A stretch of 53,819 nucleotides of DNA. Origin: Candidatus Nanopelagicales bacterium. Lineage in GTDB: Bacteria > Actinomycetota > Actinomycetes > S36-B12. The notes beneath the pieces were generated by a model. The model worked only from the letters and a program-made list of their open reading frames with translations. It had not been told where the DNA came from and ran no database searches. Positions 1-53,819 of the stretch are shown one piece after another (positions within the stretch are counted from its first letter, which is position 1; each line of letters begins with the position of its first letter). The position numbers and the translations under genes were made by a program. Location: contig JANRCR010000054.1 of the NCBI GenBank assembly GCA_030726915.1, positions 1 to 53,819 on the forward strand, given 5' to 3'.

Positions 1-58
1 GTGGCGGGGGTGGTGGAGGTGACGCTGGAGGAGGCGGCGGAGGGGGGATGGTCGACAT
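1..58 (-). CDS. Start of a possible proline-rich protein, cut by the window edge
   Basis: On the minus strand an ATG at 58-56 opens a frame of 19 codons that runs off the left edge. After Met-Ser-Thr-Ile it is almost only proline (7 Pro, Ala-Ser, 6 Pro). A GGGAAG stretch lies just before the ATG, though unusually close. Such N-termini are common in actinobacterial membrane proteins with a proline-rich cytoplasmic leader, including the DUF4190-like type seen at the other end of the window. Too little is visible to name a family, and low-complexity sequence could also be chance. Confidence 0.35.
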   Translation of the reverse strand, partial: MSTIPPPPPPPASPPPPPP

Positions 59-244
59 GTCTTCTCCCAACTACGGGCGCCGGCTCTCGGCGGCCTCAGC
101 CCGACCGTAGCCCAGAGGCACTCCTCAGGCCAGCATTCCTGGCGAAACGACTCCGCCACTCCCTCCGGTCCCCTAACGTCAGCCGTACCCGCCGACGGGC
201 GGGTGGCGTGCCTCGGATCGCCCATTCAAACGCCCGGGAGAATC
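59..244. other. Spacer between the left-edge frame and coxS
   Basis: This 186-base stretch separates two divergent frames, so it should hold the coxS promoter, but I see no convincing -35/-10 pair. It contains a small perfect hairpin (7-bp stem at 187-193/198-204, GACG loop) about 40 bases before the coxS start, and a purine-rich GGGAG at 237-241 that serves as the coxS ribosome binding site. Confidence 0.4.
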
Positions 245-727
245 ATGACCCACATACCTATCAATGTGACCGTCGATGGAATCGAATATGACGTTGAGGT
301 TGAGCCTCGACGTCTACTCGTGCATTTCCTTCGAGAGGACATCGGCCGCGTCGGAACTGTCGTCGGCTGTGACACCTCAAATTGCGGTGCGTGCACCGTC
401 CTGCTCGACGGTCAGAGCGTCAAGTCCTGCAGCATTCTCGCTGTCCAGGCTGATGGCCACACCGTCCTGACCGTCCAGGGGCTGGCCGAAGGTGAACACA
501 ACTGGCATCCGGTCCAGACAGCCTTCAAGGAATGTCACGGCCTGCAGTGCGGATATTGCACTCCGGGCATGGTCATGGCCACCGTTGACCTCCTCGGCGA
601 AAACCCCAACCCGACCGAGATCGAGATTCGCGAGGGCCTTGAGGGCAACCTGTGCCGCTGCACGGGCTACCACAACATCGTTAAGTCAGTGCAGTACGCC
701 GCCGAACTCATGGGGGGAACCAAATGA
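245..727 (+). CDS. coxS: Carbon monoxide dehydrogenase-type small (2Fe-2S) subunit
   Basis: This 160-residue protein is the iron-sulfur subunit of a molybdenum hydroxylase. It carries electrons from the Mo site of the large subunit to the FAD of the medium subunit. The N-terminal plant-ferredoxin-type fold shows cysteines C42, C47, C50 and C62, and the C-terminal four-helix domain shows C102, C105, C137 and C139 (CGYC and CRC motifs), so both [2Fe-2S] clusters are intact. The ATG at 245 is chosen because a GGGAG lies 3 bases upstream and it gives the usual family length; a GTG at 203 would add 14 unrelated residues. The stop overlaps the coxL start by 4 bases (ATGA). The family also includes xanthine, nicotine and aldehyde hydroxylases, so the substrate is not fixed by this subunit. 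Confidence 0.95.
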
Positions 728-3132
728 CCGAGACCATCGCCACCACTGATGCCAGCCCCATGGGTCGGCCGCTTCGCCGCAAGGAGGACGCGCGCCTCCT
801 GCACGGGCAGACCAACTGGACCGAGAACATCCAGCTGCCCGGCACGTTGCACATGGCGATTCTGCGCAGCCCCATGGCGCACGCCAAAATTACTCATCTC
901 GACATCTCCGCTGCTCTCGAGCGGCCCCATGTCGTCGCGGCCTTCAGCGCCAAGGAACTCGGCGACCTCAACGGCTCGGTCCCCTGCGTCTGGCCGGTCA
1001 CGGACGACATCCAGATGCCCGCCTTCCCAGCCTTGGCAGTCGACAAGGTGGTTCACGTGGGCGACTGTGTCGCGGTTGTCCTCGCCACAGACAAGTACGC
1101 CGCGGCGGACGCCCTCGACGCTATCGAGGTCGATTACGAGCCGCTGCCTGCTGTCGTCGACATGGAGGCAGCAATTCAGCCGGGGTCACCCAGCGTGCAC
1201 GATGCCGCAGACGGCAGCCACGGGACCAACGTGTGCTACACCTTCCCCCTACAACCCCAGGGGCCGGGAGCCTACGAAGCAGCCGTGGCGGCGGCGGGCG
1301 ACAACGCCGTCGTTGTGAAGCGCCGCTTCATCAACCAGCGCATCATCGCCGGTGCCATGGAGCCGCGAGCCGTTGTTGCGTCGCCCATGGGCATGAGCAA
1401 CGAGATGACCATTTGGTCGGCGACGCAGATTCCACACATTCTGCGTGTGCTCCTCGCCCTCGTGACCGGCCTGCCGGAGAACTCCCTGCGGGTGATCGCT
1501 CCCGACGTCGGCGGTGGATTTGGCGGCAAACTCCAGATCTACCGCGAGGAGATTCTCGCTGTCCAGATTGCCCGCAAGTTGGGTCGCCCCGTGAAGTGGG
1601 TGGAGACGCGCAGTGAAGACATGGTCGCCACGCACCACGGACGGGACCAGATCCAACAGATCGAGATCGCCGCCACGAAGGATGGCAAGTTCATCGGCCT
1701 GAAGGTCGAAATCCTGGCCAATATGGGGGCCTACCTGCAGATCATCACGCCCGGCACACCGTTGCTGGGGATGTTCATGTACCCGGGCATCTACAAGATG
1801 GACGTGTATGACTTCAACTGCATCGGCGTCTTCACCAACACCACGCCAACCGATGCCGTCCGTGGAGCGGGACGCCCCGAGGCAACGTTTGCCATCGAGC
1901 GCATCGTGGACGAACTCGCCGTCGAACTCAACATGGATCCGATGGCGTTGCGCAAAATGAATTGGATCACGCACGAGGAGTTCCCCTACACGACATCGGC
2001 GGGACTCACCTACGACACCGGCAACTACGAGGCTGCCACAGCCAAGGCCCTCGACCTCTTTGGCTATGACGCCCTCCGGGCCGAGCAGGAGCAGCGGCGC
2101 GCATCGGGTGACCCGGTGCAGCTGGGTATCGGCATCTCCACCTTTACGGAGATGTGCGGCCTGGCGCCGTCACGCACACTCGGCGCACTCAAGTACGTCG
2201 CAGGCGGCTGGGAGCACTGCACAATCCGCGCGCTGCCGACCGGCAAGATCGAATTGATCACCGGCACCTCCCCTCACGGCCAGGGACATGAGACGGCATG
2301 GAGCCAGATCGCGTCGAGCATCCTGGGCGTGCCCGTCGACGACATTGAGGTCGTCCACGGCGACACCGGTCGTGCGCCGTACGGCATGGACACCTATGGT
2401 TCTCGCTCCCTGGCTGTGGGTGGCCAGGCGATCAAGAAGGCGGCGGAGCGGCTCGTCGAGAAGGCTCGGATCATTGCAGCCCACCAGCTGGAGTGTTCTG
2501 GCGATGACCTGGAGTTCGTCCAGGGCGAATTCCGCGTCAAGGGTGACCCCGCGAAGTCTCAGCCTCTCGCGGCCGTCGCCTTCGAGGCATTCAGTGCCCA
2601 TAACCTCCCCGATGGAGTGGAACCCACCCTGCAGGCGGAGGCGACCGTTGACCCGGATGACTTCTCCTATCCACACGGCACCCACCTCTGCGCCATCGAG
2701 GTCGATACCGAGACGGGGAAGGCCACGATCCGCACGTACGTGGCCGTGGATGACGTGGGCGTCCAGGTCAATCCGCTGATCGTTGAGGGCCAGGTGCACG
2801 GTGGGGTCGCCTGTGGAATCGCACAGGCGCTCTACGAGTCGGTGGAATACGACAAGGACGGCAACCTACTCACGGCAAGCCTGGCGGACTACCTCATCCC
2901 CAGCGCGGTGGACCTGCCCTCCTTCACCACCGATCGCACAGTGACTCCGTCAACGACGAATTCACTGGGCACCAAGGGTGTTGGTGAGGCCGGTGCCATT
3001 GCCTCGCCACCAGCCGTCATCAATGCGGTCGTCGATGCCCTGCGCCATCTCGGTGTCAACGACGTACGCATGCCCGCCTCACCCGAAAACGTCTGGCGGG
3101 CCATCCAGGTTGCACAGGGAGGTGCCAAGTGA
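724..3132 (+). CDS. coxL: Form II-like CO dehydrogenase / xanthine dehydrogenase family molybdopterin large subunit
   Basis: At 802 residues this is the catalytic Mo-pterin cytosine dinucleotide subunit. Visible landmarks are the glycine-rich GGGFGGK at 263-269, the active-site loop AVRGAGR at 378-384, a GDT...YGSRS pterin-binding stretch in the middle, and GVGEAGA near the C-terminus with the expected catalytic glutamate E755. True (form I) CO dehydrogenases carry AYxCSFR with a copper-binding cysteine in the loop; that cysteine is absent here and the loop resembles the form II consensus AYRGAGR, with Tyr replaced by Val. CO oxidation by form II enzymes is disputed, so the substrate may be CO, a purine, an aldehyde or an aromatic heterocycle. 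The gene overlaps both neighbours by 4 bases, so the three subunits should be translated together. Confidence 0.93.
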   Translation: MTETIATTDASPMGRPLRRKEDARLLHGQTNWTENIQLPGTLHMAILRSPMAHAKITHLDISAALERPHVVAAFSAKELGDLNGSVPCVWPVTDDIQMPAFPALAVDKVVHVGDCVAVVLATDKYAAADALDAIEVDYEPLPAVVDMEAAIQPGSPSVHDAADGSHGTNVCYTFPLQPQGPGAYEAAVAAAGDNAVVVKRRFINQRIIAGAMEPRAVVASPMGMSNEMTIWSATQIPHILRVLLALVTGLPENSLRVIAPDVGGGFGGKLQIYREEILAVQIARKLGRPVKWVETRSEDMVATHHGRDQIQQIEIAATKDGKFIGLKVEILANMGAYLQIITPGTPLLGMFMYPGIYKMDVYDFNCIGVFTNTTPTDAVRGAGRPEATFAIERIVDELAVELNMDPMALRKMNWITHEEFPYTTSAGLTYDTGNYEAATAKALDLFGYDALRAEQEQRRASGDPVQLGIGISTFTEMCGLAPSRTLGALKYVAGGWEHCTIRALPTGKIELITGTSPHGQGHETAWSQIASSILGVPVDDIEVVHGDTGRAPYGMDTYGSRSLAVGGQAIKKAAERLVEKARIIAAHQLECSGDDLEFVQGEFRVKGDPAKSQPLAAVAFEAFSAHNLPDGVEPTLQAEATVDPDDFSYPHGTHLCAIEVDTETGKATIRTYVAVDDVGVQVNPLIVEGQVHGGVACGIAQALYESVEYDKDGNLLTASLADYLIPSAVDLPSFTTDRTVTPSTTNSLGTKGVGEAGAIASPPAVINAVVDALRHLGVNDVRMPASPENVWRAIQVAQGGAK

Positions 3133-3986
3133 TTCCCATCGCATTCGACTATGTCCGTCCCGGAACCATTGATGAGGCCATTGCGGCCGTCGTCGCCGCG
3201 GGTGAAGACGGCAAGGTGATATCGGGTGGTCAGTCGCTCATGCCCGTGCTCCGGCTCCGGCTGGCTGCTCCCTCGACTCTCATAGACGTGGGCAGCATCG
3301 CGGAGATGTCGGGTGTGACCGATGCCGGTGACCATCTCTTGATCGGCTCGAACACCACGCACTACGCGGTCATGAACGATCCGCTGGTGAAGGAGCATGC
3401 ACCGCTCCTTGCTCAGACGGCGGCCACCGTGGCTGATCCTGCTATCCGACATCGGGGCACCTTCGGGGGGTCACTGGCTCACGCCGACCCGGCCGGTGAT
3501 CTGCCCACTGTGGCGCTGGCACTCGAGGCCACCATCGTGGCCAAGGGACCCAATGGCACTCGAGAAATCGAGGCGAAGGACTTCTTCGTCGACTATTTCA
3601 CCAGTGCTCTGGAGCCTGACGAGATCCTCGTTTCGGTGAAGGTCCCCAAGCTTGGCAAAGGGTGGACGACTCACTACGAGAAGTTCAACCGCACCGCTCA
3701 GGCGTGGGCGACGGTGGGCGTCGCAGCCGCTGTACGACGCGACAATGGAACCATCGCCGAGGCTCGCGTCGCACTGACCAACATGGGCCCATCACCCGTG
3801 CGGGCCAGCAGTGTCGAGGCAGCTCTGACCGGGGCCGATGCCACCGTCGATGCCATCGCAGCGGCTTCGGCCAATGCCGCAGACGGCACTCGCCCGACGA
3901 GCGACCTGCACGCCTCAGCCGAGTTTCGTGAGCACCTCGCCAGGGTCCTCACCAAGCGCGCTGTGGTGACCGCGGCAGGCGTTTAG
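3129..3986 (+). CDS. coxM: CO dehydrogenase-type medium (FAD-binding) subunit
   Basis: This 285-residue subunit passes electrons from the CoxS iron-sulfur clusters through FAD to an acceptor such as quinone. The two FAD pyrophosphate motifs are present: SGGQS at 32-36 and TFGGS at 111-115 followed by AHADPAGDLP. A CoxM C-terminal domain follows, and the length is normal. The GTG start at 3129 overlaps the coxL stop as GTGA. The S-L-M gene order is that of form II clusters (form I operons are usually M-S-L), which agrees with the CoxL loop. No maturation genes (coxDEF-like, MCD synthesis) occur downstream; any would have to lie left of the window or elsewhere. Confidence 0.94.
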   Translation: MIPIAFDYVRPGTIDEAIAAVVAAGEDGKVISGGQSLMPVLRLRLAAPSTLIDVGSIAEMSGVTDAGDHLLIGSNTTHYAVMNDPLVKEHAPLLAQTAATVADPAIRHRGTFGGSLAHADPAGDLPTVALALEATIVAKGPNGTREIEAKDFFVDYFTSALEPDEILVSVKVPKLGKGWTTHYEKFNRTAQAWATVGVAAAVRRDNGTIAEARVALTNMGPSPVRASSVEAALTGADATVDAIAAASANAADGTRPTSDLHASAEFREHLARVLTKRAVVTAAGV

Positions 3987-4000
3987 CAGTACGTGCACCA

Positions 4001-4032
4001 CTGTGGGCCGGTCCTTCGGGACCGGCCCACAG
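4001..4032. terminator. Strong hairpin terminator after coxM
   Basis: A perfect 14-bp GC-rich stem, CTGTGGGCCGGTCC paired with 4019-4032, closes on a TTCG tetraloop 14 bases after the coxM stop. It sits between convergent genes, so it can serve both strands. There is no strong T-run, which is usual for actinobacterial terminators. Confidence 0.8.
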
Positions 4033-4103
4033 TTCGTTGAGTGGCGGCTTGTGGTGCACGACACGCCGTGAAGTGCCTGCACAACCCGCCACTCAATGAA
4101 CTG
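4030..4103. repeat. Imperfect 24-base inverted repeat between convergent genes
   Basis: Positions 4030-4053 and 4080-4103 are reverse complements at 22 of 24 bases, separated by 26 bases. The left arm starts at the last bases of the coxM terminator hairpin. A further 10-base segment, CGTGCACCAC at 3992-4001, is the exact complement of 4051-4060, so alternative foldings compete. The right arm ends 3 bases from the stop codon of the opposing MFS gene. It may act as the terminator for that gene or be a copy of a dispersed intergenic repeat; neither can be decided from one copy. Confidence 0.75.
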
Positions 4104-4106
4104 ATA

Positions 4107-5330
4107 TCACCCAGCGTCGGCCGTCACGCCGCGGAATCCGCGAAGCACCACGAGCGCTCCCACGCCAAGCAGGGCCACTAAGACTGCAGCGGCCGTGGCC
4201 GAGAAGGGCACGACGACCGCCGTCAGCAGGATCGCCGAGCCGGCGATGAGCAGACTGCGCGCCGCCGCCATGCCGCCCGTGAGCCGGCCACGCACCTCAT
4301 CCGGCACCTGCTGCTGCACCAGGGCCGCCAGGAGACCCTGGGCATACGCCGTCGTCGCGCTGCCCACGAAGAGCACGACGGCTGGGATCCAGACCGCGGT
4401 ATAGATGACAGATGTCGCGATGAGCGGGATACCCAGGAGGGCGAGCGCGACAAAGGTGCCGTAGCTCTCGAGGAGTTCACGCCGGACGACTCCGTGGGAG
4501 CCGGTGAGGGAGAGGGTGAGTCGTCCCACGAGCACACCGAGCACGCCGCTGACGAGCACGGGGGTCACCAGCGACTCTTCCCAGTCGCTCGCGAGGATGA
4601 CATTGGCGAACTGCGTCGGCACGGCGACGCACAGCACCAGATCAGCGACGACCACCCGGCGGAGCACGGGATGACTCGCCAGAGTGGCGAGGACGCGACC
4701 GGTTGCCTCGCGCTCGTCTGCGCGACGCGGAATGGGGACCGGGCGCGTGATGACCGCAATCGGCCACGCCACGAGGCAGAGCACCACTCCGACAGCAATG
4801 AGCGTCACCCCCGGACTTGGGCTGAGGTTGGCGAGGAAGAGCCCGAGTGCTGCTCCGATGCCGAGCCGCAGGATGCTCATGATCTCTGCGGCACCGCGAG
4901 CACCGCTGGGCACCATGGCTGCCTGGGTGGTCGCCAGCGCCGGGATGCATGCACCGGCAAAGATGCCATCGACCAACGTCAATGCGACGAAGGCGCTGTC
5001 GGCCGTTACGTCATTGAGCAGCAGGGCGGCCGTTGCAAGGCTGACGACTCCCTGCAGCACGATGCCGACGATGAGAAGCCGCCGCGGATCGAATCGATCG
5101 GAGATAGGCCCGCTAACGAGGCCGCCGACCGCCAAGCCCACGGCGAAGACGGCCGCCGCGATACCGATACCGAGTGCGTCCCCCGTGAGCTCGGTGGTGT
5201 AGCGGAGGCGACTGACATCGCGTCCGCCGTAGCCGATCGCCGCGACAAGCATGACGAGCATGAGGGCGAGGAACCGCGGGGAGTGGCGGACCTCGCCCAG
5301 GGCGGAGCGCCGCAAGGCGCCAGTGAACAC
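4107..5330 (-). CDS. Major facilitator superfamily transporter
   Basis: A 407-residue, very hydrophobic protein with about 12 predicted membrane helices and a central charged loop near residues 200-215, the usual 6+6 MFS layout. The loop after helix 2 reads GPISDRFDPRR, the MFS motif A (G-x-x-x-D-R-x-x-R-R type) that is the best family signature here. A short cytoplasmic N-terminus precedes helix 1. The start is a GTG with GAGGT about 10 bases upstream. It lies 3 bases after the ChoD-like oxidoreductase stop, so the two are probably co-transcribed and the transporter might handle a substrate or product of that enzyme. The substrate cannot be told from sequence; it could equally be a drug-efflux type. 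Confidence 0.85.
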   Translation of the reverse strand: MFTGALRRSALGEVRHSPRFLALMLVMLVAAIGYGGRDVSRLRYTTELTGDALGIGIAAAVFAVGLAVGGLVSGPISDRFDPRRLLIVGIVLQGVVSLATAALLLNDVTADSAFVALTLVDGIFAGACIPALATTQAAMVPSGARGAAEIMSILRLGIGAALGLFLANLSPSPGVTLIAVGVVLCLVAWPIAVITRPVPIPRRADEREATGRVLATLASHPVLRRVVVADLVLCVAVPTQFANVILASDWEESLVTPVLVSGVLGVLVGRLTLSLTGSHGVVRRELLESYGTFVALALLGIPLIATSVIYTAVWIPAVVLFVGSATTAYAQGLLAALVQQQVPDEVRGRLTGGMAAARSLLIAGSAILLTAVVVPFSATAAAVLVALLGVGALVVLRGFRGVTADAG

Positions 5331-5333
5331 GGA

Positions 5334-7028
5334 CTAGCGGACCTCGATGATCGGAAGCCGCAAGGCTGCGGGGGCATGGTCAGGGACGACCGGGTTTTTG
5401 GGTGCGATGGGCGCCATGGCGACGTACGCGGTGCCCAGGAGCGGTCGATCATCATCCTCGCCCTTATTGGGCCACATGGCGAGAGCTCGTTCGGCCTGCG
5501 CGGTGATGGTGAGCGAGGGATTGACCCCGAGATTGGCCGTGATGGCCGAGCCGTCCACGATGTGGAGTCCGGGATAGTTGTACACGCGGTGATAGGCGTC
5601 GATGACACCGGTTTCCTCATCGGACCCGATCGCGCAGCCACCCACGAAGTGTGCGGTCATGACCGCGTCGAAGTTGTCGAAGGCATTGGATCCAGCGACA
5701 CCATCGATCTTCTCGGCGATGCGGTGAACCACCTCGTCCGATATCGGGATGTAACTGGGTGCCGGATTCGACTCATCCTTGTTGGTGGCCAAGCGCCACC
5801 CCCATCGGCCACGCTTGCCGGTCAGCGTCAAGGAATTGTCCACCGGCTGCATGACGAGGGAGATGACTGCTCGCTCGCTCCATCGACGGACATTGACCAG
5901 TTGGGCCGCATTGGAACGCTGGCGCCACAACTCCTTGCTCCAGGTGCGCCACCGTGGCTCCCCAGGGCGCGGGACGGTGATCACCGATTGGAGCAGCCCC
6001 ATGGAATTGGAGCCCTTGCCGTAACGACACGGCTCAACGTGAGTGCCCTCGTCATCGGGAAAGAAACTCGACGTGATGGCGACACCGCGCGTGTAGTCGG
6101 CAGCCGGGGACTTGGCGACCGCCCCGAGGATGGACTCGGAGTTGGTCCGCGAGAGCCGACCGAGCATCCGGGATAGCCGGGGCAGCCGGCCCTCATCCTT
6201 CATGCGATGGAGGAGTCTTTGGGTGTTGTAGGTGCCCGCCGCCATGACGACGTGCTGCGCCGTGAAGGTGCGCGTCCGCTTGCCCCAGGAGCCGGTGCGC
6301 TTTGTCGTGACGGTGTATCCGCCCGAATCTCGCGGCTCAATTGCGGTCACCGTCGTCAGTGGATGAACTATGGCGCCGGCATTCTCAGCGAGACCCAGGT
6401 AATTCTTCGGGAGGGTGTTCTTGGCGTTGTGCCGACACCCCGTCATGCACTCACCGCACTCGGTGCAGCCCGTGCGGTCAGGTCCCACCCCGCCGAAGTA
6501 GGGATCAGGTCGGGAGACCCCGGGACCGTCCCCGAAATAGACGCCCACGGGTGTCATCTGGAATGTGTGGCCGACGCCCATGTCATCGGCCACAGCCTTC
6601 ATGACAACGTCACTCGGCGTCATGGTGGGGTTGGTGACAACTCCGAGCATGCGGCTTGCCTGGTCGTAATAGGGAGCCAACTCTGCGGCCCAATCGGTGA
6701 TGTGAGCCCACTGCCGATCCTCAAAGAATCTCTTGGGGGGCACGTAGAGCGTGTTGGCGTACACGAGCGAACCGCCACCGACGCCAGCTCCGGCGAGGAC
6801 GACAACATCCTTCAACACATGGATGCGCTGGATCCCTGTGCAACCGATCATGGGCGCCCAGAGGAAGCGTCGCAACCGCCAGGAGGTCTTGGGGAAGTCA
6901 GCGTCCGTGAATCGGCGACCTGCCTCGATGACCCCTACGCGGTATCCCTTCTCGGTGAGGCGCAGAGCAGCGACGGAGCCGCCAAACCCTGATCCCACAA
7001 CGAGGACGTCGTAGTCATAGCCGGACAC
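5334..7028 (-). CDS. choD: ChoD-like GMC family FAD-dependent oxidoreductase
   Basis: This 564-residue flavoprotein closely resembles mycobacterial ChoD, annotated as a cholesterol oxidase. It starts with a Rossmann FAD-binding motif (GSGFGG, 12-17), has the FAD-covering AGAGVGGGSL stretch near 80-88, and ends with the GMC C-terminal block (HFVGGCAIG, then NLGVNPSLTITAQ). Inserted at C188, C191, C194 and C198 is a CX2CX2CX3C cluster like that of [4Fe-4S] ferredoxins; from memory mycobacterial ChoD has it too. No signal peptide is visible, so it should be cytoplasmic. The GTG start has AGGAGG 4 bases upstream. In mycobacteria choD also sits beside guaB3; here two genes are inserted between. 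Steroid oxidation is inferred only from similarity; another alcohol is possible. Confidence 0.85.
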   Translation of the reverse strand: MSGYDYDVLVVGSGFGGSVAALRLTEKGYRVGVIEAGRRFTDADFPKTSWRLRRFLWAPMIGCTGIQRIHVLKDVVVLAGAGVGGGSLVYANTLYVPPKRFFEDRQWAHITDWAAELAPYYDQASRMLGVVTNPTMTPSDVVMKAVADDMGVGHTFQMTPVGVYFGDGPGVSRPDPYFGGVGPDRTGCTECGECMTGCRHNAKNTLPKNYLGLAENAGAIVHPLTTVTAIEPRDSGGYTVTTKRTGSWGKRTRTFTAQHVVMAAGTYNTQRLLHRMKDEGRLPRLSRMLGRLSRTNSESILGAVAKSPAADYTRGVAITSSFFPDDEGTHVEPCRYGKGSNSMGLLQSVITVPRPGEPRWRTWSKELWRQRSNAAQLVNVRRWSERAVISLVMQPVDNSLTLTGKRGRWGWRLATNKDESNPAPSYIPISDEVVHRIAEKIDGVAGSNAFDNFDAVMTAHFVGGCAIGSDEETGVIDAYHRVYNYPGLHIVDGSAITANLGVNPSLTITAQAERALAMWPNKGEDDDRPLLGTAYVAMAPIAPKNPVVPDHAPAALRLPIIEVR

Positions 7029-7037
7029 GATGCCTCC

Positions 7038-8585
7038 TCAGATCCTCAGTCGTCCCATGGTCCCCACTGCCCTAGCGAGGATCTGTCCCCATCGTTCAGC
7101 GTCGAGGCCGAGTTGGGGGCCGAAACCCAGAAGCCGCTGGGTCGCAATCGTCTGGGGTTCGGTGTAGTTGAGCAGGCCCCCGGGACCGTGCCGATGACCC
7201 AGGCCTGAATCGCCCACCCCGCCCATCGCCGCACCCGTGGAGCCCCACGAGGCGGCGTACCCCTCGTTGATGTTGACCGACCCCGTGTTGAGCCGGCGGG
7301 CAAGTCGGCGACCGGTGCGCAGGTCACGGGTGAGGATGGAGGCGTTGAGGCCGTACTTCGTGTCATTTGCCCGACGGACTGCTTCTTCGTCATCGAAGAC
7401 CCGATACACGGACGTCACCGGTCCAAAGGTTTCTTCGCGACACAGGGTCATGCCCTCGGTGACTCCCTCGAGCACGGTGGGCTCAAAGGCGAGCGGAGCG
7501 ATATCGGGTCGCGCGCGTCCACCGGCCAATACGGTGGCCCCACTCGACACCGCATTGTCGACATGGGCGCGTACCCGCTCCAGGTGCGCGGGAGAGATCA
7601 GGCAGCCGAGATCTCCCGTCCAGCCGGGTTGGGATGCGATCCGCAGTGACAGCACCCTCGGGATGAAGTGCGCAAGGAATGAGTCGTACACGGCATCGTG
7701 GACGTAGATGCGCTCCATCGAGATACATAGTTGCCCGGTGTTGGCGAAGCAGGCCCGAACGGCTGTCTCGGCAGCCTTGGCCGGATCGACGTCGGCCCGC
7801 ACGATCATTGCATTCTTGCCGCCCAACTCCAATGTGCAGCCAATGAGTCGCCGGGCGCATCGCTCCGCAACGACGCGACCCGTCGCGGTGGATCCCGTGA
7901 ACATGACATGGTCAACCGCATCGATGACGAGGGGACCCGCCACCGGACCCTCTCCGGGAATAATCGCAAGGAGTCCATCGGGAAGTCCCGCGAGCAGGAA
8001 CTGCTCAGCCACCCAGGCCGCGATCAAGGTGGTCTGCGGGTCGGGCTTAAGGAGTACGCCATTGCCGGCGAGCAGTGCTGGCACCGCATCACTCGCCGCC
8101 AGGGTGAGCGGATAGTTCCACGGGGCGATGATGCCCACGAGACCGACGGGCTTGTGCACCTGCTCCACGCCGACGAGCACCGGCAGCGCTCCGCGGACTC
8201 GGCGGGAGCGCAGCAGTCGAGGCGCGGACTTGGTGTAGTACTGCGAGACGACGGCTACATCAAGGACCTCCTCGAGTGCATCCGCTCGCGCCTTGCCTGT
8301 CTCCCACTGCAGGATGTCCAGGGCTTCATCGCGCTTGGAGATCATCAGGTTATGAAAGCGGCGGATGATGCGCACGCGCTCACTCACCGGTGTCTGCGCC
8401 CACCCGCGCTGCACCGTGCGGGCACGATCAGCTGCACTCTGCACGTCGAATTCCGAGGCTAATGGCAGATCGTAGAGCCGACGTCCCGTGAAGGGGGCGG
8501 TCACCTCGCGCACCTGTGCCTCAGGGCTCACCGCAAGGCGAGAGAGCAACGTGGCGGATACGGGAGGGAGTGACGTGACGGTCAT
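7038..8585 (-). CDS. Succinate-semialdehyde dehydrogenase-type aldehyde dehydrogenase
   Basis: A 515-residue NAD(P)-dependent aldehyde dehydrogenase. The family landmarks are present: PWNYP at 155-159, the glycine motif FTGSTATG near 229-236, the general-base glutamate E253 in LELGGKN, and the catalytic cysteine C287 in NTGQLCIS. The sequence looks most like the GabD2 (succinate-semialdehyde dehydrogenase, NADP+) branch of actinobacteria, but substrates in this superfamily are poorly predicted from sequence. The stop lies 9 bases before the ChoD-like GTG and within its ribosome-binding region, so the two are translationally close. It lies 9 bases after glpD. A role in oxidising an aldehyde made by the neighbouring oxidoreductase is possible but unproven. 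Confidence 0.85.
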   Translation of the reverse strand: MTVTSLPPVSATLLSRLAVSPEAQVREVTAPFTGRRLYDLPLASEFDVQSAADRARTVQRGWAQTPVSERVRIIRRFHNLMISKRDEALDILQWETGKARADALEEVLDVAVVSQYYTKSAPRLLRSRRVRGALPVLVGVEQVHKPVGLVGIIAPWNYPLTLAASDAVPALLAGNGVLLKPDPQTTLIAAWVAEQFLLAGLPDGLLAIIPGEGPVAGPLVIDAVDHVMFTGSTATGRVVAERCARRLIGCTLELGGKNAMIVRADVDPAKAAETAVRACFANTGQLCISMERIYVHDAVYDSFLAHFIPRVLSLRIASQPGWTGDLGCLISPAHLERVRAHVDNAVSSGATVLAGGRARPDIAPLAFEPTVLEGVTEGMTLCREETFGPVTSVYRVFDDEEAVRRANDTKYGLNASILTRDLRTGRRLARRLNTGSVNINEGYAASWGSTGAAMGGVGDSGLGHRHGPGGLLNYTEPQTIATQRLLGFGPQLGLDAERWGQILARAVGTMGRLRI

Positions 8586-8594
8586 GACCTGATG

Positions 8595-10295
8595 CTACGC
8601 ATGCGACGCCGGATGGTGGTCGTCATACACCGAAACTGCCTGCTGCACCCTCTCCTCATCCCACCCGAGGTAGGGGGCAATCAGGGGTGCCACGGCGGCC
8701 GCGGCCACTCGACCACCGTCCACCGATTCGGGCGTGATCCGCAAACGACGGACGAGGACGTCATCGAGATCCAGGGCTCCCTGGCGCGTTACGGCGATCA
8801 CGGCCTCCGCCGCGAGATGGCGACCGGCGGGGGGAATCGGTTGACGCAACGCCGGATCCGCCTCCAGCAGATCAAAAACCTCGCTGATTCGTGATCCATA
8901 CCGGCGAAGCAGGCGTTCAATCATGGTCACGGACAGCCCCCACCGCTCCGCGAGACTCGCTCGATCAGCCCACAGTTCGGCAAATCCGAGGGCCCCGACA
9001 AGAGGAATCTCCGCCGTTGTCGAGGGCCCGATCTCCCCACCCCGTCGATCATCGACCGACGCATCCGGTGCCTCACTGAGCCGTTGCTCTGCAAGATCCG
9101 CGACAGCGGCATCGACAGCATCGGCAGCCATGACCCGATAGGTGGTGTATTTGCCACCCGCGATCGCAACAATCCCCGGAATCGGATGGAAGATCATGTG
9201 CTCCCGGGAGACCTCCGTCGTCGCCTCCGAATCATCCTCTGCGACGAGGGGACGGTAACCCGCGTACGTTGCGATGACGTCCTCGCGTCGCAACGGCCGT
9301 GCCAGCCAGCGATTGGCCTGCCCGAGGAGATAGGTGATTTCCTCATCGGTCGCCTGCGGATCATCGAGCGGCTCCTCCTCCAGGCGGGGAGTGTCCGTCG
9401 TACCGACAAGCCAATTGCCCGCCCAGGGCAGCAGGAAGAGGACACTCGCGGGGGTCCGGGCAATCACCGCCGTGGTGGATCGGATGGCATCGCCGCGCAC
9501 GACGAGGTGCACACCCTTGCTCTGCTGCACCCTGGGCTCAGCCTCCGGATCGACCATCCTCAGGATGTCATCGGTCCAAATTCCCACCGCGGCGACGACG
9601 ACCCCGGCGCGTACGGAGTAGCGGGCATCCGTCAACACGTCGTGCAGTCGTACGCCGACGACCCGGTCATCGTCAATCAGCAGCCCCTCCACCGCCGTCC
9701 GCGTGAGGATATGAGCACCATAAGATGCTGCCGTGCGTCCGACAGCGACGGTGTGACGCGCATCATCAATCTGCGCATCATGGAAGCGCACGGCACCGGC
9801 CATCTCCCCGGCATCGAGATCCGGCGCAAGCTCCTTGGCCTCATCCACATTGAGGCTTTTGGGCCGCGGCATCGTGCCGCCGTAGGAACCAATCCGACTC
9901 AACGCGTCGTAGAGCCGGATCCCCGAGGCGACGTAGGGGCGCTCCCACCGACGACCGACAGGGAAGAGGAAGGGAATCGGTCGGACCAGATGGGGTGCAA
10001 GTCGATCAAGGAGGAGTCCCCGCTCCGTCAGCGCTTCGTGCACCAGGCCAAATTCGCGCTGCTCGAGATAGCGCAGACCACCGTGAGCGAGGCGTGATGA
10101 TCGTGACGACGTGCCGGCCGCGAGATCACTCTGCTCCACCAATGCCACGCTGAGGCCCCGGGCAGCCGCATCCAATGCAGCACCGCAGCCGACAACTCCC
10201 CCACCAATAACGACCACGTCCACGGCGTGGTCGCGGACATATGACACGGATCGTGACCTCGCCGCGAGGTCCAGCCGGTCGTCAGTGACGATCAC
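8595..10295 (-). CDS. glpD: Aerobic glycerol-3-phosphate dehydrogenase
   Basis: This 566-residue FAD enzyme oxidises sn-glycerol 3-phosphate to dihydroxyacetone phosphate and feeds electrons to the quinone pool at the membrane surface. The N-terminal dinucleotide fold (VVIGGGVVGCG) is followed by the GlpD signature GTSSRSSRLAHGGLRYLE, the downstream LPWAGNWLVGTTDT and GGKYTTYR motifs, and a C-terminal helical domain. The given GTG start has GGAGG only one base away; a GTG at 10247 has GAGGT at a better distance, so the true protein may be 16 residues shorter. No glycerol kinase or transporter is adjacent. Confidence 0.93.
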   Translation of the reverse strand: MIVTDDRLDLAARSRSVSYVRDHAVDVVVIGGGVVGCGAALDAAARGLSVALVEQSDLAAGTSSRSSRLAHGGLRYLEQREFGLVHEALTERGLLLDRLAPHLVRPIPFLFPVGRRWERPYVASGIRLYDALSRIGSYGGTMPRPKSLNVDEAKELAPDLDAGEMAGAVRFHDAQIDDARHTVAVGRTAASYGAHILTRTAVEGLLIDDDRVVGVRLHDVLTDARYSVRAGVVVAAVGIWTDDILRMVDPEAEPRVQQSKGVHLVVRGDAIRSTTAVIARTPASVLFLLPWAGNWLVGTTDTPRLEEEPLDDPQATDEEITYLLGQANRWLARPLRREDVIATYAGYRPLVAEDDSEATTEVSREHMIFHPIPGIVAIAGGKYTTYRVMAADAVDAAVADLAEQRLSEAPDASVDDRRGGEIGPSTTAEIPLVGALGFAELWADRASLAERWGLSVTMIERLLRRYGSRISEVFDLLEADPALRQPIPPAGRHLAAEAVIAVTRQGALDLDDVLVRRLRITPESVDGGRVAAAAVAPLIAPYLGWDEERVQQAVSVYDDHHPASHA

Positions 10296-10337
10296 TCCTC
10301 CAGTGTCCCCCTCTCGACAGTCGCTGTCGCGGCGACG

Positions 10338-11459
10338 CTAGGACCCGTGGGGATCGAGTACGACGTCAATGCGCTGGAACTCCTTGAGGTCGCTGTAGCC
10401 AGTCGTCGCCATGGCCTTGCGCAGCGCGCCGATCACATTGGCGGAGCCATCCGGCATCGTGGCTGGACCCCGAAGGATCTCCGCGAATGTGCCAACAACC
10501 CCGAGGTCCTTGCGCTCCCCCCGGGGAAGGTGGGAGTGCCACGCCTCGGCACCCCAGTGGATCCCCTGACCGGGGGCATCACTCGCACGCGCCAGGAGTG
10601 AGCCGACCATGGCAGCGTCAGCCCCGCAGGCGATTGCTTTGACGAGGGCGCCAGAGGATCCCACGGAGCCATCAGCGATGACATGGACGTAGCGTCCACC
10701 GGATTCGTCAAGATAGTCACGACGCGCAGCCGCAACGTCTGCGACCGCACTCGCCATCGGGACGCGGATTCCCAGGACGTCGGATGTGGTGTGTGCCGCG
10801 CCGCCACCGAAGCCGACGAGCACCCCTGCCGCACCGGTGCGCATCAGGTGCAGTGCAGCCTGATACGTCGCGCAGCCACCGACGATCACGGGCACCTCGA
10901 GATCGTAGATAAAGGTCTTGAGATTGAGCGGCGTACCGTTGGCTGACACATGCTCAGCTGACACTGTGGTGCCACGAATGACCAGCAGGTCAGCGCCCGC
11001 GGCGACAGCGGTAGCCGCCAAGCGGTCAGCCCCCTGCGGGGACACACCCACGGCGACGGGGGTGCCACCCTCGCGAATCGCTGCGATGCGCTCCGTGACC
11101 AGGACCGGATCGACGGGTGCCTCGCCGTAGATGCGCTGCAACTCGCGGGTGGCCTCCGCGGCCGGCGCCCTGCGGATGCGCTCCAGCAGGGGTAGCGGAT
11201 CGGCGTATCGGGTCCACAGCCCCTCGAGGTTGAGAACAGCGGGCACCCCCAGGGCCCCGAGCGCAATGGCACTGGCGGGGGAGACAACGGAGTCCATCGG
11301 CGCCGCCATGATGGGAGCGTCGAAGCGATAGGCGTCGATTTGCCACGCGGTCGAGACCTCATCAGCATCACGGGTACGACGGCTTGGGGCGATGGCCACC
11401 TCGTCAAAGGAGTAGGCGACGCGCCCCCGCTTGCCGCGGCCGATTTCGATATCTGCCAT
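10338..11459 (-). CDS. guaB3: GuaB3 family IMP dehydrogenase-related protein
   Basis: A 373-residue TIM-barrel protein of the actinobacterial GuaB3 group. It begins with the typical IEIGRGKRGRVAYSFDEVAI block and ends with GGLRK-like and DLKEFQ sequences of the family. The CBS domains of true IMP dehydrogenase are absent, and the loop that should carry the catalytic cysteine reads GGGAAHTTSDVLG, with no cysteine. It therefore cannot work by the standard covalent IMP mechanism. Related proteins have been linked to other purine-nucleotide conversions, and I leave the reaction open. It lies 7 bases downstream of guaB, and the pair is conserved across actinobacteria. Confidence 0.92.
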   Translation of the reverse strand: MADIEIGRGKRGRVAYSFDEVAIAPSRRTRDADEVSTAWQIDAYRFDAPIMAAPMDSVVSPASAIALGALGVPAVLNLEGLWTRYADPLPLLERIRRAPAAEATRELQRIYGEAPVDPVLVTERIAAIREGGTPVAVGVSPQGADRLAATAVAAGADLLVIRGTTVSAEHVSANGTPLNLKTFIYDLEVPVIVGGCATYQAALHLMRTGAAGVLVGFGGGAAHTTSDVLGIRVPMASAVADVAAARRDYLDESGGRYVHVIADGSVGSSGALVKAIACGADAAMVGSLLARASDAPGQGIHWGAEAWHSHLPRGERKDLGVVGTFAEILRGPATMPDGSANVIGALRKAMATTGYSDLKEFQRIDVVLDPHGS

Positions 11460-11466
11460 CGGGGTC

Positions 11467-12978
<1,512 letters not shown>

Positions 12979-13731
12979 CTACTCGCCCGAGGTCGGGGTC
13001 GTGCTCCCGCGCAGGCGGAGTACTCCGGGATGCCGACGCCAGGCACCGGCCAGATCCCCCGTGAGCGACTCACCGATGCGGTACGTCGCGTCCCTACCCG
13101 CCACCCAGGCTGCGTCAACCCAGCCCGGGTCCGTGCCCGCCGGGTGATCCGCTGCGACCAGGGCCAACGGCCACATGAGCGAGTCCCAGCCGTGGCTGAG
13201 CAGGGTCTCCAGCACTGATGGCAGGGAGGCGGTGCGCCCAGAGACCGCCGCCTGGATGATGGCCGACTTGGCCTCATGGCGCGCAGACTGCCCCGAGCAG
13301 GCCCGTGCCGCGGCATCGGCATGCATGGTCGCCAAGGCGCGATCAGCCACAAGGAGCGCATGTTCGGCTCCAACCCAATGCCACCGTGTGAGCGTCCGCC
13401 AATGGCCGATCGCACGAGATCGCGCTTCACGGTGCTCCCGATGCGCGCCCACCGCATCACCCATGGCCACATGGTCAGCGGCCAACCCGATCCCGGCATC
13501 GGCCAGGGAGAGTGCACTGTCGGCGAGTGCGAGGGCTCGCTCATCACAGGCGCGTGCCGCTTCCAGATCGCCAACCTGCCGACGGAAGCTTCCCCGCGCC
13601 GACAGGGCAAGTGACTGCCAGTGAGGATCGCCCGTGGTCCAAGGTTCGCAGACGAGCATCCGGTCCGCAGCGGAGTAGTCACCACGCGCTGCCATCGCCA
13701 CCGCGCGTTGCCAGGCAGCGGCCGGATCCAC
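12979..13731 (-). CDS. Unknown Ala-rich helical-repeat (TPR-like) protein
   Basis: I do not recognise this 250-residue protein. It is alanine-rich (blocks such as AARGDYSAADRML, GDLEAARACDERALALADSALSLADAG and DAVGAHREHREARSRA), with a repeating helix-turn-helix spacing and small-residue pattern like tetratricopeptide or similar alpha-solenoid repeats. No catalytic motif, signal peptide or membrane helix is seen. The GTG start lies 20 bases after the MerR-type stop, with no clear Shine-Dalgarno, and its stop is 9 bases before guaB. From memory, other actinobacteria carry a small conserved hypothetical gene near guaB and sigD; this could be its counterpart. A scaffold or protein-binding role is the most that can be inferred. 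Confidence 0.75.
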   Translation of the reverse strand: MDPAAAWQRAVAMAARGDYSAADRMLVCEPWTTGDPHWQSLALSARGSFRRQVGDLEAARACDERALALADSALSLADAGIGLAADHVAMGDAVGAHREHREARSRAIGHWRTLTRWHWVGAEHALLVADRALATMHADAAARACSGQSARHEAKSAIIQAAVSGRTASLPSVLETLLSHGWDSLMWPLALVAADHPAGTDPGWVDAAWVAGRDATYRIGESLTGDLAGAWRRHPGVLRLRGSTTPTSGE

Positions 13732-13751
13732 GTTGCGACGCCGAGCAGACG

Positions 13752-14693
13752 TCAGGCGCCGGCAGCGCGAGACAATAGCGTGATGGCCTCGGATAGGTCA
13801 CCGACTCGCTCACCACGCGGCGGATCAACCGGCCACCAGCCCGGCCCCCCCAGCAGGATGAGCGGCTCGGGACGCAGCTCGGGTAGGACGTGCAGCGGCG
13901 CCGGATCCCCCGTGGCAGCTGTCTGCGACCACACGAGCACAGCCCCCGGTCCCGTACGTCGCATGGCCTGGCCCAGGGCATCCGCAGGGGTGCGTGCGCC
14001 CATCATCCGCACGGCTACCTGGCGTTCGGAAAGCCCTGCAGCCAATGCCCAGAGCGGCAGCACATGGAATTCACTCGGGGCTCCAGCAAGGAGAACTGAC
14101 GTCACCGAGGTTGCTGTGCTGCTCCTCACACGTGCACTCAATTCGGACTGGATCGCCTCGGTGAGGACGTGCTCGACATCAATGGCTTGGCCTGATTGCT
14201 CCCACTTTTTGCCCACCCCCACCAGCACGGGCGTCACGAGATGGTCCCAGGTCCACACGAGTCCGCGGCGATCGAGCGTGTCGGCCAGAATGCTCCGGCA
14301 TGAGTCCGCATCGAGAGCGAGTGCGGCACGAGCCAGACCCCGAGCGTTGGCTGTCCCACCCGGCAGAGCGACGACGTGACCGCCTCCCTGCCTCGCCGAC
14401 GCACGGATAACAGCACGTTCCGCTCCGAGATCGTCTTCCTCCTGCACCACACGCGCGGCCTCCGCCGGAGGAACCCCGGAGAGCACCAACCGCCGCATGC
14501 GCTCCAATCGCGCCACGTCGAGAGCGGAATAGCGCCGGTGCGCGCCCGCAGCGTGCTGACTCGGTCCCAGGCAGTACCGCCGGTCCCAGGTGCGCAGTGT
14601 GGCCGGGGCCACGCCCAGGCGTCGCGCGACAGCTGAGACGGTCAGGCCCGGTTCAGCCACGCCCACGGAGGCCGTGAACTCACCGGACGTCAT
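13752..14693 (-). CDS. MerR-family regulator with cobalamin-binding-like domain (CarH/LitR type)
   Basis: A 313-residue regulator. Residues 18-75 form a MerR winged helix (TVSAVARRLGVAPATLRTWDRRY, then HRRYSALDVARLERMRRLV). Residues about 115-190 resemble the four-helix bundle of CarH, including W164 with E174-H175, an exact Wx9EH motif that caps adenosylcobalamin in CarH. The last domain has E208-F-H210-V-L-P in place of ExHxxG, followed by WSQ and LGG, matching the His...SxL...GG order of B12-binding folds. I infer a light- or cobalamin-sensing repressor, not proven. The ATG at 14693 is preferred to one at 14792, which would overlap the whiB promoter region. It is divergent from whiB and heads the likely guaB operon. 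Confidence 0.8.
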   Translation of the reverse strand: MTSGEFTASVGVAEPGLTVSAVARRLGVAPATLRTWDRRYCLGPSQHAAGAHRRYSALDVARLERMRRLVLSGVPPAEAARVVQEEDDLGAERAVIRASARQGGGHVVALPGGTANARGLARAALALDADSCRSILADTLDRRGLVWTWDHLVTPVLVGVGKKWEQSGQAIDVEHVLTEAIQSELSARVRSSTATSVTSVLLAGAPSEFHVLPLWALAAGLSERQVAVRMMGARTPADALGQAMRRTGPGAVLVWSQTAATGDPAPLHVLPELRPEPLILLGGPGWWPVDPPRGERVGDLSEAITLLSRAAGA

Positions 14694-14777
14694 GACCCCA
14701 TTCTGAGGCTCTGGCCCGTGTCCGCATCCCGAGCAACCCACTCGCCTCGAATCGACGCCCCACGAGGAGAAATGGTG

Positions 14778-14792
14778 CTCAAAATTACTCAA
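14778..14792. promoter_or_regulatory. Short direct repeat, possible regulator site
   Basis: CTCAA occurs at 14778-14782 and 14788-14792, 10 bases apart, so both copies are on the same helix face. The pair lies between the divergent merR-type and whiB genes, 9 bases upstream of the proposed whiB -35 box. CarH-type repressors bind direct repeats of similar spacing, so self-regulation is conceivable. A five-base repeat could also be chance. Confidence 0.3.
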
Positions 14793-14801
14793 CTTCAGGA
14801 C

Positions 14802-14831
14802 TTGACCAACTTATGGCGCGATAGGTAGAGT
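14802..14831 (+). promoter_or_regulatory. Putative sigma-70-type promoter of whiB
   Basis: TTGACC at 14802-14807 and TAGAGT at 14826-14831 are separated by 18 bases. The -35 matches consensus at 5 of 6 and the -10 at 4 of 6, including the key first, second and last positions. This leaves a leader of roughly 20 bases before the whiB ATG with its GGAGG. No other good promoter is seen in the spacer. Confidence 0.55.
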
Positions 14832-14859
14832 CTGGTCATTACTACGGGCTGGAGGACAC

Positions 14860-15159
14860 ATGGCTGACATTTCGAGACTACCGGGGCCGAATTCCGACAT
14901 CTGGGACTGGCAATTGCTCGGAGCCTGCCGCGGCGAAGATCCAGATACGTTCTTCCACCCCGAGGGCGAGCGTGGCCCGGCTCGCGAAGCACGCGAGATG
15001 GCGGCGAAGGCTGTGTGCGCTGCCTGTCCGGTCCTCGTCCAGTGCGCTGCTCATTCCCTCGCTGTCCGAGAGCCCTACGGGGTGTGGGGTGGCATGAGCG
15101 AGGATGAGCGCGAGGGAATCTACCTGCTGCAGCGTCAGGGCCTTGCCGCAGCCGTCTAA
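14860..15159 (+). CDS. whiB: WhiB-family iron-sulfur transcription regulator (WhiD/WhiB3 type)
   Basis: A 99-residue WhiB protein that binds a [4Fe-4S] cluster sensitive to oxygen and nitric oxide and acts with the primary sigma factor. The four ligands are C23, C53, C56 and C62 (C-x29-C-x2-C-x5-C), followed by the G[VI]WGG turn at 74-78. The expected basic C-terminal DNA-contact tail is short and weak here (YLLQRQGLAAAV). The ATG has GGAGG 4-5 bases upstream. Position between groEL1 and guaB matches Streptomyces whiD and mycobacterial whiB3, so orthology is likely. The bldM and sigD genes found near here in Streptomyces are absent. It is the only plus-strand gene for several kilobases. Confidence 0.93.
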   Translation: MADISRLPGPNSDIWDWQLLGACRGEDPDTFFHPEGERGPAREAREMAAKAVCAACPVLVQCAAHSLAVREPYGVWGGMSEDEREGIYLLQRQGLAAAV

Positions 15160-15173
15160 CTCCTCCGCCTGCC

Positions 15174-15208
15174 AAAAGACCCCACCTGCGATCCAGGTGG
15201 GGTCTTTT
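15174..15208. terminator. Bidirectional rho-independent terminator between whiB and groEL
   Basis: A perfect 15-bp stem, AAAAGACCCCACCTG at 15174-15188 with its complement at 15194-15208, closes on a 5-base loop. It has A-tract on one side and T-tract on the other, so it works in both directions. It ends both whiB (15 bases after its stop) and groEL. Confidence 0.93.
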
Positions 15209-15276
15209 GCTTGTCGCTGCTAGCCAGCGCTCACGCACCACATATGTGGGCGGTGGGCTGTTTCGCCAGGATCTAA

Positions 15277-17010
<1,734 letters not shown>

Positions 17011-17027
17011 TCAGGTTGAGAGTGTGT

Positions 17028-17327
17028 TTACTTCTCCACGACCGCGAGCACGTCGCGGGCGGAGAGGATGAGGTAGTCCTCGTTGTTGTACTTGACCTCG
17101 GTGCCGCCGTACTTCGAGTAGATAACGACGTCGCCGACCTTGATGTCGAGCGGGATTCGCTTGTCGCCGTCCTCGTCGAAGCGCCCCGGACCTACCGCAA
17201 GGACCTTGCCCTCCTGGGGCTTCTCCTTAGCGGTGTCGGGGATGACGAGACCGGATGCGGTCGTCTGCTCGGCTTCGAGCGTCTGGACGAGGATGCGATC
17301 CTCGAGCGGCTTGATGGAGACCGACAC
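17028..17327 (-). CDS. groES: Co-chaperonin GroES
   Basis: This 99-residue lid of the GroEL folding chamber begins [13 protein letters not shown], carries the mobile loop ([19 protein letters not shown]) that docks to GroEL, and ends with the usual [19 protein letters not shown]. The GTG at 17327 is chosen because GGAGG lies 9 bases upstream and it gives the standard length; a longer frame from 17477 would run through the CIRCE sites. It is the first gene of groES-groEL. Confidence 0.97.
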
Positions 17328-17424
17328 GGTGATGTCCTCCGGTGTGAGTTGGATGTCTGCTGGTCGCCCCGTCGTCGCGGTGTCGGTTTGACCGTGGGGC
17401 ACGGGCCCCAGCACCGATCCCGGT

Positions 17425-17451
17425 CTAGCAGTCTCCGGGCTTGAGTGCCAA
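17425..17451. promoter_or_regulatory. CIRCE element, promoter-distal copy
   Basis: CTAGCAGTC-N9-GAGTGCCAA matches the HrcA operator consensus (TTAGCACTC-N9-GAGTGCTAA) at 7 of 9 and 8 of 9 positions with the exact 9-base spacing. It lies downstream of the groES promoter, in the 5' leader, where bound HrcA would block elongation or initiation. Confidence 0.8.
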
Positions 17452-17456
17452 CACCT

Positions 17457-17485
17457 ACTGTAGAGATGAGTTAGCACTCCGTCAA
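17457..17485 (-). promoter_or_regulatory. groES-groEL promoter
   Basis: Read on the minus strand, TTGACG (17485-17480) and TACAGT (17462-17457) are 17 bases apart, a good vegetative sigma match (5/6 and 4/6). The -35 box lies inside the spacer of the upstream CIRCE element, which explains repression by HrcA. Confidence 0.75.
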
Positions 17486-17497
17486 ACCGAGTGCCAG
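17471..17497. promoter_or_regulatory. CIRCE element overlapping the groES promoter
   Basis: A perfect left arm TTAGCACTC, a 9-base spacer and GAGTGCCAG (7 of 9) form an HrcA-binding CIRCE element directly over the groES -35 region. It is also only 36 bases upstream of the divergent methyltransferase start, so HrcA could affect that gene too. No hrcA gene is in the window. Confidence 0.9.
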
Positions 17498-17532
17498 TCC
17501 AGGCCCCATCTCCGGGCCGCTACCGTCGGACT

Positions 17533-18846
17533 GTGGCCTTCGACGACCCGGCTCCCCTGCCCCGGCCCAGCGCCCTCCAGGCCCCCCAGGCTCGGCACCT
17601 GCGCGCCGCCCTCGCCGACCTGTCTGAGATCACCCCGTCGAGCCTGGCGGCCCTCAGGCGAGATCACCCAGCCCTGTCCCCCGACCTCATCTCGGCGATC
17701 GCGACTCAGGCGCGCCTCCAGACGCGCGCTGCTCCCCGCATCGGCGATCTGGCGCTGACCTGGATCCTCGAGGATGCCGCACTCCAGCAGGTAACCCGCC
17801 TTGATGTCGCCCGCTACCGCGCGGGCGAACTCGTGCGGCGACTCGGTGCCGGTGCCGTCGCGGATCTTGGCTGTGGACTCGGCGTGGACACCTTTGCCCT
17901 CGCGGAAGCCGGCTGCACCGTCCTCGCCGTCGAACGCGATCCCTGGCGCGCCGAAGCAGCGCGGGTCAATCTCGCCAGCCTGGGGGATCGCGTCGAGGTA
18001 CGCCTGATGGATGCACACGACCTCACGGATGCTGACTGGGGCCGCCTGCGGGGGGCCTATGTCGATCCAGCTCGCCGTCGCGGTGACGCTCCACGCCCCC
18101 GTGACGGCTCACGCCCCAGGCCGCTCGCGGATCCCCAGGACTGGGAGCCGTCCTGGCGGTGGATCCTCTCACTCGCCGACCGATTGCCTGTCGTGGCAAA
18201 GGTGGCACCCGGCTTCGATGCCCGGCATGCGCCGACAACCGCGGATGTTGAGTGGATTGACCATGCGGGAGAGACCGTGGAGGCCAGCGTATGGCTCGGC
18301 GGCCTCGGCAGCGGTCAGCGCAGGGCGACCGCCCTTCGGGAGGGCGTCGTCGACACGATTGAGTCGGCCGCCCAGCACGCGGCATCCGCATCCGTGACGA
18401 CACAGGTCCGGGAGTGGCTCATTGAGCCCACCCCTGCTGTACGGCGCGCCGGTCTGGTCAGTGACTTCGCCGCAGCGCGCGATATCCCCCTACTCGACGC
18501 TGGCGGCTGGCTCACTCATGTGCACGCGGTCACCACGCCACTCGCGAGATCCTGGCGAGTCCTCGAGGAGGTGCCGTGGCGGGCCAAGGATCTGCGCGCC
18601 TGGTTGCGGCCCTACGGCGCAGTCACCTGGAAGACCATCGACGCGGCGCTGTCGGCTGACACCTGGGACAGCAGGATCGGCCACTCGCCCGTGCGCACCG
18701 GCGTACCCATCACGATCGTCATCACCGGCCAGGGTCGCGCATTCGCCGTGGAAAGAAAGACGGACGCCGGTGGCCTAGGCCAGGTCCTGAGCGATAGCCG
18801 CGATGGCATCGGGTCCGACTCCGCAGCACCCACCGACGAGGGATAG
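17533..18846 (+). CDS. Class I SAM-dependent methyltransferase (THUMP-like type)
   Basis: A 437-residue protein with an N-terminal helical part, a Rossmann methyltransferase core and a C-terminal extension of about 200 residues. The SAM-binding motif VADLGCGLGVDT is at 109-120, the acidic ribose-binding residue in LAVERDP near 132-136, and VDPARR at 177-182 takes the place of the usual motif IV. The layout recalls actinobacterial proteins annotated as class I methyltransferase with a THUMP-like C-terminal domain, which suggests an RNA substrate, but I cannot name it. The GTG at 17533 is used because an upstream ATG at 17491 lies inside the CIRCE site. The last 72 bases overlap the opposing mmuM gene. 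Confidence 0.85.
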   Translation: MAFDDPAPLPRPSALQAPQARHLRAALADLSEITPSSLAALRRDHPALSPDLISAIATQARLQTRAAPRIGDLALTWILEDAALQQVTRLDVARYRAGELVRRLGAGAVADLGCGLGVDTFALAEAGCTVLAVERDPWRAEAARVNLASLGDRVEVRLMDAHDLTDADWGRLRGAYVDPARRRGDAPRPRDGSRPRPLADPQDWEPSWRWILSLADRLPVVAKVAPGFDARHAPTTADVEWIDHAGETVEASVWLGGLGSGQRRATALREGVVDTIESAAQHAASASVTTQVREWLIEPTPAVRRAGLVSDFAAARDIPLLDAGGWLTHVHAVTTPLARSWRVLEEVPWRAKDLRAWLRPYGAVTWKTIDAALSADTWDSRIGHSPVRTGVPITIVITGQGRAFAVERKTDAGGLGQVLSDSRDGIGSDSAAPTDEG

Positions 18847-19635
18847 CCGAGGGTTGCGGCGCCACCGGGTCAGCAGATCAGAGCCGACCGACGTCGCTTC
18901 ACCCGACCATCCCGTCGCGGGGGACCAGGCACGCCCGGCGTTGGGGTAGGCCACCAGGGGAAGATCGGTCACGGCGGACATGCGGTCCAGCAGTTCACCG
19001 ACGTACTCGGGGGCGGTGCAGTTGATGCCCACCGCGCGGATACCAGGGGCACGCATCGCCAACTCCACCGCGGCCTCCACGGGTTGACCCGCGCAGGTGT
19101 GTGCACCATCTGAGCAGCTCAGGGTCAGCCATGCATCCACATCGGGATGCATGGCCAGCACCTCGACGAGGGCCTCGACCTCGGCATAATCGGGGATCGT
19201 CTCTATGGCCAGGAGGTCAGGCTCTTCCGAGAGGAGGACCTCCAGACGTTCAGCGTGGAAGTCGACAAGTCGCTGATGGGATACGCCGTAGTTCCCCCGG
19301 TATTCACTCCCGTCGTGCAAGATCGCTCCGTACGGGCCGACACTCGCCGCGACGAGCGCGGATCCGGCCCGGGTCGCCTCCCTCGCGAGTCGCACCGAGG
19401 AGCGCAACGCCTCATCAGCGGTTCGCGGGTCTCGGCCCGCAGCACTGAAGCCCTCGCGGGACACCTGGTAGCTGGCCGTGACGACGACCTGCGCCCCCGC
19501 CTGCACATAGGTCTCGTGGACAGATCGAATCTCGTCCGGCTGGTCGGCCAGGATCCGGGCCGACCAGAGGCTGTCGCCGAGATCGTGCCCGCGCGCCTCG
19601 AGCTCCGTCGCCATCCCGCCATCAATGGGATGCAC
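18775..19635 (-). CDS. mmuM: Homocysteine S-methyltransferase
   Basis: This enzyme moves a methyl group from S-methylmethionine or SAM to homocysteine, giving methionine. Seen are DGGMATELEARGHDL near the N-terminus, the zinc/homocysteine-binding cysteine in GINCTAP, and the paired cysteines in GGCCGVGPD at the C-terminus, so the zinc site is complete. With the GTG at 19635 the protein has 286 residues but starts unusually close to the first strand; the upstream in-frame codons read LTALLAAG, which fits the family N-terminus yet contains no ATG, GTG or TTG before an overlap with the deacetylase end. A CTG start or the short form are both possible. Its 3' end overlaps the convergent methyltransferase gene by 72 bases. 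Confidence 0.92.
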   Translation of the reverse strand: MHPIDGGMATELEARGHDLGDSLWSARILADQPDEIRSVHETYVQAGAQVVVTASYQVSREGFSAAGRDPRTADEALRSSVRLAREATRAGSALVAASVGPYGAILHDGSEYRGNYGVSHQRLVDFHAERLEVLLSEEPDLLAIETIPDYAEVEALVEVLAMHPDVDAWLTLSCSDGAHTCAGQPVEAAVELAMRAPGIRAVGINCTAPEYVGELLDRMSAVTDLPLVAYPNAGRAWSPATGWSGEATSVGSDLLTRWRRNPRLSLVGGCCGVGPDAIAAIAQDLA

Positions 19636-19676
19636 TCCTGCCGCGAGCAGGGCTGTCAGTCGACCCGGGTCGCGGC

Positions 19677-20549
19677 TCAGATGTAGTCCTCAAGCGCAGC
19701 GGGTCGCAGACCCTGGGCCTTGCCCAGTGAGACGAGCATCTCTAAACCTTCAGCCAGTTTGCTGCCGAAGTGCAAGAGCACGATGTCACCCGCCTTAATG
19801 GGTGCCTCCCAGTACTCCACCATGTTGTCATCCGTGACAACGATGTTCCACAGCACGATGCGATTGATCCCACATTCAGCGGAATGCTTGACGACGTCGG
19901 GATCTTTGGGTCCGGCCCCATAGGGCGGGCGGAGCATCCATGGCCGATAGCCAAACTGCTTCTCGAACCGATCTTGCGTCTCGCAAATCTCCCACTGCAC
20001 ATCCGTCGAGGGATCATCAAGGGCTCCGTGCACCATCGTGTGGTTTTGCACGGAACCGCCGTATGCCGTCACTGCCTCGAAGTAGTCGGTGTGGTTGCGT
20101 ACGGCGTACTCGGTCAAGAAGGCCGTCACAGGAATCTGGTAGCGCTCGATAACCGCCAAGGCCTCGGGTGACTTCTCGATGCCATCGTCGATGGTGACGA
20201 AGAACACGGGATCCTCGGTCTCGACCCAGTTGAGAACCTTCAGGTCACCGTCCGACTGATTGATGTCGCTACGACCCGACTGTCCCTCCGCCAAGGTCTC
20301 ACTCCCCAACTGCAAGGAGTCGTCGAGAGCAGCGGCGTAGGCATCATCCACGGGCACGGTCGGTCCCGGGACCGGCTCCACCGCGCTGGCCGTGGGGCTC
20401 GGAGACTGCGACACGCCCGGCGTGGCAGCCGCCGAATCCACCGACCCGGTCATCGAACCGACGGCAAAACCCGCACCGCCGGCGAGCACGAGGGCGAGTC
20501 CGACGGAGATTGTCACTGCGAGACGACCGGTCCGCTGAGATTGCTCCAC
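19677..20549 (-). CDS. Membrane-anchored polysaccharide deacetylase family protein
   Basis: A 290-residue extracytoplasmic protein. A hydrophobic segment at about 10-32 acts as signal or anchor; a Pro/Ser/Thr-rich linker (40-68) and a NodB-type deacetylase barrel follow. Catalytic motifs are TIDDG at 119-123 (TFDDG in most relatives), the metal-binding H170 and H174 in NHTMVH, RPPYG at 207-211, and the final LLH with H260. All metal ligands are present, so removal of acetyl groups from a wall or capsule sugar is likely; the substrate is unknown. The GTG start lies 46 bases after the tsaD stop. It may be the last but one gene of the long tsa-alr transcript. Confidence 0.88.
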   Translation of the reverse strand: MEQSQRTGRLAVTISVGLALVLAGGAGFAVGSMTGSVDSAAATPGVSQSPSPTASAVEPVPGPTVPVDDAYAAALDDSLQLGSETLAEGQSGRSDINQSDGDLKVLNWVETEDPVFFVTIDDGIEKSPEALAVIERYQIPVTAFLTEYAVRNHTDYFEAVTAYGGSVQNHTMVHGALDDPSTDVQWEICETQDRFEKQFGYRPWMLRPPYGAGPKDPDVVKHSAECGINRIVLWNIVVTDDNMVEYWEAPIKAGDIVLLHFGSKLAEGLEMLVSLGKAQGLRPAALEDYI

Positions 20550-20595
20550 GAGACGACGATACCCGGCTGACCCGCACGAGTCGCGGTGTCACCGC

Positions 20596-21651
20596 TCAGA
20601 CGACGATGGTGTCCACGGGCATGGAGGAGTCCGCTCCCATGCCAGGCGCGGACGGTGGCCGGCCACGCTCGACCAGGGCCGCCCCCAGGGCAGCGACCAT
20701 CGCACCGTTATCCGTGCACAGGTGCGGGGGTGGCACCCTCACATCCAGACCCTCGGCACGTTCGGTCAACACCACACGCAGTCGCGAGTTAGCCGCAACC
20801 CCACCGCCGACGACAAGCGTGCTGATGCCGGTATCGCGACAGGCTCGCAGGGCTTTGGACACGAGCACATCCACCACGGCCTCCTGGAAGGCCGCCGCAA
20901 CATCAGCGGTCGAGATCGGATTGCCCGCGCGACGCTGCACCTCAAGCCAACGCACGACGGCTGTCTTGAGGCCGGAGAAGGAGAAGTCGTAGCGATGATC
21001 CTCGTCGTCACGATGGGCGGAGAGCGCGCGGGGAAAATCAATAGCCCTGGCATCGCCGGCACCGGCCGCAGCATCAATATGCGGTCCACCCGGAAAGGGC
21101 AGCCCGAGCACGCGAGCCACCTTGTCGAAGGCTTCTCCCGCAGCATCGTCAAGAGTGGAACCGAGAGCGGTGACCTCCAACGTGACGTCATCTACGCGCA
21201 GCAGCGAGGTGTGTCCTCCGGACACGAGCAGTGCGATGGCGGGCTCGGGCAGGTCCCCATGGACAAGTCGATCCACCGCCACGTGCGCCGCGAGATGGTT
21301 CACGCCGTACAGCGGCTTGCCCAACGCGAGCGCGAGGCTCTCTGCCGCACTCACTCCGACCAGGAGCGCACCGACGAGACCGGGTCCGGCCGTCACGGCT
21401 ATCGCGTCCACGTCAGCGAGGTGGATCCCAGCCTCGGCGGTGGCCCGGGCCAGCGTGGGCGCGAGCGCCTCCAGATGGGCTCGGCTAGCAATCTCAGGCA
21501 CGACCCCCCCGAAGCGTGCCTGCTCGTCCACGCTGGAGGCAATGGCGTCGGCCAGCAGGGTGCGCCCGCGCACAATGGCGATCCCTGTTTCGTCGCAGGA
21601 GGTCTCGATGCCCAACACCAGTGGTGCACCCGCCCCGCTCGCCCGGGTCAC
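20596..21651 (-). CDS. tsaD: tRNA N6-threonylcarbamoyladenosine transferase TsaD
   Basis: At 351 residues this Kae1/Qri7-family enzyme transfers threonylcarbamoyl from its AMP ester to A37 of ANN-decoding tRNAs. It opens with the ASKHA signature [11 protein letters not shown], carries the metal-binding H-x3-H in [21 protein letters not shown], and [11 protein letters not shown] with [11 protein letters not shown]. The GTG start overlaps the rimI stop as GTGA. TsaB and TsaE, its partners, are encoded just upstream; TsaC (Sua5), which makes the activated intermediate, is not in the window. Confidence 0.98.
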
Positions 21652-22115
21652 TTCCCACGCCTTCGCATGATCAGGCCATCGGCGCCCGGTCCGTAGTAGG
21701 ACGCACGCCGCGCTATGACCTCAAACCCCGCTTCTTCGTACATCGCCATGGCCCGGGCATTGTCGGGTCGCACTTCGAGGAGTATCTCTGAGCATCCTGC
21801 TTCGCCTGCCACGGACATGAGGTGCTCCAGGAGAGCGCGCCCCCGTCCACGGCCGCGCGCGCGCGAGGCGACGGCGATGGTCTGGATATCCGCCGTGGGA
21901 GGGACCGCCATGAGCCCCGCATAGCCCGCGACTCCCTCACCATCCTCATCGACGACGTAGGTGCGGTTCGCCTGTGCGAGTTCACTCCAAAACTGACCGG
22001 CTGTCCAGGCCGTATCGGCAAATACATCACGCTCGATCCCGACAACCACCTCGACATCCCACCAGCGCATGGGTCGCAGACCCGGAGCGCCCGCCGGGTC
22101 CATCTCGTGCATCAT
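21648..22115 (-). CDS. rimI: Ribosomal protein S18-alanine N-acetyltransferase-type GNAT
   Basis: A 155-residue GNAT acetyltransferase. Motif A, the acetyl-CoA pyrophosphate loop, reads [12 protein letters not shown]; downstream come [22 protein letters not shown], typical of RimI. RimI acetylates the N-terminal alanine of S18, and actinobacterial relatives acetylate other protein N-termini too. Its position between tsaB and tsaD is conserved in many bacteria. It overlaps tsaB (ATGA) and tsaD (GTGA) by 4 bases each. An alternative ATG one codon later (22112) is possible. Confidence 0.93.
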
Positions 22116-22828
22116 GCCGCGCCACCGGTCAGTGATGCCGGCACGACAGCATCGGGCCGGCGCAGGTAGATAGGGCGTGGCGGCAACAGGATGCGCGCTG
22201 CTCGGACTCGATCTACGAGGACCGTGGCCGATGATTGTCCCGCCTCCGTCGACGTGTCTTCGGGCAGCGCAAAATCATCAGGCAGCGCTTCGCCCAGGGC
22301 CATGCGCTCCACAACCAGTTCGGCGAGATCCAATGCACTCGGGTAGCGCACCTCGTCGACGGGTCCGGCGTCACCAACACATGCACCAGTGATGTTGACG
22401 GGCTCGCGGCGGATAATCGGACCGGCGATGCGCATGGCGCGGTCGTCGTACGACGCCCAGCACACCTCGGACTTGCGAGCTCGGCTCAGGACCGTGACCG
22501 ACGTCCCGAGGTCGCGCACAGCCGCCCGGGCTGTGACATCAAGGCTGCACACACCCACGACGGGCACATCACGGGCGAAGCCGAAGGCAATCGCCGTTGC
22601 AATGCCGACGCGTAATCCGGTGAAGGGACCGGGTCCGACCCCACACGCCACGAGCCCAATATCCGCGGGATCAACATCTGCCTCTCGCAGGGCTTCCCGC
22701 AGGAGTGGGGCTACCACCTCAGCGTGACGACGGCCATCAATCTGTGTACGCAGGATCGGCCCAGCCGTCGCACCGAGCACAGCGACGGAGGTCGCCGCAG
22801 TGGACGTGTCTATGGCCAGGATGAGCAC
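22112..22828 (-). CDS. tsaB: tRNA threonylcarbamoyladenosine biosynthesis protein TsaB
   Basis: A 238-residue degenerate ASKHA-fold paralogue of TsaD. It begins LILAIDTSTAATSVAV and has GVGPGPFTGLRVGIATA, the family hallmark of the dimer interface. It lacks the metal-binding histidines of TsaD and acts as its activating partner in the TsaBDE complex. The C-terminal part is longer than in E. coli and acidic, as in other actinobacteria. The GTG start lies 30 bases after tsaE. Confidence 0.96.
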   Translation of the reverse strand: MLILAIDTSTAATSVAVLGATAGPILRTQIDGRRHAEVVAPLLREALREADVDPADIGLVACGVGPGPFTGLRVGIATAIAFGFARDVPVVGVCSLDVTARAAVRDLGTSVTVLSRARKSEVCWASYDDRAMRIAGPIIRREPVNITGACVGDAGPVDEVRYPSALDLAELVVERMALGEALPDDFALPEDTSTEAGQSSATVLVDRVRAARILLPPRPIYLRRPDAVVPASLTGGAA

Positions 22829-22858
22829 ACGTCTCAGCCTAGGCGGTCATGGTGCGAG

Positions 22859-23320
22859 CTAGATGTACGTCGCCACATTGATCCCGGTCCACCGTGGTCC
22901 GTAGCCGGTGAGGGTTGCGACACGGGAATCCTCCGTGACAGTGATGCATACCTCGAGCCTGCTGTCGGCGAGATGCTCCACGAGGCCGGTCCCCCACTCA
23001 ATGACGGTGACGGCGTCGTCCACGTCCAGATCAAGATCATCCATCTCTCCCGCTGAGCCGATCCGGTAGGCGTCGACATGCACCAGCGCGGGCCCCTCAG
23101 CCAGGGATGGGTGACGACGCGAGATGACGAATGTCGGACTCGTCACGGGACCTCGGACCCGCAGCCCATCGCCTAAACCTCGGGTCAGGGTCGTCTTGCC
23201 GGCCCCGAGACCACCGATGAGGACGACGAGGTCACCCGCCGTGAGGATCGTTGCCAGTCGGCGACCGAGATTCTCCGTGGCGGCCGCATCCGCCAACTCC
23301 ACGGCCAGGGGCTGAGTCAC
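22859..23320 (-). CDS. tsaE: tRNA threonylcarbamoyladenosine biosynthesis ATPase TsaE
   Basis: A 153-residue P-loop ATPase that resets the TsaB-TsaD complex between catalytic cycles. The Walker A loop GGLGAGKTT spans 36-44, TSPTF is the switch region, and HVDAYRI and VIEWG follow as in the family. The GTG start overlaps the hydrolase stop by 4 bases (GTGA), linking it to the upstream alr-hydrolase genes. Confidence 0.97.
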   Translation of the reverse strand: MTQPLAVELADAAATENLGRRLATILTAGDLVVLIGGLGAGKTTLTRGLGDGLRVRGPVTSPTFVISRRHPSLAEGPALVHVDAYRIGSAGEMDDLDLDVDDAVTVIEWGTGLVEHLADSRLEVCITVTEDSRVATLTGYGPRWTGINVATYI

Positions 23321-24357
23321 CGGTGGACCACTCGCTCAACCAGGGCACGCACATGCCTGTTGACCTCCTCGAGTGCTTCGAGAGTGAGCATGTGACCGAC
23401 GCCTGGCAGGATCACCAACTCTGCTGAAGGCGTGTGGCGAACGATTTCGAAACTGTGACCCACCGGTGTGAGCAGATCCGCATCTCCGACCATGATGAGC
23501 AGATCGCAGCGCTCAAGTACGTGCAGTGCACGCACCTTGTCGTGTCCCTGTAAAGCAGGCAGGAGATCAGCCAGCACATCAACAGGCGTCCCGGCTATCA
23601 GGTGTGAGACCAGGCGGGTGCCATCGGGGGGAGCCGTCGCACCGAAGGCGTAGGCGCGCGTGACGAGCAGACCCAGGTCCGTCGAAGAACGCCGGGCACG
23701 CTCGACCAGCGCGGAGACAGGACCTTGTGATTCGAGGGCGGCTCCGATCGACGGAGCTATCCGGTGGGCGAGTCGGGCCACGGGACGTGGAAGTCCAAGA
23801 TCGATATCAGCGATGCCACCCGCTGATGTCGCAAGCAGTGCAACAGCCTTGACTCGCGGTCCAAACAGGTTTGGAGCATGGTCGGCCAGGGCCATGATCG
23901 TCATACCGCCCATGGAATGACCGACGAGGACAACGTCACCGGTGGGAGCCACGGCATCGATGACATGTCCGAGATCTACGCCGAGGCGGTCGATCGTGGT
24001 GCCGGGAGTTCCGCGTTGCGATGCCCCGTGGCCACGCTGATCCCACAGCACCACACGCGCTAAACCACGAAGGCTCTCGCGTTGACCCGGCCACGAATCA
24101 AGTGACAGGGCGTAGCCGTGACTGAAGATGACCGTCGGCGCTCCCGGTGGAGCCTCGTCATGGATGACGACGTGCAGGGAGACTCCGTCGTCGGTAACCA
24201 CCTCGACGGAGTGCCCTCCAGCGGCCTCAATGCCAACGAACTCCCCCTCGCGCAAGCGCCGGGTGGCAAGCCGCTCGGCGACCGCCCCAACGACAACACC
24301 GGCGGTCAAGATCCCGAGAGCGGTCAGCCCCTTGGCTGTCCGTCCCATGTCGACCAT
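23317..24357 (-). CDS. Alpha/beta hydrolase with N-terminal membrane anchor
   Basis: A 346-residue serine hydrolase. A hydrophobic helix at about 9-28 may anchor it. The oxyanion loop SHGYA is near 79-83, the nucleophile S148 sits in GHSMGG, the acid is probably in VGDADLLTP, and the histidine in GVGHMLTLE, so the catalytic triad is complete. The ATG at 24357 is chosen because GAGGAG lies 7 bases upstream; longer frames would start inside alr. It sits 4 bases after alr and overlaps tsaE. From memory the same hydrolase stands between alr and tsaE in Streptomyces. The substrate is unknown. Confidence 0.88.
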   Translation of the reverse strand: MVDMGRTAKGLTALGILTAGVVVGAVAERLATRRLREGEFVGIEAAGGHSVEVVTDDGVSLHVVIHDEAPPGAPTVIFSHGYALSLDSWPGQRESLRGLARVVLWDQRGHGASQRGTPGTTIDRLGVDLGHVIDAVAPTGDVVLVGHSMGGMTIMALADHAPNLFGPRVKAVALLATSAGGIADIDLGLPRPVARLAHRIAPSIGAALESQGPVSALVERARRSSTDLGLLVTRAYAFGATAPPDGTRLVSHLIAGTPVDVLADLLPALQGHDKVRALHVLERCDLLIMVGDADLLTPVGHSFEIVRHTPSAELVILPGVGHMLTLEALEEVNRHVRALVERVVHR

Positions 24358-24361
24358 CCGG

Positions 24362-25483
24362 TCACTCCTCGATATAGGTTCGCGGCACGCGGGGTCCCAC
24401 ACGTGTGACGATCTCGTATCCGATGGTGTCATCCCACCGGGCCCAGTCCTGCGCTGTTGGTTCCCCGGCCCGACCGGGACCCCACACGATGACCTCGTCA
24501 CCCGGACTCACCGCCGTGTCCCCGACGTCCACAATGACCTGATCCATGGCAACTCGACCCACGATGGGTACGCGTACGCCCGCGATGTGAACAGCGCCAC
24601 CGCGCACGGTGCGCGGCAGCCCATCCCCGTATCCGATGGGCACCAGGGCGAGGGTTGTCTCACCCGGGGCACGCCAGGTGAGGTTGTAGGACGCCCCGTG
24701 CCCAGCGGGGACTCGTTTGACAGCGGCGACGGCAGCACGCAGGGTCATGATCGGCCGGAGTGCTCCCGCGTCAATGGCCGGACCTGGCGAAAGGCCGTAG
24801 GCGGCAATCCCGAGTCTGACGAGGTCATAGCGGGTATCCGGTCTCGTCAGAGCAGCACCGCTGGAGGCCAGGTGCCTGACTTCGGGGGAGATGCCGAGGT
24901 CAGCCGCCGTGTCCAGAGCCATCTCGAACGTGGCAATCTGCTCGGCCGTCTCGGGGGCATCCGGGAGATCTGCCGATGCCAGGTGAGACCAGATTCCCGC
25001 GATGTGGACTCGATCCGTCCCAGCCAGAGCTGCCGTGAGGAGTTCGGTCCACTCCGAAGGCATACACCCGCCCCGACCCAGACCCGTGTCGATCTTGAGG
25101 TGGACACGGGCGCGGCCCTGCACCTCCCGCGCCGCCTCAATAACCTCCCGCAGACCCCCCACACTGCCAACGCCGAGGTCAACGTCAGCGGCGATGCATC
25201 CGCGCAGATCCGGATCGCCGGGGGCATGAAGCCACGCCAGGACACGCCCTGCGTCCCCGGACTCCCGCAGCCGGAGTGCTTCGGATGGATACGCGACACC
25301 CAGCCAGGGAATGCCCGCTTCGCGCGCAGCGTGCGCAATCGGCACAGCTCCGTGGCCGTAGGCATCCGCCTTGACAACGACCATGCGCGCAACTTCCGGA
25401 CCTCCGCATGCGGGTCCGGAGAGGTAATCAAGATTGTGTCGAAATGCTGCAAGGTCAATCATTGCTTCCGCGCGGTGCGTCAC
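24362..25483 (-). CDS. alr: Alanine racemase
   Basis: A 373-residue PLP enzyme making D-alanine for peptidoglycan. The PLP lysine K38 lies in VVVKADAYGHG and the opposite catalytic base Y266 in GHGASYNLTW. The barrel is followed by the C-terminal beta domain (GRVAMDQVIVDVG). The GTG start overlaps the nnr stop as GTGA. Confidence 0.98.
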   Translation of the reverse strand: MTHRAEAMIDLAAFRHNLDYLSGPACGGPEVARMVVVKADAYGHGAVPIAHAAREAGIPWLGVAYPSEALRLRESGDAGRVLAWLHAPGDPDLRGCIAADVDLGVGSVGGLREVIEAAREVQGRARVHLKIDTGLGRGGCMPSEWTELLTAALAGTDRVHIAGIWSHLASADLPDAPETAEQIATFEMALDTAADLGISPEVRHLASSGAALTRPDTRYDLVRLGIAAYGLSPGPAIDAGALRPIMTLRAAVAAVKRVPAGHGASYNLTWRAPGETTLALVPIGYGDGLPRTVRGGAVHIAGVRVPIVGRVAMDQVIVDVGDTAVSPGDEVIVWGPGRAGEPTAQDWARWDDTIGYEIVTRVGPRVPRTYIEE

Positions 25484-27003
25484 GACGTAGAACCTCGGCG
25501 GACCAGGGCAACGGCAGCGGGCACGTGGTCGACAATGTCCCGTGCGGTGATCGGACGACCACCCTCCGCGGCCAGGCGTCCGGCGATGCCGTGCAGGGCG
25601 ACGGCAGCCGCGGCAACGAATGCCGCATCATCATCGTCAAGTCCACCGTCGCGCGCCGCCGCCCCGGCCAGGAGCGCGGCTGTCAGACCGCTCAGGACAT
25701 CACCGCTGCCCGCGGTCCCGAGCTCGGGCCCCCCCTCGATATCGATGAAGGCACGTCCACTGGGGGATGCCGTCACGGTGCCCGGCCCCTTGAGGACAAC
25801 GACGGCTCCCAACTCCTTGGCGGCCGCTCGTGCCGCCCCCACGCGGTCTTCCTCGGCGCCCAGGCCCGGGGAGAACCCCAGAGCGGCGAATTCACCGAGG
25901 TGGGGGGTGAGGACCGTCGGCGATGCACGATCCAATCTCAGCGGCCCTTCGGCATCGCTCAGGACGCGCAGGGCATCGGCATCGACGACCACCGGACAGG
26001 ATGTCGCGAGAACCTCTCGCAGGACCGACCGAGCCGAGATATCCCGTCCGATGCCTGGACCGATGGCCCAGGCGGTCGCGCGACTCACTGAGGTGGGGGC
26101 ATCCGTCGATGTCACGACGTCCCAGAATCGGTCGACGATGTCCGCTGCCAGCCCATCTCCCCGATCAAGGTAATGGACCATGCCGGCATTGCCGTGCCGC
26201 GCACCACCTGTGGCAAGGAAGCCTGCGCCCCGATAGCGACCGCTGCCCGCAACAATTCCGACGACACCGCGCGAGTACTTGTAGTCCTCCGTGCTTGGCT
26301 CCGGGACGCACCGAGCGATGTCGGCGTGATCAAGTACGAGCAGCGTGGCCGCGGGCAATGCTGACGTCAGCCCGATATCCACCAGGGTGACAGCTCCCGC
26401 GTGATCGCGAGCGGGTGCCACAAGCAACCCGGGCTTGAGGCAACCAAACGTCACGGTGACATCCGCGCCCACAACAGCCTGTGTGTCAGCGACAGACCCT
26501 GTGTCGGCGTTGACCCCGGACGGGAGATCCACAGCGACGATGAGCGCTCCGGAATCCGCAGCACACTGGGACATTTCTGCCGCCAGCGGACGCAGCGGCC
26601 CCAGACCTCCGATGCCCACGATCCCATCGAGGACTACGTCGGCATCGGCGATCAGTTCAGACGCGCTCAGGGTGTCAGCACCACTGAGGCACAGGCCACC
26701 GGCAGCCACAAAAGACCGCCGTCCTGCCTCGTGCACGGAATCAGCGAGCAGGACGGCTGCCACCGATGCACCGCGCTGCAAAAGCAGCGCACCCGCATGC
26801 AACGCATCCCCCCCGTTGCTGCCACTGCCCGCGAGGATGACCACGCGTGATCCGGCGACCCCGGGACCAACAGTGCGAAGGAGTGCGGTGCACATATCAG
26901 CCAGGCCCACGGCTGCGCGCTGCATCAAGACACTCGGTCCGACGTCGTCCATCACCGCAGCTTCCGCCAGGCGCACCGTTGCGACGTCGTAGGCGCCCCT
27001 CAT
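25480..27003 (-). CDS. nnr: Bifunctional NAD(P)H-hydrate epimerase / ADP-dependent dehydratase
   Basis: A 507-residue fusion that repairs hydrated NADH and NADPH. The N-terminal YjeF-type epimerase domain (about 1-215) has [16 protein letters not shown]. The C-terminal ribokinase-like dehydratase domain (about 225-500) has [19 protein letters not shown] and [19 protein letters not shown]. The epimerase normally has GNGNNGGDG where this one has GSGSNGGDA; changes of this kind are seen in actinobacterial members. It overlaps acpS and alr by 4 bases each, an order typical of actinobacteria. Confidence 0.96.
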
Positions 27004-27386
27004 GGCGAATCCACCGGGACGGACTCCCCGACCACCTGTGCGATAGCAGAGTCACCGTCATGCGACAGGCTCAGATGCCATCTGGTGATTCCTCGTCGTT
27101 CAGACGCCGCGGCCACCGTCCCTCGAAGCCGCGGCCACGGTCGTCCCGCCTCATCAGAGATCACCTCGCAGTCATGCCATGCCAGACCGGCGGGTGCGCC
27201 CAGCACCTTGGCTATCGCCTCCTTTGCCGCAAAACGTGCAGCGAGTGAGGCGGGACCGTGGAGCCGACCATCGTGTCGATGCGACTCCTCTGCGGTGAAG
27301 AGTCGTTCCACGATGGTGGGGCGCCTCTCGAGCATCCCCGTAAACCGCTGAATACTGACAACGTCGATTCCCACGCCCACGATCAT
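27000..27386 (-). CDS. acpS: Holo-[acyl-carrier-protein] synthase
   Basis: A 128-residue 4'-phosphopantetheinyl transferase that activates acyl carrier protein. The magnesium-binding D8 lies in [13 protein letters not shown] and the second motif is [14 protein letters not shown], with the [11 protein letters not shown] core strand near the end. The ATG lies 7 bases after glmS, and the gene overlaps nnr by 4 bases. Confidence 0.97.
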
Positions 27387-27393
27387 GCGATGC

Positions 27394-29244
27394 CTACTCG
27401 ACGGTCACGGATTTGGCAAGGTTGCGTGGCTGATCCACATCATGACCCTTGACCGTGGCCATGGCGCACGCGAACACCTGCAGCGGGACAACGGATACGA
27501 GCGGCTGCATCAGCGTGGGCACAGCCGGCACCCGCAGGATCACATCGCTGTACGGCGTCACGGACTCATCGCCTTCTTCAGCTATGACAATCGTGCGAGC
27601 CCCACGGGCGCGTACTTCCTGAATATTGGAGATGATCTTGTCGTGGAGCACAGCACGCCCGCGTGGTGAGGGCACGATGCAAATGACAGGCACGCCCTCC
27701 TCGATCAAAGCGATAGGGCCATGCTTCAGTTCACCCGCGGCGAAGCCTTCGGCGTGCATGTAGGCCAATTCTTTGAGTTTGAGTGCTCCCTCAAGTGCCA
27801 CCGGATAACCCACATGCCGCCCGATGAAGAGCACGGAGGTCGCATCGGCGAGTTCGCGGGCGAGGGCCTGCACGCCCTCGCTGGTGTCCAGGACGAGGTC
27901 CACCGCCTGGGGCATGTCTGCCAGGTCAGTCAACACGTTGCGAATCTCGTCACCGAACATATTGCCGCGCACCTGGGCGAGGTAAAGACCGACGAGATAG
28001 GCCGCAATGATCTGCGTCAAAAAGGCCTTGGTTGACGCGACAGCAATCTCAGGGCCCGCATATGTGTACAGGACCGCATCACACTCGCGGGGAATCGTCG
28101 AGCCGACGGTATTGCAGATCGCGAGCGCCTTGGACCCCTGCTCGCGCGCGTGCCGCAAAGCCATCAGCGTGTCCATCGTCTCCCCCGACTGGGAGATGGC
28201 GATGGTCAATGTGCGCGAATCCACGATGGGATCTCGGTATCGGAATTCACTCGCGAGCTCGACATCCACGGGAATGCGAGTCCAGTGCTCGATGGCGTAC
28301 TTCGCCACCAACCCGGCGTGATAGGCCGTGCCGCAGGCGACCACGACGATTTTGTCGATCTCGCGCAGCTCGGCGTCGGTCAGGCGCATTTCGTCCAGGT
28401 GGAGACGACCCTCACGGGTCACCCTGCCACGCAGGGAATCAGCCACCGCCTTGGGCTGTTCGGCGATCTCCTTCAGCATGAAGAGGTCGTAGCCGCCCTT
28501 TTCGACAGCAGCCGCATCCCAGGTGACGGTGAAGGGTGTGGCCTCGACTCGGTTGCCATCAAAGTCCGTGATGACCACGTCGTCACGCGAAATCTGGACA
28601 ACCTGGTCCTGGCCCAATTCGAGGGCATGACGCGTGTGTGCCACAAAGGCGGCAACATCGGAGGCGAGGAAGTTTTCGCCTTCACCGAGACCAACGACCA
28701 GGGGGGAGTTGCGGCGAGCAGCCACAACAACATCCACGTCATCAGCGACGACAGCGACGAGGGTGAACGCCCCATCCAAGCGTCGGCAGGTACGGCGCAT
28801 CGCCTCGGCGAGGTCTCCATCGCATCGCGGCAATTCCGCGGCAAGCAGATGGGCCACGACCTCCGTGTCCGTCTCAGAGGACAGCACAACCCCGGACGCA
28901 GCGAGTTCATCACGCAGTTCAGCGAAGTTCTCGATGATGCCGTTGTGGATGACCGCCACGCGGCCGTCTTCACTGACATGCGGATGGGCGTTAGCGTCCG
29001 TGGGGCCCCCGTGCGTGGCCCAGCGTGTGTGGCCAATGCCCATCGTGGCGGCCTCGAGTGGATCACTTCCGAGAAGTGTCTCGAGATTGACGAGTTTGCC
29101 TGCCTTTTTGCGCACCTCGAGATGATCACCGGTGACCACTGCCACACCGGCCGAGTCATATCCGCGGTACTCCAGGCGCCGCAGGCCTTCGACTACGACC
29201 TCAAGGGCCTGCTTTTCGCCGACGTATCCCACGATCCCGCACAT
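27394..29244 (-). CDS. glmS: Glutamine-fructose-6-phosphate aminotransferase (isomerizing)
   Basis: This 616-residue enzyme makes glucosamine 6-phosphate, the first step to UDP-GlcNAc. The start at 29244 puts the catalytic N-terminal cysteine right after Met (MCGIVGYVG), as the Ntn glutaminase domain needs; a frame from 29307 would bury it. The glutaminase domain (1-240) is followed by two SIS sugar-isomerase domains, the first with [10 protein letters not shown]. It ends LAKSVTVE, the conserved tail that closes the active site. There is no clear Shine-Dalgarno. The 103-base leader is too short for a glmS ribozyme. Confidence 0.98.
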
Positions 29245-29347
29245 GGATGCCAGGGTACGCGGGGGCGCGTGGGCCATGCTCACCCCGGACCGGTGCGCCC
29301 CCATCAATCAGGTGTGCCCGTCCCCGGGTCAGGCACGGGAGCCCGGC

Positions 29348-30709
29348 TCAGTCTGACAGCGTCAGGGACGCACGCACAGCGGCCGCAATAGCCTCCGCAG
29401 CATCCCGGGCCTGCTCGACAGAGGGTGCTTCGACCATGACCCTGACGAGCGGCTCAGTGCCTGACGGCCGCAGGAGCACCCGACCTGTCTCCCCCAGGGA
29501 TCGCTCCATGGCGTCCACAACCGCCCGCACCTCCGGGCTGCGATCAAGTCCTGACTTGTCAACGTCACGGACATTGATCAGCACCTGTGGGAGTTGGGTC
29601 ATAACGGATGCAAGATCACGCAGGTCACGCCCGGTCTGCGCCATCCGAGTGAGCAGCGCGAGGGCGGTAAGAAGTCCATCACCCGTCGTTGACCGCTCCA
29701 GCATGACCACGTGGCCGCTCTGCTCGCCCCCGAGCGAATACCCCGCCGCCTGCATCTCCTCCAAGACGTAACGATCCCCCACCGCGGTGGAGACCACGCC
29801 GATGCCCTGCTGCTCCATAGCGATCCGGAAGCCCAGGTTGGACATCACCGTCGCAACTACGGTCTCTTTGGCGAGCGTTCCCGCCTCGTGCATGCCGAGT
29901 GCCAGGATGGCCAGGATCTGATCTCCGTCCACCACGTCCCCCGAGGCATCCACGGCCAGGCATCGATCGGCATCGCCATCGTGCGCTATGCCAATGTCGG
30001 CACCGTGCTCGACGACCGCGGCGATGAGATCCCCGAGGTGGGTGCTCCCGCAACCATCATTGATGTTCAAGCCATCCGGTGATGCATGGATCGCGACCAC
30101 CTGGGCACCCGCACGCCGCAGTGCGTCCGGAGCGACCGACGATGACGCTCCGTTGGCGCAGTCCACAACGACGGAGAGTCCGGACAGCGGTGTTGTCACG
30201 ACTCCTAAAACGTGGTTGACGTACTCTTCACGAGCACCTTCCAGGGCCCGTACGCGACCGACCCCGGCGCCCGTCGGTCGGTCCCAGGACTCATGGAGAC
30301 GTGACTCGATGGCGTCCTCAATGTCATCTGCGAGCTTGAAGCCGCGCGCATCGAAGAACTTGATGCCGTTATCGGGCATGGCATTGTGGGAGGCCGACAA
30401 CATGACGCCGAGGCTGGCGCCGTGGCGGACGGTGAGATAGGCGACAGCCGGGGTGGGCAACTCACCCGCGAGCAGCACATCGACTCCCGCACTCGCTAGA
30501 CCAGCGACCACTGCGGCTTCGAGGAACTCACCACTCGCCCGCGGATCCCTGGCCACGACCGCCGTGGGTCGAGATCCATCGGGTGCGAGGGCACCCGCGT
30601 CACCGAGCACGTGCGCAGCGGATGCGGCGAGGGAGAGAGCCAATTCGGCTGTCAGGTCGCGATTGGCCAGGCCACGCACACCGTCGGTACCGAAGAGGCG
30701 CCCGCTCAC
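29348..30709 (-). CDS. glmM: Phosphoglucosamine mutase
   Basis: A 453-residue enzyme interconverting glucosamine 6- and 1-phosphate. The phosphorylated serine S107 lies in SASHN (105-109), the metal loop is DGDADR, the sugar-binding loop GGEQSGH, and the phosphate-binding loop RPSGTEP. GTG start. It stands between rpsI and glmS, so ribosomal protein and wall-precursor genes are read together. Confidence 0.98.
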
Positions 30710-30719
30710 GCCAACCGCC

Positions 30720-31211
30720 CTAACGCTTGCTGTACTGGGGTGCCTTGCGGGCCTTCTTCAGGCCGTACTTCTTGCGCTCCTTGGCCCGTGGATCGCGCGT
30801 GAGGAATCCCGCCTTCTTGAGCGAGGGTCGATTCCCCTCTGTGTCGATCTCGTTGAGGGACCGGGCGATGCCCAGCCGCAAGGCTCCCGCCTGACCGGAA
30901 ACACCGCCACCACTGATGCGCGCCATGACGTCGTAGCGGCCCTCAAGTCCGAGGGTGACGAAGGGCTCATTCACTGCCTGCTGATGCACACGATTCGGGA
31001 AGTAGGTCTCCAGGTCACGCCCGTTGATCGTCCACCGCCCCGTGCCGGGGACGATGCGCACGCGAGCGATGGCCTGCTTGCGTCGCCCCGTCGCACCCCC
31101 TGGCGCTGTGACGATCACACGCTCGGCAGAAGCCGACGCGCTCGACGGCGTCTCACTGGTGTACTCCGAGGGGATCTCCTCTTCGAGGATCTCGGTCTCA
31201 GAAACGGTCAC
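30720..31211 (-). CDS. rpsI: Ribosomal protein S9 (uS9)
   Basis: A 163-residue S9 whose C-terminal tail ([12 protein letters not shown]) reaches the P-site tRNA. The first 35 residues form an acidic, Ser/Glu-rich extension not present in E. coli S9 but common in actinobacteria. The GTG start has AAAGGA 7 bases upstream. It follows rplM, the standard pair. Confidence 0.98.
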
Positions 31212-31244
31212 GGGGTGTTCCTTTCGCAGACTGCGCCACGATCG

Positions 31245-31688
31245 CTACTGCGCGACCTGCGTGATGGTGTACGGCGTGGGCATTTGGGCGGCATGGGGAT
31301 GATCAGGGCCGGCGTACACCTTGAGCTTGGAAATCTGCTGCCGACCGAGCTTGTTGTGCGGGAGCATTCCCTTGACAGCCTTTTCCACTGCACGGCGGGG
31401 ATTGTTTTTGAGCAGCTCCGTGTACGGCGTCGCGCGCAAACCGCCGGGGTAGCCGGAGTGGCGGTAGTCCATCTTTTGCTCACGCTTGCTGCCGGTGAGG
31501 GCCACCTTGTCGGCATTGATGATGATGACGAAGTCACCCGTGTCAACGTGAGGGGCAAAGACAGGCTTGTGCTTGCCCCGGAGCAGGGTCGCTGTGTGAG
31601 TCGCAAGCCGACCGAGGACGACATCAGCGGCATCAATGACGAGCCACTCGCGGGTGATCTCGCCCGGCTTTGGGGTGTACGTACGCAC
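31245..31688 (-). CDS. rplM: Ribosomal protein L13 (uL13)
   Basis: A 147-residue L13, starting [14 protein letters not shown] and containing [14 protein letters not shown] and [10 protein letters not shown]. The GTG at 31688 is chosen: it has GAAGG 5 bases upstream and gives the family length, while an ATG at 31748 would add 20 unlike residues. Confidence 0.97.
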
Positions 31689-31757
31689 GTGGACCTTCAC
31701 TCGCTCGAGGGACGCTGAGCGCCCGGTCATGTCCGGGAGCGAACACAACGATCGCCT

Positions 31758-31787
31758 AGGTTACCCGGGGTATCGGCAGGGGGTCAA
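31758..31787 (-). promoter_or_regulatory. Possible rplM-rpsI promoter
   Basis: On the minus strand TTGACC (31787-31782) and TAACCT (31763-31758) are 18 bases apart, about 70 bases before the rplM start and just past the truA terminator-like hairpin. The -35 is good and the -10 weak. Confidence 0.4.
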
Positions 31788-31822
31788 AACGGCCCCGTCT
31801 TCCCCCGTGGGACGTGCCATAA

Positions 31823-31888
31823 ACCCCGTCCCTGGTCACCCCGCCTGGGATCGTCCCAGGCGATCACCGCCGGGGTGAGGGACGGGGT
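31823..31888 (-). terminator. Two-tier hairpin after truA
   Basis: ACCCCGTCCC at 31823-31832 pairs with 31879-31888, extended by CACCCC/GGGGTG past a small bulge. Inside it an 8-bp stem (31843-31850/31854-31861) closes on a 3-base loop. It lies just beyond the truA stop and before the proposed rplM promoter, so termination is likely. A role as an L13-responsive leader cannot be excluded. Confidence 0.65.
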
Positions 31889-31898
31889 CCGGTCGAGT

Positions 31899-32717
31899 TT
31901 AAGGACCGTCTCCGTCGGCACAGCTGCGCACGGAGCGGGTGATCTGCTGCCGAGCAGCAAGCTCAGAGTCCGGTGGGTAGGTGACCTGTTCCAAGACCAG
32001 GCCATGGGGAGGCATGACGGTGACATGAGGATCTCGGATTCGCGCTGCAACAACACCGGCGGGCCAGTCAACGGGCTTCCGGCCCTCCCCCACCGGGACC
32101 AGAACTCCCACGAGGCCCCGCACGAGTGTGTGGCAGAAGGCATCGGCGCTCACCGTCATGTCCGCCAATCCCGTCGGCCCCCTGCGCCATGTGAGGCTGA
32201 GTAGCCGCCGGATCGTCGAGCCCCGTTCAGGGGGTCTGCACAGCGCTGCAAAATCGTGCGCGCCGAGCAGGGCGGCTGCTGCATCGTTCATCGCCGTGAG
32301 ATCCAGTTGGCGGCGGATTCGCACCACCTCTCGGCGCCGGAGGGGGTCCCATACCGTTGGGGCATCGCAGATGAGATACCGGTAGGTGCGGGAGAGCGCC
32401 GAGAAACGCGCATCAAAACCCGCCGGAGCCACGCGTACGTCGGTCAGCCAGACATCATCGGGCAGCAGTCCACGCAAACCTCGGGGAAGCGTGTCAAAAC
32501 CGGTGTCGGTGGGCACGTCCACGTGAGCGACCTGGCCGCGCGCATGGACCCCCGCATCAGTCCGACCCGCACAGTGGACGACCGCGGGCGTAGGCAGACG
32601 CAGTGCAATCGCAAGCGCCTCTTCGACGACTCCCTGCACCGTGCGCTGGCCGGGCTGGATCGCCCAGCCAGCAAAGTCCGTGCCGTCGTAGGCGATGTCA
32701 AGTCGTAGCCGGATCAT
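31899..32717 (-). CDS. truA: tRNA pseudouridine(38-40) synthase TruA
   Basis: A 272-residue enzyme modifying the anticodon arm of many tRNAs. The catalytic aspartate D54 is in GRTDAGVHARGQ, and the N-terminus reads RLDIAYDGTDFAGW. The ATG at 32717 has GGAGG 5 bases upstream; a frame from 32783 would run back through a hairpin. It sits at the end of the alpha-operon cluster, as in many bacteria. Confidence 0.97.
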   Translation of the reverse strand: MIRLRLDIAYDGTDFAGWAIQPGQRTVQGVVEEALAIALRLPTPAVVHCAGRTDAGVHARGQVAHVDVPTDTGFDTLPRGLRGLLPDDVWLTDVRVAPAGFDARFSALSRTYRYLICDAPTVWDPLRRREVVRIRRQLDLTAMNDAAAALLGAHDFAALCRPPERGSTIRRLLSLTWRRGPTGLADMTVSADAFCHTLVRGLVGVLVPVGEGRKPVDWPAGVVAARIRDPHVTVMPPHGLVLEQVTYPPDSELAARQQITRSVRSCADGDGP

Positions 32718-32738
32718 CACCCCTCCGCACAGTACGAA

Positions 32739-32770
32739 GCGGAGACTTCCCTGTCGAGCAAAGTCTCCGC
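32739..32770 (-). terminator. Hairpin between rplQ and truA
   Basis: GCGGAGACTT at 32739-32748 pairs perfectly with 32761-32770 around a 12-base loop, 23 bases after the rplQ stop. There is no T-run, so it may only partly terminate or protect the upstream message end. Confidence 0.5.
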
Positions 32771-32792
32771 CTTGAGCACACAATCAGACGCG

Positions 32793-33404
32793 TCAGGCCT
32801 TGTCGCCCTTCTCGGCTGCGTCTGCGATCTCCTGGGCTACGTCCGGAGCCGAAGCGTCCACACCCGCGTCCACCACGGCCTCCTCAGCGCTAGCGATCTC
32901 ATCGCCAGCAGCCTCAGCAGCCGTGTCCGTGGCCGTGTCGTCACCCGTCTCCGCGGCAGCGGGAGCGGGAGCGGCCGTCTCGGCGGCCTTGCGCTCCTTG
33001 GCGGCGCGCTTGGTTGCACCCGTCGCCTCAGCCACGGTCTGCTCGGCGAGCGGCTCGACGAGTTCAATGATCACCATGGGCGCATTGTCACCCTTGCGAG
33101 GACCAATCTTGAGGATGCGGGTGTAGCCCCCCTGCCGAGTCTCATAGCGAGGCCCGATCTCGGTGAAGAGGACATGGACGACGTTCTTGTCACGCACGAC
33201 GGTAAGCACGCGACGTCGGGCCGCGAGGTCACCACGCTTGGCGAAGGTAATGAGCCGCTCGGCCAGGGGGCGTAGGCGCTTGGCCTTGGCCTCCGTGGTG
33301 GTGATGCGACCATGTTCGAAGAGGGCGGTGGCCAGGTTGGCGAGCATCAGGCGCTCGTGCGCCGGTCCGCCACCCAGGCGGGGACCCTTGGTTGGGGTAG
33401 GCAT
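32793..33404 (-). CDS. rplQ: Ribosomal protein L17 (bL17) with long acidic tail
   Basis: Residues 1-120 are normal L17 ([21 protein letters not shown], then [18 protein letters not shown]-type sequence). The last 80 residues are a low-complexity Ala/Glu/Asp-rich tail not needed for the fold; actinobacterial L17 often carries one. It follows rpoA by 32 bases. Confidence 0.98.
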
Positions 33405-33436
33405 GTGAAAACTCCTTGTCGCGGGTGGCTGATCGG

Positions 33437-34459
33437 TTAGAGCTGCTCGTCCTCAACGAAGCCGAGGTCGTCATCGTCCTCGTCATCGCTGAAGTACACG
33501 GCAGCGCCGGGGTCAAACCCGGGGGGGCTGTCCTTGAGGGCCAACCCGAGGGAGATGAGTTTGACCTTCACCTCATCGATGGACTTGGCGCCGAAGTTGC
33601 GGATGTCAAGGAGATCGGCCTCACTGCGGCCGATGAGTTCACCCACCGTGTGGATCCCCTCACGCTTGAGACAGTTGTACGAACGCACGGTGAGGTCAAG
33701 TTGCTCGATCGGTGTCGACAGCTGCTCAGCGACAAAGGCGTCAGCCGGTGACGGACCGATGTCGATTCCCTCAGCGTCGACATTGAGCTCACGGGCCAGG
33801 CCGAAGAGCTCGACGAGTGTCTTGCCAGCGGAGGCCACCGCGTCACGGGGGAGCATCGATGACTTCGTCTCGACGTCAATCACCAGTTTGTCGAAGTCGG
33901 TGCGCTGCTCCACCCGAGTCGCCTCGACCCGGTAGGTCACCTTGAGGACGGGAGAGTAGATGGAATCAATCGGGATCCGGCCGATCTCCTGGCCGGGCTG
34001 CTTGTTCAAAGCAGCCGAGACATAGCCACGCCCGCGCTCGACGACAAGCTCCATCTCCAACTTGCCCTTGTCGTTCAACGTCGCGATATGCAGGTCCGGA
34101 TTGTGCACCTCGACACCGGCCGGGGGCGCAATGTCGGCAGCAACAACGGCTCCGGGGCCCTGCTTGCGCAGATACATGACCACGGGCTCATCGTGATCGG
34201 AGGAAACAACGAGTTGCTTGATGTTGAGGATCATCTCGGTGACGTCCTCTTTGACCCCGGGAATCGTGGTGAACTCGTGGAGCACACCGTCGATGCGCAG
34301 GCTCGTGACCGCAGCTCCCGGTATGGACGAGAGGAGTGTCCTGCGCATGGAGTTGCCCAGGGTGTAGCCGAAGCCGGGCTCGAGGGGCTCGAGAATGAAA
34401 CGCGATCGGAACTCGCTGATCGGCTCTTCGGTGAGAATAGGGCGCTGCGTGATGAGCAC
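33437..34459 (-). CDS. rpoA: RNA polymerase alpha subunit
   Basis: A 340-residue alpha subunit. The N-terminal dimer and assembly domain ([14 protein letters not shown], near residue 36) is joined by a linker to the C-terminal DNA- and activator-binding domain ([19 protein letters not shown], ending [16 protein letters not shown]). A very acidic tail closes the protein. It lies between rpsD and rplQ as in all alpha operons. Confidence 0.99.
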
Positions 34460-34511
34460 GGATGATCCTTTCGGCGACGTCCGCTATATGACGCCGGGTT
34501 GAGGGAAGGAC

Positions 34512-35138
<627 letters not shown>

Positions 35139-35158
35139 GGTGGTGTGATTCTCCGTTC

Positions 35159-35566
35159 TCAGACGCGGCGGCGCTTGGGCGGGCGGCACCCGTTAAAGGG
35201 CACCGGGGTGACGTCCTGGATGGACCCAACTTCCAGGCCGGTGGCCTGGAGGGAGCGGATGGCGGTCTCGCGGCCTGAGCCGGGACCCTTAACAAACACG
35301 TCGACCTTGCGCATCCCGTGTTCCATCGCGCGTCGAGCAGCGGCCTCAGCGGCCATCTGAGCCGCAAAGGGAGTCGACTTGCGGCTCCCCTTGAAGCCCA
35401 CCTGCCCAGAACTTGACCAGGCGATCACAGCCCCACTCGGGTCGGTAATCGACACGATCGTGTTATTGAACGTGCTCTTGATGTGCGCGTGCCCGTGGGC
35501 GACGTTCTTCTTTTCCTTGCGACGCACTTTCTTCGCGCCGGCTTTTGCTCCGGTCTTGGGAGGCAT
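35159..35566 (-). CDS. rpsK: Ribosomal protein S11 (uS11)
   Basis: A 135-residue S11 lining the mRNA exit platform. It has a Lys-rich N-terminus, [18 protein letters not shown], and ends [11 protein letters not shown]. It lies 20 bases before rpsD. Confidence 0.98.
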
Positions 35567-35626
35567 ATCTATTCTCCTGAGGTCATCGGTCCGCTGGACT
35601 CCGGTTGAGCGCAGACCCGCGGACTA

Positions 35627-36004
35627 CTACTTAGTGGCCTTCTTCTTGCCGGCGACGGTCTTGCGTGGGCCCTTTCGCGTGCGGGCATTGGTGTGCGTTC
35701 GCTGGCCGTGCACGGGAAGGCCACGACGGTGGCGGATCCCCTGGTAGCAGCCGATTTCAACCTTGCGCCGGATATCGGCGGCAACCTCGCGGCGGAGGTC
35801 ACCCTCCACCCGAACATTGGCCTCGATCCAGTCGCGCAGAGCGATCACCTGATCATCGGTGAGGTCACCGGATCTCAGGTCGGGGCTGATGCCGGTAGCG
35901 GCCAGCGCCTCAGCAGCGCGAGACCGGCCGATGCCGTAAACATATGTGAGCGCGATTGCCATCCGCTTGTCGCGGGGCAGGTCAACGCCTACCAGACGTG
36001 CCAT
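35627..36004 (-). CDS. rpsM: Ribosomal protein S13 (uS13)
   Basis: A 125-residue S13 at the small-subunit head, contacting the P-site tRNA. Signature: [35 protein letters not shown], and a Lys-rich tail. The ATG at 36004 is fixed by the conserved [14 protein letters not shown] start. The preceding 200 bases are non-coding and highly structured. Confidence 0.98.
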
Positions 36005-36204
36005 GGGTGTCCTCTTCTTTAACTCGGGAGGTGTGGAGCGACACCGGTCCCCTCCACCCGGAGGGGTCCTCGGCCTCACGTCCGAGGGTGGCATCCCGCT
36101 GCCTGCACGTGCCGGCTGCGGGGGTCGGGTGCCGCGGGCCACAGACCGGTCGGTCCGTGGTGAGCGTGTCCGGGTTGTGTCTCCCTCGCACGCGCGACTC
36201 GTCA
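36005..36204 (-). promoter_or_regulatory. Structured rpmJ-rpsM spacer with four hairpins
   Basis: The spacer is 200 bases, far longer than others in the cluster. It contains four consecutive stems: 36030-36045 (5 bp), 36049-36066 (7-bp stem, 4-base loop), 36068-36087 (6 bp) and 36139-36160 (9 bp with one G-U). Start codon and ribosome binding region follow at once. In E. coli S4 binds a pseudoknot at this place to repress the alpha operon, so an analogous control RNA is plausible; a promoter or attenuator is the alternative. Confidence 0.5.
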
Positions 36205-36318
36205 TCAGCCTTGGCGCTGCTTATGACGAACGTTGTCGCAAATAACCATGACCCGGCCATGACGGCGGATCACCTTGCACTTGTCGCAAATCTTCTTAAC
36301 GCTGGGCTTAACCTTCAC
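36205..36318 (-). CDS. rpmJ: Ribosomal protein L36 (bL36), zinc-binding type
   Basis: A 37-residue protein read by hand: it starts [18 protein letters not shown] after a GTG and ends NVRHKQRQG. The C-x2-C...C...H zinc ligands (C11, C14, C27, H32) are all present, so it is the C+ form. A GGTGGG lies upstream. It follows infA by 44 bases. Confidence 0.97.
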
Positions 36319-36362
36319 CGGAATCCCACCTCTCTAGCTGACACCGGCTCCACCTGAAACCA

Positions 36363-36584
36363 TCACTTGTACCTGTAGACGATGCGACCCCGAGTCAGGT
36401 CATAGGGCGACAGCTCTACGACAACTCGGTCATCCGGGAGGATCCGGATGTAGTGCATCCGCATCTTCCCGCTGATGTGGGCCAGGACCTTGTGACCATT
36501 GTCCAATTCCACTCGAAACATGGCGTTGGGAAGCGACTCCGTGATCGTGCCCTCAAGCTCGATCGCGCCGTCCTTCTTGCTCAT
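36363..36584 (-). CDS. infA: Translation initiation factor IF-1
   Basis: A 73-residue OB-fold protein that occupies the ribosomal A site during initiation. It starts [26 protein letters not shown] and ends [11 protein letters not shown]. The ATG at 36584 gives the family start; the longer frame to 36626 adds 14 unrelated residues. The leader contains a hairpin at 36623-36646. Confidence 0.98.
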
Positions 36585-36622
36585 TCCCTCTGCCTTCATT
36601 CGAAAGGGCCCCACGCATGTAA

Positions 36623-36646
36623 GCACCCGTCCCTATGGGCGGGTGC
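36623..36646. promoter_or_regulatory. Hairpin in the infA leader
   Basis: GCACCCGTCC at 36623-36632 pairs with 36637-36646 (one G-U) around a CTAT loop, about 40 bases before the infA start. The map-infA spacer of 157 bases should hold a promoter; TACACT on the minus strand is the best -10 I see, without a clear -35. Confidence 0.4.
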
Positions 36647-36714
36647 GGACACGAACAGGGATGCCCGATATCAGCCTGCCAAGTGTACGCAGGGAGGCTC
36701 GCCGTACCTAATCC

Positions 36715-36742
36715 GGCCCTCCCATCCGATAGTCGGAGGGCC
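36715..36742. terminator. Hairpin at the end of map
   Basis: An 8-bp perfect stem, GGCCCTCC at 36715-36722 with 36735-36742, lies immediately after (and touching) the map stop codon. The loop is 12 bases. There is no T-run. It likely ends the secY-adk-map message. Confidence 0.5.
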
Positions 36743-37527
36743 TAGGGGCGTACCTCACCCAGCGCTGTGAGCACCCAGGGGCCGTCCTCCGTGATGGCCA
36801 CGGTGTGCTCCCAGTGGGCCGCGGGCGAGGCATCGCAGGCAGCGACCGTCCACTCATCATCGAGGACCTGCACATCAGCGGCACCGAGGACCACCATGGG
36901 CTCGACGGCCAACGCCATGCCGGGCTTGAGCCGGGGGCCTCGACCGGGTCGACCGTAGTTGGGCACCGCCGGCTCCATGTGCATGCGCGAACCGATCCCG
37001 TGGCCGACGTAATCCTCGACGATGCCGTAGTGGTCTCCAGCGGCCCTGATGCGGGACTCCACTGCGTGGCCGATGTCAGAGAGGCGACCCCCGGGGCGCG
37101 CCGCTGCTAGCCCCGCCCACAGCGCCTCCTCTGTGATCCGTGACAGTTCGGCCACATCAGGCGTCACGTCTCCCACAGCGACGGTGATAGCAGCATCTCC
37201 ATGCCACCCATCCACGATGGCTCCACAGTCAACAGACACCAGATCACCAGCGGCGAGAATGCGCGGCCCCGGTATGCCGTGAACGACTTCGTCATTGACG
37301 GACACACAGATGTGGGCCGGGAAGCCGTGGTAGCCGAGGAACGAGGGGGTAGCGCCCTCACCGCGGATAGATTCAGCCGCAATATCGTCCAAGGCTGCGG
37401 TCGTCACACCTGCCGAAACCGCATCCCTGATTCGGGCCAACGTATGAGCCACAACAAGTCCCGCGACCCGCATGGCTTCCAGCTCACCCGGTGTTTTGAC
37501 TTCAATACGGTCACCGCTACGAAACAT
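36742..37527 (-). CDS. map: Type I methionine aminopeptidase
   Basis: A 261-residue enzyme removing initiator methionine. The five metal ligands are visible: Asp in VDCGAI, Asp in GDAAITVAVG, His in VGHGIG, Glu in VEPMVV and Glu in HWEHTVA. There is no N-terminal SH3-binding extension. It lies 3 bases after adk; the secY-adk-map order is classic. Confidence 0.98.
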   Translation of the reverse strand: MFRSGDRIEVKTPGELEAMRVAGLVVAHTLARIRDAVSAGVTTAALDDIAAESIRGEGATPSFLGYHGFPAHICVSVNDEVVHGIPGPRILAAGDLVSVDCGAIVDGWHGDAAITVAVGDVTPDVAELSRITEEALWAGLAAARPGGRLSDIGHAVESRIRAAGDHYGIVEDYVGHGIGSRMHMEPAVPNYGRPGRGPRLKPGMALAVEPMVVLGAADVQVLDDEWTVAACDASPAAHWEHTVAITEDGPWVLTALGEVRP

Positions 37528-37530
37528 CAG

Positions 37531-38094
37531 TCAGGCGTCCACGGCGGCAAGAATTCGGGCGGTCACCTCGTCGACCGACCCCATCCCATCGACCTGCACG
37601 AGTAGTCCCTGTTCGCGGTAGACGGCAACGAGCGGTGCCGTCTGCTCGACGTACACCTCGAGTCGACGTCGAATCACCTCTGCCGTGTCATCGACTCGGC
37701 CCTGGTCCTGAGCGCGCTTGAGTAACCGCTGGGTGACCTCATCCTTGTCGACGGTCAGCTCCACGACATGACTCAGGTGGACTCCATCCGACTGCAGCAT
37801 CATGTCAAGTTCGGTGACCTGCTCCAGCGTGCGTGGATACCCGTCCAGCATGAATCCGGGTCGGCAATCATCGTGAGATAGCCGGTCGCGCACCATCGCA
37901 TTCGTCACTGAATCCGGCACATACTCGCCCGCGCTCATGTATCGCTGGGCCTCTTCGCCCAGCGGTGTACCGGCACTGACATTGGCTCGGAAGATATCCC
38001 CCGTCGAGATGTGCGGGATGCCCAGAACACCCGCTACGACGAGCGCTTGAGTCCCCTTGCCAGCCCCCGGGGGGCCCATGATCACCAGCCGCAT
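37531..38094 (-). CDS. adk: Adenylate kinase (short-lid form)
   Basis: A 187-residue kinase interconverting ATP, ADP and AMP. The P-loop is GPPGAGKGT (7-15), followed by STGDIFRAN and DGYPRT. The lid is short and has no zinc-finger cysteines, the actinobacterial form. Start and secY stop share one base (TGATG), so translation is coupled. Confidence 0.98.
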   Translation of the reverse strand: MRLVIMGPPGAGKGTQALVVAGVLGIPHISTGDIFRANVSAGTPLGEEAQRYMSAGEYVPDSVTNAMVRDRLSHDDCRPGFMLDGYPRTLEQVTELDMMLQSDGVHLSHVVELTVDKDEVTQRLLKRAQDQGRVDDTAEVIRRRLEVYVEQTAPLVAVYREQGLLVQVDGMGSVDEVTARILAAVDA

Positions 38095-39392
38095 CAGCGG
38101 AGGAAGCCCTCGTAGTTGCGTTGCTGCAACTGGGAATCGATCTGCTTGACCGTATCCAGACCCACCCCGACGACGATGAGGAGGCTGATGCCACCGAAGA
38201 CGAACTGATCACCGATACCGATGAGATTGAAGGCGAAGACGGGCACGACCGCGATGGCGCCCAGGTAGATAGCCCCGGGGAACGTGAGGCGATTCAGCAC
38301 GTAGGAGAGGTACTCCGCCGTCGGTTTGCCGGCGCGGATGCCCGGGATGAATCCACCGTACTTCTTCATGTTGTCCGCCACGTCAACGGGATTGAACGTG
38401 ATGGAGACGTAGAAGTAGGTAAAGAAGACGGTCATAAAGAAGAAGAAGAGGAGGTACCACGTCGTTGTTCCAGTGGAAAAATTCGTCGCAATCCACTGCG
38501 CCCACTCCGCCTGGCTGCCCGTCAGTTGGACGAGGAGGGTGGGCAGGAAGAGCAGCGACGAGGCGAAGATGACGGGAATCACACCCGCCATGTTGACCTT
38601 GAGGGGGATGTAGGTGGAGGTGCCGCCGTACATGCGACGTCCCACCATGCGCTTCGCGTACTGGACGGGAATCCGCCGCTGACCCTGCTCGACGAAGACA
38701 ACGAGGGCAAGGACAACGAGGGATACCAGGAGCGTGAGCGCGAAGGAGAAGGTCCCGCGGCTCACGAAGACGTTGATGAATTGGGCGGGGATCGTGGCGA
38801 TGATGGAGGTGAAAATCAGGAGGGACATCCCGTTGCCGACACCGCGCTCGGTGATGAGCTCGCCCAGCCACATGATGACCGCGGTGCCCGCTGTCATCAC
38901 AATGACCATGACCACAATGAGCAGCGGACTCTGATTGGGAATCAGCTGCTCGTTGCAACCGCTGAAGAGTTGTCCGGGGGTGCGGGCAAGGGAGAGAATC
39001 GCGGTCGACTGCAGGATCGCGAGACCAATGGTCAGGTAGCGCGTGTACTGCGTGATCTTGGCCTGACCGGACTGCCCTTCCTTCTTGAGCATCTCCAACC
39101 GAGGGATGACGACCGTGAGCAGTTGGATGATGATGCTGGCGGTGATGTACGGCATGATGCCGAGCGCGAAGACGGACAACTGCAATAGCGCGCCGCCGCT
39201 GAAGAGATTGATGACCGCATAGACAGAGTTGTCAGAGGTCTGGTCGATACACCGCTGGATGGCCGAATAGTCGACGCCAGGCGTTGGCACCACTGAGCCC
39301 AGGCGGAAGACCGCCAGCATGGCCAGCGTGAAGAGCAGCTTCTTGCGCAGGTCCGGGGTGCGGAACGCCGCGACGAAAGCGCTGAGGTGCAC
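38094..39392 (-). CDS. secY: Preprotein translocase subunit SecY
   Basis: A 432-residue channel protein with ten membrane helices. Landmarks are FTLAMLAVFRLGSVVPTPG near helix 1, ITQYTRYLTIGLA, GNGMSLLIF in helix 5 and QGQRRIPVQYAKR in the cytoplasmic loop that binds SecA and the ribosome. The GTG start has GGAGGT 5 bases upstream. Confidence 0.98.
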   Translation of the reverse strand: MHLSAFVAAFRTPDLRKKLLFTLAMLAVFRLGSVVPTPGVDYSAIQRCIDQTSDNSVYAVINLFSGGALLQLSVFALGIMPYITASIIIQLLTVVIPRLEMLKKEGQSGQAKITQYTRYLTIGLAILQSTAILSLARTPGQLFSGCNEQLIPNQSPLLIVVMVIVMTAGTAVIMWLGELITERGVGNGMSLLIFTSIIATIPAQFINVFVSRGTFSFALTLLVSLVVLALVVFVEQGQRRIPVQYAKRMVGRRMYGGTSTYIPLKVNMAGVIPVIFASSLLFLPTLLVQLTGSQAEWAQWIATNFSTGTTTWYLLFFFFMTVFFTYFYVSITFNPVDVADNMKKYGGFIPGIRAGKPTAEYLSYVLNRLTFPGAIYLGAIAVVPVFAFNLIGIGDQFVFGGISLLIVVGVGLDTVKQIDSQLQQRNYEGFLR

Positions 39393-39526
39393 GCCTTACC
39401 TCCAAAACGATGCCTGAACACCGCGGTGTCGTGGACGATGACCCCGTCCGATCTCGATGCAGCCTAACCTAGGCTCCCACGAGCACCGGTCCGGCGATCC
39501 TGGGTTGCTCCTTGGTCTGTTAACCG
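39393..39526 (-). other. Spacer between rplO and secY
   Basis: This 134-base gap probably holds a promoter for secY-adk-map. The minus strand has TAGGTT (39471-39466), 74 bases before the secY start, within a small hairpin (AGCCT/AGGCT, 39461-39475). No -35 box stands at the right distance, so this is weak. Confidence 0.35.
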
Positions 39527-39967
39527 TCAAATCTTGTCGATATTCCCGCCAGCCGCGCTGATCTTCTCCTGAGCCGTGCTGGAAAAGGCATTCGCGGTGA
39601 CCTGCACCGCGACCGAAATGTCACCCTGGCCGAGCACCTTCACCGGTTGGCCCTTGCGGACGGCCCCGGCAGCGACGAGATCAGCCACGGTGATCTGCCC
39701 ACCCTGCGGGAACAGCTTTTGCAGGGCAGCAACATTGACCACCTGGAATGTCACCGTATTGGGGTTCGTGAAGCCTTTGAGTTTGGGGACCCGCATGTGC
39801 AGGGGCATCTGACCGCCCTCGAACGCAGCCGGCACCTTGTTGCGGGCGCGTGTGCCCTTGGTGCCGCGTCCGGAGGTCTTGCCCTTGGACGCCTCACCAC
39901 GACCCTTGCGGGTCTTTGGGGTCTTCGCACCCGGAGCCGGGCGCAGATGGTGAACCTTCAGTGCCAT
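39527..39967 (-). CDS. rplO: Ribosomal protein L15 (uL15)
   Basis: A 146-residue L15 with the glycine/arginine-rich N-terminal tail ([19 protein letters not shown]...) and the [16 protein letters not shown] motif. It follows rpmD by one base. Confidence 0.98.
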
Positions 39968-39968
39968 G

Positions 39969-40154
39969 TCACTCGACCTCCTCGACGGTCACCATGTGGG
40001 AGACCGTGGCGATCATGCCGCGGATCTCAGGACGGTCTTCCTTGACGACCGTGTCGCCAATGCGCTTGAGCCCCAGGGAGCGCAGGGTCTCCCGCTGACT
40101 GTGCGTGCCCCCGATGGGTGACTTGCGCTGCGTCACCTGCAGACGGACGCTCAT
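39969..40154 (-). CDS. rpmD: Ribosomal protein L30 (uL30)
   Basis: A 61-residue L30 of normal short bacterial form ([29 protein letters not shown]). It overlaps the rpsE stop by 4 bases (ATGA). Confidence 0.97.
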
Positions 40155-40759
40155 GACATGCCTGCCGCGCGGGCACGCAGGAGAGCGGCCGGTGCCACGT
40201 CTTCCAGGGGCAGTCCCCGCCGGGCCGCGACCTCTTCCGGCCGTTCAAGACCGCGCAGGGCTGCGACCGTGGCATGGACGACGTTGATGGCGTTGTCCGA
40301 GCCCATGGACTTCGACAAAATGTCATGGATTCCCGCGCACTCCAGTACAGCCCGCACTGGTCCACCGGCAATCACACCTGTACCGGGAGCTGCGGGACGA
40401 AGGAGCACGACACCCGCGGAAGCCTCCCCGGTGATGGGATGGGGGATCGTGCCCTGGATGCGTGGCACCTTGAAGAAGTTCTTCTTGGCCTCTTCGACGC
40501 CTTTGGCGATCGCCGCAGGCACCTCTTTGGCCTTGCCGTAGCCCACACCCACGGTGCCATCGCCATCACCCACGACGACGAGAGCCGTGAAGCTGAAGCG
40601 ACGGCCACCCTTCACGACCTTGGATACGCGATTGATGCTCACCACGCGCTCGAGGAAGGCGGACTTCTCCTCACGCGGGGCCCGATCGCGACGCTCTCGG
40701 CGATCGCGCCCGCCTCCGGAGTTGCTGGCGCCGGTTCCCCGGCGGTCCATTGTCGACAT
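40151..40759 (-). CDS. rpsE: Ribosomal protein S5 (uS5)
   Basis: A 202-residue S5 with an Arg/Gly-rich N-terminal extension of about 35 residues, then [21 protein letters not shown] and [19 protein letters not shown]. The loop GGRRFSF is the site of spectinomycin resistance mutations in other bacteria and looks wild type. Confidence 0.98.
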
Positions 40760-40778
40760 GCTCTACCTCTCCCGACCG

Positions 40779-41162
40779 TTAAAACTCGAGGCCGCCCTCG
40801 CGGGCGCCCTCCGCTAGGGCCGCGACGCGACCATGGAACATATTGCCGCCGCGGTCGAAGACCACGGTCTCGACACCGGCCTGCTTGGCCCGGGAAGCCA
40901 AGAGCTCCCCGACCTTGCGAGCTTGCGCCGTCTTATCGGCCTGCGAGGCGCGAACGTCGGCCTCCATGGACGAGGCGGATGCCAACGTTCGACCAGCGCC
41001 ATCGTCGATGACCTGCGCGAAAACATGGCGGGAAGACCGCGACACCACGAGGCGGGGTCGCTGGGCACTGCCGCTGATCTTCTTGCGGACACGCAGATGA
41101 CGCCTCGCACGTGCGGTGCGCTTGGGGTTGCCTGAACCGATCTTCGGGGCGAAGGAGCTCAC
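40779..41162 (-). CDS. rplR: Ribosomal protein L18 (uL18)
   Basis: A 127-residue 5S rRNA-binding protein, with [19 protein letters not shown] and the final [26 protein letters not shown]. The GTG start overlaps the rplF stop (GTGA). Confidence 0.98.
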
Positions 41163-41701
41163 TTCTTGCCCGCCTTCCCGGCCTTGCGGCGCACAACTTC
41201 ACCCTCGTAACGCACACCCTTGCCCTTGAAGGGCTCAGGCTTGCGCAACTTGCGGATGTTGGCTGCGACCTCGCCGACCTGTTGCTTGTCGATGCCAACG
41301 ACCTTCAGTTTGGTCGGTGACTCCACGGCGAATGTGATGCCCTGCGGTGCAGGGAAAACGATCGGGTGGCTGTAGCCGAGTGCGAACTCCAAGTCTGACC
41401 CCTTGGCCGCGACGCGGTAACCCGTGCCGACGATCTCCAGGCCCTTCTCGTAGCCATCGGTCACTCCGGTGATCATGTTGGCGATCAGGGTCCGGGTGAG
41501 GCCGTGACGGGCACGCGAGTCACGCTCATCATCGGGGCGCACCACCACCAGGGAGCCGTCGTCGTTCCGCTCGACAGCGATGGGCTCAACCACCATGTGG
41601 GTGAGAGTGCCCTTGGGGCCCTTGACCGTCACCTCCGACCCGGCGATGGAAACATCCACACCGGAGGGAATCGTGATGGGAAGACGTCCAATTCTCGACA
41701 T
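41159..41701 (-). CDS. rplF: Ribosomal protein L6 (uL6)
   Basis: A 180-residue, two-domain L6 near the factor-binding stalk. It starts [16 protein letters not shown] and ends with [13 protein letters not shown]. The ATG at 41701 is fixed by this start; the frame to 41740 would overlap the rpsH end. Confidence 0.98.
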
Positions 41702-41711
41702 GACGTACTCC

Positions 41712-42116
41712 TCACCAGACGTAGGCGAGGACTTCCCCACCCACGCCCATCTTTGCAGCCTGACGATCGGTCAGGAGTCCGGCGGAGGTCGACAAGATGG
41801 CCACTCCAAGACCACCGAGGACCTTGGGCAGGGCCGTGCTCTTGGCATACACACGCAGACCAGGCTTCGACACACGACGCAGACCAGCGATCGACCGCTC
41901 GCGGCTCGGACCGTACTTCAAATCCAGGACGAGGGACTGACCAACAGTGGCGTCTTCTACGTGCCAGGAACCGATATAGCCCTGCTGCTTGAGGATCTCA
42001 GCGATTCCTGCCTTGATCTTGGAGTGCGGCATCGCCACCGCATCGTGGTACGCGGAATTCGCGTTGCGCAGTCGCGCAAGCATGTCCGCGATCGGATCGG
42101 TCATTGTCATGGCCAT
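41712..42116 (-). CDS. rpsH: Ribosomal protein S8 (uS8)
   Basis: A 134-residue S8 ([17 protein letters not shown], final [19 protein letters not shown] then EVLAYVW). Three ATGs (42116, 42110, 42104) are possible; AAGGG stands 4 bases before the first and 10 before the second. S8 represses the spc operon in E. coli. Confidence 0.97.
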
Positions 42117-42164
42117 CAGGCCCTTCTCGCCGTGGTATCCCCAGGGGACCTACGACGTAGTGGT

Positions 42165-42350
42165 TTACCAGCTGCTTTTGGTGATTCCGGGGAGTTGCCC
42201 CGCGTGTGCCATCTGACGTAGGCAGATGCGGCACAGGCCAAACTTGCGGTAGACCGAATGAGGCCGCCCGCACTTGGTGCAGCGTGTGTAGGCGCGTACC
42301 GCGTACTTCGGCTTGCGCTGCTGCTTCTCAACTAGGGCCTTTTTAGCCAC
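42165..42350 (-). CDS. rpsN: Ribosomal protein S14 type Z (uS14), zinc-binding
   Basis: A 61-residue S14 of the short zinc form. C24, C27, C40 and C43 make two CxxC pairs (RCTKCGRP and LCRICLRQ). The GTG start follows the rplE stop by 2 bases. Confidence 0.98.
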
Positions 42351-42352
42351 GG

Positions 42353-42922
42353 TCAGTTCTCCTTGAACGGGAAGCCGATAAGCCGCAGCAGTGCGCGGCC
42401 CTCAGCATCGTTGTCGGCGGTCGTGACGACCGTGATGTCCATCCCTCGGACGCGGTCGATCTTGTCCTGGTCGATCTCGTGGAACATCGACTGCTCCGTG
42501 AGACCGAAGGTGTAGTTGCCGCGCCCATCGAATTGCTTGGGGGACAGTCCGCGGAAGTCACGGATCCGAGGCAGCGCCACGGAGGTGAGGCGATCAAGGA
42601 ACTCCCACATCCGATCCCCGCGCAACGTCACGTGAGCACCGATGGGCATGCCCTCGCGCAGCTTGAACTGAGCAATGGACTTGCGCGCCTTGGTGACCTG
42701 CGGGCGCTGGCCGGTGATCTCCATGAGGTCTCGGATCGCGCCCTCGATGAGCTTGGAGTCTCGAGCAGCCTCACCCACGCCCATGTTCACGATCACCTTG
42801 GTGACGCCGGGCACCTGCATGATGTTTTCGAAGGCAAACTGCTCGCGTAGCGCGGGGACGATCTCCTCGCGATAGCGCGTCTTAAGCCGCGGGATCTGTC
42901 GTTCTGTAACGGTCGTCATCAC
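42353..42922 (-). CDS. rplE: Ribosomal protein L5 (uL5)
   Basis: A 189-residue L5, part of the 5S complex and bridging to S13. Motifs: [38 protein letters not shown] and [12 protein letters not shown]. The ATG overlaps the rplX stop (ATGA). Confidence 0.98.
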
Positions 42923-43281
42923 AGGTCCTTACCTGTTCGCTTCGAGATACGCACATTGCGCGTGGCTTCGTAGGTGCTGCCATCGGGACGGCGCTTTTCG
43001 ACCGTCTCCTTGCGGGAGCCGACGCGAGTCGGACGGTTGTCCTCGGGATCGACAACCATCACGTTGGACACATGGATAGGCGCCTCGGTCGTGATGATGC
43101 CGCCCGTCTTGGCACCACGATTGCTCTGGCCCACCTTGGTGTGCTTCTTGATTCGGTTGACACCTTCGACAATGACGCGACCGGTCTCCGGGTACACCTC
43201 AATCACCTTGCCGGTGATGCCACGATCCTTGCCGCTCAGCACCTGCACGAGGTCACCTTTGCGGACAAACAGGCCTGCCAT
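42919..43281 (-). CDS. rplX: Ribosomal protein L24 (uL24)
   Basis: A 120-residue assembly-initiator protein with the KOW motif [19 protein letters not shown] at its start and [12 protein letters not shown] after it. It lies one base after rplN. Confidence 0.98.
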
Positions 43282-43282
43282 G

Positions 43283-43651
43283 TCAGATCACCTCCGGCGC
43301 AAGGGACACGATCTTCATGAAGCGCTTCTCGCGCAACTCACGCCCAACCGGGCCGAAGATGCGGGTGCCCCGCGGCTCGCCATCACCCTTGAGGATGACA
43401 GCCGCGTTCTCATCAAAGCGGATGTAGGAACCATCCGGCCTGCGATTCTCCTTGCGGGTGCGAACGATGACCGCCTTGACGACCTCACCCTTCTTCACAC
43501 CGCCTCCGGGGATGGCGTCCTTCACCGTCGCGACGATGATGTCGCCAATTCCTGCATATCTGCGTCCAGAGCCACCGAGGACACGGATGCACAGAAGTTC
43601 CTTGGCACCGGTGTTGTCGGCCACTCGTACGCGGGACTCTTGCTGAATCAC
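43283..43651 (-). CDS. rplN: Ribosomal protein L14 (uL14)
   Basis: A 122-residue L14 at the subunit interface ([21 protein letters not shown], then [17 protein letters not shown]). The GTG start lies 10 bases after rpsQ. Confidence 0.98.
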
Positions 43652-43661
43652 GTCGTCTCCC

Positions 43662-43943
43662 CTACTTCGCCTTCTCGAGGATCTCTACGACGCGCCAGCG
43701 CTTTGACGCTGACAGCGGCCGAGTCTCCATGAGGAGTACGCGGTCACCGATGCCGCAGGTGTTCTGCTCATCGTGCGCCTTGAGCTTGCTGGTGCGCCGC
43801 ACGACCTTGCCGTAGAGGGGGTGCTTGAAGCGGTCCTCCACAGCCACGACGACCGTCTTGTCCATCTTGTCGCTCACGACGAGGCCCTCCCGGACCTTGC
43901 GTGCGCTTCGCTGTGTACTCACGTCCACCTTCTCGTCGCTCAT
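43662..43943 (-). CDS. rpsQ: Ribosomal protein S17 (uS17)
   Basis: A 93-residue S17 with OB fold ([19 protein letters not shown] and [19 protein letters not shown]). An N-terminal extension of about 15 residues precedes the core. It overlaps rpmC by 4 bases. Confidence 0.98.
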
Positions 43944-44167
43944 GCGGCACCGTCGATCGAGGTGATGCCGAGCTCGCGCTCACGCATCACCGTGTAGAGA
44001 CGGGCAATGTCCTTACGGACGGCGCGCAGCCGACCGTGGTTCTCCAACTGTCCGGTCGCGCCCTGGAAGCGCAGATTGAAGAGCTCCTCCTTGGACTCAC
44101 GGAGGCGAGTAACTAGCTCCTCGTCCGTCAGACCACGGAATTCCTGGGGTGATGTGCCAGCAGCCAT
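43940..44167 (-). CDS. rpmC: Ribosomal protein L29 (uL29)
   Basis: A 75-residue helical protein at the exit tunnel ([20 protein letters not shown] and [19 protein letters not shown]). The ATG at 44167 shares one base with the rplP stop (TGATG); an upstream ATG at 44206 would lie inside rplP. Confidence 0.97.
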
Positions 44168-44589
44168 CAGACCTCCGCAACATCGTCGCGACGCACAATG
44201 CGGCACTTCATGGGCAGTTTGTGCATGGCCCTGGTCAGTGCTGCAATGGCAGTCTTTTCATTCGGATAGTCGAGTTCGAACATCACACGGCCGGGCTTGA
44301 CATTGGCAACCCACCATTCCGGTGAGCCCTTACCCGAGCCCATCCGTGTCTCGGCGGGCTTCTTCGTCAGGGGACGATCCGGGTAGATGTTGATCCAGAC
44401 CTTGCCACCTCGGCGGATGTGGCGGGTGATCGCGATACGCGCCGACTCAATCTGACGATTCGTGACGTAGGCCGGCTCCAGCGCCTGCAGACCGTACGTA
44501 CCGAACGTCACCTCGGTGCCGCCCTTGGCCGCACCCGTACGCTTCGGGTGATGCTGCTTCCGGTGCTTGACCTTGCGTGGGATCAGCAT
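44167..44589 (-). CDS. rplP: Ribosomal protein L16 (uL16)
   Basis: A 140-residue L16 near the peptidyl-transferase centre ([35 protein letters not shown] and [14 protein letters not shown]). It follows rpsC by 2 bases. Confidence 0.98.
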
Positions 44590-44591
44590 GA

Positions 44592-45374
44592 TCAGACCTC
44601 ACCCTCTGCTGGAGCGGGTGCCTCAACTGCCACGGCGCCCACCTCCACGACCTCATCCTGACCGGCGCGACGGGGACGCTCGGGGCGCTTGCCCAATCGG
44701 GCGGTCGCGGCCGCGGCTTCGCGCTCAGCGCGGCTCGATAGTGCGTCGCCCTTGTAGATCCACACCTTCACACCGATGCGACCGAAGGTCGTGCGAGCCT
44801 CATAGAAGCCGTAATCGATATCCGCCCGCAGCGTGTGCAGCGGCACCCGACCCTCACGGTAGAACTCCGTGCGGCTCATCTCCGCTCCACCCAATCGGCC
44901 CGACACCTGGACGCGAATGCCCTTGGCTCCGGCCTTCATGGTGCTCTGCATGCCCTTGCGCATGGCGCGGCGGAAAGACACCCGGCTGGAGAGCTGCTCA
45001 GCGATTCCCTGGGCAACGAGTTGGGAGTCCATCTCGGGGTTCTTGACCTCAAGAATGTTCAGTTGGACCTGCTTGCCCGTGAGCTTCTCCAGGTCAGCGC
45101 GGATACGGTCTGCTTCGGCTCCGCGACGACCGATGACGATGCCGGGTCGCGCCGTATGAATGTCGACGCGAACCCGCTCACGGGTCCGCTCAATCTCCAC
45201 CTTGCTGATACCGGCCCGCTCCATGCCCTTGGACAGCATCCTGCGGATAGAGACGTCCTCCTGGACGTAGTCACGGTAGCGCTGCCCAGCCTTGGCGCTG
45301 TCCGCGAACCACCGGGAGGTGAAGTCCGTGGTGATGCCCAGACGGAAGCCGTGCGGGTTGACCTTCTGACCCAT
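44592..45374 (-). CDS. rpsC: Ribosomal protein S3 (uS3)
   Basis: A 260-residue S3 at the mRNA entry tunnel. It starts [16 protein letters not shown], has the KH domain with [16 protein letters not shown], and [18 protein letters not shown]. The last 40 residues are the variable Ala/Glu-rich tail. Confidence 0.98.
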
Positions 45375-45375
45375 C

Positions 45376-45756
45376 TCAGCTCTCCTTCTTCTTGCTGCTC
45401 TTAGCCGGCGTGCCCTCGGAAGCCTGTACCGACTCCAAAATCACGGTGATGTGACTGGTGCGCTTGCGGATGCGGAATGCACGGCCCTGGGCTCGCGGGC
45501 GGAATCGGCGCATCGTGGGACCTTCGTCCACGTACGCCTCCGTCACCACGAGGGACCGCGGGTCCAGGTTGTGGTTGTTCGTCGCGTTGGCGATGGCGCT
45601 GTCAAGCACCTTCCCCACCGGCTCGCTCGCATCCTGCGGAGCGAAGCGGAGCACCGCCTGGGCGTCGGCCGCAGGAAGACCCCTGATGAGGTCGACTACG
45701 CGGCGCGCCTTCATGGGCGTGACACGGACAAACCGCGCCTGGGCCCTGGCTTCCAT
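45376..45756 (-). CDS. rplV: Ribosomal protein L22 (uL22)
   Basis: A 126-residue L22 whose long hairpin lines the exit tunnel ([33 protein letters not shown]). AGGGG lies before the ATG. A tandem repeat sits in its leader. Confidence 0.98.
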
Positions 45757-45770
45757 CGCTATCCCCTTGC

Positions 45771-45798
45771 TTCTCGTGACGTGCTTCTCGTGACGTGC
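45771..45798. repeat. Two tandem 14-base units between rpsS and rplV
   Basis: TTCTCGTGACGTGC occurs twice in direct succession (45771-45784, 45785-45798), followed by a decayed third start (TTGTCG). It is in the 74-base rpsS-rplV spacer, the longest within the S10 operon, and ends 15 bases before the rplV start codon. It looks like slippage duplication. Confidence 0.8.
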
Positions 45799-45830
45799 TT
45801 GTCGTCCGCTCGTGCGGGACCAACTCGGCG

Positions 45831-46112
45831 CTATTTGCGCTTGGCCTTGCGATCTTCCTTGATGTGACCCTTGAACGTGCGGGTCGGAGCGAATTCGCCG
45901 AGCTTGTGCCCGACCATCTGCTCCGTGATGAAGACGGGCACGTGCTTACGCCCGTCGTGCACGGCAATCGTGTGCCCCAGCATCGCGGGCACGATCATCG
46001 AGCGGCGGGACCAGGTCTTGATGACCTGCTGGCTTTTGGCCTCGTTCTGAGCGTCCACCTTTTTGATCAGATGGTCGTCTACGAACGGCCCCTTCTTCAG
46101 GCTCCTGGGCAC
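45831..46112 (-). CDS. rpsS: Ribosomal protein S19 (uS19)
   Basis: A 93-residue S19 ([18 protein letters not shown], then [16 protein letters not shown]). The GTG start has AGGAG 6 bases upstream. Confidence 0.98.
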
Positions 46113-46121
46113 AGTCTTCTC

Positions 46122-46958
46122 CTAGCGCTTCTTGCCGGTCTTGCGTCGACGGACGATGAACTTGTCACTGGGCTTCTTGGCCTTACGCGTGCGACCCTCG
46201 GGCTTGCCTTTGGGATTGACCGGATGACGGCCACCAGAGGTCTTGCCCTCACCACCACCGTGTGGATGGTCAACGGGGTTCATGGCCACGCCTCGAACCG
46301 TCGGGCGACGACCCTTCCAGCGCATGCGACCAGCCTTGCCCCAGTTGATGTTGGACTGCTCGGCGTTGCCGACCTCGCCCACGGTCGCGCGCGAGCGCAG
46401 ATCAACGTTGCGAATCTCCCCGGACGGCATACGCAGTTGCGCGTAGGGGCCGTCCTTCGCGACGAGTTGGACACTGGATCCGGCCGCTCGAGCGATCTTG
46501 GCTCCACCACCCGGGCGGATCTCGACGGCGTGGATCACGGTACCCACCGGGATATTGCGCAGCGGGAGGCTGTTGCCCGGCTTGATGTCCGCGCCCGGCC
46601 CGGTCTCGATCGCATCACCCTGCTGCAGGCGGTTGGGGGCGAGGATGTAGCGCTTCTCACCATCCGCGTAGTGCAGCAGCGCAATGCGCGCGGTGCGGTT
46701 GGGGTCGTATTCGATGTGGGCGACCTTGGCTGGCACGCCATCCTTGTCAGCACGACGGAAGTCAATGATGCGGTAGGCGCGCTTGTGTCCGCCACCCTGG
46801 TGGCGCGTCGTGATCCGACCCTGATTGTTGCGCCCGCCCTTATTCGGCAGGGGGCGGACGAGTGACTTCTCAGGCTCAGAACGCGTGATCTCGACGAAGT
46901 CGGCCACGCTCGAGCCACGACGACCTGGAGTGGTCGGCTTGAACTTACGGATTCCCAT
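46122..46958 (-). CDS. rplB: Ribosomal protein L2 (uL2)
   Basis: A 278-residue L2 needed for subunit joining and peptide bond formation. It has [16 protein letters not shown] at its start and the conserved [20 protein letters not shown] loop, including the key histidine, near the C-terminus. The ATG at 46958 is fixed by the start; a frame to 47093 would overlap rplW. Confidence 0.98.
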
Positions 46959-46974
46959 GGTCTCGTCCCTCGCC

Positions 46975-47274
46975 CTAACTAACCGGTCCACCGAAGATGT
47001 CGATGCGGTCTCCCTGCGCAACGGACACGATGGCCCGCTTCGTCGCTGCACGTCGACCCCACCCACGCCGGGTGCGAATACGCTTGCCTTCACGATTTTG
47101 CGTGTTGACTGCCGTCACCCGCACACCGAACACCTGCTCGACCGCAATCTTGATCTGGGTCTTGTTGGCGTCCGGGTCGACGAGGAAGGTGTACTTGTTC
47201 TCGTCGAGCAGTCCATAACTCTTTTCTGAGATGACGGGTGCAAGGAGCACATCTCGGGGATCGGCGATCCTCAT
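46975..47274 (-). CDS. rplW: Ribosomal protein L23 (uL23)
   Basis: A 99-residue exit-site protein, docking place for trigger factor and SRP ([20 protein letters not shown] and [13 protein letters not shown]). It overlaps rplD by 4 bases (ATGA). Confidence 0.98.
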
Positions 47275-47945
47275 GCGGACACCTCCGACTCGCTAGCCAC
47301 GGCCTTCGCCCCGCGACCCTTCACGGGACCGGCGATGAAGGTCTCCAGGGATGCCTTCGTGAAGATCACGTCGTCATTGACGAGCACGTCGTACGTATTG
47401 AGTTGATCCGGTGCAAGCACGGTCACCTCCGGCAGGTTGCGCGCACTCAGCCACGCCGCGGCATCCTCACGATGGATCACCACGAGGATGTTGGGTCGCT
47501 GTGTGATCTCTCGGAGGAAGGACTCCACAGCCCTCGTCGACGGTGCATCTGCCTCAAGCAGGGTGGTGACGACATGGACTCGGCCATCGCGTGCCCGGTC
47601 AGACAGAGCCCCGCGCAGAGCAGCCACCTTCATCTTCTTTGGCGTGCGCTGCTCGTAGGAGCGCGGGGTGGGGCCGTGAACGACTCCACCGCCGACAAAC
47701 TGCGGGGCGCGGACCGAGCCCTGACGGGCACGACCGGTGCCCTTCTGCTTGTAGGGCTTGCGTCCACCTCCACGGACCTCTCCGCGTGTCTTGGTGTCAT
47801 GCGTGCCCTGGCGAGCGGCGGCAAGCTGGGCGACAACCACCTGGTGGATCAGGGGAATGTTGACCTGGACATCGAAGATCTCCGCGGGGAGATCAACCGA
47901 TCCAGATTCTGCGCCCTGGGGTGTGCGGATGGCGACGGAACTCAT
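47271..47945 (-). CDS. rplD: Ribosomal protein L4 (uL4)
   Basis: A 224-residue L4 with the tunnel loop ([19 protein letters not shown]) lining the exit tunnel. L4 represses the S10 operon in E. coli. It overlaps rplC by 4 bases. Confidence 0.98.
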
Positions 47946-48592
47946 GGGGACACCGCCTTCGATGTCGAGCGGACGAGCACGAGGCCGCCCTTGGGGCCGG
48001 GGATGGCGCCCTTAATCAAGATAAGTCCGCGATCTGTATCAATCGCATGCACCTTGAGGCCCTGCGTCGTATGGCGCACCCCACCCATGCGGCCTGACAT
48101 GCGCATGCCCTTGAAGACACGGCCAGGCGTGGCGCAGGCACCAATGGATCCAGGCTTGCGGTGGTTGCGATGGGCACCATGGGAGGCTCCAACACCGTGG
48201 AAGCCATGTCGCTTCATGGTGCCGGCGAAGCCCTTGCCCTTGGACGTAGCGGTCACGTCGACAACCTCGCCTGCGGCGAACGTCGCTGCCCCGACTTCTT
48301 GGCCCAGGGTGTACTCCGTGGCGTCCTGCGTGCGCAATTCCACCAGGTGGCGGCGCGGCGCTACACCGGCCTTGCCGAAGTGACCCGCCTGTGGCTTGTT
48401 CACTCGGCGCGGGTCGATGGCTCCGAAGCCCAGCTGCACGGCTGAGTATCCGTCAAGATCGGGGGTCCGAACCTGCGTAACAACGCACGGGCCCGCCTTC
48501 ACGACGGTGACCGGGACGACTCGATTGTTCTCGTCCCATACCTGGGTCATGCCGAGCTTCTCGCCCAGCACTCCCTTGACTGTCCTATCCAT
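47942..48592 (-). CDS. rplC: Ribosomal protein L3 (uL3)
   Basis: A 216-residue L3 ([36 protein letters not shown]). The GASHG region holds the glutamine methylated in E. coli, here histidine-rich. It lies 11 bases after rpsJ. Confidence 0.98.
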
Positions 48593-48603
48593 CGTCGTCG
48601 TCC

Positions 48604-48912
48604 CTAGAGCTTGATCTCGATGTCGACGCCGGCCGGGAGATCCAGGCGCATGAGCGAGTCGACAGTCTTGGGCGTGGGGTCAAGGATGTCGATGAGACGC
48701 TTGTGGGTCCGCATCTCGAAGTGCTCGCGACTGTCCTTGTACTTATGGGGCGACCGAATGACGCAATAGATGTTCTTCTCGGTCGGCAGCGGCACCGGTC
48801 CCGCGACCTTCGCACCGGTGCGCGTCACCGTGTCGACGATCTTGCGCGCCGATGAGTCAATGACCTCGTGGTCGTAGGCCTTGAGCCGAATACGGATCTT
48901 TTGTCCCGCCAT
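48604..48912 (-). CDS. rpsJ: Ribosomal protein S10 (uS10)
   Basis: A 102-residue S10, also NusE in transcription antitermination ([19 protein letters not shown] and [19 protein letters not shown]). The ATG at 48912 gives the conserved start; the frame to 49008 would run into tuf. It is the first gene of the S10 operon. Confidence 0.98.
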
Positions 48913-48974
48913 GGGGGCTTCGCCTGTCCTTCTGTCTCGGTGCCGCTGTGTGTCTCGGGTGGAGCCGGTGGTGG

Positions 48975-49002
48975 GTTGGGGGAGGGCAACGCCTCCCCCA
49001 AC
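48975..49002 (-). terminator. Hairpin after tuf
   Basis: GTTGGGGGAGG at 48975-48985 pairs perfectly with 48992-49002 around a 6-base loop, 5 bases beyond the tuf stop. It separates the str operon from the S10 operon and is likely a terminator or attenuator. Confidence 0.75.
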
Positions 49003-49007
49003 ACTCA

Positions 49008-50204
49008 CTACGCGAGGATCTTGGTGACCCGTCCGGCGCCGACGGTGCGGCCGCCCTCACGGATGGCGAAGCGCAGGCCGTCTTCCATGGCGATGGGCTG
49101 GATGAGATCAACCTTCATCTCGGTGTTATCCCCAGGCATGACCATGTCCTTGCCCTCGGGCAGGTGCACAACGCCCGTGACGTCCGTCGTCCGGAAGTAG
49201 AACTGGGGACGGTAGTTGTCGAAGAAGGGCGTGTGACGACCACCCTCGTCCTTGGACAGGATGTAGACCTGCGCCTCGAACTCGGTGTGCGGGGTGATTG
49301 AGCCCGGCTTGCAGCAAACCTGGCCGCGCTCCACATCCTCGCGCTTGGTGCCGCGCAGGAGCAGACCGACGTTCTCGCCCGCCTGGCCCTCGTCAAGGAG
49401 CTTGCGGAACATCTCGACACCGGTAACGGTGGTCTTCGCGGGAGGTCCGGGGCGGATGCCGACGATCTCGATCTCCTCGTTGACCTTGACGATGCCACGC
49501 TCGATACGGCCGGTGACGACCGTGCCACGACCGGTGATGGTGAAGACATCCTCGACGGGCATGAGGAAGGGCTTGTCGACCTCGCGCTCGGGGGTGACGA
49601 TGTAGTCATCAACCGCCGCCATGAGCTCCAGGATTGACGCGCTCCACTTCTCGTCGCCGTTGAGCGCCGGGAAGGCAGCTACGCGCACCACGGGGATGTC
49701 ATCGCCGGGGAACTCGTAGGTGGACAGCAGCTCGCGGACCTCCATCTCGACCAGCTCGAGGAGATCCTCGTCATCGACCATGTCGCACTTGTTCAGCGCA
49801 ACGACGATGGCGGGGACGCCGACCTGGCGGGCCAGGAGGACGTGCTCCTTGGTCTGGGGCATGGGGCCGTCGGTTGCTGCGACCACGAGGATGGCGCCAT
49901 CCATCTGAGCAGCGCCGGTGATCATGTTCTTGATGTAGTCAGCGTGACCGGGGCAGTCCACGTGAGCGTAATGACGGGCCTGCGTCTGGTACTCCACGTG
50001 CGCGATGGAAATGGTGATACCGCGCTGACGCTCCTCAGGGGCCTTATCGATCTGATCGAAAGGCGTGAAGGGGTTGATGTCCGGCATTTCGTCGTGCAGG
50101 ACCTTGGTGATCGCCGCGGTGAGCGTCGTCTTGCCATGGTCAATATGCCCGATGGTGCCGATGTTTACGTGCGGCTTTGTCCGCTCGAACTTCGCCTTCG
50201 CCAC
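49008..50204 (-). CDS. tuf: Elongation factor Tu
   Basis: A 398-residue GTPase delivering aminoacyl-tRNA. G motifs: GHIDHGKTT (P-loop), [12 protein letters not shown], and NKCDM. Domains 2 and 3 follow, ending [13 protein letters not shown]. The GTG start has AGGAGG upstream. It is separated from fusA by an 84-base structured gap. Confidence 0.99.
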
Positions 50205-50236
50205 TGGAGGCTCCTCCTGTTTCGGTCCGTCCGACT

Positions 50237-50288
50237 GTCGCGGATCGGGGATTTCTGGGGATCTTCGGTCGTCTTGGTCGATCCGCGA

Positions 50289-50289
<1 letters not shown>
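50237..50289 (-). promoter_or_regulatory. Hairpin between fusA and tuf
   Basis: GTCGCGGATCG at 50237-50247 pairs perfectly with 50279-50289, which touches the fusA stop codon. The loop is 31 bases. It may trim or partly terminate the upstream message so that tuf is expressed from its own promoter; no promoter is clear in the remaining bases. Confidence 0.5.
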
Positions 50290-52388
<2,099 letters not shown>

Positions 52389-52429
52389 CTTGGACTCCTT
52401 CGTTGCTTCTGCGTGGATCTCGACGCCGA

Positions 52430-52900
52430 CTACCAGCGGTAGTGGGCGAACGCCTTATTGGACTCGGCCATCTTGTGTGTGTCTTCACGCTTCTTGACAC
52501 TCGCGCCCAGGCCGTTTGAGGCGTCGAGAATCTCGTTCATGAGGCGCTCCGTCATCGTCTTCTCGCGACGCTGACGCGAGTAGGAGACGAGCCAGCGCAA
52601 TGCGAGTGTCGTGCTGCGACCGGCCTTCACCTCGACAGGGACCTGATAGGTCGCACCGCCGACTCGACGTGAGCGCACCTCGAGGGTGGGCTTCACGTTG
52701 TCGAGCGCGCGCTTGAGCGTGGCTACGGGGTCGGTGCCGGACTTCTCGCGGCAGCCCTCGAGTGCGCCGTAGACAATGGCCTCGGCCGTCGATCGCTTGC
52801 CATCGAGCAGGATCTTGTTGATGAGCTGAGTGACGACCGGGGAGTTGTACACCGGATCGATCACAATCGCCCGCTTGGCAGGGGGTCCCTTGCGCGGCAT
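52430..52900 (-). CDS. rpsG: Ribosomal protein S7 (uS7)
   Basis: A 156-residue S7 that starts head assembly ([33 protein letters not shown], and a final NKAFAHYRW). Start codon and rpsL stop share one base (TAATG). S7 represses the str operon in E. coli. Confidence 0.99.
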
Positions 52901-53274
52901 TAGCTCTTCTCCTTCTTCGCGCCGTAACGCGAACGAGCCTGCTTGCGGTTCTTGACACCCTGGGTGTCCAAAGCCCCGCGGATGATCTTGTAGCGCACTC
53001 CGGGGAGGTCCTTCACTCGGCCGCCACGCACCAGCACGATTGAGTGCTCCTGCAGGTTGTGGCCGACGCCCGGAATGTACGCCGTGACCTCGATACCCGA
53101 GGAGAGTCGTACGCGCGCGACCTTGCGAAGCGCGGAGTTGGGCTTCTTGGGGGTCGTCGTATAGACGCGCGTGCAGACACCGCGACGCTGCGGACTGCCC
53201 TTGAGTGCGGGCGTCTTATTCTTCGCAACCTTGTCCTGCCGGCCCTTGCGGACCAACTGCTGGATCGTGGGCAC
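52900..53274 (-). CDS. rpsL: Ribosomal protein S12 (uS12)
   Basis: A 124-residue S12 at the decoding centre ([43 protein letters not shown]). The two lysines whose change gives streptomycin resistance are both intact. GTG start. It is the first gene of the str operon here, with no rpoBC beside it. Confidence 0.99.
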
Positions 53275-53510
53275 TACATCTCCGTCCGTGAATCGTGGTC
53301 TACGTCCGTTTTGACTGGTTTATCCCACCCCCGCGGTCGGGTGTGTCGCGCCCCTAACGGAGCACTACACCCTCAAGCGGAACTAGAGGACATCCAGCGC
53401 AAGCGACCGATTGCTCGGCCCGGCACGCGCGAGCACCCGGGGCAAGCCTCGGGCACGAGGGGTAAACATACCCGACCCCGTGTGGGGGACCAAATCCGGG
53501 TCCCTACCCC
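53275..53510. other. Spacer before rpsL
   Basis: A 236-base gap that must hold the str-operon promoter, but I see no sure -35/-10 pair on the minus strand. It contains small inverted repeats (53447-53460 and 53470-53501, the latter just after the upstream gene's stop codon), which may end the upstream message. Confidence 0.4.
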
Positions 53511-53819
53511 CTAGACCGAGCCAGCGGCCGAAAGGATCGCCGCGACCAGGAAGACCAGGCCAAACCCCACGATCAGCGCGGCGTAGAGGCCAATGTTGAT
53601 CCACGAGATGATCTTGGTGGCGGTGTTGAGCCCAGCGCCGCTCACGCGGCCTCCAGAGGCAGCGATCTCCAGGTCTGACTTGCGGGCCAGGACGAGCGCG
53701 ATGATCGCCGGGATCACCGGGCAGACCACCCACGAGACGATGGCGAGCACGAGGCCGACCACGGCGTTGGTCGATGTCGTGGGCGCCGGTGGATAGGCGT
53801 AGCCCGGTGCCGGGTAGCC
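53511..53819 (-). CDS. C-terminal part of a DUF4190-like membrane protein, cut by the window edge
   Basis: The last 102 residues of a small membrane protein. The visible start is Pro/Tyr/Gly-rich (GYPAPGYAYPPAPTTSTNA), followed by a helix (VVGLVLAIVSWVVCPVIPAIIALVLA), a polar loop with KSDLEIAASGGRVSGAGLNTATK, and a second helix (ISWINIGLYAALIVGFGLVFL). This two-helix layout with an isolated proline-rich leader matches the DUF4190 type, for which no function is known. It stops 236 bases before rpsL and is probably a separate transcript. Confidence 0.8.
   Translation of the reverse strand, partial: GYPAPGYAYPPAPTTSTNAVVGLVLAIVSWVVCPVIPAIIALVLARKSDLEIAASGGRVSGAGLNTATKIISWINIGLYAALIVGFGLVFLVAAILSAAGSV

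Follow-up and report, generated by a model that had tools for sequence, protein, structure and literature searches.

A CarH/LitR-like regulator gene facing whiB3 in a Nanopelagicales bacterium: conserved linkage, a shared promoter element, and a possible light-responsive circuit

The litR-whiB locus

The window, that is, the whole stretch of 53,819 nucleotides analyzed here, contains a litR-like gene (13752 to 14693, minus strand) that codes for a 313-amino-acid protein with a MerR DNA-binding domain and a CarH-type cobalamin-binding domain, as delimited from the open reading frame, Pfam and PDB matches, and an AlphaFold2 model. The winged-helix domain comprises residues 18 to 85 (14439 to 14642, minus strand) and includes the recognition helix RxW(E/D)RRY of class I LitR/CarH proteins, present as R34-x-W36-D-R-R-Y40. 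Just past this helix the protein has a Cys (Cys41, 14571 to 14573), where Gly stands in 76 of the 81 sequences compared (the window protein and 80 named relatives, mostly from freshwater Nanopelagicales metagenome bins); this could be a true change or a sequence error. We preferred the ATG start at 14693 over a longer TTG start at 14792, as the TTG form would enter a conserved intergenic element and conservation of the protein sets in only at about residue 16, counted from the ATG.

The gene heads a putative operon on the minus strand, followed by a gene for a TPR-like protein (12979 to 13731), probably the second gene of the operon and kept in this position in part of the relatives, guaB (IMP dehydrogenase, 11467 to 12969), and a gene for a guaB3-type IMP dehydrogenase-related protein (10338 to 11459), with gaps of ~20, 9, and 7 bp. 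Divergent from litR lies a whiB gene (14860 to 15159, plus strand), whose product has four Cys residues and matches Pfam Whib at 4.3e-25. We assign it to the WhiB3/WhiD type, as the comparison with solved structures gives WhiB3 (8cwr/8cyf) at 2.8e-34, followed by WhiB1 at 2.6e-16. The conserved outer neighbor is groEL (15277 to 16896, minus strand). An earlier sequence-only reading of this DNA had litR facing whiB and heading the guaB operon, and had pointed to bldM at the matching place in Streptomyces; the arrangement is as described, and in the Streptomyces-type genomes checked a BldM-like response regulator does face whiD, where litR stands here.

Predicted cobalamin-binding residues and putative light switch

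MerR_1 (5.7e-15) and B12-binding_2 (5.3e-7) are both above the Pfam cutoffs, and the Pfam B12-binding profile stays below its own (24.6 bits versus 32.1). The top match in the PDB by phmmer is CarH (5c8d, 2.4e-14). The region that had attracted attention, 14064 to 14204, runs from codon W164 to codon H210 when the frame is read from the ATG. The adenosyl-cap motif Wx9EH that had been noted there is exact (W164, E174, and H175; 14169 to 14204, minus strand), and it aligns with W131, E141, and H142 of Thermus thermophilus CarH. The motif of the lower axial cobalt ligand, E208-x-H210-x-x-P213 (14055 to 14072, minus strand), has H210 in the place of CarH H177. In the MAFFT alignment E208 also equals E175, and phmmer against 5c8d agrees with these pairs, so W164, H175, and H210 fall in register at the ligand positions.

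The published CarH motif reads D/ExHx2(G/P)x41Sx(T/V)x22-27GG (PMC9304148). Here, ExHx2P is followed after 42 residues, one more than the published first spacer, by S256-Q-T258 within WSQT (255 to 258; 13920 to 13931, minus strand), and after another 23 by G282-G283 (13845 to 13850, minus strand), so the distances proposed from the letters were right. The Pro in place of Gly had been recorded correctly, but it is not unusual: it is the majority state in the litR clade (67/81 sequences) and is within the published motif. The ExHxLP variant is also found in Streptomyces LitR copies, one of them neighboring genes for an ECF sigma factor and for lycopene cyclase. We considered Pro213 as a sign of lost B12 binding and rejected this, given the G/P of the motif and the Pro of the crt-linked Streptomyces LitR.

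The ligand residues do not appear by chance, as H175 and H210 are invariant in all 81 actinomycete LitR sequences; 78 of them have E174 and 73 have W164. Every one of the 63 sequences of the alignment used for folding matches B12-binding_2, and the AlphaFold2 model built from it reaches a pLDDT of 90. Among solved structures, this model is matched best by the CarH cobalamin domain and by photocobilins, with Z about 20; with CarH chain 5c8a, Z is 20.2 and the deviation 2.4 Å over 189 residues, and ~25% of the residues paired by fold are identical. Model residues 114 to 307 lie on residues 81 to 274 of the CarH chain, the same register of 33 as in the sequence alignment. Together with B12-binding_2, this fold match gives the two-part cobalamin-binding domain, a helix bundle plus a Rossmann part. 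The CarH/LitR-like identity first suggested for this product is therefore supported by profiles, residue alignment, predicted fold, conservation, and phylogeny, and the protein very likely binds cobalamin.

The host genome (2.2 Mb, 95% complete) contains a PduO-type cobalamin adenosyltransferase; the CobO type was not found in it, and the PduO type serves in its place. Apart from LitR, the genome has just one B12-binding_2 protein, a corrinoid protein of 218 amino acids (L001:1081-1737) next to an IclR-type regulator. We found no B12-binding ORF of methionine synthase size in the host genus, which seems to be without a full-length cobalamin methionine synthase.

Thermus CarH has the same fold, AdoCbl ligand residues, and MerR recognition helix, but the protein studied here is without other residues of that system. 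The position of His132 is occupied by Glu165, and none of the 81 sequences has His there. In the Thermus CarH tetramer, R176-D201 is the dimer salt bridge and G160/G192 are at the dimer-dimer interface; here these residues are F209, R234, S192, and Q225, and they are unconserved. His132 is the upper cobalt ligand of Thermus CarH in the light state, and the H132A variant largely keeps its tetramer under illumination (PMC10442372). With His132 and the tetramer-interface residues absent, and an NCBIfam CarH equivalog score far below the cutoff (61 bits versus 400), we class the protein with the actinomycete class I LitR rather than with Thermus-type CarH. The alignment indicates that the ligands of the dark state are all retained but that the light switch must differ from that of Thermus CarH. 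A natural CarH-type protein lacking His132 would add to the debate over how CarH switches.

A close comparison is Streptomyces LitR, with the same domain layout, ExHxLP, and, as here, no His after the cap Trp (the S. atratus copy is 44% identical), although it has Wx10EH instead of the exact Wx9EH. The LitR of S. coelicolor has been reported as a coenzyme B12 photosensor that acts on the litS promoter (PMC12705666). This bears on the alternative that fares best, in which the protein would bind AdoCbl but report cobalamin or redox/oxygen state rather than light, the photolyzed form staying on DNA and the difference between apo and holo forms being the signal. The absence of His132 from all 81 sequences, the mostly tetrameric H132A variant (PMC10442372), and a redox-type regulator, whiB3, as neighbor would all fit such a sensor. 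Nevertheless, the adenosyl cap W, E, and H is retained, and four Streptomyces plasmid LitR copies are also W-E at the cap while the S. coelicolor protein is reported as a light sensor (PMC12705666), so we regard this alternative as unlikely. That the LitR-like protein responds to light seems to us likely.

Linkage to whiB3 and the intergenic element

A query with the single LitR-like protein gave no related loci, and an alignment query retrieved them. The order groES-groEL / whiB / litR / guaB-guaB3 is found in nearly all Nanopelagicales loci, and the same groEL/whiB/litR/guaB order appears in Lentzea, Saccharothrix, Pseudonocardia, and Actinocrispum (Pseudonocardiaceae), Motilibacter, and Frankiales. 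Other litR copies have different neighbors: those of Actinomadura adjoin photolyase and ECF sigma factor genes, and some Streptomyces plasmid copies are in the litS/lycopene-cyclase arrangement. Streptomyces LitR is also divergent from the gene of a transcription initiation factor, in that case the LitS sigma factor instead of a WhiB, with litS and crt genes as neighbors where whiB3 and the guaB operon stand here. A WhiB3/WhiD-type whiB is at the corresponding place in the WhiD-BldM loci of Streptomyces and the WhiB3 loci of mycobacteria, which have neither LitR nor the conserved element described below; the TPR-like gene follows whiB3 in mycobacterial-type genomes, and in some of these loci groEL and the TPR-like gene adjoin whiB.

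With distant relatives as the root of the LitR tree, whiB-linked copies diverge ahead of the photolyase- and Streptomyces-linked ones and also surround them. The linkage pattern needs three changes and may have a single origin, branch support being moderate. Two deep relatives outside the groups of the tree also adjoin a whiB, and together with the branching order this indicates that linkage to whiB is probably ancestral. One genome (G298) has two LitR-like genes (L176 and L042), each with its own whiB, which suggests that the two genes were copied or relocated together. In another actinomycete family, a gene beside whiB/groEL (L154:2063-3148) has a closely related MerR domain and a C terminus without Wx9EH and ExH, and we take it for a LitR that has decayed in place.

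The gap between litR and whiB contains a predicted whiB promoter (14802 to 14831, plus strand), with -35 TTGACC (14802 to 14807), an 18-bp spacer, and -10 TAGAGT (14826 to 14831); relatives share the -35 box. The conserved element CTTGACCAACTTATGGCGCGAT (14801 to 14822, plus strand) spans the -35 box and the greater part of the spacer. Of 80 related loci, 70 have this element: 70 of the 73 that are whiB-linked and none of the 7 unlinked litR loci. Counts of TTGNNCAA (65 of 74 litR-whiB gaps; shuffled mean, 4.3) and of the extended core (69/74; shuffled mean, 0.02) are inflated by shared descent. Columns outside the anchor (C-11, G-10, and C-6) are invariant across orders, in a gap that has otherwise diverged.

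Overlapping the promoter is a putative LitR operator (14785 to 14809), an inverted repeat with arms TTACTCAA (14785 to 14792) and TTGACCAA (14802 to 14809). Across the genome, the intact repeat is matched perfectly only once, with no second good match. Set against Thermus CarH operators, the site has the appearance of an inverted repeat to which an incomplete 11-bp repeat is added: the first arm, which overlaps the -35 box, is partly repeated after 11 bp (TGACCA/TGGCGC), and there is the inverted arm as well. To some degree this resembles the 11-bp units of CarH operators (consensus nnnnTnnACAn, in tandem over the promoter), and known CarH operators also span the -35 box (PMC9304148).

Upstream of whiD/whiB3 genes in litR-less loci (6 Streptomyces-type and 5 mycobacterial-type), the core was not found; a lone TTGTGCAA is upstream in two of the five mycobacterial-type whiB3 loci. 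One core match, at about 2103 in L162 and ~0.3 kb from the whiB start, has another composition and was read as chance. In that form, TTGNNCAA was not found in the Actinomadura photolyase-litR or Streptomyces litS-litR gaps, which carry other repeats, so the assignment of the element to LitR comes from linkage and position, and it is on these grounds that we infer LitR to be its binder. The Actinomadura gaps have TTGCAACC-type repeats and the Streptomyces ones 11-bp direct repeats like GTGCGTCGTTT (L110, L112, L123, and L063), which are probably the LitR operators of those lineages.

LitR is present in 66 of the 85 genomes of the family, and WhiB3-type matches track it closely, part of this pattern being due to contig breaks. 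We did not count one near-complete genome without LitR (G020) as a loss, as it may reflect a contig edge. The whiB matches in the LitR-less genomes of the family are probably a different paralogue (54 to 57%). The sister genus g11 has litR in none of nine genomes. In four of them groEL and guaB are on one contig with neither litR nor whiB3 in between; the distance is about 0.1 kb in two, and a small unrelated ORF lies there in the other two. The joint loss of litR and whiB3 in this genus is real. Small ORFs that resemble each other (L183:5501-6145 and L186:6279-7022) were seen between groEL and guaB in two genomes without litR and whiB3.

The sister genus retains crtB and photolyase genes, and its joint loss of litR and whiB3 is consistent with the two working as one unit. 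As possible evidence for the ligand or the targets, we asked whether genes for cobalamin adenosyltransferase, carotenoids, or photolyase disappear along with LitR; they do not, the LitR-less genus keeping all of them. The co-occurrence with carotenoid genes that had been proposed for checking holds for the host genome, which has a carotenoid cluster along with photolyase-family genes, but not for this genus. No carotenoid genes are beside litR in the window, a further difference from Thermus CarH.

These patterns also weigh on a second alternative, a photoreceptor whose targets would be mainly distant carotenoid or photolyase genes, the element being no more than the promoter of whiB3 or a site for a different regulator. 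Known LitR/CarH proteins do control carotenoid genes, such genes exist in the host genome, and whiB needs a promoter in this gap in any case. On the other hand, the element is absent upstream of the litR-less Streptomyces whiD and mycobacterial whiB3, it has no second good match in the genome, and litR was lost together with whiB3 while the carotenoid and photolyase genes stayed; we find this alternative improbable. The link to redox control through whiB, first raised only as a possibility, comes out stronger from the conserved synteny, the -35 element, and the joint loss, and control of whiB3 by LitR appears quite probable.

A putative light-redox circuit

We propose that in the dark LitR would hold AdoCbl between H210, below the cobalt, and W164, E174, and H175 around the adenosyl group. 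The AdoCbl-bound protein would oligomerize, occupy the operator over the whiB -35 box, and repress or gate whiB3. Blue-green light would break the Co-C bond, the adenosyl group would leave, and the helix bundle would shift, so that DNA binding would be lost or changed and the output of whiB3 would rise. WhiB3, an iron-sulfur partner of sigma-A, would then relay the signal, as Streptomyces LitR does through the sigma factor LitS. Alternatively, light could trigger activation, the mode of action described for LitR at litS. In some form, a circuit in which AdoCbl-bound LitR controls the divergent whiB3 under light is the reading that we favor, with moderate confidence. Against it stand the missing His132 and tetramer-interface residues, the low NCBIfam CarH and Pfam B12-binding scores, the chance that the element serves a different regulator, and the carotenoid and photolyase genes kept by the litR-less sister genus.

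A CarA-like or degenerate LitR, with the fold kept and cobalamin no longer needed, is very improbable: such forms exist (M. xanthus CarA, PMC8156234), and the decayed LitR described above (L154) is without ligand motifs, but CarA is without the Trp of Wx9EH (PMC9304148) and the protein here retains all ligand residues, which are strongly conserved.

As for the operon downstream, a -10-like CAGAAT is located just before the litR ATG (14694 to 14705, minus strand), with a similar box in about half of the related loci, and the litR transcript is possibly leaderless. Direct control of guaB is not supported, as ~90 bp separate the element from the litR start, which looks leaderless in roughly every second relative; the connection of litR with purine synthesis that had been suggested would come from operon membership only.

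The conserved order and DNA signal suggest that the favored circuit, light controlling a redox switch through LitR and WhiB3, is old. More tentatively, the first job of actinomycete LitR could have been to place a WhiB3/WhiD-type regulator under B12-based light control, with a light switch that works without a bis-His cobalt state; the control of carotenoids through LitS in Streptomyces would have come later, and BldM would have taken the place opposite Streptomyces whiD. In the open-access papers searched, we found no report of a link between LitR/CarH and WhiB proteins. If true, the circuit would join LitR/CarH with WhiB3/WhiD and would hint at the origin of Streptomyces LitR and of the whiD-bldM locus. 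For the freshwater actinobacteria of sunlit waters, in which light sensing by nonphototrophic members is unsettled, it would provide a mechanism that is directly testable.
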